Assembly: GCF_011039175.1 (NCBI RefSeq)
Contig: NZ_JAAKEN010000002.1
Location: 1 to 64,000 of the forward strand
Origin: Slackia sp. ZJ119
GTDB taxonomy: Bacteria > Actinomycetota > Coriobacteriia > Coriobacteriales > Eggerthellaceae
Length of the DNA: 64,000 nt
Direction: 5' to 3'
Within the stretch, counting starts at the first letter, position 1, and each line of letters opens with the position of its first letter. The notes under the pieces are model-generated. The model was not told the origin of the DNA, made no database searches, and saw only the letters and a program-made list of their open reading frames with translations. Shown here one piece after another: positions 1-64,000 of the stretch. Position numbers and translations under genes: made by a program.

Positions 1-141
1 GACCCTTCAGAAAGAGAATTGAAAGCAATCTGGACACCTGATATGCATCTTGACCGCGCAAACCCATCTTTGTACTCGTTTGTCCAGGTTGCTATTGCAG
101 TGTCCAACTTACGAATTCAATTAAGCCGAAAAAATTTCTGA
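1..141 (+). CDS. C-terminal end of an unidentified protein (partial, cut by window start)
   Basis: Frame 1 is open from the first base to a TGA at 139-141 and gives 46 residues ending in LRIQLSRKNF. The start lies outside the window. The composition (many I, L, N, K codons with A/T third positions) is natural coding sequence but clearly more AT-rich than the rest of the window, which suggests horizontally acquired DNA. I do not recognise a family from the 46 residues. A MITE-like element begins 19 bases after the stop. Confidence 0.55.
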   Translation, partial: DPSERELKAIWTPDMHLDRANPSLYSFVQVAIAVSNLRIQLSRKNF

Positions 142-159
142 ACCTCTAGAGAGGCTTCC

Positions 160-320
160 TTCTAAAAAATGCACCAAATTATAGGTACAAAAGTGTTACT
201 ATTTTGGAAATGATGCATATTCCGCCGAAACTCCCGCAATATGCATCATTTTTCTGCCCTCAACCCCTATTTATTATTACTTTTTTGCAAGCATCACAAG
301 ATTTGGTGCATTTTTTAGAA
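160..320. mobile_element. MITE-like element with nested inverted repeats
   Basis: A perfect 20-bp terminal inverted repeat (160-179, ttctaaaaaatgcaccaaat, and 301-320) encloses 121 bases that contain a second, perfect 14-bp inverted repeat (208-221, aaatgatgcatatt, and 238-251) with a 16-base loop. The element is strongly AT-rich in a GC-rich genome and has no convincing coding frame. The architecture fits a non-autonomous miniature transposable element, or a transcript that folds into a two-tier hairpin. No transposase lies nearby. Confidence 0.6.
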
Positions 321-516
321 AACAACCCGCCACGAGGTTCATATCTTTTTCTCACCAATGAGAACAAGCGGACAAATCCGCCATCGCCAGCTGTCCGGAA
401 AAGCCCGCCCGAGATGTCAACCGACAATTGACCAACTGCCGGCGCTTGACGCGTAGAGTCTTTCCTGCAGACAGCAAGCGGCAACCAAGCCGCTCGTACA
501 ACGGAAAGGACGCATC

Positions 517-1224
517 ATGAAGAAGGGTCTCACTGAACTGGTTTTCGTCGTCGACCGCAGCGGTTCGATGGGCGGACTCGAAAGCGACACGATCGGCGGG
601 TTCAACGCAACGCTGAAGGCGCACCGCCAGGAGGATGGCGAAGCCGTCGTGTCCACGATACTCTTCGATGACGAGGTAGAGGTGCTGCACGACCGGGTTC
701 CCATCGCGGACGTGTCGCCCATCACGGAGAAGGAATACTGGGTGCGCGGCTGCACGGCGCTGCTCGACGCGGTGGGCGGAGCGGTCAGCCACATAAGCCG
801 CGTGCACGGCTATCTGCCCGAGGAATACCGTCCCGAGCATACGATCGTGGTCATCACGACCGACGGCATGGAGAACGCAAGCCGCGAGTACAGTTACGAC
901 AAGGTGAAGGCTCTGATCTCGCAAAAGGAGGCGGAAGGCTGGAACTTCCTGTTCTTGGGAGCGAACATCGACGCAGCGGCCGAGGCAGGGCGCATCGGAA
1001 TCTCTCCGGACTTTGCAGCGACCTACGTGGCGGACGGCAAGGGCACGCGCGTCATGCACCAGGCCCAGTGCGAGGCCACGGTGGCCATGCGCACCGGGGC
1101 GCCGATGCCGGCAGGCTCGTGGAAACGCGAGATCGAGAAGGACACAGCCAGCAGGAGCGGCAAGGGCAACAACAAGGGCGAAACCAAGCGCAAAGGAATG
1201 TTCGGGCTGTTCAGCAGGCTCTAG
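517..1224 (+). CDS. von Willebrand factor A domain protein
   Basis: A 235-residue cytosolic protein consisting almost entirely of a vWA fold. The MIDAS metal-site signature DRSGS is at residues 13-17, followed by the later threonine and aspartate positions (GCTALLDAV and TTDGMENA). vWA proteins of this compact YegL-like type bind a divalent metal and act as protein-interaction modules, but no partner is encoded beside it. The C-terminus (about residues 205-235) is a lysine/glycine-rich tail ending in MFGLFSRL. The start is preceded by GGAAAGGA at good spacing. It is a single gene; a hairpin at 1241-1278 separates it from the convergent glutaredoxin-like gene. The exact role is unknown. Confidence 0.85.
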   Translation: MKKGLTELVFVVDRSGSMGGLESDTIGGFNATLKAHRQEDGEAVVSTILFDDEVEVLHDRVPIADVSPITEKEYWVRGCTALLDAVGGAVSHISRVHGYLPEEYRPEHTIVVITTDGMENASREYSYDKVKALISQKEAEGWNFLFLGANIDAAAEAGRIGISPDFAATYVADGKGTRVMHQAQCEATVAMRTGAPMPAGSWKREIEKDTASRSGKGNNKGETKRKGMFGLFSRL

Positions 1225-1240
1225 GAAAGGGCGTGGCAGA

Positions 1241-1278
1241 GGGCGGCTGTCGGAGCGATGGAAAGCCGACGGCCGCCC
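1241..1278. terminator. Bidirectional hairpin between convergent genes
   Basis: A 13-bp stem (1241-1253 with 1266-1278, one G-T pair) lies in the 61-base gap between the convergent vWA and glutaredoxin-like genes. There is no strong T-run, so it may be a weak or factor-assisted terminator. Confidence 0.5.
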
Positions 1279-1285
1279 GTTCGCG

Positions 1286-1516
1286 CTAATTGTTTTCGAA
1301 GTATTCGATGATCGCGTCGTTTCCCTGTATCAGGCGGTCGTCGACGTGAAGATAGGGAATCAGGTTGGCGTCTCCGCCGAGAGCCAGCAGTTCCTGATAG
1401 GGCGCCTCTTGTTCGACGTCGCGCTTGTCAAGCTCGATGCCGTGCTCGTTGGCATAGTTGACAACGACAGAGCATGTTGAACACGGTGCCCAATAATACA
1501 AAACCGGTGCGGCCAT
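1286..1516 (-). CDS. Glutaredoxin-like thiol protein
   Basis: A 76-residue protein with a thioredoxin-fold redox site CSTC near the N-terminus (YYWAPCSTCS), a later cis-Pro region (NLIPYLHVDD) and the acidic end EYFENN. Size and motif order match the small glutaredoxin/NrdH/ArsC-like family, which reduces disulfides or transfers thiols in the cytosol. The start was set at the ATG ending at 1516 because AAAGGAAG lies 4 bases upstream; longer upstream frames lack a ribosome site. No dedicated partner is next to it. It could be an ArsC/Spx-type protein, but it is much shorter than those. Confidence 0.75.
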   Translation of the reverse strand: MAAPVLYYWAPCSTCSVVVNYANEHGIELDKRDVEQEAPYQELLALGGDANLIPYLHVDDRLIQGNDAIIEYFENN

Positions 1517-1735
1517 AAGGCTTCCTTTCGTCAATGTCGACCCAACGCGCAGCAGCCTTTTTGTGCAAGCGCACAAGCCGCCGCAAGCAAGGCCCTTCTC
1601 CTCAAGACGTGCGCAGCGTGCGCGAACATTATTTTACGCCAAACGCGCCCGACCTGCACTTCACGGCTGGGCAGGCCGCGCCGGGGGGCACCAGAAGCGT
1701 CAGAGGGACGCCCCTGACAACGACCTCGGCAGGCC

Positions 1736-1769
1736 GTGCCGGGGGGCGCCCGGCGCTGCCCCCCGGCAC
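1736..1769 (-). terminator. Hairpin downstream of glnK
   Basis: A perfect 12-bp GC stem (1736-1747, gtgccggggggc, with 1758-1769) and a 10-base loop lies just 11 bases past the stop of the PII gene. There is no T-tract, so termination strength is uncertain. The remainder of 1517-1735 holds only GC-rich spacer. Confidence 0.5.
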
Positions 1770-1780
1770 GCCCGGTGCGC

Positions 1781-2119
1781 CTACACGGCCGCGTCGCCGC
1801 GCTCGCCCGTGCGGATGCGCACGACTTCCTCAACAGGGCTTATGAAGATCTTGCCGTCACCCACCTCGCCCGTGCGAGCGTGTTCGAGGATCGTGTCGAC
1901 GATGGAGTCCACCTCGCTATCGGCAGCCACGATTTCGAACTTCACCTTGGGCACCATGTTGAGCAATACTTCTGTCCCGCGGTAGTATTCCTTCCACCCG
2001 TGCTGATTGCCGCACCCGTTGACCTGGCTTATCGTCATGCCCCTCACATCGGCGGCGAACAGGGCGTCTTTGAGCGTCTCGAGCTTCTCGGGACGAACGA
2101 TTGCAATGATCCTCTTCAT
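1781..2119 (-). CDS. glnK: PII nitrogen regulatory protein (GlnK type)
   Basis: A 112-residue PII signalling protein. It starts MKRIIAIVRPEKLE, has the T-loop segment GWKEYYRGTE at residues 41-50 and the B-loop region TGEVGDGKIFI. PII trimers bind ATP/ADP and 2-oxoglutarate and plug or release their partner. The partner here is evident: amtB ends 16 bases upstream on the same strand, the classic amtB-glnK pair. The position of the uridylylated Tyr51 of enteric PII is Val51 here, while Tyr46 and Thr49 are present, so control by GlnD-type uridylylation at that site is not possible. Control is probably by effector binding alone. Confidence 0.93.
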   Translation of the reverse strand: MKRIIAIVRPEKLETLKDALFAADVRGMTISQVNGCGNQHGWKEYYRGTEVLLNMVPKVKFEIVAADSEVDSIVDTILEHARTGEVGDGKIFISPVEEVVRIRTGERGDAAV

Positions 2120-2135
2120 GTTCGATCACACTCCC

Positions 2136-3416
2136 CTAGTCAAGCCCGACATACGCAGGATAGGCCGACTCGCCGTGCTCGGCAACATCGAGGCCCTGCG
2201 CCTCGGCTTCGGCGGACACACGCAGGCTGCCCCTGAAGCACGCCTTGACGACAAGCCCGAGCACGATGTCGAACACGCCGACGAAAACGATCGTCACGAC
2301 GATGCCCAGCACCTGCGCTCCAAGCAGATGGAAATCGCCGGTATAGACAAGGCCCCCGAAGTCGGTCCAGCTGAGCTCCGGCACGCAGAACACGCCCGTG
2401 AGGACGCCGCCGACAATGCCGCCGACGCAGTGGCACCCGAACGCGTCGAGCGCGTCGTCGTAGCCAATGGCCTTCTTCGCCACTGAAATGGCCCAATAGC
2501 AGATGGGAGACACGACAAGCCCCATGACGATGGCCGCCCATGGCTCGACGAAGCCGGCTGCAGGCGTGATGACGACGAGCCCGGCCACCAACCCGGTGCA
2601 CGCGCCGACCAGCGTCGGCTTCTTCACCACGACGCGCTCGACAAGCATCCACGAAACCACCCCGGCACCGGACGCCGCAACGGTGTTGACAAGCGCCAAA
2701 ACCGCGACGCCATCAGGCGCGAATTCGCTGCCGGCATTGAAGCCGAACCATCCGAACCACAGAAGCGCGGCACCCAGCGCGACGAAAGGCACGTTGTGCG
2801 GCCGATACCCGATGACGCCGAAGCCGTGGCGACGTCCCACGAGGATGCACAGCACAAGGGCCGTAAGCCCGCTGGAGATGTGCACGACGTCCCCGCCGGC
2901 AAAGTCGAGGGCGCCTATCATGCCGCCGATGAGCGATCCGTCCCCGCCCCAAACCATGTGCGCAAGAACCGGATACATCACGATCGTCCAAACGGTCAAA
3001 AACGCCATCACGGCGCCGAACTTCATGCGTCCGGCGACGCCTCCCGTTATGATCGCCGTCGTTATCATGCAAAACGCCATTTGAAAGACCACGTCGGTGA
3101 TCGCCGGATAGGCTGCGTCCCCGCCGGCGGCATCGGCCTCCGCGAGCATGCTCTGCGTGTTGCCCAGCAAAAGCAGCTGGTCGAATCCGCCGAACACCGG
3201 GTTTTTCCCGTCGCCGCCGTACGCGAACGACCATCCGCACACCGTCCACGTGACAGCCACGATGCCGATGGCGGCAAACACCATCATCATCGTGTTTCCC
3301 ACGTTCTTCCGTCGCGAAAGCCCTCCGTAGAAAAACGCCAAGCCCGGCGTCATGAGCAGCACAAGCATCGCGCAGACCATCATGAAAGCTGTCGCCCCGC
3401 TGTCCAACGTCATCAT
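2136..3416 (-). CDS. amtB: Ammonium transporter Amt
   Basis: A polytopic Amt/MEP/Rh channel of about 426 residues. The N-terminus carries the family signature MTPGLAFFYGGLSRRKNV, with later hallmarks GYRPHNVPFVALGAALLWFG and DALDAFGCHCVGGIVGG; the last contains the conserved twin-His region in the form FGCHCVGG. It conducts ammonium/ammonia through the membrane and is gated by GlnK, encoded 16 bases downstream. The start is one of two adjacent ATG codons right after AAGGGAG (3416 or 3413); a TTG three codons further in has better spacing and is an alternative. Likely induced under nitrogen limitation, but no clear operator was seen. Confidence 0.93.
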   Translation of the reverse strand: MMTLDSGATAFMMVCAMLVLLMTPGLAFFYGGLSRRKNVGNTMMMVFAAIGIVAVTWTVCGWSFAYGGDGKNPVFGGFDQLLLLGNTQSMLAEADAAGGDAAYPAITDVVFQMAFCMITTAIITGGVAGRMKFGAVMAFLTVWTIVMYPVLAHMVWGGDGSLIGGMIGALDFAGGDVVHISSGLTALVLCILVGRRHGFGVIGYRPHNVPFVALGAALLWFGWFGFNAGSEFAPDGVAVLALVNTVAASGAGVVSWMLVERVVVKKPTLVGACTGLVAGLVVITPAAGFVEPWAAIVMGLVVSPICYWAISVAKKAIGYDDALDAFGCHCVGGIVGGVLTGVFCVPELSWTDFGGLVYTGDFHLLGAQVLGIVVTIVFVGVFDIVLGLVVKACFRGSLRVSAEAEAQGLDVAEHGESAYPAYVGLD

Positions 3417-3571
3417 CTCCCTTCGATCCAGATTGCCCTTGCCGAATGAAATGATGGTGCTCGCCGGGCCGCGCGAACGCGAGAGGCGCGGCAATTTACA
3501 AACGCGAGTGCTTCTTTTAACGAACAGGAATCGCCGGCGCAATACCTCCGAAACAATGGTTGTGCGCGAGA

Positions 3572-3645
3572 CAGCTGACAGAGGGACGGGGTATTCGTCA
3601 GCTCGGCAAGCCGAGCTGACGAATACCCCGTCCCTCTGTCAGCTG
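3572..3645. repeat. Perfect 35-bp palindrome (REP/MITE-like hairpin)
   Basis: Positions 3572-3606 and 3611-3645 are exact reverse complements (35 bp, outer end cagctgacagagggacgggg) separated by the 4-base loop caag. A partial third copy of the outer end (ccctctgtcagctgcccc) follows at 3648-3665. It lies in the gap between amtB and the surface-protein gene. The form is that of a REP-type palindrome or the remnant of one; no REP-associated transposase is in the window. Confidence 0.75.
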
Positions 3646-3670
3646 CCCCCTCTGTCAGCTGCCCCGAAGC

Positions 3671-3700
3671 GGCAAGGCCGCGCGGGTGCGCGGCCTTGCC
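3671..3700 (-). terminator. Hairpin downstream of the surface protein gene
   Basis: A perfect 13-bp stem, ggcaaggccgcgc at 3671-3683 with 3688-3700, and a 4-base loop. It lies 46 bases past the stop of the minus-strand gene at 3747. No T-run follows. Confidence 0.5.
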
Positions 3701-3746
3701 TGCGGGCCTTCGACGAGGCCCTTCCATCGTTGCTTCAGTCAGCTCG

Positions 3747-6185
3747 CTAGCGGACCCAGCGGCCGGAGGCGTCGACGTAGTAGCCGCCGACCCACCTGCT
3801 CGCCGCCATGGCGCCGGAGCCGGGGTTGAGGTAGTACCACGAGTTGGCCGAGGTCGGCTTGCCGGTCGAGGCGTCGACGCGCTGCCAGCCCTCGAGCATG
3901 GCGCCGAACGTGCCGCTGCCGCCGGCGTTCAAGAGATACCACGCGCCGCCGACCTTCTGCCAGCCGGAGCGCATCGCACCGGAACCGGCGAGGTAGTACC
4001 ACTTCCCGCCCGTCTTCTTCCAGCCGGTCTTCATGGCACCGGACTTCTCAAGGTAGTACCACTCGCCCTCCACGGCCTTCCAGCCGGTAGCCATGGATCC
4101 TTCCGTGCCCTCGCCGGCGCCGTTGAGGTAGTACCAGGAGTCGCCGTCCTTCTGCCAACCCGTGGCCATCTTGCCCGTGTCCTCGAGGTAGTACCACTCA
4201 CCCCCTACTTCCTTCCAGCCGGTGTCCATCTTGCCGGACTCTTCCAGGTAGTACCAGTCGCCTCCCACCTGGGCCCAGCCGGTCTGCATGGCCGCGTCCT
4301 CGAAGTAGTACCACTCGCCGCCGACCTCCTTCCAGCCCTCGTCGACAACCTCGCCGGCGTCGACGTAGCCCCAGGTGCCGTCGTCGGTCTCCACCCAGCC
4401 GGAGCCGCCCTCGGGCACGGGAGAGAGCCTGGGCGTCTCCTGCGCCTGCACGTAGCCGCACACGCTGCAGGTGCGCTCTTGGGAGCCTGCGGCCTCCGTC
4501 GTGGCCTCCTTGGTCACCTTCCACTCGCCGAAGGCGTGGGCGGCACGCTCGAGCTCCGCGCCGCAGCCTTCGCAGACCTTCCAGTGGTCGGTCGCGTTCG
4601 AGCTCCAGGCCGCGGAAGGCGTGTGCCCCAAAGCCGGCAGCTCTTCGGTCTCGGTAGCGCCGCAGACGTCGCAGGAACGAACCTTCTCGCCGGGCTCAAG
4701 TTCGGTGGCTTCCCTGGTAACGACCCACTCGCCGAAGGCGTGCGGAGCGCGATCCAGTTCCGCCCCGCAGCCCTCGCAGACCTTCCAGTGGTCGCTGGCG
4801 TCGGACTGCCAGGCCGCAGAAGGCGTGTGTCCGAGCGCCGGGATCTCTTCGATCTCGGTCGTGCCGCACTCGACGCAGGTGCGTTCCTGGGACCCGGGGC
4901 CGGCCTCGGTGGCTTCCTCGGTCACGGTCCACGCGCCGTAGGCGTGCTCGCCGGTAGCGGAGATGGTGGAGCCGCGGGAGACGACCTGCTCGCAGAAGTC
5001 GCAGACGACGTTGCCGGTATAGCCGTCGGCCCCGCAAGTCGCAGGATACGCGCCCGAGACGCTCCTGCCCGTGCCGGAATGCGCACACCGGTAAAGGTTG
5101 TCCGCACCCTTGGCGTATTCGACCCCTCCGGTGTAGTCGCCGGTCGGGTCTACGCTGAAGGCGCCGCCGGCGATACGGTACGCAGCCTCCTTGAAGCCCT
5201 CGTAATCGCCGATTCCTTCGAGCTGGCTCAAGCCGACCAGCCCCCGGTAAGTGCCGCCGCTGATCGTGATGACCGCTTCAGGCGCCGGGCTGTCCGGCTG
5301 CATGGTGTTGTCCGTGGACACCACGGCGAAGCCCAAAGCGGTGGAGCCGTTGTTGAACTGCTCGAACGTAGGCTGATCGGCAGTCCCCTCAATGTCGCAA
5401 TCGGCAAGGACCATGTCCGTGAACTTGCCTTCAATGCCGGTGGGACCGGTGACGGTGCAGCCGGTCAGGTTGATCGAGTTCTTGTTGCCTCCAGCAGTGT
5501 TCTCTTTGCTGCCGGAAACATAGATCGTGCAGGCCTCCGGTATCACTGTCCCAATCTTGGTAATTGTACTGCCAGTCGCATTCAGCGTGAAAGGCGCAGT
5601 CGAGCCATTGTGATAGACCGCAAAATAGTCCCCCGACACATTGCAGCTATTTAGAGTGAGAGTGCTGTTGGTGCCGTAATCCCAGATGCCGCCATGCCCG
5701 TCAGCCGAGGCAACGGTGACGTTTTCCAACGTAAGGTTCATCGCTCCTGCAGACATATACACGGTGCTAACGGAACCGCCGGTCAGCGTGCCGTTCTTCA
5801 CGGTGGCCGTCACGCCTTCGTCAATGCAGATAGCACACTCATAATCGGAAGTCACTTTGCACTTGTTCAGATCCAACGTAATGTTCTTCTTGATCCAAAC
5901 ATTACCGCCCCAAGGGTTCGAATCAGTTCTTGGCCCAATAATGATCGTATCTTGCAACAGCGTCACGGTCTGACCATTGTCAGCTGCGTTTACAGCTTCT
6001 TTGAGGCTACCATATGCTGTATCACCAATCTTTGCTACGTTCCCCGTGCGTGCCGCCTCCAAGCCAGCTGTCGCGAGCGCACCGCCGCTGCTCGAAGAAC
6101 CCCCCGTGGCAGCGAAAGCCGCCGAGGGGCACAGCGAGAAGGCCATGACGAACGCCAAAAGACTCGTCGCTATTCGTTTTTTCAT
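3747..6185 (-). CDS. Secreted beta-helix surface protein with Cys-rich and cell-wall-binding repeats
   Basis: An 812-residue exported protein. Residues 1-26 form a signal peptide (MKKRIATSLLAFVMAFSLC, cleavage near AFA-AT). About 50-370 is a right-handed beta-helix-like region (repeated LTLENVTV, LTLNSCNVSG). About 380-600 carries repeated modules with CxxCG pairs and the phrases HAFGEW and ALGHTPSAAW, which could bind metal or be stabilised by disulfides. About 605-812 holds some nine GW/WYYL repeats of the choline/cell-wall-binding type, which anchor the protein non-covalently to the envelope. The beta-helix part is visibly less GC-rich than the repeat part, so the gene looks mosaic. The start is supported by GGAGGTGG upstream. 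The ligand of the helix is unknown; an adhesin or glycan-binding role is likely. Confidence 0.85.
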   Translation of the reverse strand: MKKRIATSLLAFVMAFSLCPSAAFAATGGSSSSGGALATAGLEAARTGNVAKIGDTAYGSLKEAVNAADNGQTVTLLQDTIIIGPRTDSNPWGGNVWIKKNITLDLNKCKVTSDYECAICIDEGVTATVKNGTLTGGSVSTVYMSAGAMNLTLENVTVASADGHGGIWDYGTNSTLTLNSCNVSGDYFAVYHNGSTAPFTLNATGSTITKIGTVIPEACTIYVSGSKENTAGGNKNSINLTGCTVTGPTGIEGKFTDMVLADCDIEGTADQPTFEQFNNGSTALGFAVVSTDNTMQPDSPAPEAVITISGGTYRGLVGLSQLEGIGDYEGFKEAAYRIAGGAFSVDPTGDYTGGVEYAKGADNLYRCAHSGTGRSVSGAYPATCGADGYTGNVVCDFCEQVVSRGSTISATGEHAYGAWTVTEEATEAGPGSQERTCVECGTTEIEEIPALGHTPSAAWQSDASDHWKVCEGCGAELDRAPHAFGEWVVTREATELEPGEKVRSCDVCGATETEELPALGHTPSAAWSSNATDHWKVCEGCGAELERAAHAFGEWKVTKEATTEAAGSQERTCSVCGYVQAQETPRLSPVPEGGSGWVETDDGTWGYVDAGEVVDEGWKEVGGEWYYFEDAAMQTGWAQVGGDWYYLEESGKMDTGWKEVGGEWYYLEDTGKMATGWQKDGDSWYYLNGAGEGTEGSMATGWKAVEGEWYYLEKSGAMKTGWKKTGGKWYYLAGSGAMRSGWQKVGGAWYLLNAGGSGTFGAMLEGWQRVDASTGKPTSANSWYYLNPGSGAMAASRWVGGYYVDASGRWVR

Positions 6186-6574
6186 GTGGGACCACCTCCA
6201 AAAGATATCCTTTTCGCCTTGAGACTCCTTGCCTCAACGTTCGGTGGGTTTTAGCTGGACAGACCACCCTCTCCCGAAAAAAGGACTGCTTCGACTTTGC
6301 CATCCCCGCCCTTCGTTGTCTTCCTCGAAAAGGACCTGTTAATAATTTGTTACAAATATGTTATAGTAGATGCCCGCCCACAATAATTTCGTAGCCGTGC
6401 GCCGATTTCGAATAGGCCGCAGAGAGCAGGGGAAACAAAGGGACGATCTTCCCGGCCATGGCGCATCCCTCCTTTTTGGAAAAAACTCAGATCGTCATTG
6501 ACTTAGACCGCGGTTTACGTTCAACAATAGAGGGTGTCGTTTTTCGGCAGATGAATGCAGAGGGAGGACATCCT
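6186..6574. promoter_or_regulatory. Divergent intergenic region with AT-rich core
   Basis: This 389-base gap separates the divergent surface-protein and DUF362 genes and must hold both promoters. An AT-rich block at about 6336-6370 (ttaataatttgttacaaata, then ttatagtag) is the best promoter candidate, with a possible -10 tatagt, but I could not assign a clean -35. The 3' part encodes nothing convincing; an open frame from 6458 only reaches the DUF362 start. Confidence 0.35.
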
Positions 6575-7657
6575 GTGGAGTACACCAGACGTGATTTTCT
6601 TAAAGTCGGCTGCGTTTCGGCTGCAGCACTGGCGGGCGCGAGCATGTTCGGGTGCTCCCAAGAAGAGCCGCCGAATTCCGGCCCTTCGGACAATGAGCCC
6701 GCGCAAGAAGAGGCCGCGCCCGATCCGGCCCTGACCGACAACGAGACGCCAGCAACGGAACCGGAAGCAGAACCAGCGCCAGAGCCGGAATCGGGGTCGG
6801 CGCCGAAGGTGTTCTTCACGCGCGAGATCACCCCAACAAGCCTCATGAGCGCGTTCGCGGCGCTTGAAGTGTCGCCGGCCGGCCGCGCCGCCGTGAAACT
6901 GTCCACCGGCGAGCCCGGCAGCAACTATCTGCGGCCCGAGCTCATAGGCGACCTCGTGACATCCCTCGACGCCGCCATAATCGAATGCAACACCGCCTAT
7001 GGCGGCCGACGCGGCTCGACTGAGCAGCATCTCCAAGTTGCCGCAGATCACGGGTTCACCGCCATCGCGGACGTCGACATCATGGACGCCGACGGTGAGA
7101 TGCGCATCCCCGTAGCGAACGGGACGCATCTCACAGAGGACATCGTCGGCGACCACTTGGCGAACTACGATTGGGTGTTGTCGCTCGCGCACTTCAAGGG
7201 TCACGCGATGGGCGGCTTCGGCGGTGCGCTCAAAAACATCTCCATCGGAATCGCGTCCTCTTCGGGAAAAATGCTGATCCACAGCGCGGGCGAATCCGAA
7301 AGCTCGTGGGGAAGCCCGGACCAAGACGACTTCCTCGAATCCATGGCCGAGGCGGCCAGCGCCGTTTGCGACTACCTGGGAGAAAACATCGCGTTCGTGA
7401 ACGTGATGAACAGGCTGTCCGTCGATTGCGACTGCGACGGCAATCCCGCAGAGCCCCAAATGGCCGACATCGGCATCTTGGCCTCGCTCGACCCCGTCGC
7501 ATTGGACCAGGCGTGCGTGGACCTCGTGTATGCGGCTCCGGACGGAGAAGCGCTGGTCAACCGCATGGAATCGCTGAACGGCCCGCACATTCTCGATCGC
7601 GCCGAAGCGATCGGGCTCGGCTCGAAGAACTACGAGCTCGTCGAGCTTGAGGCATAG
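6575..7657 (+). CDS. Tat-exported DUF362 lipoprotein
   Basis: A 360-residue protein. The N-terminus VEYTRRDFLKVGC is a twin-arginine signal (RRDFLK), and a lipobox (ASMFGC) suggests a lipid-anchored cysteine after export. A 60-residue Glu/Pro/Ala-rich linker follows, then the DUF362 core with VVSLAHFKGHAMGGFGGALK-like sequence at LAHFKGHAMGGFGG. DUF362 proteins are poorly characterised; many are near iron-sulfur proteins, and Tat export implies folding with a cofactor before transport. The GTG start at 6575 was chosen because GGAGGA lies 6 bases upstream and it puts the Tat motif at the very N-terminus; an earlier ATG at 6458 lacks this. It is a single gene ending at a strong bidirectional terminator. 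Confidence 0.8.
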   Translation: MEYTRRDFLKVGCVSAAALAGASMFGCSQEEPPNSGPSDNEPAQEEAAPDPALTDNETPATEPEAEPAPEPESGSAPKVFFTREITPTSLMSAFAALEVSPAGRAAVKLSTGEPGSNYLRPELIGDLVTSLDAAIIECNTAYGGRRGSTEQHLQVAADHGFTAIADVDIMDADGEMRIPVANGTHLTEDIVGDHLANYDWVLSLAHFKGHAMGGFGGALKNISIGIASSSGKMLIHSAGESESSWGSPDQDDFLESMAEAASAVCDYLGENIAFVNVMNRLSVDCDCDGNPAEPQMADIGILASLDPVALDQACVDLVYAAPDGEALVNRMESLNGPHILDRAEAIGLGSKNYELVELEA

Positions 7658-7814
7658 CACCTGCGGGTAGCCACGCCTGCGACGACCCGCGCAGCGCAAA
7701 GGACCTCGTCTGCGAAAAACCGCCTTGCCGAGAAAAGGCGGACTGTCGAAAGAGCAAGCCCGTCCCCTTCAAGATCGAGAGAAATCCAGCCGAACCGAAC
7801 CTTTCGGAACAAAG

Positions 7815-7850
7815 AAAAGGGGGCGCGACCCTCATGCCGCGCCCCTTTTT
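7815..7850. terminator. Strong bidirectional intrinsic terminator
   Basis: The stem aaaagggggcgcg (7815-7827) pairs with cgcgccccttttt (7838-7850) and ends in a T-run on the plus strand and an A/T-run on the minus strand. It serves both the DUF362 gene and the convergent CocE gene. Confidence 0.85.
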
Positions 7851-7860
7851 GCCAGACAGC

Positions 7861-10074
7861 TTAGATCACCGGGATCTGAAGATACGAATCGTACTTCGCT
7901 CCGGTGTAGATCGTGTTTTCAGAACCGGCCACATAGTCGTCGTTCGGCTCATACATCTCTCCGCCGATAGGAGTCACTTCAAGAAGCAGCTTCCAACCCT
8001 TCTTCAAATGTCCCGTCGTGGGCGGCATTTCAACCGTTGCCTCGACAATCTCGCCTGGTACAAGTTTTTGACAATCGGACTCTTTATGCGTGTGATAAGG
8101 ACGATAGTCGTTGGTCTTCTCGGGATCCTCTTTGCGGTGCGAGAGTTTCAGCCCGCCGCAGCAGATAGCGCCGACTTTATCGAACGCCGTGTCCACGCCG
8201 AAAGGAATTTTGTTGTTGTTCTCATCCAAAGCGAAGAGATGGAGGAATACCTTCATGTCGTTCGTGGTCGAGGAAGCAAACAGTTTCAGTTTGCAGTAGC
8301 CCGCAATTGCCACGTCTTCCTCCAGAGGAGGCGTGCAGAATGCGGCGCCCATGGGATTTGAGAGCGGATAATCGTCAGGAAGATCGGCATTGTAGGTGAC
8401 GCTGCCCTCAATAGGCTCGTCCGAAAGAGCAAGCGGCGACTGAGGATCCGAAGGATCGACAGGAACCGCCCCGAGATGCAACTTTTTGTATTGGGTGCCA
8501 GGCACAGGCCATTCTTTGGCGCTTTGGACGTAGAAGCCGCCTTTTCCGGTGCGAATCATCATGTTGACCGGATCTTCGTCGGACAAGCCGTCGCCTTCGC
8601 CTTTGAGCCAATAATCGAAGAACTTCTGATGCTTGGCCAAGAAGTACGGGTCATACATCCAGTAGTGGATGCCTGTTTCTGCGACCACGTCCATGCGCTT
8701 TTCCCCGAGAGGGGTCGAGCTGTGGATAAAGGCTTCGCTGGTGCCGCGCGTATGAATGAACGGAGTCTCAAGCGGCAACGCCGTATAGAAAGGAACTTTC
8801 ACCAAAGCGGGATCGGAGGCCATGGGAGTCGGCGTGTCGTTGCCAAACACCGCCGGGTCGAACCACTCGTTGGCTTCTTGCACTTCTCGGTGGTCGATGC
8901 CTTCCCACTCGCCGGTGCTGTTTTTCACCGTGAAGGTAAAGGTGCACGACAAGCCGCCAAAATGCATGTTGTCGCGATAGTGGTCGATGTCGCCTGCCAA
9001 CGGAAGCATGGCCGCAAGATGCGGCGGCTGCAACGTGGCGACGTTGAACGCGTTCATGGCATAGTAGGAAGCGCCGTACAAGCCGACTTTGCCATTAGAC
9101 CAAGGCTGCACTCCAGCCCATTCGATGGCATCGTAGAAATCGTCGGCTTCGGGGCGGCCGAATTGATGGGCCTTGCCCGGAACGTCTCCAAGGCCTCGGC
9201 TGTCGACGTTCATGACGACATAGCCGCGCGGCACCCAATCGCGGGTATTGGCGCGTTCGAAGTATTCGCTGGTGTGCATCAGATCTTCATTGTCGCTGCA
9301 GCCCGACGGGGGAACGCCAGGAGTCCCATCGGGCAGGGGCGGCTCTCCTCTGAGCATAATGTGGGTGTTGACGAAATTGTACGCATGGGGACGGCCAGAG
9401 AAATAGTCGTCTTCAAGAACTTGATGGCGCTCAAAGTCTTCCTCGTTTTTGATGGTGCCAAACCAGAATGCCTTGCCATAGCCCGCAAAGCTCATGACGA
9501 CCGGATACTGGCCTTCTTCTTCAGGCATGAAGATGTCGGCCAAGACGTATCCGCCGTCGCGCAGCGGGATCTTGACGTCGGTATGCATGACAATGCCTTC
9601 CATGGCGCGGCGCAGGCAATTGCGTGCGAATGCAGGAGACACGAGCTTGATTCCCAAGGCGTTGCATGCCTCGACGACCATTGGATCGGCATCGAAGTAC
9701 TTCGGCTGTTGAACAAGGTTTTTCAGCTGAAGGTTCGCTACAGCGTCTCGAATGGCGTCGTCGATGACGACAGGCGCGTCAGTGCTCGTCGAATCGCCTT
9801 TTCGCAAGCTCAAAAGCAACCTCGACGTGTTCGTGACGCGGTCGACGCCGAGACGGTCCATTTTGCCAGCCGCCTCATGCGAGAGATTGGCAGGAGTAAG
9901 CTTTTGTTGCGCCATGGTGGCGCCGAGCACAAAATTGCCTATCGAAAAAGTGACGGCCTCCCCTTCTTCGTAGAGAAACTCCCCTTTTTCGTTGGTGCGC
10001 CCTTTGTGAGTCAGCGTCTCATAGTCGATGCCGACAAGAGGAGTGATTCGAAAAACGCCTGTCTTGGTTGCCAT
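7861..10074 (-). CDS. CocE/NonD family (S15-like) alpha/beta hydrolase
   Basis: A 737-residue serine hydrolase of the X-Pro dipeptidyl-peptidase/CocE type. An N-terminal module (residues 14-55; GEAVTFSIGNFVLGA) is of the kind found in extracellular or adhesin-like proteins. The hydrolase begins near residue 165 (VKIPLRDGGYVLADIFMPE), with the family motif NVDSRGLGDVPG at about 289-300 and the nucleophile in GLYGASYYAM (Ser336). The C-terminal jelly-roll typical of CocE runs to the end. No signal peptide is seen, so it is cytosolic by sequence. Members cleave esters, amides or Xaa-Pro bonds; the substrate cannot be read here. A TetR regulator lies 287 bases upstream on the same strand and is the likely controller. 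Confidence 0.85.
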   Translation of the reverse strand: MATKTGVFRITPLVGIDYETLTHKGRTNEKGEFLYEEGEAVTFSIGNFVLGATMAQQKLTPANLSHEAAGKMDRLGVDRVTNTSRLLLSLRKGDSTSTDAPVVIDDAIRDAVANLQLKNLVQQPKYFDADPMVVEACNALGIKLVSPAFARNCLRRAMEGIVMHTDVKIPLRDGGYVLADIFMPEEEGQYPVVMSFAGYGKAFWFGTIKNEEDFERHQVLEDDYFSGRPHAYNFVNTHIMLRGEPPLPDGTPGVPPSGCSDNEDLMHTSEYFERANTRDWVPRGYVVMNVDSRGLGDVPGKAHQFGRPEADDFYDAIEWAGVQPWSNGKVGLYGASYYAMNAFNVATLQPPHLAAMLPLAGDIDHYRDNMHFGGLSCTFTFTVKNSTGEWEGIDHREVQEANEWFDPAVFGNDTPTPMASDPALVKVPFYTALPLETPFIHTRGTSEAFIHSSTPLGEKRMDVVAETGIHYWMYDPYFLAKHQKFFDYWLKGEGDGLSDEDPVNMMIRTGKGGFYVQSAKEWPVPGTQYKKLHLGAVPVDPSDPQSPLALSDEPIEGSVTYNADLPDDYPLSNPMGAAFCTPPLEEDVAIAGYCKLKLFASSTTNDMKVFLHLFALDENNNKIPFGVDTAFDKVGAICCGGLKLSHRKEDPEKTNDYRPYHTHKESDCQKLVPGEIVEATVEMPPTTGHLKKGWKLLLEVTPIGGEMYEPNDDYVAGSENTIYTGAKYDSYLQIPVI

Positions 10075-10361
10075 TGTTGCACCCCTTCCGCTTCAAACGA
10101 AGGCTTGAAACTGTTCAAACCCGTCTCTTCGCTTCGCGTGTTCGCGATGAAGCGAAAACCCTCAGGGCCCAGAGCTTTGCGATTGCTCTTATACGGCCTC
10201 CGCTTCACCCGAAACGCTTGCTGCAAACGATGGTAGCAACCATTGACGCACGGATTTTGGACAACAGAACGCCAGCCGTCCACTGCGTCGACGGCGTGGA
10301 CACAAGAAGAAATTTCGTCCAGAGCAACAAGCCCGCAACGCCGCGCCGAACACCGGCCTGG

Positions 10362-10997
10362 TCAGCTTTGCATGTTTTTGAAGAAGGCGTATTCGCCGGT
10401 AAGCCTTTCATGGGAAATGTGGGGAGCCCCTTCGACCATGAGGTGATATCCAACTCTGGCAAGACTTGCTATGGAAGCCAATTCCTCGCAGGATATTCGC
10501 TTCACGCCATGAGGCAGATGCAGCGAATAGGTGAGCAGCGTTATATAAGACCCGACGAGGTTTTCTACCGCATAGGGAAGCAAATAGTTTTGATGGACCT
10601 TGTCTTCGCAAGAAAAGACAAGCATCTCGTCTCGCAGCTGAATACGCAAGCGATGCACAAAATAAGGATCGCCGTTCACACCCGTTATCGCCGAAAGGGC
10701 TCTTTCGTGCTTGAAGCAGGTCTCGAACCATTGAGAGATCATTTCTATTGAAAGCCCCGGCATTTCAACGGCGTCTTGCGCGGCTTGGCTTTTCAGGCTG
10801 AGCAATCCGAGCAGCGTTTTTTCGATGCCTTCAAGACAGTCATCGGCGCTGGTGAAAATAGTGTAGAACGTCGATCGTGGAACTTCGCTCTGCTTGCATA
10901 TGTCCGACACCTTGATTTTCGTGTATGGTTTTTCGAACAAAAGATCGATATAGGCCTCAACGATAAGCTTGCGCCATTCTGCAGAACTCTTTCGCAT
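10362..10997 (-). CDS. TetR/AcrR family transcriptional regulator
   Basis: A 211-residue regulator. The N-terminal HTH reads WRKLIVEAYIDLLFEKPYTKIKVSDICKQ-SEVPRSTFYTIF, the TetR signature, followed by an all-helical effector domain with no recognisable ligand motif. The start at the ATG of MRKSSAEW was chosen because GAGGGGG lies just upstream; a longer frame to 11036 lacks a ribosome site. The only close neighbour on this strand is the CocE-type hydrolase, so it probably controls that gene and/or itself. The 287-base gap 10075-10361 between them holds no other gene. Confidence 0.85.
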   Translation of the reverse strand: MRKSSAEWRKLIVEAYIDLLFEKPYTKIKVSDICKQSEVPRSTFYTIFTSADDCLEGIEKTLLGLLSLKSQAAQDAVEMPGLSIEMISQWFETCFKHERALSAITGVNGDPYFVHRLRIQLRDEMLVFSCEDKVHQNYLLPYAVENLVGSYITLLTYSLHLPHGVKRISCEELASIASLARVGYHLMVEGAPHISHERLTGEYAFFKNMQS

Positions 10998-11136
10998 TCT
11001 AACCCCCTCGAAGATCCCCAGAACATACCCCATCAATCTGATGCTAAGACCACACTGAACAGACTGACGAACCCCGACTTTTTATTATCCGCCTTTCCGG
11101 AATAATTGCGCCGTGAAATCCAAAAGCACGTCGGTT

Positions 11137-11182
11137 GGTTGCTATCTTAAACGCACAAAGCAAGGCGTTTAAGATAGCAACC
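11137..11182. repeat. 18-bp perfect inverted repeat upstream of the TetR gene
   Basis: ggttgctatcttaaacgc at 11137-11154 and its exact complement at 11165-11182 with a 10-base spacer; the pairing extends a few bases further with one G-T. It lies 140 bases upstream of the TetR start. It could be an operator for the dimeric regulator, a terminator hairpin, or part of a repeat; no T-run follows. Confidence 0.55.
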
Positions 11183-11232
11183 AGCCACGCGCCGGCGAAA
11201 AGAGGGCCTAGCCTTTGGAAGGGCGCTTGCTA

Positions 11233-11487
11233 ATGTGAAGAATATGTGTGTTGGAGATTTTTCATACCAAATTTGCACTTCTTCGCATCTTTTAGTGCAA
11301 AAATCGGCTTTCGGAAGCAAAAATGCACCTTCCAGACCTCTTTTTCAGCGCTGCAGTCCCCTTGCTTGCAGAAAATAACCGCATATATGCCTAATTTGTT
11401 ATTATCTCCAACTAAGGACAATAGCAAATTGATGCTTTGACCCCGGGAATCCTCCCGAAAAATCTCCAGTACACAATTCCTTCACAT
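11233..11487. mobile_element. Family 1 dispersed element, copy A (255 bp)
   Basis: An AT-rich block bounded by 30-bp imperfect terminal inverted repeats: atgtgaagaatatgtgtgtt plus ggagattttt at 11233-11262, and the complement at 11458-11487 (25 of 30 match). The interior includes cttcgcatctttt, a short palindromic core accgcatatatgcc and gatgctttgaccccgg. Copies of near-identical length and the same internal order lie at 21646-21900 and, inverted, at 57892-58145. No frame is conserved across the copies, so I regard it as non-coding. No clear target duplication was found. Confidence 0.7.
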
Positions 11488-11516
11488 CTTACAGAAGAAG
11501 TCTCGCCTAACGGGGG

Positions 11517-11632
11517 GCAGCCTCGCCCTGGCAGGGCAGCCTCGCCCTGGCAGGGCAGCCTCGCCCTAGCGGAGCAGCCTCGCCCTGGCAGGGCAGCCTC
11601 GCCCTAGCGGAGCAGCCCTAGCGGAGCAGCCT
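11517..11632. repeat. Tandem 19-bp GC-rich repeat
   Basis: About six imperfect head-to-tail copies of a 19-base unit (gcagcctcgccctggcagg, with a variant ending ctagcgga). There is no spacer diversity, so it is not a CRISPR array. It lies between family 1 copy A and the guaA terminator. Confidence 0.75.
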
Positions 11633-11683
11633 TGGCCAAGCAGGCCGGAGTTCAGCGGCCCTCAGGTCAAGGGTGCGCACAAA

Positions 11684-11719
11684 AGACACCCCCGATTCAT
11701 GGCAGAATCGGGGGTGTCT
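11684..11719 (-). terminator. Intrinsic terminator of the GMP synthase gene
   Basis: A perfect 15-bp stem (agacacccccgattc at 11684-11698 with 11705-11719), a 6-base loop and TTTT on the minus strand. It lies 112 bases past the stop at 11832. Confidence 0.8.
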
Positions 11720-11831
11720 GAGCACTGCTTGTTCCCGCAAGGCTCTGGCAGCTTGCCGCATTTTCCGCACCTGGCGGTGCTCCCACGGCATCCTACGGAT
11801 TGCCCAACAAGCATTTCAGCAGGTCAACGGC

Positions 11832-12812
11832 TTATTCCCACTCGACCGTCCCCACCGGTTTCGGCGTCAAGTCGTAGCAGACGCGGCAGACGCCGGGGAC
11901 TTCGTGGGTGATGCGATCAGTCATGCGGCGCAGCAGGGCCCAGTCGAGCTCGGGCACCTCGGCGGTCATGACGTCGACGGTGTTGATGGCGCGGATGATG
12001 GCCGGCCATTCGTAGGCCCGCACGCCGTCGCGCACGCCGGTGGCACGCATGTCAGGCACCACGGCGAAGTACTGCCAGGCGCCGACGTTCGCCGCTTCCA
12101 TCTCCTCGCGAACGATGGCGTCGGCCTCGCGCAGCGCTTCCAAGCGGTCGCGCGTGATGGCGCCCAGGCAGCGCACGCCCAGGCCAGGGCCGGGGAACGG
12201 CTGGCGCTCGACCATGTTTTCCGGCAGCCCCAGCTCGCGGCCGACCACGCGCACCTCGTCCTTGAACAGAAGCTTCACGGGCTCGACCAGCTCGAACTGC
12301 AAATCCTCGGGCAGGCCGCCCACGTTGTGGTGGGCCTTCACGCCGTCTTGCGACTCCAGAATGTCGGGATAGATGGTGCCCTGCGCCAAGAAATCAACTT
12401 CGTCGCCGACCTTGCGGGCCTCTTCCTCGAAAACGCGGATGAACTCCGCGCCGATGACCTTGCGCTTTGTCTCGGGCTCGTCGACGCCGGCCAGCAGATC
12501 CAAGAAGCGGTCGGTCGCGTCCACATACACCAGGTTCGCGTCCATCTGGTTCTGGAACACGTCAACGACCTGCTCCGATTCGCCCTTGCGCATGAGCCCG
12601 TGGTTCACGTGCACGCACACGAGGTTCTTGCCGATGGCCTTGATCAGCAGCGCCGCCACCACCGAGCTGTCGACGCCGCCCGAAAGCGCCAGCAGCACTT
12701 TCTTGTCGCCGACCTGCTCGCGAATGGCCGCCACCTGCTCGTCGATGAAAGCTTGCGCCAGCTCGGGCGTCGTGATGCGCTCCATGTCTTCCGGTCGCTT
12801 GTTGGGATCCAT
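11832..12812 (-). CDS. guaA: GMP synthase, ATP-pyrophosphatase and dimerisation part only
   Basis: A 326-residue enzyme that converts XMP to GMP in purine synthesis. The PP-loop LLALSGGVDSSVVAALL is near residue 40. The C-terminal dimerisation domain is intact, with RQPFPGPGLGVRCLG and the end PVGTVEWE. The usual N-terminal class I glutamine amidotransferase domain (about 190 residues) is absent, and the ribosome site GGAGGacag directly before the ATG shows the short start is real. The protein must either use free ammonia or pair with a separate glutaminase subunit encoded elsewhere, as in archaeal two-subunit GMP synthases. The gene is monocistronic and diverges from glpK across 214 bases that must hold both promoters. 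Confidence 0.9.
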   Translation of the reverse strand: MDPNKRPEDMERITTPELAQAFIDEQVAAIREQVGDKKVLLALSGGVDSSVVAALLIKAIGKNLVCVHVNHGLMRKGESEQVVDVFQNQMDANLVYVDATDRFLDLLAGVDEPETKRKVIGAEFIRVFEEEARKVGDEVDFLAQGTIYPDILESQDGVKAHHNVGGLPEDLQFELVEPVKLLFKDEVRVVGRELGLPENMVERQPFPGPGLGVRCLGAITRDRLEALREADAIVREEMEAANVGAWQYFAVVPDMRATGVRDGVRAYEWPAIIRAINTVDVMTAEVPELDWALLRRMTDRITHEVPGVCRVCYDLTPKPVGTVEWE

Positions 12813-13026
12813 CTGTCCTCCTCAATTCGGACGTCGTTGTCTCACTCTGGCGGCCATTATAACGAAGGCCGCCCATCCGCAGGCCCGACACGCCCCGATG
12901 CATCAAATTCTGCAGGTTTGAGGGCGGGCCGAAAGCGCCGCGGCGAACGGTCGCGCCTGCCTCTTGCGACAGGCGGGAGTAGAATGAGGGCCGAACCGTC
13001 TTCGTCGCGAGCAGAAAGGTTGCGCC

Positions 13027-14565
13027 GTGGAACCCATCCGACCCCGCTACATCATCGCGCTCGACCAGGGCACGACGTCGTCTCGCGCCGTCCTCATCGA
13101 CCGCAACGGCATCCCCTGCGCCATCGCGCACAACGAGTTTCCGCAGATCTTTCCACAGCCGGGCTGGGTGGAGCACAACCCCGTCGACATCCTGACCTCG
13201 CAGCTGGGCGCACTGACCGAGCTTTTGGTCACCCACGACGTGCAGCCCGCCGAGGTGGCGGCCATCGGCATCACCAACCAACGCGAAACCACCATCGTGT
13301 GGAACCGCAAAACCGGAGAGCCGGTGCACAACGCCATCGTGTGGCAGTGCCGCCGCACCACGCCGCTCATGGAAAAGCTGCGAGCCGACCCGCGCGTTTC
13401 GGCAATGATCGCCGAAAAGACCGGCCTGGTGTGCGACCCGTACTTCTCGGCCAGCAAAATCGCCTGGATCCTGGACAACGTGGAAGGCGCCCGCGCGGCA
13501 GCGGAGCGGGGAGAGCTGGCCTTCGGCACCGTGGACACGTGGCTGGTCTGGAAGCTGACCCAAGGCGCCGTTCACGCGACCGACCCGACGAACGCCAGCC
13601 GCACCATGCTGTACAACATCCACACGGGCGCCTGGGACGACGAACTGCTGGAACTGTTCGACGTCCCGCGCTCGATGATGCCCGAAGTGCGCCCGTCCGC
13701 GTCGTTTTTCGGCGAGACGTCGAACCCCGGCGTCATCCAAGGCATCCCCATCATGGGCGTGGCGGGCGACCAGCAGGCCGCGCTGTTCGGCCAGGGCTGC
13801 TTCAGCCCCGGCGACGCGAAATGCACCTACGGCACCGGCTGCTTTTTGCTGATGAACACCGGAACCCGCGCACAGCTTTCACGAAACGGCCTGATCACGA
13901 CGGTGGCGGCATGCGGGCCGAACGCAAGCGGGCTGCAGTACGCGCTGGAAGGCAGCGTGTTTATGGGCGGGGCCTTGGTGCAGTGGCTGCGCGACGAGCT
14001 GGAGATGGTCGAAGACGGCGAAGAGGCCGAACGGCTGGCAGAGGAAGCCGGCGGCACCGGCGGGGTGTACGTGGTGCCCGCCTTCACCGGGCTGGGAGCG
14101 CCGCACTGGGACGCCGACGCACGCGGCGCCATTTTCGGGCTGACGCGCGGCACGACGCGGGCCCATGTCGTGCGGGCCTGCTTGGAAGCGCTCGCCTACC
14201 AGGTGCTCGACCTGGTACGCGCCATGGAATCCGACGCAGGAATGCGCTTGGACGCGCTGAGCGTGGACGGCGGCGCGTCGGCGAACAAGTTCCTCATGCA
14301 ATTCCAGGCCGACATCATGGACCGCACGCTCGACCGCCCGAAATGCCGAGAGACCACCGCTCTGGGAGCCGCCTTCTTGGCTGGCCTGGCCTGCGGTTTT
14401 TGGTCCGACGAGTCCGAACTGCGGGCCCTTCGCGCCTCAGACGGCGTCTTTCGTCCCTCGCGCGACCATCAGTGGCGCCGCGAGCGGATCGACGGTTGGA
14501 ACGAAGCGGTCGCCCGCGTGCGCACGAACGAGCAGCACGGGCGCAGTTGCAATAACGCTGACTGA
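13027..14565 (+). CDS. glpK: Glycerol kinase
   Basis: A 512-residue FGGY-family kinase that makes sn-glycerol 3-phosphate from glycerol and ATP in the cytosol. Family hallmarks are IIALDQGTTSSRAVL at the N-terminus, the substrate region WVEHNPVDI, TNQRETTIVWN, KCTYGTGCFLLMNTG and the C-terminal motif LSVDGGASANKFLMQFQAD. Length is typical. The GTG start at 13027 follows AGAAAGG at good spacing. The convergent genes downstream encode a glycerol-3-phosphate dehydrogenase-like fusion and DUF1667, so the locus forms a glycerol oxidation module. A family 2 element starts 17 bases after the stop. Confidence 0.95.
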   Translation: MEPIRPRYIIALDQGTTSSRAVLIDRNGIPCAIAHNEFPQIFPQPGWVEHNPVDILTSQLGALTELLVTHDVQPAEVAAIGITNQRETTIVWNRKTGEPVHNAIVWQCRRTTPLMEKLRADPRVSAMIAEKTGLVCDPYFSASKIAWILDNVEGARAAAERGELAFGTVDTWLVWKLTQGAVHATDPTNASRTMLYNIHTGAWDDELLELFDVPRSMMPEVRPSASFFGETSNPGVIQGIPIMGVAGDQQAALFGQGCFSPGDAKCTYGTGCFLLMNTGTRAQLSRNGLITTVAACGPNASGLQYALEGSVFMGGALVQWLRDELEMVEDGEEAERLAEEAGGTGGVYVVPAFTGLGAPHWDADARGAIFGLTRGTTRAHVVRACLEALAYQVLDLVRAMESDAGMRLDALSVDGGASANKFLMQFQADIMDRTLDRPKCRETTALGAAFLAGLACGFWSDESELRALRASDGVFRPSRDHQWRRERIDGWNEAVARVRTNEQHGRSCNNAD

Positions 14566-14582
14566 ATTGGTAAGAGTTTCTA

Positions 14583-14741
14583 TAGGGAAACGCTGATTAA
14601 GGCCGTCTTGCCATGCGTTTGCAGGGTGGATGGCTGGGGGCCGAAAATCGAACGAGCGCACTGGCGTGCGCAAATGAGGTTTGAGGCCTCCAGGCGCCGC
14701 CCTGCAAACGCATGGCTGGCGGAATTGGACAACACTCCCTA
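14583..14741. mobile_element. Family 2 dispersed element, copy 1 (159 bp)
   Basis: Left end tagggaaacgctgattaagg at 14583; right end, read inward on the minus strand, is tagggagtgttgtccaattc from 14741. Inside is a perfect 16-bp inverted repeat (ccatgcgtttgcaggg at 14611-14626 with 14700-14715). It fills the gap between convergent glpK and DUF1667, and its right end forms the TAG stop (14739-14741) of the DUF1667 gene. Related ends occur at 21971-22041, 57333-57363 and about 58217. It may act as a bidirectional terminator as well as being a repeat. Confidence 0.65.
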
Positions 14742-15092
14742 AGGCACCGACTTTGTGGCGACGACGGAAACGCCGGTTTCGCACACGTCTGCCAGCAGCA
14801 CGTCTCCTGCGCAGACCGGCGCTTCCAACCGCAGGGCCAACATGGCATCGAGCACTGCTCTGATCTGGCCTTTTGGGACGGGCTGGGCGGTTTTCACGCT
14901 CAGCGGCTCAAGGCAGCCGGCCACAGGCACGACGGCGCTCGCCATGCGCACCGGGTTCGTCGCCTCGCCGACGGCGTATTCCAGCCCGCGCCTGCATCCC
15001 TGGCCGGCCACCGCCTCGACCGCGCCGCCAGGAGCCAGCGTCGCTTCCAGCCGGCACCCGAGCGGACAGCAGATGCACGTGAACGATTTCAC
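14739..15092 (-). CDS. DUF1667 domain protein
   Basis: A 117-residue cysteine-rich protein. It opens VKSFTCICCPLGCRLE, then has GQGCRRGLEYA and LSVKTAQPVPKGQI, the standard DUF1667 pattern. The four conserved cysteines could hold an iron-sulfur centre. In many anaerobes the family is the third member of a glycerol-3-phosphate oxidation set with two FAD proteins; here those two are fused and encoded 79 bases upstream on the same strand. The GTG start at 15092 was chosen because AAGGGG lies 8 bases before it and gives the usual family length; a frame from 15182 would add 30 atypical residues. The stop codon lies within the end of a family 2 element. Confidence 0.85.
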   Translation of the reverse strand: MKSFTCICCPLGCRLEATLAPGGAVEAVAGQGCRRGLEYAVGEATNPVRMASAVVPVAGCLEPLSVKTAQPVPKGQIRAVLDAMLALRLEAPVCAGDVLLADVCETGVSVVATKSVP

Positions 15093-15171
15093 CTCGCGAG
15101 CCCCTTGCACGGCGTCCCACCTCCCCCGCCTTCGCGGTCGCTTGAAGCGAACCCCCTGTTCAAAGCGTTGC

Positions 15172-18129
15172 TCATTCCGCACCGCCCCCTGCCGCTGCCG
15201 CAGGCCCGCAAGCCTGAGGACGCTCGCCTTCGCTGGCGCTTACCTGCAGCGACGCGCATGGCCCCAGCTCGTCGACGCGAAGGGAGATCTGCACCATCTC
15301 GGCCGGCACGGCCACCCTCTCCTTGGTGCGCTTGACCACACGCGCCTCGCCAGATCCGTCGACGGCCTCCACCACGAAACGGGGACTTTCGAGGACGCCC
15401 GTCACGCGAAGCGACAGACGCACCGCCTCGCCCGAACTGGCGACGACGTCGATGCGCTGCGGCACGACATAGCGCACGCCTTCGCCCGCAACGACGGGCA
15501 CGTCGCGCACAGCGCCCTTCGCCTCCCCGCGCCCCAAAGCAGCCCTCGCCGCCTGGGCACCGGCGACAGAGCCTTCCGCCGAAGCATGATCTACCAGGTC
15601 ATGGATATGCAGCGCGTTTCCACAGGCGAACACGTTCGGCACCGACGTGGCCAGGTGGTTGTCGACGCATGCGCCGCCCGTCACGGGATCGAGCGCGACG
15701 CCGACCGACTTCGCCACCTCGTTTTCAGGGACGAGGCCCACCGACAGCAGCAGCGTGTCGCACGCGACGCGACGCTCGGTGCCGGGAAGAGGCGCGAGCG
15801 TTTCGGGATCGACCTCGGACGTGATCACGGCGCTCAGGCGGCCCTCGCCTTCGAGGCGCACGACCGTGGTGCCAAGGTGCAGCGGAATGCCGAAGTCGTC
15901 GAGGCACTGCACGATGTTGCGGCGCAGGCCAGAAGGGTGCGGCATGATCTCGAAGACGCCGACCACGTCCGCGCCCTGAGACGCCATGCGGCGGGCCATG
16001 ATGAGGCCGATGTCGCCCGACCCGAGGACGGCCACGCGACGCCCCGGCAGGCAGCCTTGCAGGTTCATGAAGTTTTGTGCGCTGCCGGCCGAGAAAACCC
16101 CTGACGGGCGGCTGCCGGCAACGTTGATGGCGCCGATGCCGCGCTCGCGCGACCCCGTCGCCAGCACCACCGTGCGCGTGCGGAATCGGTGCACGCCCGA
16201 TGCGTCCACGGCATGGACCGTCAACAGACCGCCCGTTTGCGCAGGCTGGTCGACCGATTCCACAGAAGCGCCGCTGCGCACCGTTACGGTCCCTTGGGCG
16301 CATTGCTCGGCCAGGGCTTGTATTTCGCGGGCGGCGTATTCCGGCCCGGTGAGCTCTTCGCCGAAGCGATGCAGGCCGAAGCCGCTGTGCACGCACTGCT
16401 TGAGAATGCCGCCGAGCTTTTTCTCGCGGTCTATGAGCACTGCTCGAGCGCCCGCCTGGGCAGCCGAAACCGCAGCGGCAATGCCCGCCGCTCCACCGCC
16501 GACGATGGCCACGTCCCACACGGCGGGAGCGGGGGTGGCGACGGAAGCGGCGCTCGGGGCCACAGCAGCAACGCCCGCAGCGGGAGCGGCGCTCGGGGCG
16601 GCAGCGGCGGCAGTATCCGCGCCTGCGGCGGCTGCGACTTGGCGGTAGTCCGGCCGAGCGGCAGCCAGCACCGGCGATCCCACTCCGCGTTTGTCCAGCT
16701 CGGAGGGCGCTATTCCCGCTTCCGCCGCCACGATGCGGGCTATTTCCGGCATGCAGAACCCGCCATGGCACCGCCCCATCATCGCGCCGGTGCGCCATTT
16801 GGTCGCATCGAGCGACAGCACCGGAACAGGCCCGTGCAGCGCCGCCGCGATCTCGCCTTCCGTGACGTTGCGGCAGCGGCACACCACCTGTCCCATGCGC
16901 GGATCGGCGGCAATGGCCGCAGCGCGTTCTTCCTCGTTCATATCGGCAAACGCCTTGCGGGTGCGACGCGTCGGAACGAACGCGGCGTTGGGCGCCGCCC
17001 CCAATTGTTCGGCGATCCGACCGGCCAAAAACGCCGCGACCGCCGGCGCCGAGGTCAGCCCCGGCGAGTCGAAGCACGCGATGTTGAAGAACCCCGGCGC
17101 GTCGTCCGGCTCTCCGATGACGAAGTCTCCGTCGCCCGCGCCGGTCGCGCGAATGCCCGAAAAATTCGAGATCATCCCCGGCTTCCCTGCATAAGGCCAG
17201 GTCTTTCGCGCGGTGTCCAACACGAAGCGCAGCCCTTCGGCGGTGGTGGACACATCGGTTTTGCTCGACTGCGCAACGGCGTTGGGCCCCACCAGCACGT
17301 TGCCGTGGACCGTCGGCGTGACCAGCACGCCCTTGCCCGCCGACGACGGCGCCTGAAACATCGTGCGTCCAAAAGCGCCGCCGTGCTCGGTGTCGTACAG
17401 GCAGTATTCGCCGCGCCGCGCCGCGATGGCCAGCTTTGACGCGCTCACCTGGTTGTTCATGTCGGCGGAGAACACGCCGGCCGCGTTCACGACCGCCCGC
17501 GCCGCAATGCGCAAGCCCGTCGCCGCAGCAACGACCCAACGCGCCGAAGCCTCGCCTGCCGGCCCGTCTTCCGCGGCCGGCCGCACGAAGGTCACTCGCT
17601 CGTTGAAGCGGAAGTCCGCGCCGTGCTCTGCCGCCTGCTCGGCGCAGGCCAATGCCACCTGATAGGGGTCGCAGATGGCGCCCGTTTCGGCGACGAGCGC
17701 TCCTGTCACGCCCGGGCCGCACGACGGCTCGAGCCGATACGCCTCCGCGGCATCCACGACGCGCACGCCTTCCACGCCGTTTTGCTTCGCCCGAGCTTCC
17801 AGCCGGCGCACCGCGGCCAGCTCCTCTTCGGAAAACGCCAGCACCATCGATCCGTTGCGAACGTACGGAAACCCCAGCTCATTGGCCCATTGCGGAAACA
17901 GCCGCGAGCCTTCGACGTTGAAGCGGGCCTTGTTCGTGCCCGGTTTTGGGTCGTAGCCCGCATGCACGATGCCGGAATTGGCGCGAGTCGCCCCGCAGGC
18001 AAGGTCGTTTCCCGCTTCGAGCACGCAGGTTCGCACGTCCCAGCGGGCAAGCTCGCGGGCGACGGCGCAGCCGGCAACGCCGGCGCCGATAACGACCACG
18101 TCGACGTGATATGTCCTGTTCGCATCCAT
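15172..18129 (-). CDS. Fused GlpA-like dehydrogenase, BFD [2Fe-2S] domain and NAD(P)/FAD oxidoreductase
   Basis: A 985-residue three-part flavoprotein. Residues 8-370 are a GlpA/LhgO-type FAD oxidase ([25 protein letters not shown]). About 412-470 is a BFD-like iron-sulfur domain with Cys417, Cys419, Cys454 and Cys459 ([13 protein letters not shown]). An Ala/Pro linker (about 497-537) leads to a second FAD/NAD-binding oxidoreductase ([18 protein letters not shown], then a second Rossmann motif [16 protein letters not shown]). In related genomes these are usually two genes beside glpK and DUF1667. Together they should oxidise glycerol 3-phosphate to dihydroxyacetone phosphate and pass electrons on. 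The ATG at 18129 begins directly at the first Rossmann strand; its ribosome site is weak. Confidence 0.85.
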
Positions 18130-18363
18130 GCCGCCCAGTGTAGCGTGCCTCCCCGCCGCCGAGCGCCGGCGGCGCAAGTTGTCACAAGGGCGTTCCCCGC
18201 CAAGGCCGCCGCCCGACAAGCGCCAAAAGCTCGGCAGATTGCCATTATGGCAAGATTTTCGGAGATGGTCCGATTTCGGACTTGTTTCGCCACCGCAGGC
18301 AGCTTCCGAGCGGGACGGACGCCGCGCTTCCGGGCCGCCCCGCATGCGCTCGGCTGCGCTGCG

Positions 18364-19548
18364 CTACAGCGCCATGCGGTAGATGGCAGCGGCGTCTTCC
18401 ATGGTCAGCGGCTTGAAGCTGCCGAACGGCTCGCCCTTGTTGATGCGCAGGGTGGGCAGCATGAAGTCGATGGCCTCTTCCAAAGTCTCTTCGGTCAGGC
18501 CCAGCTCTGTCAGCGTGACGGGCATGCCGAGCGACGCGAAGAAGGCGCGTGTCTCGTCGATGGCCGACAGCGCATCGGCCTGCACGTCGCCCGTGGGAAC
18601 GAGGCCGAACACCTCGCGGCCGTAGTAGGCGAAGCGGGCGGGATTGGCGTCGCAGACGAACTCCATCCAAGCCGGAAACAGCACAGCCAAGCCCGCGCCG
18701 TGGGTGACCGAGGTGTCGAAGGCGGACAGCTCGTGTTCCAGGCCGTGCGTGGCCCAATCTTCGTGACGCCCGACGCCGGCCAGGCCCTGGTGGCAGAGCA
18801 TGCCGGTCCACATGATGTTGGCGCGGGCGTCGTAGTTTTCGGGATCGGCCAGCACGCGCGGGGCTTCGGCGCGAATGGTCTTCATGAGCGACAGGTTGAG
18901 ATTGTCCGTCACCGGCACGGCCCCCACGTCGTCGAAGAAGCGCTCCAGCAGGTGGCAGAACATGTCGGTCAGGCCGGCCGCCGTCTGGAACGGAGGCAGC
19001 GTGAACGTGAGCTCGGGGTTCAGGAAGGCGAGCTTCGGGCGCTGGGCATTGTTCGCATAACCTGTTTTCATGCCGAGTTCGTCATTGGAAACGACGGCGT
19101 TCTTCGACGCCTCGCTGCCGGCCGCGGGAATGGTGAGCACGACCGCGATGGGCAGGATGTCGTCGGTCTGCTCTTTCGTTTCGTAGAAGTGCCACACGTC
19201 CACGTCCGCCGGCGCACCGACCGCGATGGCCTTCGCCGAGTCCACCACCGAGCCGCCGCCGACCGCGAGCACCCAATCGACCTGGTGTTCCTTGCACAGC
19301 CGCACGCCTTCGCGCACGAGCGTGATCTCGGGGTTCGGACGCACGCCGCCCAGCTCGACCACCGCCACGCCCGCCTGCGCGAGCGATTCGCGGATGCGGT
19401 CGAGCAGGCCGCTTTCCTGGGCGCTCTTGCCGCCGTAATGCAGCAGCACGCGCGTGGCGCCGCGCTCGGCCAGCTTCGCGCCCACCTGGGCTTCTGCATC
19501 GTGCCCGAACACGAAATGCGTCGGGGAGACAAACTCAAAGTTTTCCAT
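18364..19548 (-). CDS. Iron-containing alcohol dehydrogenase (BdhA/YqhD type)
   Basis: A 394-residue group III alcohol dehydrogenase. The NAD(P)-binding loop is LAVGGGSVVDSAKAIA, with the metal ligands in TDMFCHLLERFF and HGLEHELSAF...THGAGLAVLFP (Asp plus three His). It reduces aldehydes to alcohols, or the reverse, in the cytosol. The motif order resembles butanol dehydrogenase/YqhD more than AdhE. The ATG at 19548 gives the canonical start MENFEFVSPTHFVFG and is preceded by GAAGG. It lies 234 bases from the glycerol oxidase gene on the same strand and may serve as the reductive outlet for glycerol or other carbon, an inference from position only. Confidence 0.9.
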   Translation of the reverse strand: MENFEFVSPTHFVFGHDAEAQVGAKLAERGATRVLLHYGGKSAQESGLLDRIRESLAQAGVAVVELGGVRPNPEITLVREGVRLCKEHQVDWVLAVGGGSVVDSAKAIAVGAPADVDVWHFYETKEQTDDILPIAVVLTIPAAGSEASKNAVVSNDELGMKTGYANNAQRPKLAFLNPELTFTLPPFQTAAGLTDMFCHLLERFFDDVGAVPVTDNLNLSLMKTIRAEAPRVLADPENYDARANIMWTGMLCHQGLAGVGRHEDWATHGLEHELSAFDTSVTHGAGLAVLFPAWMEFVCDANPARFAYYGREVFGLVPTGDVQADALSAIDETRAFFASLGMPVTLTELGLTEETLEEAIDFMLPTLRINKGEPFGSFKPLTMEDAAAIYRMAL

Positions 19549-19849
19549 GGCTACCTTCGCAATCTCTCGGATTCTTCGCCACGGCGAGTATAGCCGAAGA
19601 AACGCAGCGCTCGCGTAAAGCCGGCCTTCGACGGCGGCTGCGCAGCGGTGGGACGGGCGACGACGCCGCGGCACCTGCCCGCCCGCCGGAAAGCCGGCTT
19701 CGCGTTCGCGCGGCACACCAAGGGAAAACGGCGGACAACCCTTCTTTCACCTGGCCTTTTGCGAAATTGCGCTTCTGGGGTGCAACATGTGCCCAGAAAG
19801 GCGGGTCTCGCAGAAGCGGCGCCCGCCGGCGTGCCGCCTGCGCCCCGCC
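19549..19849. other. Intergenic region without a recognised gene
   Basis: About 300 bases between the GH5 gene stop and the alcohol dehydrogenase start, both on the minus strand. It must contain the dehydrogenase promoter. I see no convincing coding frame, terminator with T-run or repeat. Confidence 0.4.
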
Positions 19850-21397
19850 CTACGAGTTCGCGATGGCGTTGCGCCACCACTTCCCCGTCTCGCTCAGCTG
19901 GCCCCGAGACCAGCCGGAAAGCGCGTTGCTTGCAGGCGAGACGAGGGCCGAGCTTTCGTTTTTGTTGCACAGGCTCCACGCCACGTAGCTGACGGCGTTG
20001 TCGTTCATGAGCTTCAGCCACGCGTTGGCCGACACGCGGTCGATGGCGCCGTTGCCGCTCGCGTCGGTGATGGAGCACTCGCTCACGAACACCGGCACGC
20101 CCGCATCGAGCGCCCGCTTGAGCTTGTCGCGGTTCCATTGCTGGTGCGTCGCGGCGTAAAAGTGCAGCGTGTACATGACGTTGGGGTCGGCCAGCCGCTT
20201 GCCGATGACCTCATCCACGTCCTGGGACCACGTGTTCGTGCCGACGAGCACGACCGCCTGTTTGTCCGACGCGCGAATGGCTTTCAGCACCTTGTTCGCA
20301 TACGGCTTGATGACCGACGCGAACGGGGAGTTTTGCGGCTCGTTGCAGATTTCATATATGACGTTGCCGTAGCCTTTGTACTTCGCGGCCATGCGGCCGA
20401 AGAAGTCGACCGCCTGGGACTGATAGGTCTGCGGATTGCCGTCGCTCAAGATATGCCAATCGATGATGACGTACATCCCCAGGTCAGAGGCTGCTTTCAC
20501 GCCCTTGTCGATGAGCGCCTCCAGCTGGGCCTTGTCGCCGCCGGTGCAATAGCCGCCGTATTCGGCCGTGTACAGAGCCAGGCGCACGACGTTGGCGCCC
20601 CAGTCGTCGCGCAGCGTTTGGAAGGCCGACTTGCTGACGTACTGCGGGAACCACGCAAGCCCATGGGTGCTGACGCCGCGCAGCTGGACCGTCTTGCCGT
20701 TTTCGCCGACCAGGTGCGTGCCGTCCACGCGCAAGCGTCCTGCCTGGGAATACATCGGCACGACCGGCTTCTTTTTGCCGGGAACCCAGCGTCCCGAGCC
20801 GTCGACGTAATAACGGCCGCCGTCAACCCAGCGGTTCGTGGCCATGGCTCCGCTGGCCTGCACGTAATAGGTGTTGTCCACCCAGGCGCTGGCCCGCATG
20901 GCGCCAGAAGGTTCCAGGTAGTACCATTTTCCGGACACCTTTTGCCAGCCGGTCTGCATGGCGCCCGACGGGGCGAAGCAGTACCAGGTCCCGTCGATCT
21001 GCTGCCAGCCCGTGCGCATGGCGCCGTTGGTACTGAAATAGTACCAGGTTCCGGAAATTCGTTTCCATCCGGTCGCCATAGCGCCCGATTTGCCGAGGTA
21101 AAACCAGCGGCCGCCGTCGCGCGTCCAGCCGGTTTGCATCCAGCCGGCGCGGTCGAAGCGGTACCACGCGCCGTCAATGGCTTTCCAGCCGCGCACGTAC
21201 GAGCCGTCCGCATACTGGTACCACCACGATCCGTGGGACTTCTTCCATCCCTGCGCGGCAGCATGCGCCGGCCGCGGATCGGCCGCCGCCGCAACCGTCG
21301 CCGTTGCACCAGCCGCGCCGACACACCCTGCCACCAGCGCAAACGCCAGCAACACAGCGCCCAGCCGACTCCCTTCGCGCGTCGCTTCCCGCTTCAT
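19850..21397 (-). CDS. Secreted GH5 family glycoside hydrolase with cell-wall-binding repeats
   Basis: A 515-residue exported enzyme. Residues 1-48 form a signal peptide (GAVLLAFALVAGCVGAAG). About 50-225 is a series of roughly eight GW/WYYF cell-wall-binding repeats. About 240-515 is a GH5 cellulase-type TIM barrel: VQLRGVSTHGL, the acid/base glutamate in VIYEICNEPQ, the catalytic-site histidine in YTLHFYAATH and the nucleophile in VFVSECSITD. It should hydrolyse beta-linked glucan or mannan outside the cell while bound to the envelope. The start at 21397 is supported by GGGGT upstream and puts the signal peptide at the N-terminus. GH5 is unusual next to otherwise asaccharolytic-looking genes; the true substrate is unknown. 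Confidence 0.88.
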   Translation of the reverse strand: MKREATREGSRLGAVLLAFALVAGCVGAAGATATVAAAADPRPAHAAAQGWKKSHGSWWYQYADGSYVRGWKAIDGAWYRFDRAGWMQTGWTRDGGRWFYLGKSGAMATGWKRISGTWYYFSTNGAMRTGWQQIDGTWYCFAPSGAMQTGWQKVSGKWYYLEPSGAMRASAWVDNTYYVQASGAMATNRWVDGGRYYVDGSGRWVPGKKKPVVPMYSQAGRLRVDGTHLVGENGKTVQLRGVSTHGLAWFPQYVSKSAFQTLRDDWGANVVRLALYTAEYGGYCTGGDKAQLEALIDKGVKAASDLGMYVIIDWHILSDGNPQTYQSQAVDFFGRMAAKYKGYGNVIYEICNEPQNSPFASVIKPYANKVLKAIRASDKQAVVLVGTNTWSQDVDEVIGKRLADPNVMYTLHFYAATHQQWNRDKLKRALDAGVPVFVSECSITDASGNGAIDRVSANAWLKLMNDNAVSYVAWSLCNKNESSALVSPASNALSGWSRGQLSETGKWWRNAIANS

Positions 21398-21463
21398 CAC
21401 GCACCCCGTTTTCCTGCAGGCCAACCTATTGTCACCCAGACAGCCTACCACAGCCGAGGTCGA

Positions 21464-21614
21464 ATGCGAAGGGAGGCCGGAGCACGAGGGGCGGGCGCAG
21501 CGCGGAGGTGAGCGCGGAGGGAGGCCCCGACGCGAGGGGATGCCCCAGCGCGAGGGGCCCCGGCGCGAGGGCGGGCGCAGCGCGAGGGGCGGGCGGATGC
21601 GAAGGGAGGCCGGA
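21464..21614. repeat. GC-rich low-complexity block flanked by an 18-bp direct repeat
   Basis: atgcgaagggaggccgga occurs at 21464-21481 and 21597-21614. Between them are degenerate repeats built on gcgaggggcgggcg. It lies upstream of the GH5 gene and next to family 1 copy B. No coding potential was accepted. Confidence 0.55.
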
Positions 21615-21645
21615 AAGCCGTTTCGGGAGCTTTCCGGTCATTCTC

Positions 21646-21900
21646 ATGTGTAAAATTTGTGTACTGGAGATTTTCAAGACGAAAACGACCTATCTTCGCA
21701 TCTTTTTGCGGCATATTTCAGCGAAACGGCCTCTTCTAAAGCCATTTCGAGCCCTTTTCGGGCAGCTTTTTGCTTCTTGGCACTGAAATTTACCGCATAT
21801 ATGCCCATTTTCGAATTATCTCTATCGAGAATAATTCGAAAATGGTGCGTAAGTCACTAATTATTGACGTTAAAATCTCCAATACACAATATCTTCACAT
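21646..21900. mobile_element. Family 1 dispersed element, copy B (255 bp)
   Basis: Same orientation and same length as copy A. Terminal repeats: atgtgtaaaatttgtgtact plus ggagatttt at 21646-21674 and the imperfect complement at 21872-21900. Shared internal landmarks with copy A are cttcgcatctttt and accgcatatatgcccat in the same order. It also has its own perfect inner palindrome, cattttcgaattat paired with ataattcgaaaatg around 21806-21845. AT-rich against GC-rich flanks. Confidence 0.7.
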
Positions 21901-21970
21901 GAAGGGACCGCGACGAACGGCCGGCAGCCCGCGTCAAACAGACCGCCGCCGGCCGCCGAAAGGCACATTT

Positions 21971-22041
21971 TAGGGAAACGCTGGCCGATTCCGCCAGTCT
22001 CGGGCCCGCAGGGCAAGACGGCTTTAATCAGCGTTTCCCTA
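21971..22041. mobile_element. Family 2 dispersed element, copy 2 (71 bp, internally deleted)
   Basis: Begins tagggaaacgctggccgatt and ends with the complement of tagggaaacgctgattaaag, so both outer 13 bases are perfect inverted repeats. It lacks most of the interior of copy 1. Its right end supplies the TAG stop codon (22039-22041) of the rhodanese gene. Confidence 0.65.
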
Positions 22042-23085
22042 ACCGACCTCCACCTCGTTGGCCGGGTCGCCCGCCCACTCGCTGTAGCCGGCGGTGTACA
22101 CGCTCACGTCGGTGTAGCCCGCCCCGACGAGCGCTTCGGCGACCGCGGCTGCGCGAACGCCGCCCGTGCAATACACGATGACCTGGTCGTCTTTCGCCAC
22201 TTGCGCGTCGACGAGCAGCTGGTCCAGCTCATCAGCCGTCTTCATCGTGCCGTCCTCGTTGACGAGGTCAACGTACGGCACGCTGATCGCCCCGGGAATG
22301 CGGCCCACGCGGACCTCGCCCATGGTCGTCTCGCCGACGAACTCTTCCGGCGCACGCGCGTCGATGATCACGGCCGTGTCTGCGTTTTCCTTCACGAATG
22401 CCGTGTCCACCTGCGCAATGGCGTCCTGGTCGACCCCGTCAAGACCGCTTGCGTGGCCCCCTTGCTGGTAAAGCCACTGCGTCCAGCCGCCGCTGAGCAG
22501 GCGCACGTCGGTCACGCCGGCTTCGCGCAACGTCCAGTACATGCGCCCGTCTTCTCCCCATCCGTCGGTGGTGTCGGTGTAGACCACCACCGGCTTGGTG
22601 TTGTCGATGCCCAGCCGGCTGATGCTTCCAGCCAGCGTCTTTGCGTCAGGAAGCTCGGCCCAGCCAGGCTCGCCTTGCTGCACCTCGACCACGTTGGACA
22701 CGTCGGTCCAGTGCAGGTTGACGGCGCCCGGAATGTGCTGGGTCATGAAATCGGCCGCCGACCGCGCGTCGAGAACAACGACCTCGTCGGCGTGGTCCTT
22801 CAGCCACGACACTTCGACGTAAGCCTCATCAGGGGTTGCCGGCGCATCCCCCAACGACGAGTCTTCGCCCGATTCGCCCGAAGCGGAAGCCTGCGCCGCA
22901 GCAGACTCGTCGCCTTCCTCGGCCGCCGCCGCAGCGGCAGACTCGTCGCCTCCAGACGCCGCCGACGACGCAGCAGGCGCCGAGTCGCTTTCGGGCGCCG
23001 AAGCCGTCTCCGAAGCGCACCCGCAGCATCCGATCGCCAACGCAACGGTCACGCATCCTACCATGATAGAACGGTACATTCTCAT
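22039..23085 (-). CDS. Rhodanese-type sulfurtransferase lipoprotein with two rhodanese domains
   Basis: A 348-residue exported protein. The N-terminus MRMYRSIMVGCVTVALAIGC ends in a lipobox with Cys20 (Cys23 is an alternative), followed by an Ala/Ser/Glu-rich linker to about residue 85. Domain 1 (about 88-210) has the rhodanese fold (VVVLDARSAADFMTQHIPGA) but the active loop reads YTDTTDG, so the catalytic cysteine is missing. Domain 2 (about 225-345) has the intact loop VYCTGGVRAA with Cys306. This inactive-active arrangement is that of thiosulfate/mercaptopyruvate sulfurtransferases, here anchored outside the membrane. AGGAGAGGGA precedes the ATG at 23085. The TAG stop is formed by the end of a family 2 element. 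Confidence 0.88.
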   Translation of the reverse strand: MRMYRSIMVGCVTVALAIGCCGCASETASAPESDSAPAASSAASGGDESAAAAAAEEGDESAAAQASASGESGEDSSLGDAPATPDEAYVEVSWLKDHADEVVVLDARSAADFMTQHIPGAVNLHWTDVSNVVEVQQGEPGWAELPDAKTLAGSISRLGIDNTKPVVVYTDTTDGWGEDGRMYWTLREAGVTDVRLLSGGWTQWLYQQGGHASGLDGVDQDAIAQVDTAFVKENADTAVIIDARAPEEFVGETTMGEVRVGRIPGAISVPYVDLVNEDGTMKTADELDQLLVDAQVAKDDQVIVYCTGGVRAAAVAEALVGAGYTDVSVYTAGYSEWAGDPANEVEVG

Positions 23086-23153
23086 TCCCTCTCCTTCCAA
23101 GTTCAGCCAGTCGCACGCACCATACCAGGTCACAGCTATGCGACGTATTCTTA

Positions 23154-23189
23154 TATTAGACTATATCAAATAATAGTGTTTGTCTAATA
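23154..23189. promoter_or_regulatory. Inverted repeat upstream of the rhodanese gene
   Basis: tattagac at 23154-23161 and its exact complement at 23182-23189, 20 bases apart, in an AT-rich stretch (cttatattagactatatca) about 70 bases upstream of the rhodanese start. A promoter and a possible operator are likely here. Confidence 0.4.
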
Positions 23190-23370
23190 GAAACTTGAAA
23201 GACGCCCACCGTGAAAGCGGAACGGAAGGAGAAAGCGCAAGGAGGCGGGAAGAGCGGAAGCGAGCCGCAGCGAAGGCGGAGGCAAAACGCGAGCCAGACG
23301 CAGAAGACGGGGCGGCCGGGGCGGGATGCGGCGGGCGCGGGCCCAGCCGAGCCCCGGCCCTCTCGCTCGC

Positions 23371-23532
23371 CCGCCTTCGCAGCGCCGCCCCGACTCAGCC
23401 TCCTGCCCGCGCGGCGCTACGCCAGCCGCCCGCCTTCGCAGCGCCGCCCCGCCTCAGCCTCCTGCCTGCCTTCGCGGCGCCGCCCCGCCTCAGCCTCCTG
23501 CCCGCGCGGCGCTACGCCAGCCGCCCGCCTTC
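23371..23532. repeat. Imperfect tandem repeat, about 59-bp unit
   Basis: The segment cgccttcgcagcgccgcccc ... cctcagcctcctgcccgcgc ... ggcgctacgccagccgcc occurs at about 23372-23430 and 23431-23528, with a shorter internal copy of the cctcagcctcctgcc part in the second. It lies just downstream of the XRE gene stop; the unit contains inverted segments that could fold. No protein function is inferred. Confidence 0.55.
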
Positions 23533-23567
23533 TAGTTCGGTCCCGCGCCGACCGCCCGCCTGTCGCC

Positions 23568-24614
23568 TTATTCGCCCTTCGGCTTCACGAACGCGCGGAT
23601 GGCCAGGGCTGCTATGCCGCAGCAGATGCCGCCGACGGCCCATGACAGCCAGAACAGCTCGTTCGCGCGGCCGAGGCTGCCGTTCTCGCCCATCGGCACG
23701 AACAGCAAAACCAGTCCCACGACCGTCGCAACCAGCATGATGATGCCGCACACGGCCCCGATGAGCTTTTCCGTTCTGTGCTGCGCCATCATGGCGCGAC
23801 GACGGTCCTCGGGCATCGGCAGCGACTCGATCTCGTTGGCCGTCAGCGTTTCAGCGGCCGATTCGTTGTAGCCGTCAATGTTCGCAAGCCCAATGGTCAT
23901 GCCGCCGTGCACGATGAACCGCACGCCCACCGCAATGCACGCCAGAAGCCCCACCGTCCCCACCAGGTCTTCCCAGCGAGTCCCGTCCGCCAGCAGCAAC
24001 ACCACGATGCCGACAGCGATGATCGCGATGCCAACGATCAGCTCGCGCACGAACGTCTTCTGCTTCTCTTCCTTCTGGCGGTCGGTGTAAAAATCCTCGA
24101 TGAAGGGGTGCTGGCGCACGAAACGCGCATGGGCGAGGGAGACTGCGACGATGTCGACCAGCCCGCCCACGATGCCGGCGGCAATGCAGAGAAATCCAAG
24201 CGCCGTACTCATGTTTTCCGGCAGCACGAATCCGAGACCGCTTTCCGGCTCGGCCAGCGCGAAGAAGGCGCACCCGAAAGCAAAGCCCAAGACGATGTCC
24301 ATGATGCCGCGCGATATTTTGTTCGCGAAGTTGGTCATGAACTCGTCGTAGCCGAACACGTCCTCGCGCACCGGCGCGGCCCCGCCAGGCTGCTGGCGCG
24401 TGGGGGCTTTTCCCGTCAGGTCGCCCTGCACCAGCTCGTCGAGCGTGCAGTCGAATATCTCGCACATCTTGCACAGTTTGTCCATCTCGGGGTACGACCG
24501 CTCCGACTCCCATTTCGTCACCGACTGGCGGCTGACGCCCAGCATCATCGCCAGCTGTTCTTGGGTCATATTGTTCGATGCCCGCAGATGCAGCAGGTTG
24601 TCACGAAAGCTCAT
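23568..24614 (-). CDS. Membrane-anchored XRE family regulator
   Basis: A 348-residue protein. Residues 1-65 form a Cro/CI-type HTH (LRASNNMTQEQLAMMLGVSRQSVTKWESERSYPEMDKL). The C-terminal two thirds have about six hydrophobic segments (for example IMDIVLGFAFGCAFFAL and LIGAVCGIIMLVATVVGLVLL), so the DNA-binding domain is tethered to the membrane. Such one-component regulators can sense membrane or envelope signals. The ATG at 24614 follows AAAGGA at 5 bases. It diverges from hydE; no direct target can be named. Confidence 0.85.
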   Translation of the reverse strand: MSFRDNLLHLRASNNMTQEQLAMMLGVSRQSVTKWESERSYPEMDKLCKMCEIFDCTLDELVQGDLTGKAPTRQQPGGAAPVREDVFGYDEFMTNFANKISRGIMDIVLGFAFGCAFFALAEPESGLGFVLPENMSTALGFLCIAAGIVGGLVDIVAVSLAHARFVRQHPFIEDFYTDRQKEEKQKTFVRELIVGIAIIAVGIVVLLLADGTRWEDLVGTVGLLACIAVGVRFIVHGGMTIGLANIDGYNESAAETLTANEIESLPMPEDRRRAMMAQHRTEKLIGAVCGIIMLVATVVGLVLLFVPMGENGSLGRANELFWLSWAVGGICCGIAALAIRAFVKPKGE

Positions 24615-24928
24615 AATGGTCCTTTCTGTTGCGTTCACAAGGCACACCCTACGCGACATATCAGGAGCATTCTACCAACCAGCGGCTTCCAATTCGCGAG
24701 AATCTCTGCGCCCTATGGTTGCTTTTCGCAGGTCACAAGCGTGAAGGGGAAATATCCCGAATGCGGCGCCCATTCGCCCGGCGCGGCGCCGCCGAAGGCT
24801 CTGCTGACGCCGCCTGACACGGCGCGGCCGAGATGCGCCGACCTCGCCGCCCCTCCGCAAGCGGCAAGCCCGCCCGTCGATCTCCTGTTTTTCTCGAACG
24901 GAGAAGCCTTTGCCCCGCCGCCTGGACT
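24615..24928. other. Divergent intergenic region between XRE regulator and hydE
   Basis: About 314 bases, which must contain the promoters of both divergent genes. It is GC-rich after about 24760. I see no separate gene; part of it may be coding if hydE starts further upstream than annotated. Confidence 0.35.
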
Positions 24929-26206
24929 ATGCTGGCTGCGTTCTCCTTCGAACGGGAAGGAGACGCCTCGGTTGGATTGGAGCCCGGATTGGCACAGCAC
25001 GCCGGCAACGCTTCCACGGGCTTTGCAGCGCCCGCCTCTTCAACGCCGACGCTGCCGCCTGCAGGCGCCGCTTCGACATGTTCGCCGCCCGCCGTCGTCG
25101 AACGGCGAGGCGACCTCGACCATGCGCCGCACGAGACGCCGCACGACGCCGACCCCTGGCGCTTGACGGAAAAGCTTCAAGCCGACCAAGCGCTTTCCGA
25201 AGACGAATGGACGACGCTCATAGAAGGCCGCACGCCAAACCTGGCCGATCGCCTGTTCGCACAAGCCCGCGCCGCACGCGACGAGGTCTACGGCCGCACG
25301 GTGTACCTGCGCGGACTTGTCGAGATCACCAGCTGTTGCAAAAACGACTGCCTGTACTGCGGCATCCGAAAAAGCAATCGGCAGGCGCAGCGCTACCGCA
25401 TGGGCCTTGACGAGATCCTCGCATGCTGCGAACAGGGATACGCGCAAGGGCTTCGCACCTTCGTGCTGCAGGGCGGCGAAGACCCGTGGTTCACCCAAGA
25501 CAAAATCGTCGCCATGGTTCGCAGCATTCGCGAGGAACGCCCCGACTGCGCCGTCACGCTTTCCCTGGGCGAATGGCCGCATGACGCCTACGCAGCCTTC
25601 CGCGCCGCCGGCGCCGACCGCTTCTTGCTGCGCCACGAAACCGCCGATGACGACCATTACGCCGCGCTCCACCCCGCGTCGATGAGCCCCAAAAGGCGCA
25701 AGGCCTGCCTGTTTGACCTGCAGCGGCTGGGCTATCAGGTCGGCAGCGGGTTTATGGTGGGCAGCCCCGGCCAAACCGCGCGTCACCTCGCTCGTGACCT
25801 GGCGTTTCTCAAGAAGTTGAACCCGCACATGATCGGCATCGGCCCCTTCGTTCCCCATCGGCACACCGCTTTTCGCGACGAGCCGGCCGGATCGGCAGAC
25901 CTGACGCTTTTTCTCATCGGGTGTTTGCGGCTCATGCTGCCGCGCACGCTCATTCCCGCGACCACGGCGCTGAACAGCGTCGACGCCCAGGGACGCATGC
26001 GGGGCCTGGCCGCCGGGGCCAACGTCTTGATGCCCAACCTCACCCCGCCGCAATACCGCGACAGCTACGATCTGTACGACGGCAAAGCCGCGTCCGGCTT
26101 GGAGGGCGTCGAAAACGTCGCCCGTCTCAAACGGCAGCTGGAGGAAGCGGGCTACCAGGTCCCGTCTGCGCGAGGGGATTCGGCCGTAGAGACCGAACGC
26201 GCCTGA
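24929..26206 (+). CDS. hydE: Radical SAM protein, [FeFe] hydrogenase maturase HydE-like
   Basis: A BioB/HydE-family radical SAM enzyme. The CX3CX2C cluster is in ITSCCKNDCLYCGIRKSN, followed by YRMGLDEILACCEQGY, TFVLQGGEDPWF, FLLRHETADDDHYAALHP and LMPNLTPPQYRDSYDLYDGK; the last is characteristic of HydE rather than BioB, PylB or ThiH. HydE makes a precursor of the hydrogenase H-cluster from S-adenosylmethionine chemistry. The core is about 345 residues; the N-terminus before about residue 75 is low-complexity and the start is uncertain (ATG at 24929 used; a TTG at 25163 is possible, neither has a good ribosome site). No hydF, hydG or hydrogenase is in the window. The last codons lie in a 49-bp direct repeat. 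Confidence 0.82.
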   Translation: MLAAFSFEREGDASVGLEPGLAQHAGNASTGFAAPASSTPTLPPAGAASTCSPPAVVERRGDLDHAPHETPHDADPWRLTEKLQADQALSEDEWTTLIEGRTPNLADRLFAQARAARDEVYGRTVYLRGLVEITSCCKNDCLYCGIRKSNRQAQRYRMGLDEILACCEQGYAQGLRTFVLQGGEDPWFTQDKIVAMVRSIREERPDCAVTLSLGEWPHDAYAAFRAAGADRFLLRHETADDDHYAALHPASMSPKRRKACLFDLQRLGYQVGSGFMVGSPGQTARHLARDLAFLKKLNPHMIGIGPFVPHRHTAFRDEPAGSADLTLFLIGCLRLMLPRTLIPATTALNSVDAQGRMRGLAAGANVLMPNLTPPQYRDSYDLYDGKAASGLEGVENVARLKRQLEEAGYQVPSARGDSAVETERA

Positions 26207-26241
26207 CCGCCGCCGCTTTCGCGACCGGTCTCGCGCCCTGC
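26193..26241. repeat. 49-bp direct repeat, left copy
   Basis: Identical over 49 bases to 27647-27695 (begins ccgaacgcgcctgaccgccg). This copy covers the last four codons and stop of hydE. The two copies bracket the DUF4143 ATPase gene, 1,454 bases apart, like the duplicated ends of an insertion. Confidence 0.85.
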
Positions 26242-26264
26242 CCTGCCGGCCGCCTTCCAAACGC

Positions 26265-27488
26265 CTACACCATCCAAGCCGGCACGATGAAGCAGCCTCC
26301 GTCCAAAGCGCCCACCGCCTGTTTCATGCACACGACGGCGCCGGCGCCCCGCCCTAGCGTCGATTTGTCCAACACGGAAAACGCTTTCGCTGCGCCGAGC
26401 GTCGGATTCGCAGCCTTCTTTATCTCTATCGGATACAACATGCCATCGCGCTCGATCACCAAATCGATCTCTTTCGCATCGCGGTCGCGATAGAACCACA
26501 GCACGGCCCGGTCGTCGGAATTGTTCAGCGTCTTCACCAATTCCGCCACCACGTAGTTCTCGAAGATCGCCCCATTGAGCGCACCCATCTCCAACGATTC
26601 CGGAGAGCTCCATCGTCCAAGCCATGCCGCCAGCCCCGTATCGGTAAAGTAGAGCTTGGGCGTCTTGATCGCACGCTTCACGGCGTTGTTCGAATACGGC
26701 TGCAGCAAAAACACGATGTCAGAGCGCTGCAAAATCCCCAGCCATTCCTCAACCTTGGCCCGCGAAACGCCCACGTCCCTCGCCAGCGACTCAATGTTGA
26801 GAAGCTGCCCCACCTGCGCAGCTGCCGCAGCCATGAACCGCGCGAACTTCACGGCATCGGCCGCGCTGTCCATTTCACGCACGTCGCGCTCAATATAGGT
26901 CTGCTGAAAGCTGCGATAGAAATGGTCGACGCTTTTCACCTTGCCGCTTGCAACCGCCGGCATGAAGCCGCGAAAGATACGGCGAAAAACCTCAGGCAGC
27001 TCGGCCGGCTCATAGCTTTCCTGGCGCTGCCGCAGCGACGCAAGGTCCAGCCGAAAAGGCTCGACCGCACCGGTTCCGTACATTTCGTGCTGCGAGAGCG
27101 GCAGCAAGCGCAAGACGCCGGCCCGACCCGCCAACGACTCCCCAGCCAGCTTCATGAGCGAAAACGGCTGCGAGCCCGTCAACCACACGGCACCAAGGTC
27201 ATCGGGGTGCTCGTCGGCATATATCTTCAGATAAGAAAACAGCTCGGGCGCATATTGAACTTCGTCAATGAGCACCGGAGGCGGGTTCAGCTGCAGAAAA
27301 AGTTCGGGGTCGCGCTGCGCCAAATCCCGATTCTGAAAGTCGTCGAGCGTGACCACGCCACGTTTTTCTCCCATGAGGTGGCGAAGCATCGTCGACTTGC
27401 CGCATTGGCGCATGCCAGTGACCAGCACCAGAGGGAACTCGTCGCAAAAAGCCAGGAACTCGGATTCTATATCGCGCGTGATGTACAT
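26265..27488 (-). CDS. AAA family ATPase with DUF4143 domain
   Basis: A 407-residue protein of the AAA_14/DUF4143 type. It has Walker A in VLVTGMRQCGKSTMLRHL, Walker B in PVLIDEVQYAPELFSYL, a sensor region WLTGSQPFSLMK, a wHTH-like middle (IESLARDVGVSRAKVEEWLGIL) and the C-terminal DUF4143 nuclease-like part with NAIFENYVVAELVK and KEIDLVIERDGMLYPIEIKKA; the E/D...EIKK pattern resembles PD-(D/E)XK folds. The family is common, mobile and of unknown function. The start at 27488 (MYITRDIESEF) follows GGAGCA. The gene is isolated between two perfect 49-bp direct repeats, which suggests that it was gained as a cassette. Confidence 0.85.
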   Translation of the reverse strand: MYITRDIESEFLAFCDEFPLVLVTGMRQCGKSTMLRHLMGEKRGVVTLDDFQNRDLAQRDPELFLQLNPPPVLIDEVQYAPELFSYLKIYADEHPDDLGAVWLTGSQPFSLMKLAGESLAGRAGVLRLLPLSQHEMYGTGAVEPFRLDLASLRQRQESYEPAELPEVFRRIFRGFMPAVASGKVKSVDHFYRSFQQTYIERDVREMDSAADAVKFARFMAAAAAQVGQLLNIESLARDVGVSRAKVEEWLGILQRSDIVFLLQPYSNNAVKRAIKTPKLYFTDTGLAAWLGRWSSPESLEMGALNGAIFENYVVAELVKTLNNSDDRAVLWFYRDRDAKEIDLVIERDGMLYPIEIKKAANPTLGAAKAFSVLDKSTLGRGAGAVVCMKQAVGALDGGCFIVPAWMV

Positions 27489-27646
27489 TGCTCCAGCCTT
27501 TCTGACAACCATGAAAATCGTCGTCCATCAGCTCTTTCGGCAGATTTTATCATATCAATGAAATTAGCCGAAACTTCATGAAGCCCCTGCCGTTCGCACC
27601 CGTCCGGAAGCGCCGCCGCCAACCTGCACGCGCCCGCCGCGCCGGG

Positions 27647-27695
27647 CCGAACGCGCCTGACCGCCGCCGCTTTCGCGACCGGTCTCGCGCCCTGC
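27647..27695. repeat. 49-bp direct repeat, right copy
   Basis: An exact copy of 26193-26241, which includes hydE's terminal codons, placed between the ATPase gene and the EFR1 gene. Its context has no reading frame, so this is the duplicated rather than the original copy. Confidence 0.85.
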
Positions 27696-27725
27696 TCGCG
27701 TCTGCCGCTCTGCTCGCACCTGCCG

Positions 27726-28499
27726 CTATTCGTGCAACAGGTCTTCTGCCGTGACGTCCGGGTGGTGGTACTGGAAGCGCTTGTCCTTCAAAAACGGCAC
27801 CTTCAGGCGCGTGGCCTGCTCCGGACACCAATGCAGGCACGCATAGCAGGCTGCGCACACGTCCCCGTGCACGGCCCGCCCGTCGACCATGTCGATGTTG
27901 CAGGTGGGGCACAGCCGACCGCACAAGCCGCAGCCCGTGCAGGCGTCGGTGATTTCAAAGCCCTTCATATAGGTGAGCCGCCGCAGCGAATGGGTGCCGT
28001 AAAAATACGACGACTCGACGAAGTCCTCCGGCGGCAGCGCGGCACGCGAGCGCCAGGTGCACGTCTCGCGCTTGACGGCGTCGGCCACGACCGCCACCGC
28101 GACCGGCGCGGCCGCAAGGCGCTCTTCGTTTTCCTCCTTCGTGCTGACCAGGCAATTTCCCGGCATCTGCACGTCATAGCCCGCATGCAGCCGCCCTCCC
28201 GCCTGCTGCAGCACCATGTCCATGGACGTGAACGCCTGCCCCGATTTGCCATGGCTGCTCGTCATGACGGCGTAGCAAAACCGCGGATGCGTCAGCTCCA
28301 AATTCTCAAGCACGCGTTTGACCAGCCACGGAACGTCATTCATGTAGGTGGGCATGACGAAGCCGACGACCTCGTCGTCGCAGCGCCAGAGATCTTCGTC
28401 CCAATAGTCGACCAGGCTCGCCACCTCGTCGCCAAGCTTGTGCGCCAGCGTTCGCGCCACCCAAAGCGAGTTCCCCGTTCCGCTGAAGTAGAAGACCAT
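27726..28499 (-). CDS. EFR1 family flavodoxin-ferredoxin fusion
   Basis: A 257-residue redox protein. Residues 1-150 are a flavodoxin-like domain (VFYFSGTGNSLWVARTLA, the FMN phosphate loop; FVMPTYMNDVPWLVKRVL). Near the C-terminus are two [4Fe-4S] motifs, CTGCGLCGRLCP and CAACYACLHWCP. EFR1 proteins transfer electrons in anaerobes; the partner enzyme cannot be read. The ATG at 28499 follows GAAAGG and starts right at the flavodoxin strand. It is convergent to nothing and its 3' side borders the direct repeat that flanks the ATPase gene, so hydE and EFR1 were probably neighbours before that insertion. Confidence 0.88.
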   Translation of the reverse strand: MVFYFSGTGNSLWVARTLAHKLGDEVASLVDYWDEDLWRCDDEVVGFVMPTYMNDVPWLVKRVLENLELTHPRFCYAVMTSSHGKSGQAFTSMDMVLQQAGGRLHAGYDVQMPGNCLVSTKEENEERLAAAPVAVAVVADAVKRETCTWRSRAALPPEDFVESSYFYGTHSLRRLTYMKGFEITDACTGCGLCGRLCPTCNIDMVDGRAVHGDVCAACYACLHWCPEQATRLKVPFLKDKRFQYHHPDVTAEDLLHE

Positions 28500-28730
28500 G
28501 ATGCCTCGCGCCCTTTCGCATCGAAGGCGCCTCCCAGGCAGCCTCGCCAGACCTGTCTCGTCTTGAATTCTCATTATGGCGCATGAGAACGCCTTTGCGA
28601 AAGGCCTTGGATCGATGCCGATCATTAGCACACGAAAGCAGGGGCGTTCGCGGTTGCGAGCTGCGGGAAACGCAGAAAACAAAACGCCGCAGAGACAAAG
28701 CCCCACAGCGCGGATCGTGCTTGATTGGAA

Positions 28731-28804
28731 TGGCTGGGGTACCAGGATTCGAACCTAGATAGCTGGTACCAAAAACCAGAGTCCTGCCGTTGGACGATAC
28801 CCCA
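28731..28804 (-). tRNA. tRNA-Gln (UUG)
   Basis: Minus-strand cloverleaf with acceptor TGGGGTA/TACCCCA, D-stem GTCC/GGAC, anticodon stem CTGGT/ACCAG with loop TTTTGGT (anticodon TTG), T-arm GGTTCGAATCC, discriminator G and an encoded CCA. Confidence 0.95.
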
Positions 28805-28878
28805 GCGTATGAAAGCAGAAGAATGATACCTGTTCGCACGCGCCTTGGCAACGGGGCACAGAAGAAAGACGGAAAATA

Positions 28879-29523
28879 TCACTCCGCCTGTTTGGCGTCC
28901 GTGCGCCCTTCGGCAGGCCTTTTCGCTCCGCCCGCGTCGGCGCCCGTCGGCTCTCCGACGGGCGTTTTCAGCTCTTTCCCCAGTTCAGCGGCAAGCTGTG
29001 GCAGCAGGTCGGCCATGGTGGCGTCGATGTTTCGCTTCTTCAGCTGGCATTCCCATATCACGTGCACGCGCCATCCGACGTCTTCAAGCTCGCGCAGCGT
29101 CCGTTCGTCGCGTTCGACGTTGCGGTCGAACTTCACCACCCAATACTCGATATGGCTTTTCGGCATCGACGGCTTGCAATGCGGGCATCGGTGCCAAAAA
29201 CATCCCTGCACGAACAGCGCCACCCGTTTGCCCGGCCACGCGACGTCGGGCTTCCCCGGCACCTTGTTCCAGTGGATGCGATACCCCGTCAGACCCGCTT
29301 CGCGCAAACGCTGCCTGACCAGCAGCTCCGGCTTCGTGTTCTTGCCCTTGTTGCCCTGCATGCTCTTGCGCACCGCCGCCGAGCTTGCCGCCGGCGCCCG
29401 CAGGCTCGCGCCCGAAGACGTGCCGCCCTCGCCGTCTGACGCGCCCGCGCCGCCCGAATCCGAAGCCTTGGCCGCCTGCGCCTCTTCGTCCGACGGCATC
29501 ACGAATGTATCGCTTTCTGCCAT
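28879..29523 (-). CDS. vsr: Very short patch repair (Vsr-type) endonuclease
   Basis: A 214-residue protein whose core (about 52-170) matches the Vsr mismatch endonuclease: MQGNKGKNTKPELLVRQRL, RIHWNKVPGKPDVAWPGKRV, VALFVQGCFWHRCPHC (zinc-site Cys/His) and VGWRVHVIWECQL. Vsr nicks next to T:G mismatches that arise by deamination of 5-methylcytosine made by a partner methylase. Here no cytosine methylase gene is nearby. The N-terminal 50 and C-terminal 35 residues are low-complexity extensions not needed for the fold. The gene lies between tRNA-Gln and a divergent serine hydrolase. Confidence 0.9.
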   Translation of the reverse strand: MAESDTFVMPSDEEAQAAKASDSGGAGASDGEGGTSSGASLRAPAASSAAVRKSMQGNKGKNTKPELLVRQRLREAGLTGYRIHWNKVPGKPDVAWPGKRVALFVQGCFWHRCPHCKPSMPKSHIEYWVVKFDRNVERDERTLRELEDVGWRVHVIWECQLKKRNIDATMADLLPQLAAELGKELKTPVGEPTGADAGGAKRPAEGRTDAKQAE

Positions 29524-29616
29524 AAAAAAGCAGGCCTTTCTCTAGTCGTATCAGCATTTTTCCGACAATCACTCGTGATATGATACTGCCCGTATTCGAA
29601 GAATAGGGAGCTGAAA

Positions 29617-31194
29617 ATGACAAGTCTTGCCCTTTCAAGCCGCGAAGACGCGCACCTTTCGTCCAAAGCGACCGCCTGTGCCGCAACCTGCGCCGTCCCG
29701 ACTGCTGCAACGCGCCTTCCGCCCGAACCGGGTGCAGCCAAGGCGGGCCGCCCTGCTGCAAAATCCGCAGCCCTGCCTTTGCCCGCACGAAGCCTCGCGG
29801 CGCTGTTTTTGGCCTGCGCCGTCGCGCTGACCTTGGCGTTCTGCCTTTCTGCGACAACGGCTCCGGCCGCTTACGCCGCCGATGCGCCCGCCCAGGGCTG
29901 GGTCAAACAGGGCGGCGACTGGCAGTACCGCGTCAATGCGAAGCCGTTGCACGACCAGTGGAAGCGCATCGACGGCACGTGGTACTACTTCAAGTCGAAC
30001 GCCGACATGGCCTGCGGCTGGCAGCTGGTGGGCGACGACTGGTACCACTTCGCAAACGACGGCGCCATGCAGACCGGCTGGCTGAAGAAGGGCGGGCGCT
30101 GGTACTACCTCACGTCTTCGGGCGCCATGAAAACCGGGTGGCTGAAAGACGGCGGCGTCTGGTACTACCTGAAGGAGAGCGGCAAGATGGCCACCGGCTG
30201 GGTGCAGGTCGGCGACGACTGGTACCACTGCGCTGGCGACGGCGCCATGCAGACCGGCTGGCTGAAGAAGGGCGGGCGCTGGTATTTCCTGACGCCCTCG
30301 GGCGCCATGAAGACGGGTTGGCTGAAGAACGGCGGCTGGTGGTACTACCTGAAAGAGAGCGGCGCCATGCAGGTCGGCTGGGCCGAGATCGACGGCGAGC
30401 AGCACCGCTTCAACGATCACGGGCAGTACATGCCAACGCTGGGGCTCAACAAGCTGAAGAAGGCCGTCGGCAGCGTGCCGAACCAGTGGTACGTGACGGT
30501 GCAAGGCGCCCCGCTTTCGACCAAGACGATCGACAAGCTCAACAACGACATGCTGCGGTTCTGGAACCACGGCCACGACGTGGGATTCGTGCTGGTCGAC
30601 ACCTCGACCGGCGCCACCATCTCGGGCAACCCGTACCGCAACTTCCAAGCCGCCAGCACCATCAAAGGCCCGTATTGCTGCGCGGTCACGTATTCGTACC
30701 CAAACAAGGCGTGGAAAAACCGCAAGCCCATTTCCGACGCCGTCATCTGGTCCATCAACGAGCAGTACCAGGCCGTGCGCAACACGTTCGGCGGCTCTCC
30801 GATGAAAACGTACATGAAGCAGGCCGGCGTCAACCACTTCTCGCCCAACAGCGTGTGGGTGTCTCGCATGCGTCCGGTCGACCTGGCGAAACTGTGGGTG
30901 CGCAACTACGAGTTCTTCGGCGAGCGCGAAAAAGGCGCTTCGTGGCTGCAAGAGTACTTCCTGCGGTCGAACTACACGTTTTTGCGCGAGAACCTGGCAA
31001 GCCGCCATCCGGTGTTCTCCAAGCCCGGCTGGATCGGCGGCGTCAGCCACAACGACGCAGGCATCATCATGGCCGACGACCATCCCTACGTCGTGGCGAT
31101 CATGTCGAGCTGCGACCCGTATGCCTGCCACTGCCTGGGCAAACTGGCACGCGACCTGGATTCGGCGCACAGCGAAATGATCCGCAACCTGTAA
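29617..31194 (+). CDS. Secreted serine hydrolase (beta-lactamase-like) with cell-wall-binding repeats
   Basis: A 525-residue exported protein. A long N-terminal region ends in a hydrophobic signal segment (ALFLACAVALTLAFCLSAT, about 60-80) with cleavage near AYAAD. About 90-270 is eight GW/WYYL repeats of the cell-wall-binding type; two 120-base DNA blocks in them are almost identical. About 280-525 is a serine hydrolase related to class A beta-lactamases and penicillin-binding enzymes, with the SxxK motif in QAASTIKGPYC. It probably acts on peptidoglycan or a related substrate at the wall. GGGAG lies 6 bases before the ATG. An intrinsic terminator follows at 31240. Confidence 0.85.
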   Translation: MTSLALSSREDAHLSSKATACAATCAVPTAATRLPPEPGAAKAGRPAAKSAALPLPARSLAALFLACAVALTLAFCLSATTAPAAYAADAPAQGWVKQGGDWQYRVNAKPLHDQWKRIDGTWYYFKSNADMACGWQLVGDDWYHFANDGAMQTGWLKKGGRWYYLTSSGAMKTGWLKDGGVWYYLKESGKMATGWVQVGDDWYHCAGDGAMQTGWLKKGGRWYFLTPSGAMKTGWLKNGGWWYYLKESGAMQVGWAEIDGEQHRFNDHGQYMPTLGLNKLKKAVGSVPNQWYVTVQGAPLSTKTIDKLNNDMLRFWNHGHDVGFVLVDTSTGATISGNPYRNFQAASTIKGPYCCAVTYSYPNKAWKNRKPISDAVIWSINEQYQAVRNTFGGSPMKTYMKQAGVNHFSPNSVWVSRMRPVDLAKLWVRNYEFFGEREKGASWLQEYFLRSNYTFLRENLASRHPVFSKPGWIGGVSHNDAGIIMADDHPYVVAIMSSCDPYACHCLGKLARDLDSAHSEMIRNL

Positions 31195-31239
31195 GGCGAA
31201 CGCCGCGCGAGCGGACGCCAAGCGCACCGGCAATCGACA

Positions 31240-31276
31240 GAAGCGCCGCCCGACGGAAAGCATCGGGCGGCGCTTC
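31240..31276. terminator. Bidirectional intrinsic terminator
   Basis: A perfect 14-bp stem, gaagcgccgcccga at 31240-31253 with 31263-31276, 9-base loop, followed by gtttcgtt. It separates the convergent serine hydrolase gene and pgi. Confidence 0.8.
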
Positions 31277-31426
31277 GTTTCGTTAGGAGACGTTCGCGGT
31301 GCAAGAACCTGGGCTAATGCTTGGGCTAATGCTGACCGGTTTCGTCAACTTTACGCGCGTGTTGGGCGGCGCAGGCCGGTGCGCGTGCACAGGGCCCCGC
31401 CACCTGCCGCCTTGCCCTGCGCGACC

Positions 31427-33145
31427 TTACTCGGTCACGCCCATTTCGCGAGCGATGATCGCTGCGGCGACCGCCGTGCACACCAGCTGCGCCAGCATGC
31501 GCAGCGTAACGCTCGCGTTGTCCGGCAGATGCAGGTGCACCACGCGGCGACCGCGGTCCTGAAGCGCCAGAAAATCGCCCGTGGCTTGGGACTTTGCCAG
31601 CGTGCCAAGCGAGTCTGCCTCGGCCGGCAGCGCAATGTCTTCCGCTTCGTCGGCCGACAGCACCAGCACGACGCCGTTGTTCTTGCCGCCCTTCTGCAGC
31701 TGCCCGGTCGAATGCAGGTATCGCGGCCCGATCTCCACGCATGACGCCACGCCCAGCACCTCGGCAATGTCGTGGCGCATCTTTTCCATGGCGTTCAGGC
31801 GGTCTTCGCCCACAAACGGCAGAAACGCGTCGATGGCCACATAGTCGCCCGGCTCGACCGACGACAGCAGCGCCACAAGCGAGTCGCGCACCGACGCGCA
31901 GTCCGCGAACTGGGACGACTGACGCACCTCGATGACGCCCGGACGCGCACCGTCGAAGGCCGGCTCCGTGTAGGCGGGCTCAGGCGCCCCGTCGCGCAGC
32001 ACGTCCAGCACGAGCGCCTTCGCAAGCGCCACGTCGGGCTGGTCGAAGGGACACACCTGCATGAGATGCCCCGTCATGGCCACGGCGTATTCCCACATGA
32101 TAAAGTGTTCGGCCAGGTCATACACCGATTCGAAGCGGTAGTCGCGACGCGGCACGGCCCCGTCGATGCAGCTGAGGCCTTCTTGGAAGTCGGCACGGTC
32201 GTCCTCGTAGGTCACGGGCGTGTCGTAGACCACCACGGTGCCGTCGCCGCGGTCGCACGACAGCAGCAGCGGGTCGGACTCGATCATCGGCAGAATGCCC
32301 TGCCCGTGCTTGCCGACCGATTCGGCCACAAGCTGCTCGATCCACGGACACAGCATGCGCCCCTCGGGCGGCGCCAGGTACAGCAGCTTGTCGCGGCCTT
32401 CAACGTAGGCGTCGTAGAGGAACGCGGCCAGGTCAAGCGCCGGATTGTCGGCCGAATCCTCGGCGCAGCGACGCTCGGCCTCGGCCGCACGGTCGACGAA
32501 GCGCTGCACGTCGATGCCGATGAGCGCCGCCGTCACCAGGCCGAACACCGAAAGCGCCGAATAGCGCCCGCCGACGGTCGGCTCGCCCGAGAAGATGGCT
32601 CGCCACCCTTCCGACGTCGCCTGCGCCTCCAAGGCAGAGCCGGGATCGGTGATGGCCACCAGCCGCGAAAGCGTCGCTTCCGCGCCCAGCGCCTCTTCCA
32701 GATGCCTGCGCACGACGCCGAACAGCAGCCGCGGCTCGATGGTGCCGCCGCTCTTCGACGCGATGATCGCCAGCGTCGCAGCCGGATCGATGGACGCGAA
32801 CAGCTCGCGCACGCACACCGGCGAGTCGGAGTCGAGCGTATGGAAGGCCACGCGGTTGTCGCAGCCGATGCCGATCTGGTTGAAAGCGCTGATGGTCGCC
32901 GGCGCCTGGAACGACCCGCCCTGGCTGACGAGTATGACGTGGCGTATGCCCTGCTCAACCGCTTCATCGGCGAACGCCTGAATGCTGGCGACGGAACACG
33001 GAGGCTCGCTTGCCAGCGTCGTCCATCCCATGAAGTTCTCGGCGCACGCCTGCGCTTCCTCGGAAAACGCGTACAGCGCAGCGTCTTTGGCGCGCACGCG
33101 ACTGGCAACGCGTTGGCTCACGAGGGTCTCGACTGTGTTGGACAT
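31427..33145 (-). CDS. pgi: Glucose-6-phosphate isomerase
   Basis: A 572-residue SIS-fold isomerase that interconverts glucose 6-phosphate and fructose 6-phosphate. Sugar-phosphate loop residues are in VILVSQGGSFQAPATI and LAIIASKSGGTIEPRLLF (the SKSGGT signature), and the family region PTVGGRYSALSVFGLVTAAL is intact. The C-terminal part (CVEIGPRYLHSTGQLQKGGKNNGV) is the variant form known from long Pgi proteins of actinobacteria that can be fused to transaldolase. Last gene of the glycogen operon, 60 bases after the GH13-MalQ gene, so glucose 1-phosphate released by GlgP can feed into glycolysis. GGAGAGCC precedes the ATG. Confidence 0.92.
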   Translation of the reverse strand: MSNTVETLVSQRVASRVRAKDAALYAFSEEAQACAENFMGWTTLASEPPCSVASIQAFADEAVEQGIRHVILVSQGGSFQAPATISAFNQIGIGCDNRVAFHTLDSDSPVCVRELFASIDPAATLAIIASKSGGTIEPRLLFGVVRRHLEEALGAEATLSRLVAITDPGSALEAQATSEGWRAIFSGEPTVGGRYSALSVFGLVTAALIGIDVQRFVDRAAEAERRCAEDSADNPALDLAAFLYDAYVEGRDKLLYLAPPEGRMLCPWIEQLVAESVGKHGQGILPMIESDPLLLSCDRGDGTVVVYDTPVTYEDDRADFQEGLSCIDGAVPRRDYRFESVYDLAEHFIMWEYAVAMTGHLMQVCPFDQPDVALAKALVLDVLRDGAPEPAYTEPAFDGARPGVIEVRQSSQFADCASVRDSLVALLSSVEPGDYVAIDAFLPFVGEDRLNAMEKMRHDIAEVLGVASCVEIGPRYLHSTGQLQKGGKNNGVVLVLSADEAEDIALPAEADSLGTLAKSQATGDFLALQDRGRRVVHLHLPDNASVTLRMLAQLVCTAVAAAIIAREMGVTE

Positions 33146-33205
33146 GATGGCTCTCCTTGCTTGGAACGGTTATTCATCGCCCTGGTCAGGCGAAAACATC
33201 TCTCG

Positions 33206-36200
33206 TTATCGTCGTTTGCGCGTCATGCGGCGCAGGCGCCCCATGCCCGCTTCAAGGTCGGCCTGCCGCGCCTGCCAACCCCAGTTCTCGTCGGTGGTGC
33301 CCGGCACGTTCATGCGGGCCGAATCGTCCAGCTCAAGCACGTCTTGCAGCGAAAACACCACGATGTTCGCGTCGGAATCGACCGCCTTCGCCATGAATTC
33401 CCGGGCGAGTGCGCGGGCGGCGGCGTCGGACGGGGAAAGGGCGGCGTCGGCTTCTGTTGGTTCTGATTCAGAATCTGCAATGGTTTCAGAACCAGGGGCG
33501 ACAACAGAACCGCCGTCGATGTCGGCGTCCGAAGCGCCGTCAGAACCGCCCACGGCGCCAACGTCCGAAACGACGCCGTCTTCCGGGCCGTCCTCTTCGC
33601 CGCCCAGGCCGTAGCGGCTTTTCACCCAGCCGAGCAGCGTCGACGTGTCGTGCGTGCTGGTGTAGCACATTTTTCCCAGGTCAGGCTTCCAAAATTCCCG
33701 CGGGTCGCCGTCGGCGAACTGCAGCACGCCCATGCCGAGCATGCCGGTTCGCGCCAGCAGCAGCTTCACCGCCGGCGTGACAAGCCCCAGATCCTCCGCA
33801 ATGACCGGCAGCGGGCCGAAGCGCTCGTAGGCGCGTTCGAACAGATCGATGCCCGGGCCCGGCAGCCACGAACCTTCGAACGCGGTCTTTCCCGCCGGTA
33901 TGGCGTAGTAGGACTCCAGCCCGATGAAGTGGTCGATGCGCACGTAGTCGTACCAGTCGAACAGGCGCCCGAACCGGTCGAGCCACCAGTCGTAGCCGTT
34001 TTCGCGCAACACGTCCCAGCGATAGGTCGGGTTGCCCCACAGCTGCCCTTCGGCCGCGAACGGATCGGGCGGCACGCCGCCCTGATCGGCCACGTACCCG
34101 TCCTCGTCCAGCGAGAAATACTCCTGATGGGCCCACACGTCGGCCGAGTCGACCGACACGTAGATGGGCATGTCGCCGACGATCCTCACGCCCCGCGCGT
34201 TCGCGTACGCCCGCAAGGCCCGCCACTGCTGGTCGAACGCGAACTGCCGCTCGCATTCGCGGCGCACCTCGGCGGCAAGCGCCGGGTCGTTCGCAAGCTC
34301 GGGCCGCCACGTGCGGAAGGCCTCGGGCCACTGCTGCCACGGCACTTCGCCGAGCACCGCTTTGATGGCTGCGAACGTCGCATACGGCAAAAGCCATGCC
34401 GCGCTGCGCTCCAAGAATTCGTCGTAGGCCGGCCCGTCCGCGTCCGGCAGCTCGTCGGCCGCCAGCAGCCGCGTGTTGCCGGCAAACGCAGAAAGCCCTG
34501 CGTAGGGCGACCCGAACTCGTCAGTGGGGTTCAGCGGCAGAATCTGCCAGTACTTCACGCCTTGGGCGACAAGCGCGTCCACGAACCGCCGCGCCGGCGC
34601 CCCCAGCGTGCCCAAAGACGCGTTCTTCCCGTCGGCGCCGGGGTTCGGCAGCGACGTGACGTGGCAGATCACGCCCGTGCCCCGCTCAAGCGGCGCGGCC
34701 AGCCCCGGTCCCAGCGCGAACACGCACGCCTGCATGCCGTCCAGCCTGCAGGTGAAGATGCCGTCTTCGCACGTCGGCGCCACATCGGCGTTGACGCGCC
34801 ACGGCTCGGCGGCGAACAGCACGCGCGGCATCGCGTTCGTCTGCCGAACCGCCGCCGCGTCTTCGGGCGCAAGCCCCGCCGACGCGTCCACCAAGTCGAT
34901 GGCAACGGTCTGCGGCGCGTCGGAACGATTCGCCACGCACAGCACGATCTGCGACACCGGGCCTGCGTCCCGCGACACCCGCAAAACGGCGGCCACGTCG
35001 GTTCCGCACGAATAGAACGCAGCGGACCCGCTCTGCAGCGCAGCGAGCGAGTTGCGCAAACGCCCCAGGTCACGGTAGCATTCCGTCAGGTCCTGCCCAC
35101 AGTCGGCCCGCGGCCCCGACCAGGGAAACGTCGCTCGGTCGAAAGGATCGCGCCCGCCCTGCATGCCCCGCTCGTCGCCGTAGTACAGACACGGCACGCC
35201 CGGCAGCGTGTAAAGCAGCGTCGCGAGGATGCGCTGCAGGCGGGAGGCGCGCCAGTCGGCGCCCCCGTCGATGCCCGCCACGAGCGCCGCCTGCCGGCTG
35301 CGGTCCCGGTCGCGGAATTCCGACCCGACGGCCAGCACGCTGCGCACGCGCTCCACATCGTGCGACGACAGCAGGTTCATCAGGCTTTCGTAGAGCGGCG
35401 CCGGATAGTTAGCCTTCTGCAACTTCAAAAACGTCGCCAGCGCCGCCGCCGGCTCCGCGTCCAGCGCATAGCGCAGCAGCGCCTCTCGCAGCGGATAGTT
35501 CATCACCGAATCGAGCACCCGGCCCAGCGCGTACGTGCGCCGTTGCCCGTAGCTTTCCTTCGTGGTGGGATCTTCCCACACTTCCCCGATGATGACGGCG
35601 TCCGCATCGGACCCCTTCACGGAAGACCGCACCTTTTCCAGCACGTCGTCAGGCACTTCGTCGGCAACGTCCAGCCGAACGCCCTTTGCGCCGGCCGCAA
35701 GCCACCCCGCAAGCACGCCGTCTTCGCCCAGCAGGTAGCGCTGCCACGACGCGTCGCGCTCGTTTGTTTCGGGCAGCGTTTCATCGCCCCACCAGCACCG
35801 ATACGGAGCGCCCGTCGGCATGGGAGTGAAATCGTACCACGAACGGTACGGCGATCCCTCGCCCTGCGCCGCGCCGAACGAATCGTAGGACCCGTCGGCG
35901 TTGAAATAGCGGCTCGCCGCGCCCGTGTGGGACAGCACGGCGTCAAGCACCAGGCGAATTCCCCGCTCTTCTGCCGCGGCCGCCAGCCGGCGAAAGTCGT
36001 CCCACGTGCCCAAAAGCGGATCGATGGCTTCGTAGTCGCCCGTGTTGTAGCGATGGTTCGACCGCGCCTCGCACACCGGATTGAGATAGACCGCCCGCAC
36101 GCCGAGCGACGCCAGATAATCCAAGCCTTCTTCGATGCCCTGCAGCGTGCCGCCGAAAAAGTCGACCGGATCGTAGGGCTCCATCCAGTCGGGAGCCTCG

Positions 36201-36823
36201 TTCCAATCCTCGTGGATGCGAACGGGCCAGCCGCGCCGCTCGTGCGCCTCGACACCTTCCCATCGCACGCCGTCAGCGCCGCGAGCGAAGCGGTCGGGGA
36301 AAATCTGGTACATCACCTGCCCCGCAAACCACGCAGGGGCCGCAAACGCCGGGTCGTAAACGGTCAGCTGGAACCCGTTCGCTTCATAGGGCAGCAGCGA
36401 GTCATCCGGCAGCGCCACGGCCTGGCCTGCGGTGGACAGACCGTCCTCCCGCCGGCCGTACACGACGTCGCCATCAGCCGTGACCAGGCGAAACCGGTAG
36501 AACAGCACGCGGGGCTCGCCCGTTGTGTCGATGCAGGCCCCCAAACCGCCGGAAACCGGCTGCAAAGGGATCCGCTTCCAGGCCGGGCCGTCGTCCGGCG
36601 CGGCCGCCGAAGCGTCCAGGCCCGCAGACCCTTGCGCCTCGGCAGCCGACGCGGCGTCAAGCACTTCCAGCCACGCTTCGCACACGCCTTCGCCATTGCC
36701 CGCATCGATGCGCAGCGTCACCGCGACGACGGTCCCCGCAGGCACGGCGCCCGCCGGCAAGCGGTCCGACCGTCGCAGCGGATCGTGGGAAAACGCCAGC
36801 TGGGCTTTGCGTCTGTCAAGCAT
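33206..36823 (-). CDS. Fused GH13 alpha-amylase and 4-alpha-glucanotransferase (MalQ)
   Basis: A 1,205-residue two-enzyme protein. About 1-150 is a beta-sandwich like those of maltogenic amylases. About 155-640 is a GH13 barrel with nucleophile Asp in GVRLDVADEVP, acid Glu in IIGEVWED and Asp in LLSSHDVER, resembling neopullulanase/cyclomaltodextrinase. About 710-1205 is GH77 MalQ with YVRIDHFIG (nucleophile), VIAEDLG and STHDTSTLLGW. An acidic, Gly/Ser/Asp-rich insert (about 1073-1135, DNA 33400-33605) interrupts the last part of MalQ. It should trim and disproportionate glucan chains so GlgP can finish them. Starts 15 bases after glgP. Confidence 0.88.
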   Translation of the reverse strand: MLDRRKAQLAFSHDPLRRSDRLPAGAVPAGTVVAVTLRIDAGNGEGVCEAWLEVLDAASAAEAQGSAGLDASAAAPDDGPAWKRIPLQPVSGGLGACIDTTGEPRVLFYRFRLVTADGDVVYGRREDGLSTAGQAVALPDDSLLPYEANGFQLTVYDPAFAAPAWFAGQVMYQIFPDRFARGADGVRWEGVEAHERRGWPVRIHEDWNEAPDWMEPYDPVDFFGGTLQGIEEGLDYLASLGVRAVYLNPVCEARSNHRYNTGDYEAIDPLLGTWDDFRRLAAAAEERGIRLVLDAVLSHTGAASRYFNADGSYDSFGAAQGEGSPYRSWYDFTPMPTGAPYRCWWGDETLPETNERDASWQRYLLGEDGVLAGWLAAGAKGVRLDVADEVPDDVLEKVRSSVKGSDADAVIIGEVWEDPTTKESYGQRRTYALGRVLDSVMNYPLREALLRYALDAEPAAALATFLKLQKANYPAPLYESLMNLLSSHDVERVRSVLAVGSEFRDRDRSRQAALVAGIDGGADWRASRLQRILATLLYTLPGVPCLYYGDERGMQGGRDPFDRATFPWSGPRADCGQDLTECYRDLGRLRNSLAALQSGSAAFYSCGTDVAAVLRVSRDAGPVSQIVLCVANRSDAPQTVAIDLVDASAGLAPEDAAAVRQTNAMPRVLFAAEPWRVNADVAPTCEDGIFTCRLDGMQACVFALGPGLAAPLERGTGVICHVTSLPNPGADGKNASLGTLGAPARRFVDALVAQGVKYWQILPLNPTDEFGSPYAGLSAFAGNTRLLAADELPDADGPAYDEFLERSAAWLLPYATFAAIKAVLGEVPWQQWPEAFRTWRPELANDPALAAEVRRECERQFAFDQQWRALRAYANARGVRIVGDMPIYVSVDSADVWAHQEYFSLDEDGYVADQGGVPPDPFAAEGQLWGNPTYRWDVLRENGYDWWLDRFGRLFDWYDYVRIDHFIGLESYYAIPAGKTAFEGSWLPGPGIDLFERAYERFGPLPVIAEDLGLVTPAVKLLLARTGMLGMGVLQFADGDPREFWKPDLGKMCYTSTHDTSTLLGWVKSRYGLGGEEDGPEDGVVSDVGAVGGSDGASDADIDGGSVVAPGSETIADSESEPTEADAALSPSDAAARALAREFMAKAVDSDANIVVFSLQDVLELDDSARMNVPGTTDENWGWQARQADLEAGMGRLRRMTRKRR

Positions 36824-36838
36824 GGGCCGCTGATTCCG

Positions 36839-39325
36839 CTATGCTTCGTCGGAAGAGGCGGCATCGTCGATCGGCGTCAGATGCCACACCTCCTCGTTGT
36901 ATTCGTTGATGGTGCGATCAGAGCTGAAATACCCCGAACGCGCCGTGTTCAGCACCGCCCGGCGCAGCCACTCGTCGCGGTCGCCATAAACGCGCAGCGC
37001 TTCCCAAAACGCCTTGTCATACGCGTCGAAATCATGCAGCGCGAAATACGGGTCGCGGTCTACCAGCGAATGGTACAAGTCTTCGAAGCGGCTGTTGTCC
37101 GAGGTCGGAAGGCTGCCGTCGACCAAGTGCTCCAACGCCCTCTGCAGGCGGTCGTCGGCCTGGGCCACCTCGCGCGGGTGGTAGGAGTGATCGGCCTTCA
37201 TGCGGTCGATGTCCTCCACGCGGGCGCCGAAGATGAACATGTTCTCTTCGCCCACCTCTTCGGCCATTTCGATGTTCGCGCCGTCCATCGTGCCGATGGT
37301 CAAAGCGCCGTTGAGCATGAACTTCATGTTGCCCGTGCCCGACGCCTCAAAGCCCGCCGTGGAAATCTGCTCGGACAGGTCGGTCGCCGGCATGAGCACC
37401 TGCGCCGTGCTGACGTCGTAGTTCGGCACGAACACGACCGACATGGCCTCGCGCGTGCGCTCGTTGCTCGCCACCAGCTGGCTGATGGCGTTGATCAGGC
37501 GAATGGTGTCCTTCGCCCGAACATACCCCGGCGCCGCCTTCGCCGCGAACACGAACGACACCTTCGGCATGTCGGTGATGCGCCCGCTCACAAGCCCGTC
37601 GTAGATGCTCAGGATGTGCACGGCCTTCAACAGCTGGCGCTTGTACTCGTGCATGCGCTTGGCCTGCACGTCCATGAACGACTCCGGATCGATACTGATG
37701 CCGTGCGTGCGCTCGAGCCACGTGGCGAAGTCGCGCTTGTTTTCGCGTTTGACCTCGTCGAACTTCTGACGGAAAGCCGCGTCTTCGGCGTAGGGCACCA
37801 GCTCTTCAAGCTTCGTCCAGTCGCGCATGAAGCCCTCGCCGATGGTGTCGTCGATCAGGCTGTTCAGGCGCGGGTTCGCCACGGCCAGCCAGCGGCGCTG
37901 CGTGATGCCGTTCGTGATGCCCAAAAACTTCTCAGGCTGCGTCACGTAGAAGTCGCGGAACAGGCGGGTCTTCAGCAATTTTCCGTGCAGCTGCGACACG
38001 CCGTTGACCTTTGCGCTCATCAGCACGCACAAATTTGCCATACGAACCTTGCCGTCGTGGATGATCGCCAGACGCGAAATAAGGTCGGCGTCGCCCGGGT
38101 TCGTCTGCCAGATGCGGTCGCGCAGGCGGGCGTCGATGGTTTCGATGATGCGGTAGATGCGCGGCAGCAGCGACCGCATGAGCGGCGCCGGCCAGCATTC
38201 GAGCGCCTCGGGCAGCAGCGTGTGGTTCGTGTAGTTGAACGTGCGCTCGGCGATTTCCACGGCCTCTTCCCACGAAAAGCCCTCGTTGTCGATGAGGATG
38301 CGGATGAGCTCGGGAATGGCGAGCGTGGGATGCGTGTCGTTGATCTGCACGACGACGGCGTCCGGCAGCTTGCGAAGGTCGCCGTTGCGCCGCCGATGAG
38401 AATCGACGATCTGCTGCATGGTGGCCGACACCAAGAAGTACTGCTGGCGCAAGCGCAGCTCCTTGCCGCGCGGATGGCTGTCCTCGGGGTAGAGCACCTT
38501 GGAGATGGACTCGGCCAGCTCGCGGTCGGCCGAAGCGCTCTCGTAGTCGCCGCGGTTGAATTGCACCAGGTCAAGCTGCTTGGGGGCCACGGCGGACCAC
38601 AAACGCAGCGTGCCGGTATAAGGCGAGCGGTACCCGACGACGGGCATGTCGTAGGGCTTGGCGATGACGGACTGGTAGTCGCGGTACTCCACGCGCAGGT
38701 TGCCGTCCGAGTTCCAGTTTTCTTCCACCGTGCCGCCGAAGCGCACCTCGTAGGTGCGGTCGGTGCGGGCCGTTTCCCACACGGCGCCGGTGAACGCCCA
38801 GTTGTCGGGGATTTCCACCTGGCGCCCGTCGCGGATTTCCTGACGGAAGAAGCCGTATTCGTAGCGGATGCCATATCCCATGGACGGCAGCCCCAGCGTG
38901 GCCAGGCTGTCCATGAAGCACGCCGCCAAACGCCCCAGGCCGCCGTTGCCGAGCGCCGGGTCGCTCTCGACTTCCTCGATGGTCGCCAGATCATAGCCCA
39001 GCTCGCGCAGAGCCATCTCGTAGCACTCGTATTTCCCCAGGTTGATGAGGTTGTTCGTCAGCAGGCGCCCGATCAGGAACTCCGCCGACAGGTAAATAAC
39101 GCACTTGGCGCCCGAACGTTGGGTCGACGTGCGCCACGTGATCCACGAGTCCATGATGTCATCGCGCACGCACAGGCCCACGGCCTCGTAGACCTGTTCC
39201 GGCGTGGCTTCGTCGATGGGAATCGCGAACTGCTTGCGCACCTTCTCTTCGATGCGGCCGCGCGTTTCAGCCGCACGTTCGGCAAGGCCCGCCCGAGGCG
39301 GGTTGTTTCGAATGTCGTCACTCAT
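36839..39325 (-). CDS. glgP: Glycogen/starch/alpha-glucan phosphorylase
   Basis: An 828-residue GT35 phosphorylase that releases glucose 1-phosphate from glycogen. The pyridoxal-phosphate lysine is in EASGTGNMKFMLNGALTIGT, with the family signature complete. Other motifs are NGGLGRLAACFMDSLATL and VVQINDTHPTLAIPELIRIL. Length is standard, with a short N-terminus and no obvious allosteric extension. It lies 19 bases after glgA and 15 before the GH13-MalQ gene in the glycogen operon, so synthesis and breakdown enzymes are made from one transcript. Confidence 0.95.
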   Translation of the reverse strand: MSDDIRNNPPRAGLAERAAETRGRIEEKVRKQFAIPIDEATPEQVYEAVGLCVRDDIMDSWITWRTSTQRSGAKCVIYLSAEFLIGRLLTNNLINLGKYECYEMALRELGYDLATIEEVESDPALGNGGLGRLAACFMDSLATLGLPSMGYGIRYEYGFFRQEIRDGRQVEIPDNWAFTGAVWETARTDRTYEVRFGGTVEENWNSDGNLRVEYRDYQSVIAKPYDMPVVGYRSPYTGTLRLWSAVAPKQLDLVQFNRGDYESASADRELAESISKVLYPEDSHPRGKELRLRQQYFLVSATMQQIVDSHRRRNGDLRKLPDAVVVQINDTHPTLAIPELIRILIDNEGFSWEEAVEIAERTFNYTNHTLLPEALECWPAPLMRSLLPRIYRIIETIDARLRDRIWQTNPGDADLISRLAIIHDGKVRMANLCVLMSAKVNGVSQLHGKLLKTRLFRDFYVTQPEKFLGITNGITQRRWLAVANPRLNSLIDDTIGEGFMRDWTKLEELVPYAEDAAFRQKFDEVKRENKRDFATWLERTHGISIDPESFMDVQAKRMHEYKRQLLKAVHILSIYDGLVSGRITDMPKVSFVFAAKAAPGYVRAKDTIRLINAISQLVASNERTREAMSVVFVPNYDVSTAQVLMPATDLSEQISTAGFEASGTGNMKFMLNGALTIGTMDGANIEMAEEVGEENMFIFGARVEDIDRMKADHSYHPREVAQADDRLQRALEHLVDGSLPTSDNSRFEDLYHSLVDRDPYFALHDFDAYDKAFWEALRVYGDRDEWLRRAVLNTARSGYFSSDRTINEYNEEVWHLTPIDDAASSDEA

Positions 39326-39344
39326 GTGGTTGCCTTCCTGCGGA

Positions 39345-41555
39345 CTACATCATCGACCGGTACATTTCGGCATACAGCCGGGCGCAGCGATCGAATCCGA
39401 AATCCCTCTCCATGGCGTTGCTCGTCAAACGGCGCATTATAGCAGCATCGCCGTAAATGTCCAAAGCCCGCTTGCAAGCCTCCACGGCGTCCCAGAAGTC
39501 GAAGCGTGCGAACGAGAAGCCGCAGCCCTCGCCCGTGAACTGGTTGTACGGCTCGACCGTGTCAACCAGGCCGCCCGTTTCGTGCACGATGGGCAGCGAT
39601 CCGTAGCGCATGGCGATCATCTGAGAAATGCCGCACGGCTCGAACGCCGACGGCATGAGGAAGAAATCGGACGCAGCGTAGATGCGATGCGACAGGTCGC
39701 CGTTGTAGCCGATGTAGGAGCACACGCGGCCCTTGTAGCGAGCCTCCAATTCGCGCATCTGCCACTCCAGTTCGGGGTAGCCCGAGCCCAGGATGACGAA
39801 CTTCGCCCCCATGGGCACGAGGGAATCCACGATGCCCGGCACCAGTTCCAAGCCCTTCTGCGGCGTCAGGCGGCCCACCATGGCGATGAGCGGCGCGTCC
39901 ACGTCGTTGTCAAGCCCCAGCTCAGCGAGCAGTTCGCGCTTGCATTCGCGCTTGCCGGCCATGTCGTCCGCGCTGAAATGCGCCGGCAGGCACGGGTCGG
40001 CCTGCGGGTTCCACACGTCGGTGTCGATGCCGTTCAAAATGCCCCACAGACGGCCCTCGTCGCGCACGTGGGCCAAGTCGTTTTGCAGCCCTTCGCCAAA
40101 CGCCGGCGTGCAGATTTCGTTGGCATAGGTGGTGCTGACGGTGTTCACGCGGTCGGACACGTCGATGCCGGCCTTCAGCATGTTCCAGCAGCCCAGATCC
40201 CACGCAAACGCATGCTCGTCGTCGCCGATGAGCTTGGATTCGAGGTCGGCCCCGAACGTGCCCTGGAAGGCAAGGTTGTGAATGGTCAGCACAGTCGCCG
40301 GCGGCCAAGAGCCCTCGCGCTTGGCCCGGGCCTTGATCTTGAGCGGGATGAGCGCAGTGTGCCAGTCGTTGCAGTGCACGATGCCCGGGTTGAAATCCAA
40401 GTTGGGCAGCGCGTCGCACACGGCCTGCACGAAGAAGCCGTACTGCTGGCCTTCGAAGTTGTCGCCGGAATAGATGTCGCCGCCGAAGTAGTATTCGTTG
40501 TCGACGAAGTAATAGGTGACGCCTTCGTGCTCGAGCTTTTCGATGCCGACGAAGCGACTCGGCCACACGCCCGAAGCGTTGTAGTCGAACAGGTGCGTGG
40601 TCTCATAGCGGAAGCGTGCCTTGATGTCGCGGTGGAACGGCATGATGACGCGGGCGTCCACGCCGAGCTTCGCGAGGTACTTAGGCAGCGCACCCACCAC
40701 GTCGGCCAGGCCGCCGGTCTTGGCAAGCGGAGCGCATTCGGCCGCAGCGATGAGCACGGGCGGCAGATCGGCGAATTCAGGGGTCGCAGCAACGACCGGG
40801 GCCGGCTCGGCCGAAGCTTCGGGAGCCTTGGCCTCTTCGGCCGCCTCAGCCGCCGGGACCGCCTTGGCTTCCTCGGCCGCTTGAGCGGTCGAGGCGGCTT
40901 CCTTCACGGCTGCTTCAGGCGCCTGAACAGCGGTTTTCTCGATTTGCTTTTCAGCGGCGTGGGCTTCGGCCGCCGGGGCGGCTTGCGCCTCTTCGGCCGG
41001 CTTGGCTTCGACCGCCTTGGCCTCTTCGACCGCCTTGGCAGCCGGAGCCGCCTTCTTTGCGGCGGTCTTTCGGGTCGCGGTCGACCTGGTCGTCGTCTTT
41101 CGGGCCGCAGGCTTCGCGGCGGCCTTCTTGGGCGCGGGCGCTTCTTCGGCGGCCGCGGCGGCGGTCTTCGTCGCGGCGGTCTTGGCAGCCGTCGTCTTCT
41201 TCGCCGGGGCCTTCTTCGCCGGAGCCTTCGTCGTCTTCTTGGCGGTCGCCCGCTTCGCCGGCGCCTTGGCGGGCGCGGCTTCTTCCGCTGCCGGATCCTT
41301 CGCGGGCGCGGCGGCCTTTTCCGCCGCTGCAGGTTTCGCAGCCGCCTTCGCGACCGGGGCTTTCTCGGCGGAAGCCTTCTGTGCGGCCGGCGTTTCGACC
41401 GCCTTTGCGGCGCTCGAGACCGTCGCCGGCTCCTTTTCGACAGAAGCCGGCGTCGCAGCCGCTGCGGCAGTCGTCGCTGTCGCGGACGGCTTCTCAGCCG
41501 AAGCGACGCCCTTCTTGGTCATGGTGCGCTTCGACGGAGTTTTCGATTCAGTCAT
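39345..41555 (-). CDS. glgA: Glycogen synthase with long histone-like N-terminal extension
   Basis: A 736-residue protein. The C-terminal 472 residues are a complete GT5 glycogen synthase that uses ADP-glucose (VLIAAAECAPLAKTGGLADV with the KTGGL loop; VTPQKGLELVPGI-like RLTPQKGLELVPG; the end EPCGISQMIAMRYG). The first about 262 residues are an Ala/Lys/Pro/Glu/Thr low-complexity region: a basic stretch with PAKKAPAKK-type motifs (about 95-170) followed by an acidic EEAKA-rich stretch (about 176-250). It resembles histone H1-like or PAKKA tails, which bind DNA or polyphosphate, and is not part of ordinary GlgA. The start is set by AAAAGGA before ATG at 41555, which directly abuts the glgD stop. 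Confidence 0.92.
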   Translation of the reverse strand: MTESKTPSKRTMTKKGVASAEKPSATATTAAAAATPASVEKEPATVSSAAKAVETPAAQKASAEKAPVAKAAAKPAAAEKAAAPAKDPAAEEAAPAKAPAKRATAKKTTKAPAKKAPAKKTTAAKTAATKTAAAAAEEAPAPKKAAAKPAARKTTTRSTATRKTAAKKAAPAAKAVEEAKAVEAKPAEEAQAAPAAEAHAAEKQIEKTAVQAPEAAVKEAASTAQAAEEAKAVPAAEAAEEAKAPEASAEPAPVVAATPEFADLPPVLIAAAECAPLAKTGGLADVVGALPKYLAKLGVDARVIMPFHRDIKARFRYETTHLFDYNASGVWPSRFVGIEKLEHEGVTYYFVDNEYYFGGDIYSGDNFEGQQYGFFVQAVCDALPNLDFNPGIVHCNDWHTALIPLKIKARAKREGSWPPATVLTIHNLAFQGTFGADLESKLIGDDEHAFAWDLGCWNMLKAGIDVSDRVNTVSTTYANEICTPAFGEGLQNDLAHVRDEGRLWGILNGIDTDVWNPQADPCLPAHFSADDMAGKRECKRELLAELGLDNDVDAPLIAMVGRLTPQKGLELVPGIVDSLVPMGAKFVILGSGYPELEWQMRELEARYKGRVCSYIGYNGDLSHRIYAASDFFLMPSAFEPCGISQMIAMRYGSLPIVHETGGLVDTVEPYNQFTGEGCGFSFARFDFWDAVEACKRALDIYGDAAIMRRLTSNAMERDFGFDRCARLYAEMYRSMM

Positions 41556-42686
41556 TTATAAGTCCTTTTCCACTATGGCCCGTTTCCGGATGATCTTGGG
41601 GGCATACGGAGCCGATATACAACGAACGTCTCTTTCTATCACGGCGCCCTTGTCGATGATCATGTTCCGCAGTTTTGCGCCGCTTTTGATACGTGAACCT
41701 GCCATGATAATGCAATTTTCGACGTCGGCGGTTTGCTCGACCTGCACTCCACGAAACACGATGCTGTTCTTCACACGTCCGTCAATGCTGCAGCCGTTGC
41801 CGAACAAGCTGTGCTCCACCTCGCAGCCGCGCGAAAACTTCGTCGGCGGCGCGTCCATCGTCTTGGTGTACACGGGGAATTCGGGGTTGAACAGGTCGCG
41901 GCGGACGTTTTTGTCCAGCATGTCCTGATTGACGTCGAAATACGACTTTACCGAGGTCACACGCCCGACGTAGCCCTTGTGCTCCACGCCTTCGACCTTC
42001 AGGTCGTGCGCGGCCGCCTTCAGCACGCCCTCGTCGAACTCGTATTCGCCTTCCGCGCAGCAGTCTTCCACCAAGCGCTTCAGCAGCTCCTTCTTCATGA
42101 AGGTCACGCGCATGTTCGCCACGCAGTTCTCGCTGCCCGTAGGCTCCTCCGTCACGTCGACCACCCGGTCGCCGTCCATCTCGAAAAACGTCACCGTGTC
42201 TATGTCGCCTTCCAGCATGCGCTTGTCACGAGTGTAGAGCACCGTGATGTCAGCGCCTGATTCGATGTGCCGCTCCATCAGCTCGTTGTAGTCCTGCCGA
42301 TAGAGGAATTCCGTGCCAACGAGCAGGCAATACGGCTGGCGCTGGTGGTCGATAAAGTCGCGCTTGCTCAAAAGGGCGTCCGCGAATCCGCGATACAAAT
42401 CGCTGCCGGTGTACAAGTCGTACGGGGGAAGGATGTGCATGCCGCCCACCTTCTTGGACATGCCCCATTCCTTGCCCGAACCCAAGTGGTCCATGAGCGA
42501 ATTGTAGTTGCGCTGCGTGATGATGCCGGCCGAGCGCACGCCGCTGTTGGTCAGGTTGGAAAGCAAAAGGTCGATCACGCGGTAGCGCCCCGCGATGGGC
42601 AGCGCCGCCGCCGAGCGCAGCTCGATCAGGTCGCGCAGCTGCGGGTCGCCCTGCCTGGCGTAGATCATAGAGAATGCGTTATTCAT
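41556..42686 (-). CDS. glgD: GlgD-type glucose-1-phosphate adenylyltransferase subunit
   Basis: A 376-residue nucleotidyltransferase-like protein followed by a left-handed beta-helix. The N-terminus ([21 protein letters not shown]) lacks the GGxGxRL pyrophosphorylase loop of catalytic GlgC, the mark of GlgD, which forms a hetero-oligomer with GlgC and raises its activity. Here the GlgC partner is the C-terminal half of the fused protein encoded immediately upstream. The ATG at 42686 overlaps the end of that gene by 8 bases (within KDDE-stop) and follows AAGGA, so translation is coupled. The alternative start at 42713 has no ribosome site. Confidence 0.9.
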
Positions 42687-45600
42687 CGTCCTTCGCTCCC
42701 TTCGGCTCAACAACCGCTCCCGGCTCCACCGTTTCCCCTGGAGCCACCACCGCGCCGGGCATCACGTAGGACCCCGCGCCCAACACGCACAGATCGCCCG
42801 GGCCGCCCACGCACGCCCCTTCGCCTACGACCACGTCTTCGGCCAGAATGGCGCGTTCGATCGTGGCGTTTTGCTCCACCTGCGAGCCCGACATGACCAC
42901 GCTGTCGGCCACAGACGCGCCAACGCCCACGTCGACGCCCTGGAACAGCACGCTGTGCACCACGTCGCCGTCGATGTCGCACCCCTCGGGCACCAGGCAC
43001 GTGTCAAGCCTGCTTCCTTCGCCGACGAGCGCGGCGGGCATGAACGGGTTGCGCGCGTAGATCTTCCACGCTTCGTCGGAAAGGTCCAGGCTGGGCTCTT
43101 CTTCCAGCAAGTCCATGTTGGCTTCCCACAGGCTGCCGACCGTGCCCACGTCGCGCCAGTAGCCTTCGAACTGATAGGCGAACAGCTTCTCGCCCGCGCC
43201 GAGCATGGCGGGAATGACGTTTTTGCCGAAGTCATGGCTGCTGTCGGAGTTTTCAGCGTCGGCCACCAGGTAGTAGCGAGCCTTGTCCCAGCTGAACACG
43301 TACACGCCCATGGACGCCAGATTGTTCGGCGGATTTTCCGGCTTCTCCACGAAGTCGGTGATGCGGCCGGTGTCGTCGGCGTCGAGGATGCCGAAGCGGC
43401 TGGCCTCTTCGATGGGCACCGGCATGACCGCGATGGTCGCGTCGGCGTCGTGGGCCTTGTGGAAGTCGATCATGCGGCTGTAGTCCATCTTGTATATGTG
43501 GTCGCCTGAAAGCACCACGAGGTATTCCGGCGCATAGCGATCGATGAAGTCGATGTTTTGGAACACCGCGTCAGCCGTTCCCGCGTACCATTCGCCCACG
43601 TCGCCCACGCGCGTGTACGGAGAGAGCACGTACACGCCGCCGGTCGGCGAATCGAGGTCCCACGGGGCGCCGGTGCCGATGTAGCTGTTCAGGGCGAAGG
43701 GCTCGTACTGGGTCAGCACGCCCACCACCCCGATGCCGGAATTGGAGCAGTTCGACAGCGGGAAATCGATGATGCGGTACTTCCCCCCGTACGGCACCGC
43801 GGGCTTTGCGCGAAAACGAGTCAGCACCCCCAATCGACTTCCTTGACCGCCAGCAAGAATCATGGCAACGCTCTCTTCGCGCTCTTTCATCTGTCGGATC
43901 CCCTTCCTCTTCTTGTACTCGAAATACACCGCCCCGAGCGGCGGCACGTCTACCCTGGCACGATAGGGCGAACCCTCGAAGGAGCCCCTTTCAGTATAGA
44001 TGACCCCGTTGCTCAGCTTTCCGGAACCGCCGAAGCGCACATCGTCGCTGTTGAGGGCCTCGACGAGCATGCCTTCTGCCGGCAAGCCTACGACCAGGCC
44101 TTTTATAGGATTCGGCGAGAAGTTGCAGCAGCACAGCACCGACGTCGCCGTGCAGTCGCCGTCTTCGGGAAGGTCCTCGGCGGACACGGCGTTGCGCAAG
44201 AAAGCGAGCGCGTTCTCGTCGCGGTTGTCGCGGTTGGCCCAGGCGAATCCCGCCGGGTCCATGTCGTCGAGCCACAGCGCCGCATGCGTGCGGTACACCT
44301 CGTTCAGCGCCGCGCTGAAGTCCTGCATCTGTTGGTGCGCGGGGAAGTCCAGCAGGTCCCAATCGAGCTGCGTCTGATAATTCCATTCGCTAAACTGGGC
44401 GAATTCCGACCCCATGAACGTCAGCTTCTTCCCCGGATGCGCAAACTGGTAGCCCATGAGCGCTCGCAGCGTGGAAAACTTCTGTTCGTAGGAGCCGAAC
44501 ATCTTGTCGATCATCGACTTCTTCCCGTACACCACCTCGTCGTGCGAGAACTCCAAGATGAACGCCTCACTGTAGGCGTAGTCCATCGAAAACGTCATCT
44601 TGTAGTGGTTGCCCGCGCGGAAGAAGGGGTCGGTCGCCACGTAGTCGAGCGTGTCGTGCATGAAGCCCATGTTCCACTTGAACGTGAAGCCCAGGCCGCC
44701 GACGTAAGGCGGCATCGTGACCATGGGGAAGGCGGTGGATTCCTCGGCGACGGTCGACACGCCGGGATAGGTGCCGAGCACCGCCGAGTTGAGCTTCTGG
44801 AAAAACGCCACGGCCTCCAAATTGATGTTGCCGCCGTCTTTGTTGGGAATCCATTCGGTGCGGCCGTAGTCGAGGTAGAGCATGGAGCTGACGGCGTCCA
44901 CGCGGATGCCGTCGATGTGATACAGGTCGAACAGGAACATGGCCGATGACACCAAGAAGCTGACTACCTGGGGTTTTCCGTAGTCGAACACGAGCGTGCC
45001 CCACTCGGCGTGCTCGCCTTTGCGCGGGTCGGCGTATTCGTAGAGGGGAGCGCCGTCGAAGGAGGCCAGCGCGAAGGCGTCGCGCGGGAAGTGCGCCGGC
45101 ACCCAGTCCATGATGACGCCGATGCCGTGCTCGTGCAGCGTGTCGACGAAGTACATGAAGTCCTGCGGCGTGCCGTAGCGCGAGGTGATGGCGTAATAGC
45201 CGGTGGTTTGATAGCCCCACGACGCCGGGAAGGGGTATTCCGTGAGCGGCATGGGCTCGACGTGGGTGTAGCCCATCTTGACGCAGTATTCGGCCAGCTC
45301 GTGGGCGACCGCGCGATAGTTGGGCAGCGCGTCGGGGTCGCCGTCGGGCAGACGCCACGATCCTAAGTGGAACTCGTAGACGGACAGGGGCTCTTTGTGC
45401 GGGTCGCCGGCGGCGCGGCGCTCCAAGTAGGCGCCGTCGTGCCAGTCATAGCCGCGCAGGTCCCACACCTTCGACGCCGTCGACAGCCCGTTTTCCGCAT
45501 GGAACGCGAACGGGTCGGCCTTCAGCCGGCTCTTCCCGTCCGGACCGACGATGCAGTATTTGTACAGGTCGCCGTCGTGCAGGCCCTCGACGATGCAGGC

Positions 45601-45831
45601 GTACACGCCGTTGTGCACGTGCACAAGCGGCGTGGCTTTCTCGTCCCAGTCGTTGAAGTCGCCGACAAGGGTCACGCTTTTCGCATGCGGCGCCCACACG
45701 GCGAAGATCCACGCATCCTCGCCTGCCTGCGGCAGCGGATGGCTGCCGAACGTGTAGTAGGCTCGTTGAGCGTCGCCCCTATCGAACAAATAGAGGTCTG
45801 TTTCCGAAAGAAACTGGCTGATAGGTTTCAT
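42679..45831 (-). CDS. glgBC: Fused 1,4-alpha-glucan branching enzyme (GlgB) and ADP-glucose pyrophosphorylase (GlgC)
   Basis: A 1,050-residue protein open across two complete enzymes. Residues 1-647 are GlgB: a CBM48 domain ([20 protein letters not shown]), then a GH13 barrel with [23 protein letters not shown] and [14 protein letters not shown]. From Met648 (ATG at 43890) residues are Glg[21 protein letters not shown], the site [37 protein letters not shown] and a beta-helix. A Shine-Dalgarno-like AGGAAGGGG at about 43900-43908 lies just before Met648, so separate GlgC might also be made. It is the first gene of the glycogen operon; upstream 45832-45900 must hold the promoter. Confidence 0.9.
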
Positions 45832-45989
45832 AGGCCCACCCAGATAGAGATTTTGCGGATTACACTACTATAATCCAGCGTTCGCAATCAGCGCACCACG
45901 AATGTAAAAACGTTGCTAGCAAGTCATGCGAAAGGAGAGTGCAGGCGCGAAAAAGCGGCCGGAGCGAGCAGGGAGCGCCCGCGGCCGTA

Positions 45990-46115
45990 GGGCCGACCGC
46001 GGCGGCACACGCGCAGGGCCAGCTGCAGCAGCAGGGCCGACCGCGGCAGCACACGCAGCCGCAGCAGCCGGGCCGACCGCGGCGGCACGCGGCAACCGCA
46101 GCAGCAGCCGGGCCG
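45990..46115. repeat. GC-rich imperfect repeat downstream of the EamA gene
   Basis: Three copies of gggccgaccgcggc at about 45990, 46034 and 46070 in a run of gcagcagccgg-like sequence. It fills most of the gap between the glycogen operon start and the stop of the EamA transporter. No coding frame accepted in 45832-46116. Confidence 0.5.
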
Positions 46116-46116
46116 G

Positions 46117-47154
46117 TCAGCGCATCGAGACGCCGCTTTCCACGATGTCCTCGGACTCGGTGGTGGGACGAACGGGGTCGTCGACGCAGCCTGCGCCGGA
46201 CTCCTGCGGCGCATCGGAGGCCCCGGCCTTGGCCTTTCGCCCCTTCTGCGCCATGCGCTGCGGGAAGTATTCGCTGATCACGATGCCGGCGAAAATAAGC
46301 ACGAACCCCGCGAACAGGCTGGCCGTCAGCGACTCGCCCAGAAACAGGATGGAAAACGTCACCCCGAAGACCGACTCGGTCGCCAAAAACAGCGACGCCG
46401 GCGCCGGCGGCACCTTCGCGACGGCCAGGTTCTGCAGCAGCAACGCGATGCACGACGCGAACACCGCCAGATACCCCAGGCTGATCCAGGTGTCGGGCGA
46501 CAGCGCGGCCCAGTCCGGCCACGGCTCCGTCACGCCACCGACCGCAAAGCCCAGCGCCCCCGACACGAGAAACTGCACCACCGTGAGCACAGTCATGTCG
46601 CGGCCGGGCGCGTATTTCGCCGTGAACAGCACATGAAAGCTGAGAAACACCGCCGACAGCAGCGTGACGAGGTCGCCGAAGCGCAGGGAAAACCCGCTGG
46701 CGCCCGTGTACGCCACGCATCCCACGCCGGCGATGCACACGAGCGCCGCCGCCACGTTGTAGCGCGTCGGCCGCACGCCGACCATCGCCCAGCCGAGGAA
46801 GGGAATGATGACGCAGTACAGCGTGGTCAGAAAAGCGCTGTTCGACGCGGTGGTGTCGGCAAGGCCGGTCGAATTGGCCCAGTACGACAAGAACACGAAC
46901 AGGCCCAGCACCGCGCCGGCCTTCACGTGGCCCGCGTCAAGCGTGCTGCGGACGCGCCGCCAGGAAACGACGCCCAGCAGAAGGCCGGCCGCCGTGAAGC
47001 GCACGCCCACGAGCAGCGTGGGCGGAAACTCGTCCACGGTCGACTTGATGACCACCGTGCCCATGCCCCAAATGGCAGCGGCAAGCAGCAGCATCAGTTT
47101 GTAGCCCCACAGCGTCGTGCGCGAGCGTTCGGTATGTTGGCTGGCAGCAAGCAT
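46117..47154 (-). CDS. EamA/DMT family transporter
   Basis: A 346-residue membrane protein with about ten hydrophobic segments in two EamA repeats (LWGYKLMLLLAAAIWGMGTVVIK for the first; GDLVTLLSAVFLSFHVLFTAKYA for the second half; GVTFSILFLGESLTASLFAG). Members export amino acids, metabolites or drugs; the substrate is not evident. The start is uncertain: ATG at 47154 gives the conventional short N-terminus but has no clear ribosome site, and a TTG at 47214 is possible. The C-terminus is an acidic, hydrophilic tail. It stands alone. Confidence 0.85.
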   Translation of the reverse strand: MLAASQHTERSRTTLWGYKLMLLLAAAIWGMGTVVIKSTVDEFPPTLLVGVRFTAAGLLLGVVSWRRVRSTLDAGHVKAGAVLGLFVFLSYWANSTGLADTTASNSAFLTTLYCVIIPFLGWAMVGVRPTRYNVAAALVCIAGVGCVAYTGASGFSLRFGDLVTLLSAVFLSFHVLFTAKYAPGRDMTVLTVVQFLVSGALGFAVGGVTEPWPDWAALSPDTWISLGYLAVFASCIALLLQNLAVAKVPPAPASLFLATESVFGVTFSILFLGESLTASLFAGFVLIFAGIVISEYFPQRMAQKGRKAKAGASDAPQESGAGCVDDPVRPTTESEDIVESGVSMR

Positions 47155-47280
47155 GCGGGAGATTCTATCATGTGCAACCGCACAAAAACCGAGGCTCAAA
47201 CGAAATGAAGACAACCGATGAAACCGCGCGACCAGACAAGCCGCTGACTTCAGGGCTCGGCTTCGACGCCTCTTAGGCAG

Positions 47281-47298
47281 CCCGGCGCAGACGCCGGG
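47281..47298 (-). terminator. Short hairpin downstream of the large unknown gene
   Basis: cccggcg at 47281-47287 pairs with 47292-47298 over a 4-base loop, 13 bases past the stop at 47311. It is GC-only with no T-run, so its function is doubtful. Confidence 0.3.
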
Positions 47299-47310
47299 GT
47301 GCCCGACGCG

Positions 47311-49251
47311 CTACCTGAGGCGTGCGACGGCGTCTTCGTTGCTCCATCCCGCAAGGCTCCAGCTCGGAAGCGTGTTGACCATGTTCACGACCAAATCCCA
47401 CAGCTCTTTGAAGTCGCGCTCGTGCAGGCGCAGCCCCGTGGCTTCAAGCGCGTCGATGACGTCTTGCGGGCTGTAGCAGCCGACCGCCATGACCACCAGC
47501 TCCGACACGACGTCGTCGGCGAACGCCAGCTCGCGGTCTTCGCCGTCGGGCACGTGGGCGTCGAGGAACGCCAGCACCGCCTGCGAGGCCGGCTGCTGGA
47601 AAAGCCACTCGAACATGCTGGTTTCGTTCAGCATGTCGGCGGTCAGCGGGCGCGGCTCGAAATGCTCTCGCGCAAAGCGGTACAGCTCGACCATGCTCTC
47701 TTCGGTCACCCCTTCGTACAAATCGCGTGCGACGCCGTACCACGTGCCGTCGAAGCGGAAGCAGCGGAATTCCGACAGGTCGTCTTCGGACTGGTAGCGC
47801 AGCTCGTCGGCGAAAGCGTCAAAAGGAATCGCCGTGCCCTTCCACGCGCAGTACGTTGCGTACAGCACTTCGAAGGTCTCGATGCCGCGCAGCTGCACGA
47901 GCGCCTCGACCACCTTGTTCATCTCTTCGAAAAGCATGACCTCAACGATCAGGTTATCCCAGTCCACCTGGGAAAGCGCCTCCATCAGGTCCGTCGGCAC
48001 GATGCGCTTGACGCCTTCGTCCGTCTTCACGAAAAAGGACAGCGGCGCAATCGGCAGCGCGGATGCGCCCTCGTCCGAACCTGCCGAAACGGGCATCTCG
48101 CCGCCGGCCTCGACCTGGGCGCGGAGCGACTTCAGCTCCCTTGCGGTCAACGTTTCCAGCAGCGCGTCGAACGTCGCCGGATCGTCCAGCAGCAGGCCGG
48201 CAATGGCGTCCGCCAGCTGTTTTTTGTTCGCCCGCGAAAGCTTCCGCAGGCCGAAGCTGTCCGCCATGTACAGCAAGTCGTCTTTTTTGCTCGCAAGCAG
48301 AAACGATCGCAGCGTGCGGTCGGGCGGATCTTTGACGGCCGATTCAGAGAAGAAGTCGACGAGCAGCGACCTGAACGACGCGCCGCCCATCGTCAGCTCA
48401 TCAACCCGGCGATCGCGCTCTTCGCCAGACAGCCCCGCCAGCGCACAGGGATGGGTCTGCGCCGGCTCGCCGTCGGGGATGATCATCGGCGCCGCATAGG
48501 GCAAGACGTTGTCGGCGGTGGCGACCTGCGGTTCGTCGGAGGCCGAAGAGCCGCCGAGGACAGACGCGCCTTCAAGCCCCTCGCGACCCGCAAGCCCGCC
48601 AAACTCGTTCGCCTCGCTTGCCTTGCGAACGTTTTCCCAGTTGGGAAGCTCGTCTACCACCAAGTCGCTCGATGCGACGCGCTTCGACGCCTCCATGAGG
48701 CCGCGAGCCGTTGCGATGACGCCGCCGTCGGCCTGCACGCGACGCGCCATGAGCAACGCTTCGTCGTACCGCTCGTCGTCAACGGGCAGCGGCGGCATGA
48801 ACAGGTCTTTCGCAAACACGATGGAGCCTTCGAAAGGAAGCAGCGTCGTGAAGGCGAACGCCTGGTCGTCGCGGGTGACCTGCTCGTCGATCTGCGTGGC
48901 CAGGCCGCGCACTTCAAAGACGATGTCGTCCAGCAAAAACAGCGAGACGTGCTGCGGCATCAGCACGATGTGGAACAGCCCCGGCAGCGCGTGCTTCCAT
49001 TCCCGCACGGCATCAAGCTCGCGCGGACTGAGATCGGCGGGATTTTCCTCGACGAACGCGTCGACAAGGCTCGAATCCGTCCAGATGCGGAACATGCCGT
49101 CGATCTTCTCGAACACAGAGACGATCTCGGAAGACGCAGTCTCGAACAGGGACGCGTCGAACGCCGAGGGGGCGGCCCGCACCTCCGCGAACGCCATGAA
49201 CGCATCGTACAAGCGGCAGAACCGACGCAATTGGGAAGAGGAAAGCTTCAT
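47311..49251 (-). CDS. Large unidentified cytosolic protein with SAP/Rho-N-like segment
   Basis: A 646-residue protein that I do not recognise. It has no signal peptide or membrane segment. It is rich in Asp, Glu, Leu and Phe. The N-terminal third is helical (LRRFCRLYDAFMAFAEV). A segment at about residues 330-375 (SKKDDLLYMADSFGLRKLSRANKKQLADAI) has the helix-extension-helix pattern of SAP/Rho N-terminal domains, which often bind nucleic acid. A second helical region follows to the end. GAAAGG lies 8 bases before the ATG at 49251, which fixes the start; a longer frame to 49461 lacks one. A lineage-specific hypothetical protein is the best call. Confidence 0.75.
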   Translation of the reverse strand: MKLSSSQLRRFCRLYDAFMAFAEVRAAPSAFDASLFETASSEIVSVFEKIDGMFRIWTDSSLVDAFVEENPADLSPRELDAVREWKHALPGLFHIVLMPQHVSLFLLDDIVFEVRGLATQIDEQVTRDDQAFAFTTLLPFEGSIVFAKDLFMPPLPVDDERYDEALLMARRVQADGGVIATARGLMEASKRVASSDLVVDELPNWENVRKASEANEFGGLAGREGLEGASVLGGSSASDEPQVATADNVLPYAAPMIIPDGEPAQTHPCALAGLSGEERDRRVDELTMGGASFRSLLVDFFSESAVKDPPDRTLRSFLLASKKDDLLYMADSFGLRKLSRANKKQLADAIAGLLLDDPATFDALLETLTARELKSLRAQVEAGGEMPVSAGSDEGASALPIAPLSFFVKTDEGVKRIVPTDLMEALSQVDWDNLIVEVMLFEEMNKVVEALVQLRGIETFEVLYATYCAWKGTAIPFDAFADELRYQSEDDLSEFRCFRFDGTWYGVARDLYEGVTEESMVELYRFAREHFEPRPLTADMLNETSMFEWLFQQPASQAVLAFLDAHVPDGEDRELAFADDVVSELVVMAVGCYSPQDVIDALEATGLRLHERDFKELWDLVVNMVNTLPSWSLAGWSNEDAVARLR

Positions 49252-49494
49252 GGTCGCAGCCTTTCGTCTCGGCAGGTTTCGCACTGTCCAGTATGGCACA
49301 ACAGCCGCGCCAAAGGCGGCCGAAGCGGGCGCTTTGCCCGAAACATCACGGCGAACCAGGCCGAACGCAAAGGAGCGGCGGGGCGGGAGCGACGTCTTTC
49401 GGTTTCCGAAGCGCTCGTCCGTCAACGGACACAGACGCCCCCTCCCCGCTCGTCCTTTCATGACAGCCGCAACGGCTCCCTGCGTGGCGGCGCG

Positions 49495-49887
49495 TCACAG
49501 GCCGCAAGCCGGGCCCTCGGCCACGGCAATTCCGCAGGCGTACTCCCCCTCATGGGTCGCTGAAACGTGGACGGACTCGATGCCGTGCGCGTCCAGAAAA
49601 GCTGAAAACGACGGGTTGCCAGCGACGAAGGGCGCACCGGCCGCAGTGTGAAGCACCTCGACGTCCTTCGTGTCGAACACGTCTTTGCCCGCTGTGGGAG
49701 CAAGCGCCTTGGTCACCGCCTCCTTCAGGGCGAGCATGACCGCGAAATGTTCCTCGGCCTTGCCGCGGGACCGGGCGTAGCTCCTTTCGCGCTGCGTGAA
49801 AGCGTAGCGCTCGAAGACGGGGTCCTCGTCGATCATGCCTTTGGTTTCGGGAATGCTCACCAGATCGACCCCTACGCCCTTGATCAC
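49495..49887 (-). CDS. acpS: Holo-acyl carrier protein synthase
   Basis: A 130-residue phosphopantetheinyl transferase that converts apo- to holo-ACP using coenzyme A. Family motifs are IKGVGVDLVSIPE at the N-terminus (metal-binding Asp) and FAVMLALKEAVTKAL (Lys-Glu-Ala). The GTG start at 49887 was chosen because AAAGGGGG lies just upstream and the typical AcpS N-terminus begins there. It diverges from the operon that contains an acyl carrier protein gene (51206-51454), so it may load that carrier; it is also the likely housekeeping enzyme if no other is present. 49252-49494 holds no further gene. Confidence 0.9.
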   Translation of the reverse strand: MIKGVGVDLVSIPETKGMIDEDPVFERYAFTQRERSYARSRGKAEEHFAVMLALKEAVTKALAPTAGKDVFDTKDVEVLHTAAGAPFVAGNPSFSAFLDAHGIESVHVSATHEGEYACGIAVAEGPACGL

Positions 49888-49972
49888 GAAAGCCCCCTTT
49901 TCCGCCCGACAGACGCCCCTTCCCATTGTACCGGCAACGCTTCGCGCCGTCATCAAGGCCGCCCCAGGGTAT

Positions 49973-49995
49973 TACCCGGGGTGCTTGCACGGGTA
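49973..49995. promoter_or_regulatory. Inverted repeat upstream of the esterase-ACP-kinase operon
   Basis: TACCCG at 49973-49978 and CGGGTA at 49990-49995, spaced by 11 bases, about 72 bases upstream of the esterase start in the acpS-esterase divergent gap. It is a candidate binding site for a dimeric regulator such as the NarL-type response regulator encoded at 55026. Confidence 0.35.
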
Positions 49996-50066
49996 GGTAT
50001 CGTTTCGGTTTCTTGGCGGTTTTCCTACCATGGAGGTTACCGAGATGCGAACCGAAAGGAGCAGCA

Positions 50067-51137
50067 ATGGCAAGCGATTTCTATCAGTATGACGACCGCC
50101 GCGACCCGAAGTGGGGCCTGCCCGGGGATGTGCGGGAAAACTGGAACAATCCGACGATCGCCACCTTTTTCGCAGACATCATGACGCCTGGCCTGAGCCA
50201 AGACGAGATCGACATGGGCCGCGCCATGTTCGAAGGCGCGTTCGAGTCCATGCTCTCCGGCATGACGATGCCGCCCGAGCTCGAGGCGGCAGGCGAGTGG
50301 GCGGAATACTGGGCGCCGGGCTGCGTCGAAGAGCCCGATGCGCCCGAGCTGCGCCTGCACGTCCGCCTTCCCAAGGGCGAGGGCGAGGGCAGGCGTCCCT
50401 GCATCATGTACTACTTCGCAGCCGGCATGGGCGGAAAGCCCGACTACTTCGATACCGAGATCGCCCAGTACAGCGCCGACCTCGGCGCCGTCGTCATCGC
50501 GCCGCAGTATCGCGCCCATCCCGAAGTCAAGCAGCCGGCGCAGCTCAACGACCTGCACGCCGCCTACCAGTGGGCCATCGACCACGCCGACGAGCTCAAC
50601 ATCGATCCCGACTGCATCGTGTTGTCCGGCTACAGCATCGGCGCGATGATGGCGCTCGGGCTGGCCTTCCGCCTGAAGAAGTACGGTATCACGCCGCGCG
50701 GCCTGTCCATCGTGGCGCCTCCGGTCGACGACATGGCGAACGGCCCCAGCTCCCGCATCAGCTTCGCCAGCGAAAACCTGGGCTGCGAAGAGCGCGTCAT
50801 CACGTGGCACAGCTTCTTCGGCGCGATAAACGTGGCACGCCCCGCCGTTCCCCCGGAGATCGTTCCCAACCACTGCACCGTCGACGACCTGCGCGGATTC
50901 CCGCCGGTGTTCATGCACATCATGGAAAGCGATCCCAACCGCGACGAGGACATCGAGTTCTGCAGCAAGCTTCTGGCGGCGGGCGTGATGACCGGCATGC
51001 ACCTGTGGCCGGGAACCAACCACGCGACGTTCTACAGCGGACCGATGTATGGGCTGAAGGCCAAGTTCTATGCGGAAGTGGAAAACGACATCAAGACCTT
51101 GATCGAGAACGACTGCCGTCGTCCCTGGTCGGCATAG
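50067..51137 (+). CDS. Alpha/beta hydrolase (acetyl-esterase/HSL-like)
   Basis: A 356-residue alpha/beta hydrolase of the abhydrolase_3 type. The nucleophile elbow is LSGYSIGAMMALG (GxSxG) and the acid and base are likely in VFMHIMESDPNRDEDIEF and GTNHATFYSG. The usual HGG oxyanion motif is replaced by FAAGMGGK. It lacks a signal peptide, so it acts in the cytosol. It is the first gene of a plus-strand series with ACP, phosphotransacylase, butyrate kinase and MFS genes, so it probably releases or transfers an acyl group. GAAAGGAG lies 6 bases before the ATG. The substrate cannot be named from sequence. Confidence 0.85.
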   Translation: MASDFYQYDDRRDPKWGLPGDVRENWNNPTIATFFADIMTPGLSQDEIDMGRAMFEGAFESMLSGMTMPPELEAAGEWAEYWAPGCVEEPDAPELRLHVRLPKGEGEGRRPCIMYYFAAGMGGKPDYFDTEIAQYSADLGAVVIAPQYRAHPEVKQPAQLNDLHAAYQWAIDHADELNIDPDCIVLSGYSIGAMMALGLAFRLKKYGITPRGLSIVAPPVDDMANGPSSRISFASENLGCEERVITWHSFFGAINVARPAVPPEIVPNHCTVDDLRGFPPVFMHIMESDPNRDEDIEFCSKLLAAGVMTGMHLWPGTNHATFYSGPMYGLKAKFYAEVENDIKTLIENDCRRPWSA

Positions 51138-51205
51138 ATTTGTTTGAGCGCTGCGGCCGCGAGATCGGCCGCAGCATTTCGTTTCATCTCTTGAAAGGAA
51201 GCACC

Positions 51206-51454
51206 ATGGCATTCACCAACGAGGAAATCACCGACATCCTGCTCGAGGCCGTCGGCAAGGCGATCAAGCGCGATCCCGCGACGCTTTCGCCCGACATGCG
51301 CTGGGTGGAGGATCTCAACTTCAAAAGCGTGCAGGGCATGAAGGTCTGCGGGCTTCTCAACTACAAGTTGAAGGTCACCGTTCCGCTGTCCGCGCTCATC
51401 GAGTGCGCGACGCTCCAGGACGCCGTCGACATGCTGGCCGGGATGGTGGAGTAG
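51206..51454 (+). CDS. Acyl carrier protein-like protein
   Basis: An 82-residue protein with the ACP fold (ITDILLEAVGKAIKRDPATL; WVEDLNFKSVQGMKVCGLLN). The phosphopantetheine serine is expected in NFKSVQG, where the normal Asp-Ser-Leu motif is replaced by Lys-Ser-Val; this is a divergent carrier, not the fatty-acid AcpP. The start is fixed by GAAAGGAAG just before ATG 51206. It sits 68 bases after the esterase and 53 before the phosphotransacylase gene, so an acyl group could be carried on it between these two enzymes. AcpS is encoded divergently nearby. Confidence 0.8.
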   Translation: MAFTNEEITDILLEAVGKAIKRDPATLSPDMRWVEDLNFKSVQGMKVCGLLNYKLKVTVPLSALIECATLQDAVDMLAGMVE

Positions 51455-51507
51455 GCGCCGCAGATCGGTTCCCACTGCGAGACAAACCAGGTTGAAAGGA
51501 AGAGGCA

Positions 51508-52482
51508 ATGGCCGATTTGAAGCAGATATTCGTCGATCGCGCACGTCAGAAGTGCCCGGTCGTCATTTTCCCCGAGGCTGAGAACGAGATCATCGCGAAG
51601 GCCGCCGTCGAAGCGGGCGCACAGGGCATTTGCAAGCCCGTCTTGGTCGGCGACGAGGGCGCCGTCAAGGGCTTTGTGGGCGAGGCGGACGTGACGATCC
51701 TCGACATCGACGCCCGCCCAGAACTGGTGAACGAGCTGGCTGAAGAATACGCCCGCCGCGAGGACTTCCCGGTCGAGGTCGCGGCCGATATGTTGAGCAA
51801 CAAGATCAACTATGCGAGCATGTACGTCGGCGCAGGCAAGGCCGATGCCATCGTCGCCGGCTACACCTGTGCGACGGCAGATGCCGTCTTGGCTGCTCAG
51901 GAGTTCATCGGCCTGGATGCCGACGCGGCCATGCCGAACGCCTACGTCATCGTGGAGCCCGACAACTTCACGGGCGGCGAGGACGGCATGCTCGTCTACG
52001 CCGACCCCGTCATGGTCGTCCAGCCCTCGAGCGAGGAACTGGCATCCATCGCCTTGAACACGGCCTCAAGCGTCGAGAAGCTGCTCGGATGGGAGCCTCG
52101 CGTCGCCTGCTTGTCGTTCAGCACCAAGGGCAGCGGCGGGCATCCAGACGCCGAGAAGGTGCGCCGCGCGGTGGAGATCGCCCGCGAAGCACGCCCCGGG
52201 CTGCTCATCGACGGCGAGCTGCAGCTTGATTCCGCCATCATCCCCCGCGTGAGCGAGAAGAAGATCAAGGGCGAAAACGTGCTCAAGGGAACAGCGAACA
52301 TCCTGGTCTTCCCCGACTGCGACGCGGGCAACATCACCGTCAAGGCGACCACGCTTTTCGCCAACGGCGGCGGCACCTTCGCCATCATGTGCGGCTTCGC
52401 CAAGCCGGTCGGCGAGCTTTCCCGCAACTCCGACATCGACGGCATCGTCTTTTCCACCGCAGCGACCGCTGCCCAGTGCTAA
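51508..52482 (+). CDS. ptb: Phosphate acyltransferase (Pta/Ptb family)
   Basis: A 324-residue PTA_PTB enzyme that exchanges phosphate for CoA (or another carrier) on an acyl group to give an acyl phosphate. It starts MADLKQIFVDRARQKCPVVIFPEAEN and has the signature region RVACLSFSTKGSGGHPDAEK and NILVFPDCDAGNITVKA. The strong features are those of Pta, while the partner gene is a butyrate-type kinase, so the gene symbol is tentative and acyl-chain specificity is open. GAAAGGAAGAGG precedes the ATG. It ends 11 bases before buk, so both are translated together. Confidence 0.88.
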   Translation: MADLKQIFVDRARQKCPVVIFPEAENEIIAKAAVEAGAQGICKPVLVGDEGAVKGFVGEADVTILDIDARPELVNELAEEYARREDFPVEVAADMLSNKINYASMYVGAGKADAIVAGYTCATADAVLAAQEFIGLDADAAMPNAYVIVEPDNFTGGEDGMLVYADPVMVVQPSSEELASIALNTASSVEKLLGWEPRVACLSFSTKGSGGHPDAEKVRRAVEIAREARPGLLIDGELQLDSAIIPRVSEKKIKGENVLKGTANILVFPDCDAGNITVKATTLFANGGGTFAIMCGFAKPVGELSRNSDIDGIVFSTAATAAQC

Positions 52483-52493
52483 GGAGGCGGGCT

Positions 52494-53612
52494 ATGACCA
52501 AAGAACAGTACCGGGTGCTTGCCATCAATCCCGGCAGCACGTCGACCAAGGCGTCCATTTTCGAGAACGACGCCGAGGTGTGGAAGGCCAACGTGGCCCA
52601 TGCCCCCGAAGAGCTGGCCGGCTTCGAGACGATCGGCGACCAAGGCCCCTTCAGGCGCGACGCCATTCTCGCGGCGATCGGCCAGGCGGGCTTGGACTCC
52701 CAGAACTTCGATGCGGTCGTCGGCGTCGGCGGCGTCGGGCTGGCCGGCGTCCCCTATGGCACCTACGGCGTCAACGAGACCATGCTCGACGACGCAGCGA
52801 GCGGAAAGTACGCCGCGCATCCGAACAACTTGGGCGTGATCATCGCCCACGAGATCGCCGCCACGTGCGGCGCACAGGCGATGGCGGCCGGCATGGCCTC
52901 ATCGGAGGAATTCCAGGAAGTGGCCCACGTCGGCGGATTCGCACAGACGCCGCGCCGCTGCTGCGTGCACATGCTGAACACCAAAGAGGTCGCGCTGCGC
53001 CACGCCGCCGCACAGGGGAAGTCGTACAAAGACCTGAACCTGGTGATCGCCCACGTGGGCGGAGGAATCACCGTCGCCGCCCATCGCAAGGGCATGGTGG
53101 TCGACGGCACCGACGGCGTGGACCAGGAAGGCCCCATGACGCCCAACCGCCCGGGCACGGTGAGGCTCGTCTCCTTCATGAAGCTCATCGCCGGCCTCAC
53201 ACCCGCCGAGCAGAAGAAGCTCGTCTCGACGCAAGGCGGATTCATGAGCCATCTGGGCACGAGCGACGCCCTTGAGGTCAAGCGGATGATCGCCGAAGGC
53301 GACGAGTACGCCAGCCTGGTCTACGACGCCCTTCTGTACCAGGTCGCCGGCTGGATCGGGCACATGGCCGCGGTGCTCAAGGGCGACGTGGACGGCGTGA
53401 TACTCACCGGCGGGCTCATGAACGACGATTACGCCGCCTCCTATATTGCCGACATGGTCTCGTGGATCGCGCCCGTATCCGTCTATCCGGGCGAGCTTGA
53501 AGGCGAGGCGCTCGCCGCTGCGGCGCTCCGCGTTCTGCGCGGCGAAGAAGAGCTGCTCGAGTACACCGGCGTTCCCGTATGGAGCGGGTTCGACCACCTC
53601 AAACGCGCATAG
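52494..53612 (+). CDS. buk: Butyrate kinase
   Basis: A 372-residue ASKHA acyl kinase that makes ATP from ADP and butyryl (or another short acyl) phosphate. It starts YRVLAINPGSTSTKASIFEN and has VIAHVGGGITVAAHRKG and GVILTGGLMNDD, the family sites. Length is slightly above the usual 355. AAGGAGG lies 7 bases before the ATG at 52494 and 11 bases after the phosphotransacylase stop. Together with it this gives substrate-level phosphorylation. Branched-chain or other carboxylic acids are possible substrates, given the unusual esterase and ACP upstream. Confidence 0.92.
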   Translation: MTKEQYRVLAINPGSTSTKASIFENDAEVWKANVAHAPEELAGFETIGDQGPFRRDAILAAIGQAGLDSQNFDAVVGVGGVGLAGVPYGTYGVNETMLDDAASGKYAAHPNNLGVIIAHEIAATCGAQAMAAGMASSEEFQEVAHVGGFAQTPRRCCVHMLNTKEVALRHAAAQGKSYKDLNLVIAHVGGGITVAAHRKGMVVDGTDGVDQEGPMTPNRPGTVRLVSFMKLIAGLTPAEQKKLVSTQGGFMSHLGTSDALEVKRMIAEGDEYASLVYDALLYQVAGWIGHMAAVLKGDVDGVILTGGLMNDDYAASYIADMVSWIAPVSVYPGELEGEALAAAALRVLRGEEELLEYTGVPVWSGFDHLKRA

Positions 53613-53776
53613 CTCAAAAGCGAAGCGTCCTTGGAAGGGGGCTGGGATTTCCCGGCCCCCTTCTCGCCAGGCGCCGCGGCGCGTCCCGGCTGCGGCCGAA
53701 CGAGACGCGCAGATCGACGCCGTGCGCCTCGTTCGGCACAACGCCCTCAAGCTTCTCGTTGAAAGATTGGTGTCTT

Positions 53777-55042
53777 ATGGCAAATGCTCGCGGAAAGGGC
53801 CGAAGCTGGGCCCAGCTTGTCTCGTGCTGCGTCTTGTGCGCCTTCGCCTTCGCCTTGCCCCTGCCGTGCTTCGGCGTCTTCATATCGCCGATGGTCGCGT
53901 CGTTTCAAAGCAGCGTGACCGACGTCAACCTGTATTTCCTGTTCCTGAACTCGGCGGCGGTGGCCTCGTGCGCGTTCGGAACGAGGCTGCTCGTGCGCCA
54001 TATGCGTGCGACGGTCGCGGCGTGCTCGGCGGCAATGACGGCGGGGTATCTGCTGCTCGCGGCGTTTCCCAGCGTCGCCATGGTGTGGGCGGCAGGCATT
54101 GTCGCCGGCGTCTGCTATCCGCTCTGCTCGTCGGTGCTCGTTCCCATCGTCATCAACCAATGGTTCGAAAAGGGACAGGGAACGCTCGTCGGCGTCTCTT
54201 TCAGCTGCGTGGGGGTCGCGGGAATCGCGTTCGGCCCGGTTCTGGCGGCGGGCATCTCGCTGCTTGGGTGGCGGGTGACGCTTGCCGCGGCCGCGCTCGC
54301 CATGGAACTGGCATGCGGCGTCGTGACGGCCTTCCTCTTGCGTCCCGCCTCGAAAAGCGCACGTGCCGCCGCCCCCGATGCCGCCGCAGACGCGACCTCG
54401 GCGGAACACGCTGTTGCAAGCGCCTCTTCGGCTGCAGCTCCTCCGGCGTATTTCGGGGCAACGTTCGCCTTCATGGCGGTCGCGTCGGTGCTCTGTGGCG
54501 TGATGGGAGACATGAACACGCAGATAAACGCCATCGCGCAGCTTTCAGGCTTCGATCCGGCCGCTGCCGCGCTTGCGTTCTCCTGCATCTCCGCCGGCCT
54601 TCTGGTGGGAAAGGTCGCTCTCGGCTTGCTCAAGGACCGGCGCGGCGCACTTGCGGCGATCGCCTTCGGATGTTTCTTGGGCATGGCGTCTTTCACCTGC
54701 ATCGGCTTTGCCGTGGTGGCTCGAAGCGCGGGCATGCTCTACGTCGGGGCGGCGGTCGCAGGCATCTGTACGTGTCTGGGCACGGTGGCCCCCGCGCTTT
54801 TGTCTGCCGAGGCGTATCAGGGCGCAGACCGCGTGAGGGCGGTCGGACATGCCACCGCGTTTTGCAACGTGGGCATGGCGCTCGGCGCACCGGTGTTCAG
54901 CCTGTGCTTCGATGTGGCCGGAACGTATCTGCCGGTGGTGTTCGGCCTGTGTCCCGTCGCCTTGTGCACCATTGTGACTACCGGGGCGTGCCTGCGCGGC
55001 GCCCGCCACGCGACGGCGAAGCCTTCTACAAACGGTCGATAG
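53777..55042 (+). CDS. MFS transporter
   Basis: A 421-residue protein with twelve hydrophobic segments and a soluble Ala-rich loop in the middle (about 195-225, ARAAAPDAAADATSAEHA). The pattern resembles OFA/MCT-type anion carriers that exchange organic acids. It lies 164 bases after buk on the same strand, so uptake of the operon's substrate or export of the acid it produces is likely. Its last 17 bases overlap the convergent response-regulator gene. The start at 53777 has a weak ribosome site; no better one is in frame. Confidence 0.85.
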   Translation: MANARGKGRSWAQLVSCCVLCAFAFALPLPCFGVFISPMVASFQSSVTDVNLYFLFLNSAAVASCAFGTRLLVRHMRATVAACSAAMTAGYLLLAAFPSVAMVWAAGIVAGVCYPLCSSVLVPIVINQWFEKGQGTLVGVSFSCVGVAGIAFGPVLAAGISLLGWRVTLAAAALAMELACGVVTAFLLRPASKSARAAAPDAAADATSAEHAVASASSAAAPPAYFGATFAFMAVASVLCGVMGDMNTQINAIAQLSGFDPAAAALAFSCISAGLLVGKVALGLLKDRRGALAAIAFGCFLGMASFTCIGFAVVARSAGMLYVGAAVAGICTCLGTVAPALLSAEAYQGADRVRAVGHATAFCNVGMALGAPVFSLCFDVAGTYLPVVFGLCPVALCTIVTTGACLRGARHATAKPSTNGR

Positions 55043-55682
55043 GCTCCGCGCCGCGATCTTGCGCAAGGTTGTGCGAGATCGCGTAGCTGACCAGCTCGGC
55101 CACGCTGTGCGTGTCGAGCTTGCTCATAAGGTTCGAGCGATGCCATTCGACGGTCTTGGCGCTCAGGTACAAATCGCGGGCGATCTGGGCGTTCTTCTTT
55201 CCTGCGACGATCTCCTGCAGTATCTCGCGCTCGCGGGGCGTGAGGGTCTCCCAGGGCTCGACGACGTTGCGCCGCTGCGAGCGAAGGGCGATGCGGGCAA
55301 GCGCCGGATGGAGATAGAACTCGCCGCGCTCGACCGCCCGCAGGGCGCTGACGAACTCTTCGCCCGCCGCCCGTTTCCCGATGCAGCCGGCGATGTCCAG
55401 CTCGAGTATCGCGTCGAGAAAGCTTTGCTCCTCGTGTTGGGTCATGACGAGGATCTTGGCGTCGGGAAATTCCTCGAGGATCGAAGACGAGGCCTCAAGG
55501 CCGCCCATGACGGGCATGGTCACGTCCATGACGGCGATGTCGGGGCGCGTTTGCCGGAACAGCTCGATCGCCTCAAGGCCGTTGGACGCTTCGCCCACGA
55601 CTTCGATGTCGCTTTCAAGCTTCGCCACCGCCGCCAGGCCGGATCTGAGGAGCGTGTGGTCATCGACGATGATGATGCGCAT
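55026..55682 (-). CDS. NarL/FixJ family response regulator
   Basis: A 218-residue two-component regulator. The receiver domain has acidic pair Asp7/Asp8, phosphorylation site Asp53 (IAVMDVTMP), Thr81 and Lys103. A LuxR-type HTH (about 143-205) reads LTPREREILQEIVAGKKNAQIARDLYLSAKTVEWHR. The start codon follows the kinase stop directly with GGAGG upstream, so the pair is co-translated. Its 3' end overlaps the last codons of the convergent MFS gene by 17 bases. The adjacent esterase-ACP-kinase operon is the obvious candidate target. Confidence 0.93.
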   Translation of the reverse strand: MRIIIVDDHTLLRSGLAAVAKLESDIEVVGEASNGLEAIELFRQTRPDIAVMDVTMPVMGGLEASSSILEEFPDAKILVMTQHEEQSFLDAILELDIAGCIGKRAAGEEFVSALRAVERGEFYLHPALARIALRSQRRNVVEPWETLTPREREILQEIVAGKKNAQIARDLYLSAKTVEWHRSNLMSKLDTHSVAELVSYAISHNLAQDRGAEPIDRL

Positions 55683-57245
55683 TTAGGCCTCCTCAAGCGC
55701 TCTGCTCGGTACGTTGAACCGGACGGTGGTCCCCTTTCCGGTGACCGACCCGATCCAGAAGTCGCCCCCGATGGCCTCGGCGCAGTCGCTCATGGCCTTC
55801 AGGCCCAAGCCGTCGCGCCCGTGCGCACCGGATTCGAACCCATCGCCGTTGTCCCTGATCCCGAGGGTAAGCCATTCGTTGGCATAGTTGATGAAAATGT
55901 CGACCGCCGTTGCGTGCGAGTGTTTGGCGCAGTTCGTGAGCGCCTCGGTGGCGCCGATGAGCAGCATGGACTCCTGCAAGGCTCCAAGGCGTACGCCCAA
56001 GGCGTTTCCCGAAAAGGCATGGGCGATGCCGACGCGGGCGAGCCGCGCCTGCGCGACGGCGTCGATGGCCGGTTTCAGGCCCAGATAGTTGAGTTCGTGA
56101 GGCCTCAGTTCTGCAGAAAGGCGGTTGATTTCCCTGAGCGCTTCGTCGGCTATGCGCTGGCAGTCGTCTATCGCCCCTCGGCAGTGCTCCAACTCCCCGA
56201 TCTCCATCAGCCTCGATGCCGCGGAAAGCGCCACTTTGAGGGCGACGAGGTTTTGGCTGGCGCCGTTGTGAAGCTCGAGGGCGACCCTGGCCTGCTCGTT
56301 TTCCACCGAGTTCAGCGACGCCTTCAAAATCGTGCTGCGTGCGGCCTCCTTGCAGCGCAGAAGATACAGGGCCGCAAAGCGCGATGCGAAAAGGAGGCGG
56401 CATTCGTCGGCAGTCGACGGCACGGCGTTGACCGAGACGGCGCCGATGAGGACGCCGTTGTCGACAAGCGGCATGATGAGGCGGTGCTTGCAGTCGTCGC
56501 AGTAGTCGGCGGGGACGGGCACGAGGTCTTTCCCTGCGTCGAAAAGATCGAGGAAGGGCAGGCGGGAAGGATTGCGCAGCCAGGTGCTGGCGACGGGCAG
56601 CACCTCGGCGCCAGGCGTCGCCGCCATGACGAGGCCGTTGGCGTCCTCGATGAGAGCGGCGCCTTTCAGCTTCTCGCAAAGCAGCTCGGTGATGGTCGAA
56701 AACGTTCCTCCGTTGAGGATCTCGTCCGTCAAGGGGATGGAGAAGGCGCACCTTGCCGCGCTCGCCTCGTCCAAAAGCGAGCAGAACGAATCACTGGTTC
56801 TGCCCTGCGCCCGCAACACGGCGTCGCGATGAACGGCCCCCAGCTCAGCGGCCCTGCTTTTCAGCAGATCGCCGTCGATGGGGCCGTCGCTGTCTGCGTA
56901 GCACGCCGTCAGGAAATAGCGTCTGCATGCGACGTCGGGAACACGGCACGCCGCCAGGGCCGTGACGCCGAACGAATCCAGGCCGGATCGAACGAGGTGG
57001 TCTTTGAAAGCGTCTTTGCTTATTTCAAAGACCTCGTCGCCGTGCGCCCGAATGGTTTCCGCGACGTCCGACGCACCGGCGACGAGGGGCGGCGCGGCAT
57101 CGGGCATCGCGGAGGCGAAGCAGATGGGGACGAGGGCTCCCGATCGCATCTCGCGGTAGAGGACGGTTGCCTGGGCGCGCGCATCGGATCGGATGCTCTC
57201 AAGCAGGTTGCAGTACTTTGCGGTCTCTTCCTCTAGGATGGACAT
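55683..57245 (-). CDS. Cytosolic sensor histidine kinase (HisKA_3)
   Basis: A 520-residue kinase without membrane segments. The N-terminal 300 residues hold one or two GAF-like sensory folds, with several cysteines, including the pair Cys249/Cys252 in YCDDCKHRLIMPL. The phosphoacceptor is His326 (RVALELHNGASQN), and the ATPase domain has TEALTNCAKHS, DNGDGF and GLGLKAM. It phosphorylates the regulator encoded immediately downstream. As it is soluble, it should sense an internal signal such as a metabolite, redox state or metal. The start lies in AGAAAGAGAGCCCGATG-type context. Confidence 0.92.
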   Translation of the reverse strand: MSILEEETAKYCNLLESIRSDARAQATVLYREMRSGALVPICFASAMPDAAPPLVAGASDVAETIRAHGDEVFEISKDAFKDHLVRSGLDSFGVTALAACRVPDVACRRYFLTACYADSDGPIDGDLLKSRAAELGAVHRDAVLRAQGRTSDSFCSLLDEASAARCAFSIPLTDEILNGGTFSTITELLCEKLKGAALIEDANGLVMAATPGAEVLPVASTWLRNPSRLPFLDLFDAGKDLVPVPADYCDDCKHRLIMPLVDNGVLIGAVSVNAVPSTADECRLLFASRFAALYLLRCKEAARSTILKASLNSVENEQARVALELHNGASQNLVALKVALSAASRLMEIGELEHCRGAIDDCQRIADEALREINRLSAELRPHELNYLGLKPAIDAVAQARLARVGIAHAFSGNALGVRLGALQESMLLIGATEALTNCAKHSHATAVDIFINYANEWLTLGIRDNGDGFESGAHGRDGLGLKAMSDCAEAIGGDFWIGSVTGKGTTVRFNVPSRALEEA

Positions 57246-57332
57246 CGGGCTCTCTTTCTGGCGGATGTCTGCACGCTGGAATGCGACAATTATAGCGAAG
57301 GAAGCCCCTCAGAGGAGCCGGCTCGTCTGTGC

Positions 57333-57363
57333 AGGGCTGGCAGAATTGGTCAGTTTTTCCCTA
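57333..57363. repeat. Family 2 element end, copy 3 (partial)
   Basis: Read on the minus strand from 57363 it is tagggaaaaactgaccaatt then ctgccagcc, which matches the right end of copy 1 and left end of copy 2. It forms the TAG stop of the LuxR-type gene and lies between that gene and the histidine kinase gene. The other end was not found. Confidence 0.5.
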
Positions 57364-57696
57364 GGCCTCTCCCCAGAACTTCTGGAAGAGCTCGGGGCGG
57401 TTCGACACGCCGGCTTTCACGAATATATGATGAGTATGCGTTTTCACCGTTCCGACAGACACCTGGAGCTTCGAGGCGATGTGCTGATTGTCAAGGCCTT
57501 CCAACATGCAGGTAAGAATCTCTTCCTCGCGCGGCGACAGGTTGTGACGGCGTGCAAAATAGGGAATCGCCTCATACATCTGGCGCTGCTGCGGCTCTTC
57601 GCTCACTGCCGGGGCGCTTTCCCACGGTTTCACCTCTCTCTCGCATGTCGATGCCTCTCGAAACGAGGGACATCGCTTCTTGCACCAGGGAAACAT
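57361..57696 (-). CDS. LuxR-type HTH protein, short or truncated
   Basis: The clear part is the C-terminal LuxR HTH (about 65 residues): LSPREEEILTCMLEGLDNQHIASKLQVSVGTVKTHTHHIF. In related organisms this HTH commonly sits at the end of a long protein with twelve membrane segments; here no such part is encoded upstream, so this is either a small stand-alone regulator or the remnant of one. The start is uncertain: ATG at 57696 is used, and a GTG at 57633 with GAGAGAG directly before it is an alternative. It is on the same strand as, and upstream of, the two-component genes. The stop codon lies in a family 2 repeat end. Confidence 0.65.
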   Translation of the reverse strand: MFPWCKKRCPSFREASTCEREVKPWESAPAVSEEPQQRQMYEAIPYFARRHNLSPREEEILTCMLEGLDNQHIASKLQVSVGTVKTHTHHIFVKAGVSNRPELFQKFWGEA

Positions 57697-57891
57697 CTGC
57701 CAGTTTCGCCGGACCTGGCACAAGCGGGCCGGCGGCGGTCCCAAGGCCGAGCGCGTTCGTCGATGCGGGGCCGCTCCCGTCGGCTCACGGGCCGCCGCTG
57801 GCGGAGGGTCGCATCCGGCGGCGCGAGGCTGTTTGCGGCGCAAGGTCGCTATAGGCGGCGTGAGGTTTTCCCGCTCCCACCCTCGCCTTAT

Positions 57892-58145
57892 ATGTGGAAA
57901 TTGTGTAGTGGAGATTTGTCGGGTAGTTTTCGGGGGTCAAAGCATCAATTCAACATTATCCCCAATCGGAAATAATCAAAAATGGGGCACATATGCGGTA
58001 GCTTTTCGCGAAAAGGGGAAGCAGTGCGTCGAAAAAGAGGTCCAGAAGGCGCATTTTGACCCCAGAAAACCGATTTCTGCACTGAAAAGATGCGAAGCGA
58101 TGCCAATTCGGCAGGAAAAATCTCCAACACACATATTCTCCATAT
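57892..58145. mobile_element. Family 1 dispersed element, copy C (254 bp, inverted)
   Basis: Opposite orientation to copies A and B. Its reverse complement begins atatggagaatatgtgtgtt plus ggagattttt (58145 downward) and ends at 57892 with the complementary end. Internal landmarks in the same order as copy A include gcttcgcatcttttcagtgc, aaaatgcgccttctggacct and gatgctttgacccccg. The match to copy A is visibly high through most of its length. AT-rich, no conserved frame. 57697-57891 upstream holds only GC-rich spacer. Confidence 0.7.
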
Positions 58146-58216
58146 GAACAAGCGCCTCTCATGAGAGTCAGCCCCCTCTTTCTGCCGTCGCACGTCGACC
58201 TTCGTCGGCATCTCCC

Positions 58217-58238
58217 CAGGGAAGCACTGATTAGGCCG
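58217..58238. repeat. Family 2 element end, copy 4 (diverged)
   Basis: cagggaagcactgattaggc resembles the left end of copy 1 (tagggaaacgctgattaagg), and an agggcaagacgg block at about 58300 resembles one in copy 2. It is the weakest copy. Confidence 0.35.
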
Positions 58239-58374
58239 AAAGCCGAGCACACTGACGTGCGCGAACGGGGCTCGAAGCTTTCGGGCGCCGGCCCGTCTGC
58301 ACAGGGCAAGACGGATGGTCGAAGGCTGAAGGCCGAGCGCGTGCATGCGTGTGCAAGCGAGGCCTGGCGCCACA

Positions 58375-58464
58375 GGTTCGAACCCCCGCGAAGGGGCCCG
58401 GCGACGAAAAAGCCTCCCGCGGTCGGAAGGCTTTCGGTTTCGATGGTGGGCCGTGAGGGGTTCG
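58375..58464. repeat. 90-bp repeat, left copy (partial tRNA-Lys 3' end and terminator)
   Basis: 89 of 90 bases identical to 58569-58658. It contains the tRNA-Lys 3' end (gtgggccgtgaggggttcg) and the tRNA terminator hairpin but no rest of the tRNA. It looks like a remnant of a duplicated tRNA gene or of a tRNA-targeted integration. Confidence 0.8.
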
Positions 58465-58568
58465 GCGCCTCCGCCTGCGGCGGATCCGCAGGGCCTGCGC
58501 GCGCTTCGCGTGCTCGGCCGAATCCGCTGCGAAAGCTCCGCTTTCGCTTGCCGCGAATTCCCCTCTCG

Positions 58569-58658
58569 GGTTCGAACCCCCGCGAAGGGGCCCGGCGACG
58601 AAAAAGCCTTCCGCGGTCGGAAGGCTTTCGGTTTCGATGGTGGGCCGTGAGGGGTTCG
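58569..58658. repeat. 90-bp repeat, right copy (in the true tRNA-Lys locus)
   Basis: The partner of 58375-58464, 194 bases away. Here the sequence continues into the complete tRNA-Lys gene. Confidence 0.8.
58601..58628 (-). terminator. Terminator of tRNA-Lys
   Basis: A perfect 11-bp stem (aaagccttccg at 58603-58613 with 58618-58628), 4-base loop, and a run of five T on the minus strand. It directly follows the tRNA gene. Confidence 0.85.
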
Positions 58659-58713
58659 AACCCGCGACCTTGGGATTAAAAGTCCCCTGCTCTACCAACT
58701 GAGCTAACGGCCC
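58638..58713 (-). tRNA. tRNA-Lys (UUU)
   Basis: Minus-strand cloverleaf: acceptor GGGCCGT/ACGGCCC, D-arm GCTC...GAGC, anticodon stem with loop CTTTTAA (anticodon TTT), T-arm GGGTTCGAACCC, discriminator A and an encoded CCA at the 3' end. Confidence 0.96.
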
Positions 58714-58903
58714 ACGCATGGTGCGCTCTTTTTTGGAACGCAGTTCAGTAAGTTTAGCGGTCTTGTTGCGCTTTGGCAATGGGAATCTTCGCGAAAGGCG
58801 GCGTCGCTTGCGCTACACTGGTCCGCATGCTTCGCGCGAGACGCCTTGGGCGCACTTCGCCCGAAACGCTTTCTGCCCATGCCCAGCGAAACGGAGCGAC
58901 CTG

Positions 58904-60307
58904 ATGCAATCTGTTGACAACCAGGCTTTGACCAGCCAATACCTTGCCTTTGTGGAGCAGACCGATCCCGCCGGCGACGGACGCGGCCTGGCCTGGGAAT
59001 CGATGGAGCGCGGGTCGGCCTGGGCGCTGGGGCATCCGGCGTACTTTTCGTACGTGCCGCGCCTGTTGAACCGCACGTCGCGCAAGCAGCTGGCCGCCAT
59101 CGCCGAAACCACGCACGGCATTCTGGAAAAGGTCATCCGCGCCTACCTGGACGACCCCGCCTTCCGCACGCTGTTCCGTTTCGATCCGCGCGTGCACGAG
59201 CTCATCATGGCGCCCAACGCCTGCCCCGACATCCTGCCCTACGGCCGTTTCGACTGCTTTTTCAACGAAGCCACTGGTCAGGCGCGGTTTGTAGAGTTCA
59301 ACGCCGACTGCTCGTCAGGCATGAACAAGACGCGCGAATCGCTGCTGGCCGATGCGGGATCGGCGCCTGCAAAGGCGTTTTGCGAGGCTCGCGCAACGGA
59401 AAGCGACGTCGACGAGCTGTTCGGCGGCTGGGTGCGCGACTTTTTGGACCTGTACGCCGGCGCGTGCGAAAACCTGGGGCGCCCACGGCCGGAGCATCCG
59501 ACCATCGCCATCGCCGTGTGCCTGGACGCCGACGACGTGCCGCTGGGCGAGCTGGCGGAATACGCGCGGCTGTTCGCGCAGGCCGGCTGCAAGTGCAGCG
59601 TATGCGACGTGCGCGACTTCGCCCTCGACGAAAACGGATGCCTGAGCTGCGAAAACCCGCTGCAAGGCCAGCCTCTGGACGCAGTGGACGCCGTGTGGCG
59701 CTTCTGCATCGTGGTGGACTTGCTGGCGCATTGGGACGAGTGCCAGCCGTTCCTTGAGGCCATGCGCACCGGAAACATCCCGCTGATCGGGAGTTTTGCC
59801 ACGCAGCTGGTGCACGACAAGCAATTGTTCGCCCTGCTGCGCGAGCCCGCCGCCCAAGCGCTGCTCACGCCGGACGAACGCGCCTTCGTGGAGGCGTCAG
59901 TCCCGTTCACGGCGTTTCTCGACAGTCCGAATTTGGACCTTGCCGCCGTGAAGGCCGATCCGGCGCGGTGGGTGATCAAGCCGACCGACTGGTACGACAG
60001 CATCGGGGTGTACGTCGGCGCCGAATGCTCGCCCGAGGAATGGGCCGACGTGGTGGACCGATGCCGAAAACAGCCGGGACCATCGCCGTACCTGGTGCAG
60101 GAATTCTGCGCCATTGAGACCACGCCGGTCGTGCCGCTGTACGGCACGGCGGCCGACGCAACGGCTCCGGTGCAGGAATACGGTTGTCTGACCGGGACCT
60201 ACGTGCACTGCGGCCGCTTCGCCGGGCTGTACAACCGGCTGGGGCCCAACGCCTTGGTCACCGACGACACCGTCTGCATCGTGTCGCCCACGCTCTGGTG
60301 CGACTAG
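58904..60307 (+). CDS. Glutathionylspermidine synthase-like ATP-grasp protein
   Basis: A 467-residue protein. It resembles the circularly permuted ATP-grasp domain of glutathionylspermidine synthetase: RFDCFFNEATGQARFVEFNADCSSGMNKTRESL, PLIGSFATQLVHDKQLFALL, RWVIKPTDWYDSIGVYVGAE and TGTYVHCGRFAGLYNRLG. Such enzymes join carboxylates and amines using ATP; without the amidase partner its substrates cannot be named and glutathionylspermidine itself is unlikely in this lineage. GGAG lies 7 bases before the ATG at 58904; a longer frame to 58718 crosses the tRNA region. It is single and ends before a strong hairpin. Confidence 0.75.
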   Translation: MQSVDNQALTSQYLAFVEQTDPAGDGRGLAWESMERGSAWALGHPAYFSYVPRLLNRTSRKQLAAIAETTHGILEKVIRAYLDDPAFRTLFRFDPRVHELIMAPNACPDILPYGRFDCFFNEATGQARFVEFNADCSSGMNKTRESLLADAGSAPAKAFCEARATESDVDELFGGWVRDFLDLYAGACENLGRPRPEHPTIAIAVCLDADDVPLGELAEYARLFAQAGCKCSVCDVRDFALDENGCLSCENPLQGQPLDAVDAVWRFCIVVDLLAHWDECQPFLEAMRTGNIPLIGSFATQLVHDKQLFALLREPAAQALLTPDERAFVEASVPFTAFLDSPNLDLAAVKADPARWVIKPTDWYDSIGVYVGAECSPEEWADVVDRCRKQPGPSPYLVQEFCAIETTPVVPLYGTAADATAPVQEYGCLTGTYVHCGRFAGLYNRLGPNALVTDDTVCIVSPTLWCD

Positions 60308-60337
60308 CGACGGGAAAACGACGGCGGCGCGGGGCGG

Positions 60338-60395
60338 CGGACGCCGCAAAGCCTGACGCCCCGCCCTGCCGCGCCGCCAGGCTTTGCGGCGTCCG
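60338..60395 (+). terminator. Hairpin terminator of the ATP-grasp gene
   Basis: An 18-bp stem (cggacgccgcaaagcctg at 60338-60355 with 60378-60395) and 22-base loop, 30 bases after the stop, followed by ttct. Confidence 0.7.
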
Positions 60396-60700
60396 TTCTG
60401 GAGCCCAACGGCGGCGCGGGGGCGAGGCTCGCCCCTGCCCCCTGCCTCGCGCCCGCCGGCAAAGTTGCGCTCATTTCGTGAACTGCACACCGCTTCCACG
60501 ACTTCCTCGCATACTGGTCGGGCTTCATTCGAAACTCTTTTCTGTTTCTCTTCGCGCCCCTCGTGTTGGCCGCTGAATGACAGATTGGCGGCTCGGGTCG
60601 GGCAAGTGCGCATCGCAGGGCGAGCGCAATCATCCACCATACGCGACGTTTCCCCGCGCTTGCATGTCGGCCCGTCGCGCAGAAGAGAAACGGAATATCT
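60396..60700. other. Long leader region upstream of the DEAD-box helicase
   Basis: About 305 bases between the terminator and the helicase start with no convincing gene. The stretch at about 60500-60610 is the least GC-rich (cttttctgtttctcttcgcg) and may hold the promoter. The length would leave room for a regulated 5' leader, which is common for RNA helicase genes, but no defined structure was recognised. Confidence 0.35.
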
Positions 60701-62467
60701 ATGACCACCTTTGCTGACCTCGGCTTGTCCGAACGTGCGCTCAACGCCGTCGAAAAGCTCGGCTACGACGCCCCCACCCCGGTGCAGGAACAGGCCATCC
60801 CCTACGTCATGGAAGGCCGCGACGTCATCGCCGCCGCCAGCACGGGCACCGGCAAAACCGCCGCCTTCCTGCTGCCCACCATGGGGTCGATGCCGAGCGT
60901 GAAGCGCGGGCGCCGCCCACCGCGGATGCTCGTCGTCAGCCCCACGCGCGAGCTTGCCCAGCAGATAGCGCACACGGCCATGCAGGTCGGCCGCAAGACG
61001 AACCACTTCGTGACCACGGTGTTCGGCGGCTCGTCCTACGGTCCGCAGATCAACGAGATCCGCCGCGGCACCGACATCCTCATCGCCACGCCGGGCCGCC
61101 TGAACGACCTCATCGACCGCGAGGTTGTCGACCTCGGCGCCATAGAAGTGCTCGTGCTGGACGAGGCCGACCGCATGCTTGACATGGGCTTTCTCCCCGA
61201 CGTGACGAAGATCGTCGACCAGACGCCCACCGACCGCCAAACGCTTCTGTTCTCGGCGACCATCGATGAGAGCATCCAGAACAACCTGGGATCGCTTTTG
61301 CGCGATCCGGCCGTCGTCGAGGTGTCGCGCAACGGCGAAACGGCCAAGACCGTCGAGCAGTTCATCCTCCCCATCAAGAACTTCCAGAAGCAAGAGCTGC
61401 TGGAAGCCCTGCTGGAAGAGAAGGGCCACGAACGCGTCATTGTGTTCGCACGCACAAAATTCCGCACCGAAGAATGCATGGAAGCGCTGCGTGCGGCGGG
61501 CTACAAGGCCGAGTCGATCCATTCGGACAAAAACCAGTCGCAGCGGCGTCGCGCGTTGAACGCGTTTCGCAAGGGAGATGCGAAAGTCCTGGTCGCAACA
61601 GATGTTTTGGCTCGCGGCATCGACGTGCCCGAAGTGGACTACGTGGTGAACTTCGACCTGCCCGACATGCCCGAGGATTACGTGCACCGCATCGGGCGCA
61701 CGGGCCGCGCAGGCGAAGAGGGACTTGCCATCTCGTTTGTAACACGCGAGTCACGTAAAACGCTGCGCGAAATTGAGCATCTGATCGGCAAGGATCTGCC
61801 GTACATGGAGCTGGAGAGCTTTGAAACCGACCCGAGCCTTGTCGAAAAGGGCGACAAGGACGCGAAGGGATCGCGCCGAGGCGGCGGCAAGCGCCAAGGA
61901 CGCCGCGGAGGCGCCGGGCGCGACGAAGGCCGCAGCCGCAGCAGAAGCGAACGCGGCGATCGCCGCGAAGGCCAGCGACGAGACCGCAACGAGGCAAGAA
62001 GCCGAGACGAGCGCGACAAGCGCCGTGGCGGCGCCGGACGGCCGGGCAAGTCGGCGCGGACCTCGGAGCGCGGACGCGACGCCGCGAAAGCGAACGAGCG
62101 CAGCACCCGCGGATTCCGGGGCGATTTCCACACGTCGCAAGAGCAGGACAAGCGGTCTCGGTTCGCCAGCCGGCCGCAGAAGGGCGCAAAGGGCGGACGC
62201 TCGTCGTCGCGCACCGATCGCAGCGACGAGCGCCGCGGCGGCTATCGCGGCAACCGGGACGAACGCCGAGGCGGCTACCAGGGCGGCGGCACCCGAGGCG
62301 CACGCCGCGACGAGCGCAGCGATCGCCGGCCGGAAAACTCCAACGCGCACAACGCCCAGCAGCGCATTCGCCAGACGGCCAAGAAACACCAGGTCAACGA
62401 CCAGGCTGTCGGCCCGGACAAGCCGACCAAGCACAGCACGTACGACTACAGCAAGTTCATGAAGTAG
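60701..62467 (+). CDS. DEAD-box ATP-dependent RNA helicase
   Basis: A 588-residue helicase of the RhlE/DeaD/CshA type that unwinds RNA, often in cold adaptation, ribosome assembly or RNA decay. The core (1-375) has the Q motif (FADLGLSERALNAVEKLGYDAPTPVQEQAI), Walker A ASTGTGKTAAF, DEAD in LVLDEADRML, SAT in FSATIDES, and motif VI HRIGRTGRAG. The C-terminal 210 residues are a basic Arg/Gly/Asp/Ser-rich tail with RGGYRG-type repeats, which should bind RNA non-specifically. The ATG follows AGAAGAGAAACGG. A terminator is at 62545. Confidence 0.93.
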   Translation: MTTFADLGLSERALNAVEKLGYDAPTPVQEQAIPYVMEGRDVIAAASTGTGKTAAFLLPTMGSMPSVKRGRRPPRMLVVSPTRELAQQIAHTAMQVGRKTNHFVTTVFGGSSYGPQINEIRRGTDILIATPGRLNDLIDREVVDLGAIEVLVLDEADRMLDMGFLPDVTKIVDQTPTDRQTLLFSATIDESIQNNLGSLLRDPAVVEVSRNGETAKTVEQFILPIKNFQKQELLEALLEEKGHERVIVFARTKFRTEECMEALRAAGYKAESIHSDKNQSQRRRALNAFRKGDAKVLVATDVLARGIDVPEVDYVVNFDLPDMPEDYVHRIGRTGRAGEEGLAISFVTRESRKTLREIEHLIGKDLPYMELESFETDPSLVEKGDKDAKGSRRGGGKRQGRRGGAGRDEGRSRSRSERGDRREGQRRDRNEARSRDERDKRRGGAGRPGKSARTSERGRDAAKANERSTRGFRGDFHTSQEQDKRSRFASRPQKGAKGGRSSSRTDRSDERRGGYRGNRDERRGGYQGGGTRGARRDERSDRRPENSNAHNAQQRIRQTAKKHQVNDQAVGPDKPTKHSTYDYSKFMK

Positions 62468-62544
62468 CTGGCCGCAAGGCTGCGGAGCGTCGAAGCGGGG
62501 GCGCCGCGGCCTTGCGCGAACGCGGCCCGAACGAAAGCAGGCAC

Positions 62545-62578
62545 AAGCGGGGTCCCATGCGCGGGGCCCCGCTTTTTT
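62545..62578. terminator. Bidirectional intrinsic terminator
   Basis: The stem aagcggggtcc (62545-62555) pairs with gggccccgctt (62564-62574) with one G-T pair and ends in a run of six T on the plus strand. It serves the helicase gene and possibly the convergent UbiB gene. Confidence 0.85.
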
Positions 62579-62646
62579 ACGGGGCACGTCCTCTTCGTCC
62601 GCCCTCGAGAGGCGCCGGTTCGTTTCGCCGGCTTTGGTCGGCACCC

Positions 62647-64000
62647 CTAGCGCCGCCGGGTGATGTCGAACAGCACCCACACCGACAGCACCGCTGCGCC
62701 GAGGTACCCGAAAAAGCCCAGCACCGGCACGCCGAGCAGCCGCGGCTCCATCGACGACAGCGACAGCATGGAAGACCCCACGAACAGCCCCGCAATAATG
62801 ACGCCCAGCACGAGACGGTTCACCATGCTCCCCAGCCGGTTCAACAGCTCTGGCGATCCGGACATGGTCATGTTCATTTTCAGCTGGCCGCGCGTCAACA
62901 TGCGCAGCGCTTCCCCAGAATACTGCGCCGCGCTCATCGCTCCTGCCGCCGACGCCCGCGTCTGCAGCACCATGTCTTCAAGCATGTCTTTCAGCAGGTC
63001 GAACCGGTCGCTCGTGTTCTCGATGTGCGCGTTGATGATGCCCACGACGTTGCTGTTGGGAATGTAGGGCCCGATGGTGCCTTCGATGGAGACGATGCCG
63101 CGCGAAATGCTCGTGATGGTGGACGGCAGCGTGACCTTGCACACGCGCGTGAGCGACAAGATGTCGGTGAGGAATTGCCCGATGTCGATGTCGGCCACGT
63201 CGCAGCTGCCGTATTGCTCCAGCAAAAGGTCCAGGTCAGCGAGGAATCTCGGATGGTCGATGACGCTGTTGTCCTTCGCCACGGCGAAACTGACCAACGC
63301 GTCTTTCAGCTTCGTGGAGCTTTGCAGCCCGACGGCCTTGATGATTTCGCCGAACCCGAAGCGGTCGCGCGGCGACAGGCGGCCCATGTTGCCCAGGTCG
63401 ATGTAGACGATCTTCCCGCCGCGCACGATGACGTTGCCCGGATGCGGATCGGCGTGGAAAAAGCCGTGGTCGAGAATCTGCGTGGCGTAGTTGTCGAGCA
63501 GCTTCTCGCCGATTTCCTCCAAGTCGTAGCCGGCCGCCTCAAGCGCCTCGCGGTTGCCGATGGAGATGCCGTCGATGTACTCCATGACCACGACGTTTTC
63601 GCCCGACAGCTCGTCGTAGACTTTCGGGCAATCGATGAACGCCACGTTTTTGTTCAGCTGAGCAAATTCTTTCAAGTTCGCGGCTTCTCGCTGGAAATCG
63701 GTTTCCTCGAGGAAGGTGACCCACATCTCTTCGACCACGGCCTGCAAATCGATCATTTGCTCGCCCTTGATCAGGCGCGACAGCTTTCGAGCCGCAGACC
63801 GCATGATGTCGATGTCTTGCGCCATGACCTCTTTCACGCCCGGTCGCTGGATCTTTATCGCCACCACGTCGCCGTTGCGCAGCCGCGCCTTGTGCACCTG
63901 CGCAAGACTGGCGCTGCCGAGCGGCGTCGGATCGATGGCGTCGAACAGCTCGCCTTGCGCGTCGCCGTAAATGTCGTCGAGCACCCGCAGAATGTCCTCG
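62647..64000 (-). CDS. UbiB/ABC1 (AarF) family kinase-like protein, N-terminus outside window
   Basis: The frame is open to the window end, so about 450 C-terminal residues are seen and roughly the first 100 are missing. Family motifs are DPTPLGSASLAQVHKARLRNG (Ala-rich loop), VVAIKIQRPGV (ATP-site Lys), DHGFFHADPHPGNVIV and VYIDLGNMGRL (metal-binding Asp). Two hydrophobic segments at the C-terminus (LVLGVIIAGLFVGSSML, VLGFFGYLGAAVLSVWVLF) anchor it in the membrane. UbiB-like proteins are atypical ATPases that support isoprenoid quinone synthesis or distribution, here presumably menaquinone. Confidence 0.9.
   Translation of the reverse strand, partial: EDILRVLDDIYGDAQGELFDAIDPTPLGSASLAQVHKARLRNGDVVAIKIQRPGVKEVMAQDIDIMRSAARKLSRLIKGEQMIDLQAVVEEMWVTFLEETDFQREAANLKEFAQLNKNVAFIDCPKVYDELSGENVVVMEYIDGISIGNREALEAAGYDLEEIGEKLLDNYATQILDHGFFHADPHPGNVIVRGGKIVYIDLGNMGRLSPRDRFGFGEIIKAVGLQSSTKLKDALVSFAVAKDNSVIDHPRFLADLDLLLEQYGSCDVADIDIGQFLTDILSLTRVCKVTLPSTITSISRGIVSIEGTIGPYIPNSNVVGIINAHIENTSDRFDLLKDMLEDMVLQTRASAAGAMSAAQYSGEALRMLTRGQLKMNMTMSGSPELLNRLGSMVNRLVLGVIIAGLFVGSSMLSLSSMEPRLLGVPVLGFFGYLGAAVLSVWVLFDITRRR

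Follow-up and report, generated by a model that had tools for sequence, protein, structure and literature searches.

A conserved acyl carrier protein, phosphotransacylase and butyrate kinase gene set of gut Coriobacteriia with a possible role in substrate-level phosphorylation

Pathways that make ATP through acyl phosphates are taught as CoA-based, and acyl carrier proteins (ACPs) as biosynthetic. In the ptb-buk pathway, an acyl thioester is converted to an acyl phosphate and then used to make ATP, and the transacylase adjoins the kinase. Malonate decarboxylase and citrate lyase are examples of anaerobic catabolic enzymes with a dedicated ACP, whose prosthetic group derives from CoA, is modified and depends on special enzymes for its synthesis. 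The Ptb and Buk homologues HpdJ and HpdK are found in a substrate-specific cluster for aromatic amino acid fermentation, where thioester cleavage was proposed to be coupled to ATP formation; the substrate is p-hydroxyphenylacetyl-CoA and no ACP is mentioned (PMC13285125). PlsX, which serves phospholipid synthesis, provides a precedent for the formation of an acyl phosphate from acyl-ACP and phosphate (PMC10146087). In the PhlACB Friedel-Crafts acyltransferase, a thiolase and a DUF35-like partner move acyl groups without CoA; the abstract presents the system as biosynthetic and links it to neither ACP, Pta nor Buk (PMC6392133).

The window analysed here is a stretch of 64,000 nucleotides from Slackia sp. 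ZJ119 (contig NZ_JAAKEN010000002.1, positions 1 to 64,000). Open reading frames and family-model matches define the following genes, given here with two hairpins:

49495..49887, − strand: acpS, accessory holo-ACP synthase (PF01648, 49.1 bits)
50067..51137, + strand: HSL-type alpha/beta hydrolase, esterase or acyltransferase (PF07859, 109 bits)
51150..51175, + strand: strong GC hairpin, terminator-like, in the gap between the esterase and ACP genes
51206..51454, + strand: dedicated ACP of 82 aa (PF00550, 30.2 bits, cut-off 20.8)
51508..52482, + strand: phosphotransacylase of the Pta family, divergent module type (PF01515, 238 bits)
52494..53612, + strand: butyrate kinase-family acyl kinase, Buk (TIGR02707, 365.6 bits, curated cut-off 289.1)
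53633..53664, + strand: 14-bp hairpin 3' of buk
53777..55042, + strand: MFS transporter (PF07690, 73.9 bits; NCBIfam)
55026..55682, − strand: NarL/LuxR-type response regulator, convergent with the MFS gene (PF00072, PF00196)
55683..57245, − strand: HisKA_3-type sensor kinase (PF07730, PF02518)

All the gene families named in the initial annotation were borne out, as were the orientations it gave to acpS, the sole divergent gene, and to the two-component pair, the sole convergent part. Its description of the ACP gene as divergent was wrong, since this gene lies on the + strand like those for the esterase, Pta and Buk. The sensor kinase gene carries the set to 57245, past the end of the span of 49495-55682 that it proposed. 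The likely start of acpS is the GTG at 49887 (MIKGVGVDLV...) within a listed reading frame that reaches 49956. Hairpins adjoining acp are common to the loci L010, L011 and L012, and the one 3' of buk has a counterpart in L010; the est-acp-pta-buk transcript may end at the latter. The MFS protein weakly resembles bile-salt, lactate and oxalate/formate carriers in NCBIfam.

As in the ptb-buk pathway, the transacylase gene adjoins that of a kinase, which is a TIGR02707 member above the cut-off with 1saz/1x9j as its closest solved relative. Unlike in that pathway, the transacylase is Pta-like and not a Ptb (TIGR02706, 54.5 bits vs the cut-off of 410.5), and a dedicated ACP, a phosphopantetheinyl transferase (PPTase) and a front-end enzyme are added. 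The protein is not a PlsX either (TIGR00182, 18.7 vs 243.4 bits). It lies below the cut-off for phosphate acetyltransferase (TIGR00651, 205.5 vs 311.2 bits), and its predicted model has the Pta fold (pLDDT 87).

Both the existence of the gene set and its conservation are clear, and it recurs in gut relatives of Adlercreutzia and Olsenella. The esterase, ACP, Pta and Buk genes are contiguous in G000, G136, G017 (Candidatus Aphodovivens avistercoris) and G029 (Adlercreutzia sp. ZJ473), which are all the Eggerthellaceae genomes with a window-type ACP. Esterase orthologues (75-100%) are confined to these four among 138 genomes of the family, and most relatives lack the module. In the four genomes acpS, the MFS gene and the regulators lie near the block but are rearranged; the response regulator and sensor kinase are kept in all of them. 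A survey of 398 Coriobacteriia genomes gave 114 Buk genes above the cut-off. Of these, 50 have a module ACP gene on their own strand no more than 3.5 kb upstream, most often 1.0-1.2 kb away, and the interval usually holds one Pta gene; within 30 kb, a module ACP accompanies 81 of the 114. Conversely, Buk is present in 56 of the 61 surveyed genomes with a module ACP. In Coriobacteriia that have Buk but not this ACP, the partner of Buk is mostly a transacylase of the Ptb family. The initial annotation had asked for conservation of the neighbourhood, and the orthologous blocks in three other genomes together with the 50 ACP-preceded Buk genes show that the association is not due to chance. Among 296 genomes of other Actinomycetota no module ACP was found above 61 bits. 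A scan of named genomes by means of the ACP alignment brought in Atopobiaceae as well as two genomes of the window type but yielded nothing convincing outside the class, and a tblastn search against plasmids gave no match. Phenolic esters and acylphloroglucinols are tentative substrate candidates, to which the weak resemblance of an Atopobiaceae neighbour gene to VprA relates.

The front end of the module varies. The window esterase has a candidate triad (S190, D289, H319) assigned by homology, and its motifs GYSIG, ESDPNRDE and GTNH align with heroin esterase 1lzk, so that the GxSxG nucleophile and the Asp and His are present. In the family alignment, the HGGG oxyanion motif is replaced by AAGM or ATGI in the four orthologues; the HSL enzyme of L013 has HGGG. 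The structure model of the esterase (mean pLDDT 56) served solely to confirm an HSL-like fold. The ACP-Pta-Buk core recurs with two other front ends, a CocE/S15 hydrolase and a thiolase with a DUF35-like Zn ribbon protein. For the thiolase-type loci, and not for the window, PhlACB is an analogue.

The predicted phosphopantetheine site of the window ACP is Ser41 (codon 51326-51328) in the motif DLNFKSV, and this serine is invariant in an alignment of 16 module ACPs. The protein is not the ACP of fatty acid synthesis (FAS), which is encoded elsewhere in the genome and has a standard acidic helix II; a charge count gives helix II of the window ACP a net charge of +3. Likewise, the linked acpS is not a housekeeping gene placed there by coincidence. 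Two AcpS copies occur in G000 and G136, which have the module, and one in G134 and G135, which do not, so that the second copy is limited to the two genomes of the genus with the module. By our own count, a PPTase is present in some 25 of the 30 module loci that were retrieved, in some AcpS and in others an Sfp/AcpT-like protein; in L083, acpS lies between the hydrolase gene and pta on the same strand. Malonate decarboxylase and citrate lyase share with the window a dedicated ACP, but their prosthetic-group genes were not seen in the operon or elsewhere among the scanned window proteins, and the transferases linked here are of the AcpS/Sfp type.

We consider it somewhat probable that the module conserves energy by substrate-level phosphorylation, from acyl-ACP through acyl phosphate to ATP. 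The MFS carrier would import a substrate bearing an activated acyl group, and the dedicated AcpS would provide the dedicated ACP with phosphopantetheine. The serine of the HSL-type enzyme may take up the acyl group and hand it over to the phosphopantetheine thiol, whereupon the divergent Pta would exchange the ACP thioester for phosphate and the butyrate kinase homologue would phosphorylate ADP. In other Coriobacteriia, the CocE/S15 hydrolase or the thiolase with its DUF35 partner would form acyl-ACP for the same core. Under standard conditions the free energy of simple ester hydrolysis does not suffice for an ATP, so the substrate would have to be either an activated ester or one cleaved at a C-C bond. 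An ACP-Pta-Buk pathway did not turn up in full-text literature searches, with subscription papers outside their coverage.

The main rival, which we regard as rather unlikely, is an ATP-consuming acylation in which Buk would activate a short or aromatic acid by phosphorylation and Pta would transfer it to the ACP. The hydrolase or thiolase, as an acyltransferase, would then pass it to a product, xenobiotic or Claisen partner for export by the MFS carrier. Each of the three core reactions can in principle run in reverse, the linked thiolases match the structures of PhlC and benzoylsuccinyl-CoA thiolase, and the linked hydrolases bear the family name CocE/NonD. The kinase-transacylase pairs of anaerobes, however, usually make ATP, and the minimal loci L077 and L083 contain no other recurring biosynthetic genes. 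PhlC-type thiolase complexes acylate phenolics without CoA (PMC6392133), whereas the CoA-dependent HpdJ/HpdK pair was proposed to be ATP-making (PMC13285125). A supply of short-chain acyl groups, such as branched primers, from exogenous acids to lipid synthesis seems very improbable. Kinases of the Buk family are able to activate branched or short acids from outside the cell, but the separate acidic FAS ACP, the operon free of FAS genes and the patchy occurrence among relatives argue against it.

It is also improbable that Pta and Buk make ATP from CoA esters while the ACP and AcpS separately serve the hydrolase or another process. CoA esters are the normal substrates of Buk and Pta homologues, but dozens of loci have the ACP gene immediately before pta, and loci with a classical Ptb beside Buk have no module ACP. 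The residue table bears on the same question. The catalytic pair Ser309-Arg310 is kept in all 39 ACP-linked Ptas, whereas the equivalents of Arg87 and Arg133, reported to bind the CoA phosphates, are missing in 38 and 39 of them, respectively; the window Pta has a gap or Ala at the former site and Leu at the latter. Of 32 housekeeping Ptas, all retain Arg87 and 30 retain Arg133. These losses may represent one event, since in the tree all module Ptas fall on the same side of one branch. Moreover, the Arg87 loop is also absent from three aligned CoA-type Ptbs (the 3 of 14 Ptb sequences retrieved by pattern), so that the arginine loss alone is no proof of ACP use. A further point against the ACP-based reading is the position of Asp316, which is reported to be Asp in active Ptas (PMC7902834): the four window-type Ptas have Gly there, although the other 35 have Glu. 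The acyl-ACP to acyl-phosphate pathway, into which the initial annotation had joined the esterase, ACP, Pta and kinase, is thus partly supported by the conserved neighbourhood, the unrelated front ends, the co-located PPTases and the lost arginines.

Substrate-level phosphorylation through acyl phosphates is a known scheme; the new part would be an ACP in the place of CoA. That gut Coriobacteriia have made this replacement, with interchangeable front ends (HSL esterase, CocE hydrolase, thiolase with DUF35) that let ester or C-C cleavage usually wasted as hydrolysis yield ATP, is in our view an even call. If true, the ACP-Pta-Buk core and its exchangeable front ends would amount to a new scheme of energy conservation and would explain why hydrolases are tied to kinases in gut Coriobacteriia. 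The combination of a module ACP with an arginine-poor Pta would then be a marker for further substrates, possibly plant phenolic esters.

The module described here reads, from left to right, acpS (−), then an HSL-type alpha/beta hydrolase, an acyl carrier protein (ACP), a Pta-like phosphotransacylase, a butyrate kinase (Buk) and an MFS carrier (all +), followed by a response regulator (−) and a sensor kinase (−). The ACP gene, which the initial annotation had called divergent, lies on the + strand together with the esterase, Pta and Buk genes. The spacings from the esterase gene through buk are 68, 53 and 11 bases, and a 14-bp hairpin lies 3' of buk within the 164-base buk-MFS gap. The genome carrying the window is 2.84 Mb in size and 99.9% complete, and its relatives place it in the family Eggerthellaceae. 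A few further features of the window were recorded:

42679-45831, −: one 1050-aa ORF in which a GlgB-like branching enzyme is fused to a nucleotidyl transferase resembling GlgC (domains CBM48, amylase, NTP_transferase and hexapeptide); the fetched locus L010 holds a long ORF sharing its start with this one
57361-57843, −: LuxR-type regulator lacking a receiver domain, located upstream of the sensor kinase gene; neither L010 nor L011 gave it a separate match, and in L012 only the response regulator's HTH matched
58375-58464 and 58569-58658: 90-nt direct repeat, its copies 99% identical and 194 apart, the second of them overlapping the end of a tRNA-Lys gene (58638-58713)

Conservation of the neighbourhood, by which the proposed ACP-based ATP-making operon was to be judged, was confirmed. 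The window ACP has matches in 5 of 138 Eggerthellaceae genomes, and four of these carry esterase-ACP-Pta-Buk in unchanged order. Adlercreutzia sp. ZJ473 and Candidatus Aphodovivens avistercoris are among those with the orthologous locus. Compared with the window, the three other genomes of the four show identities of 75-98% for the esterase, 77-99% for the ACP and 75-98% for Pta. The acpS, MFS and two-component genes are near the core in all four loci, with acpS and MFS varying in position. No further esterase orthologue was found in Eggerthellaceae, the next matches being short or, across most of their length, no more than ~30% identical. The window acpS is an accessory copy, since the two module-bearing genomes of the genus have two AcpS copies each and two genomes of that genus without the module have one. 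Strong hairpins adjoin acp in L013 as well as in all window-type loci (window 51138-51205; L011 9533-9608; L012 9230-9319; L013 9356-9499), where they perhaps raise acp mRNA or set stoichiometry.

The module family is wider than this set. The fifth ACP-matching genome (G063) carries a distant version (ACP 36%, Pta 35%, Buk 40%), accompanied by AcpS, MFS, a second esterase of HSL type and a CocE/S15 hydrolase. CocE-ACP-Pta-Buk-MFS with AcpS nearby was found in named Atopobiaceae (Olsenella sp. An293 and others), and in a third version (loci L058, L063, L073, L076, L080 and L081) a related ACP, Pta and Buk are preceded by a thiolase together with a DUF35-like zinc-ribbon protein. CocE-type and thiolase-type modules, each with its own ACP, are adjacent in L058 (8435-19001) and L063 (6100-19499). 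Small membrane-like proteins without a Pfam match recur in module loci (L013 11479-11910; L073 4866-5264).

Linkage was counted by coordinates over 398 Coriobacteriia genomes, 71 of which contain 114 Buk genes that score over the TIGR02707 cut-off. For 50 of the 114 (40 genomes), a module ACP lies on the same strand no more than 3.5 kb upstream, usually at 1.0-1.2 kb, the length of one Pta gene, and 81 have one within 30 kb; arithmetic from genome size gives a chance expectation below one such pair. Conversely, 56 of the 61 genomes bearing a module ACP have Buk. All seven extra low-scoring Ptas in 60 Eggerthellaceae genomes were module Ptas. Buk genes in Coriobacteriia without a module ACP mostly adjoin a Ptb-family transacylase; therefore, the kind of transacylase seems to vary with the carrier.

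The predicted phosphopantetheine-carrying serine is kept in 16/16 aligned module ACPs. Phosphopantetheinyl transferases, some AcpS-like and others Sfp/AcpT-like, occur in ~25 of 30 fetched module loci by count, and in L083 acpS stands between the hydrolase and pta genes on one strand. This recurrence of different kinds argues that the module ACP must be activated. Over the 16 residues counted from the serine, acidic residues are absent from window-type ACPs and the net charge is +3; the other module ACPs are at −2 to −4, and the corresponding stretch of the genome's FAS ACP (SLDMVELICDLEEACD) is strongly acidic, with a directly counted charge of −6. This difference would explain the dedicated AcpS.

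Structure modelling gave the window Pta a Pta fold (mean pLDDT 87), with 1vmi, 6iox, 8fir and 1td9 as the closest structures. Iyer and Ferry, in 2001, reportedly assigned Arg87 of the M. thermophila enzyme to the 3' phosphate of CoA and Arg133 to the 5' phosphate. In the MaeB PTA structure, R535 and K538 of the "3' loop" contact the 3'-phosphate and R581 the pyrophosphate (PMC7902834); these are the presumed counterparts of Arg87 and Arg133. Of 39 ACP-linked Ptas, none has arginine at the Arg133 site and a single one, whose alignment is uncertain, has it at the Arg87 site; Ser309-Arg310 is kept in all. The 32 housekeeping Ptas have both arginines nearly throughout (32/32 and 30/32). Both are likewise absent from four module Ptas that have no ACP gene closer than 2.5 kb. 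As one well-supported branch sets the module Ptas apart from the others, the losses may be a single event. CoA-type Ptbs also lack the Arg87 loop, which limits the arginine argument. At the Asp316 site the window Pta carries Gly, so its activity is presumptive.

The Ser/Asp/His set of HSL enzymes is conserved in the window esterase, whose nearest solved structures are TrLipB 7wol and heroin esterase 1lzk, but HGGG is replaced by AAGM/ATGI in 4/4 orthologues. Thiolases are known to transfer acyl groups to a thiol; we infer this reaction for the two hydrolase types (HSL, CocE/S15). From the gene linkage, a substrate entering the cell would form an acyl-serine enzyme on the front-end hydrolase, the acyl group would pass to acyl-S-ACP, Pta would convert this to acyl phosphate, and Buk would use the latter to make ATP. 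Paying for ATP requires an activated ester or C-C bond cleavage. That the module runs in reverse, with ATP driving acylation via the ACP, is the less likely direction, although we still give it some weight. The PucR-type regulators and a vinylphenol-reductase-like flavoprotein (317 bits, cut-off 600) near Atopobiaceae modules hint weakly at catabolism of plant phenolics. A VprA (vinylphenol reductase)-like flavoprotein with an NADH-dehydrogenase-G-like FeS flavoprotein is conserved beside the CocE-type module in L049 (1328-2812) and related Atopobiaceae loci.

Full-text literature searches found no description of an ACP-Pta-Buk pathway. The closest described system is the Ptb/Buk pair of p-cresol fermentation (PMC13285125), which is CoA-based, whereas the module is proposed to be ACP-based. 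The acyl-phosphate logic is already known; an ACP as the carrier and front ends that can be interchanged would be new.
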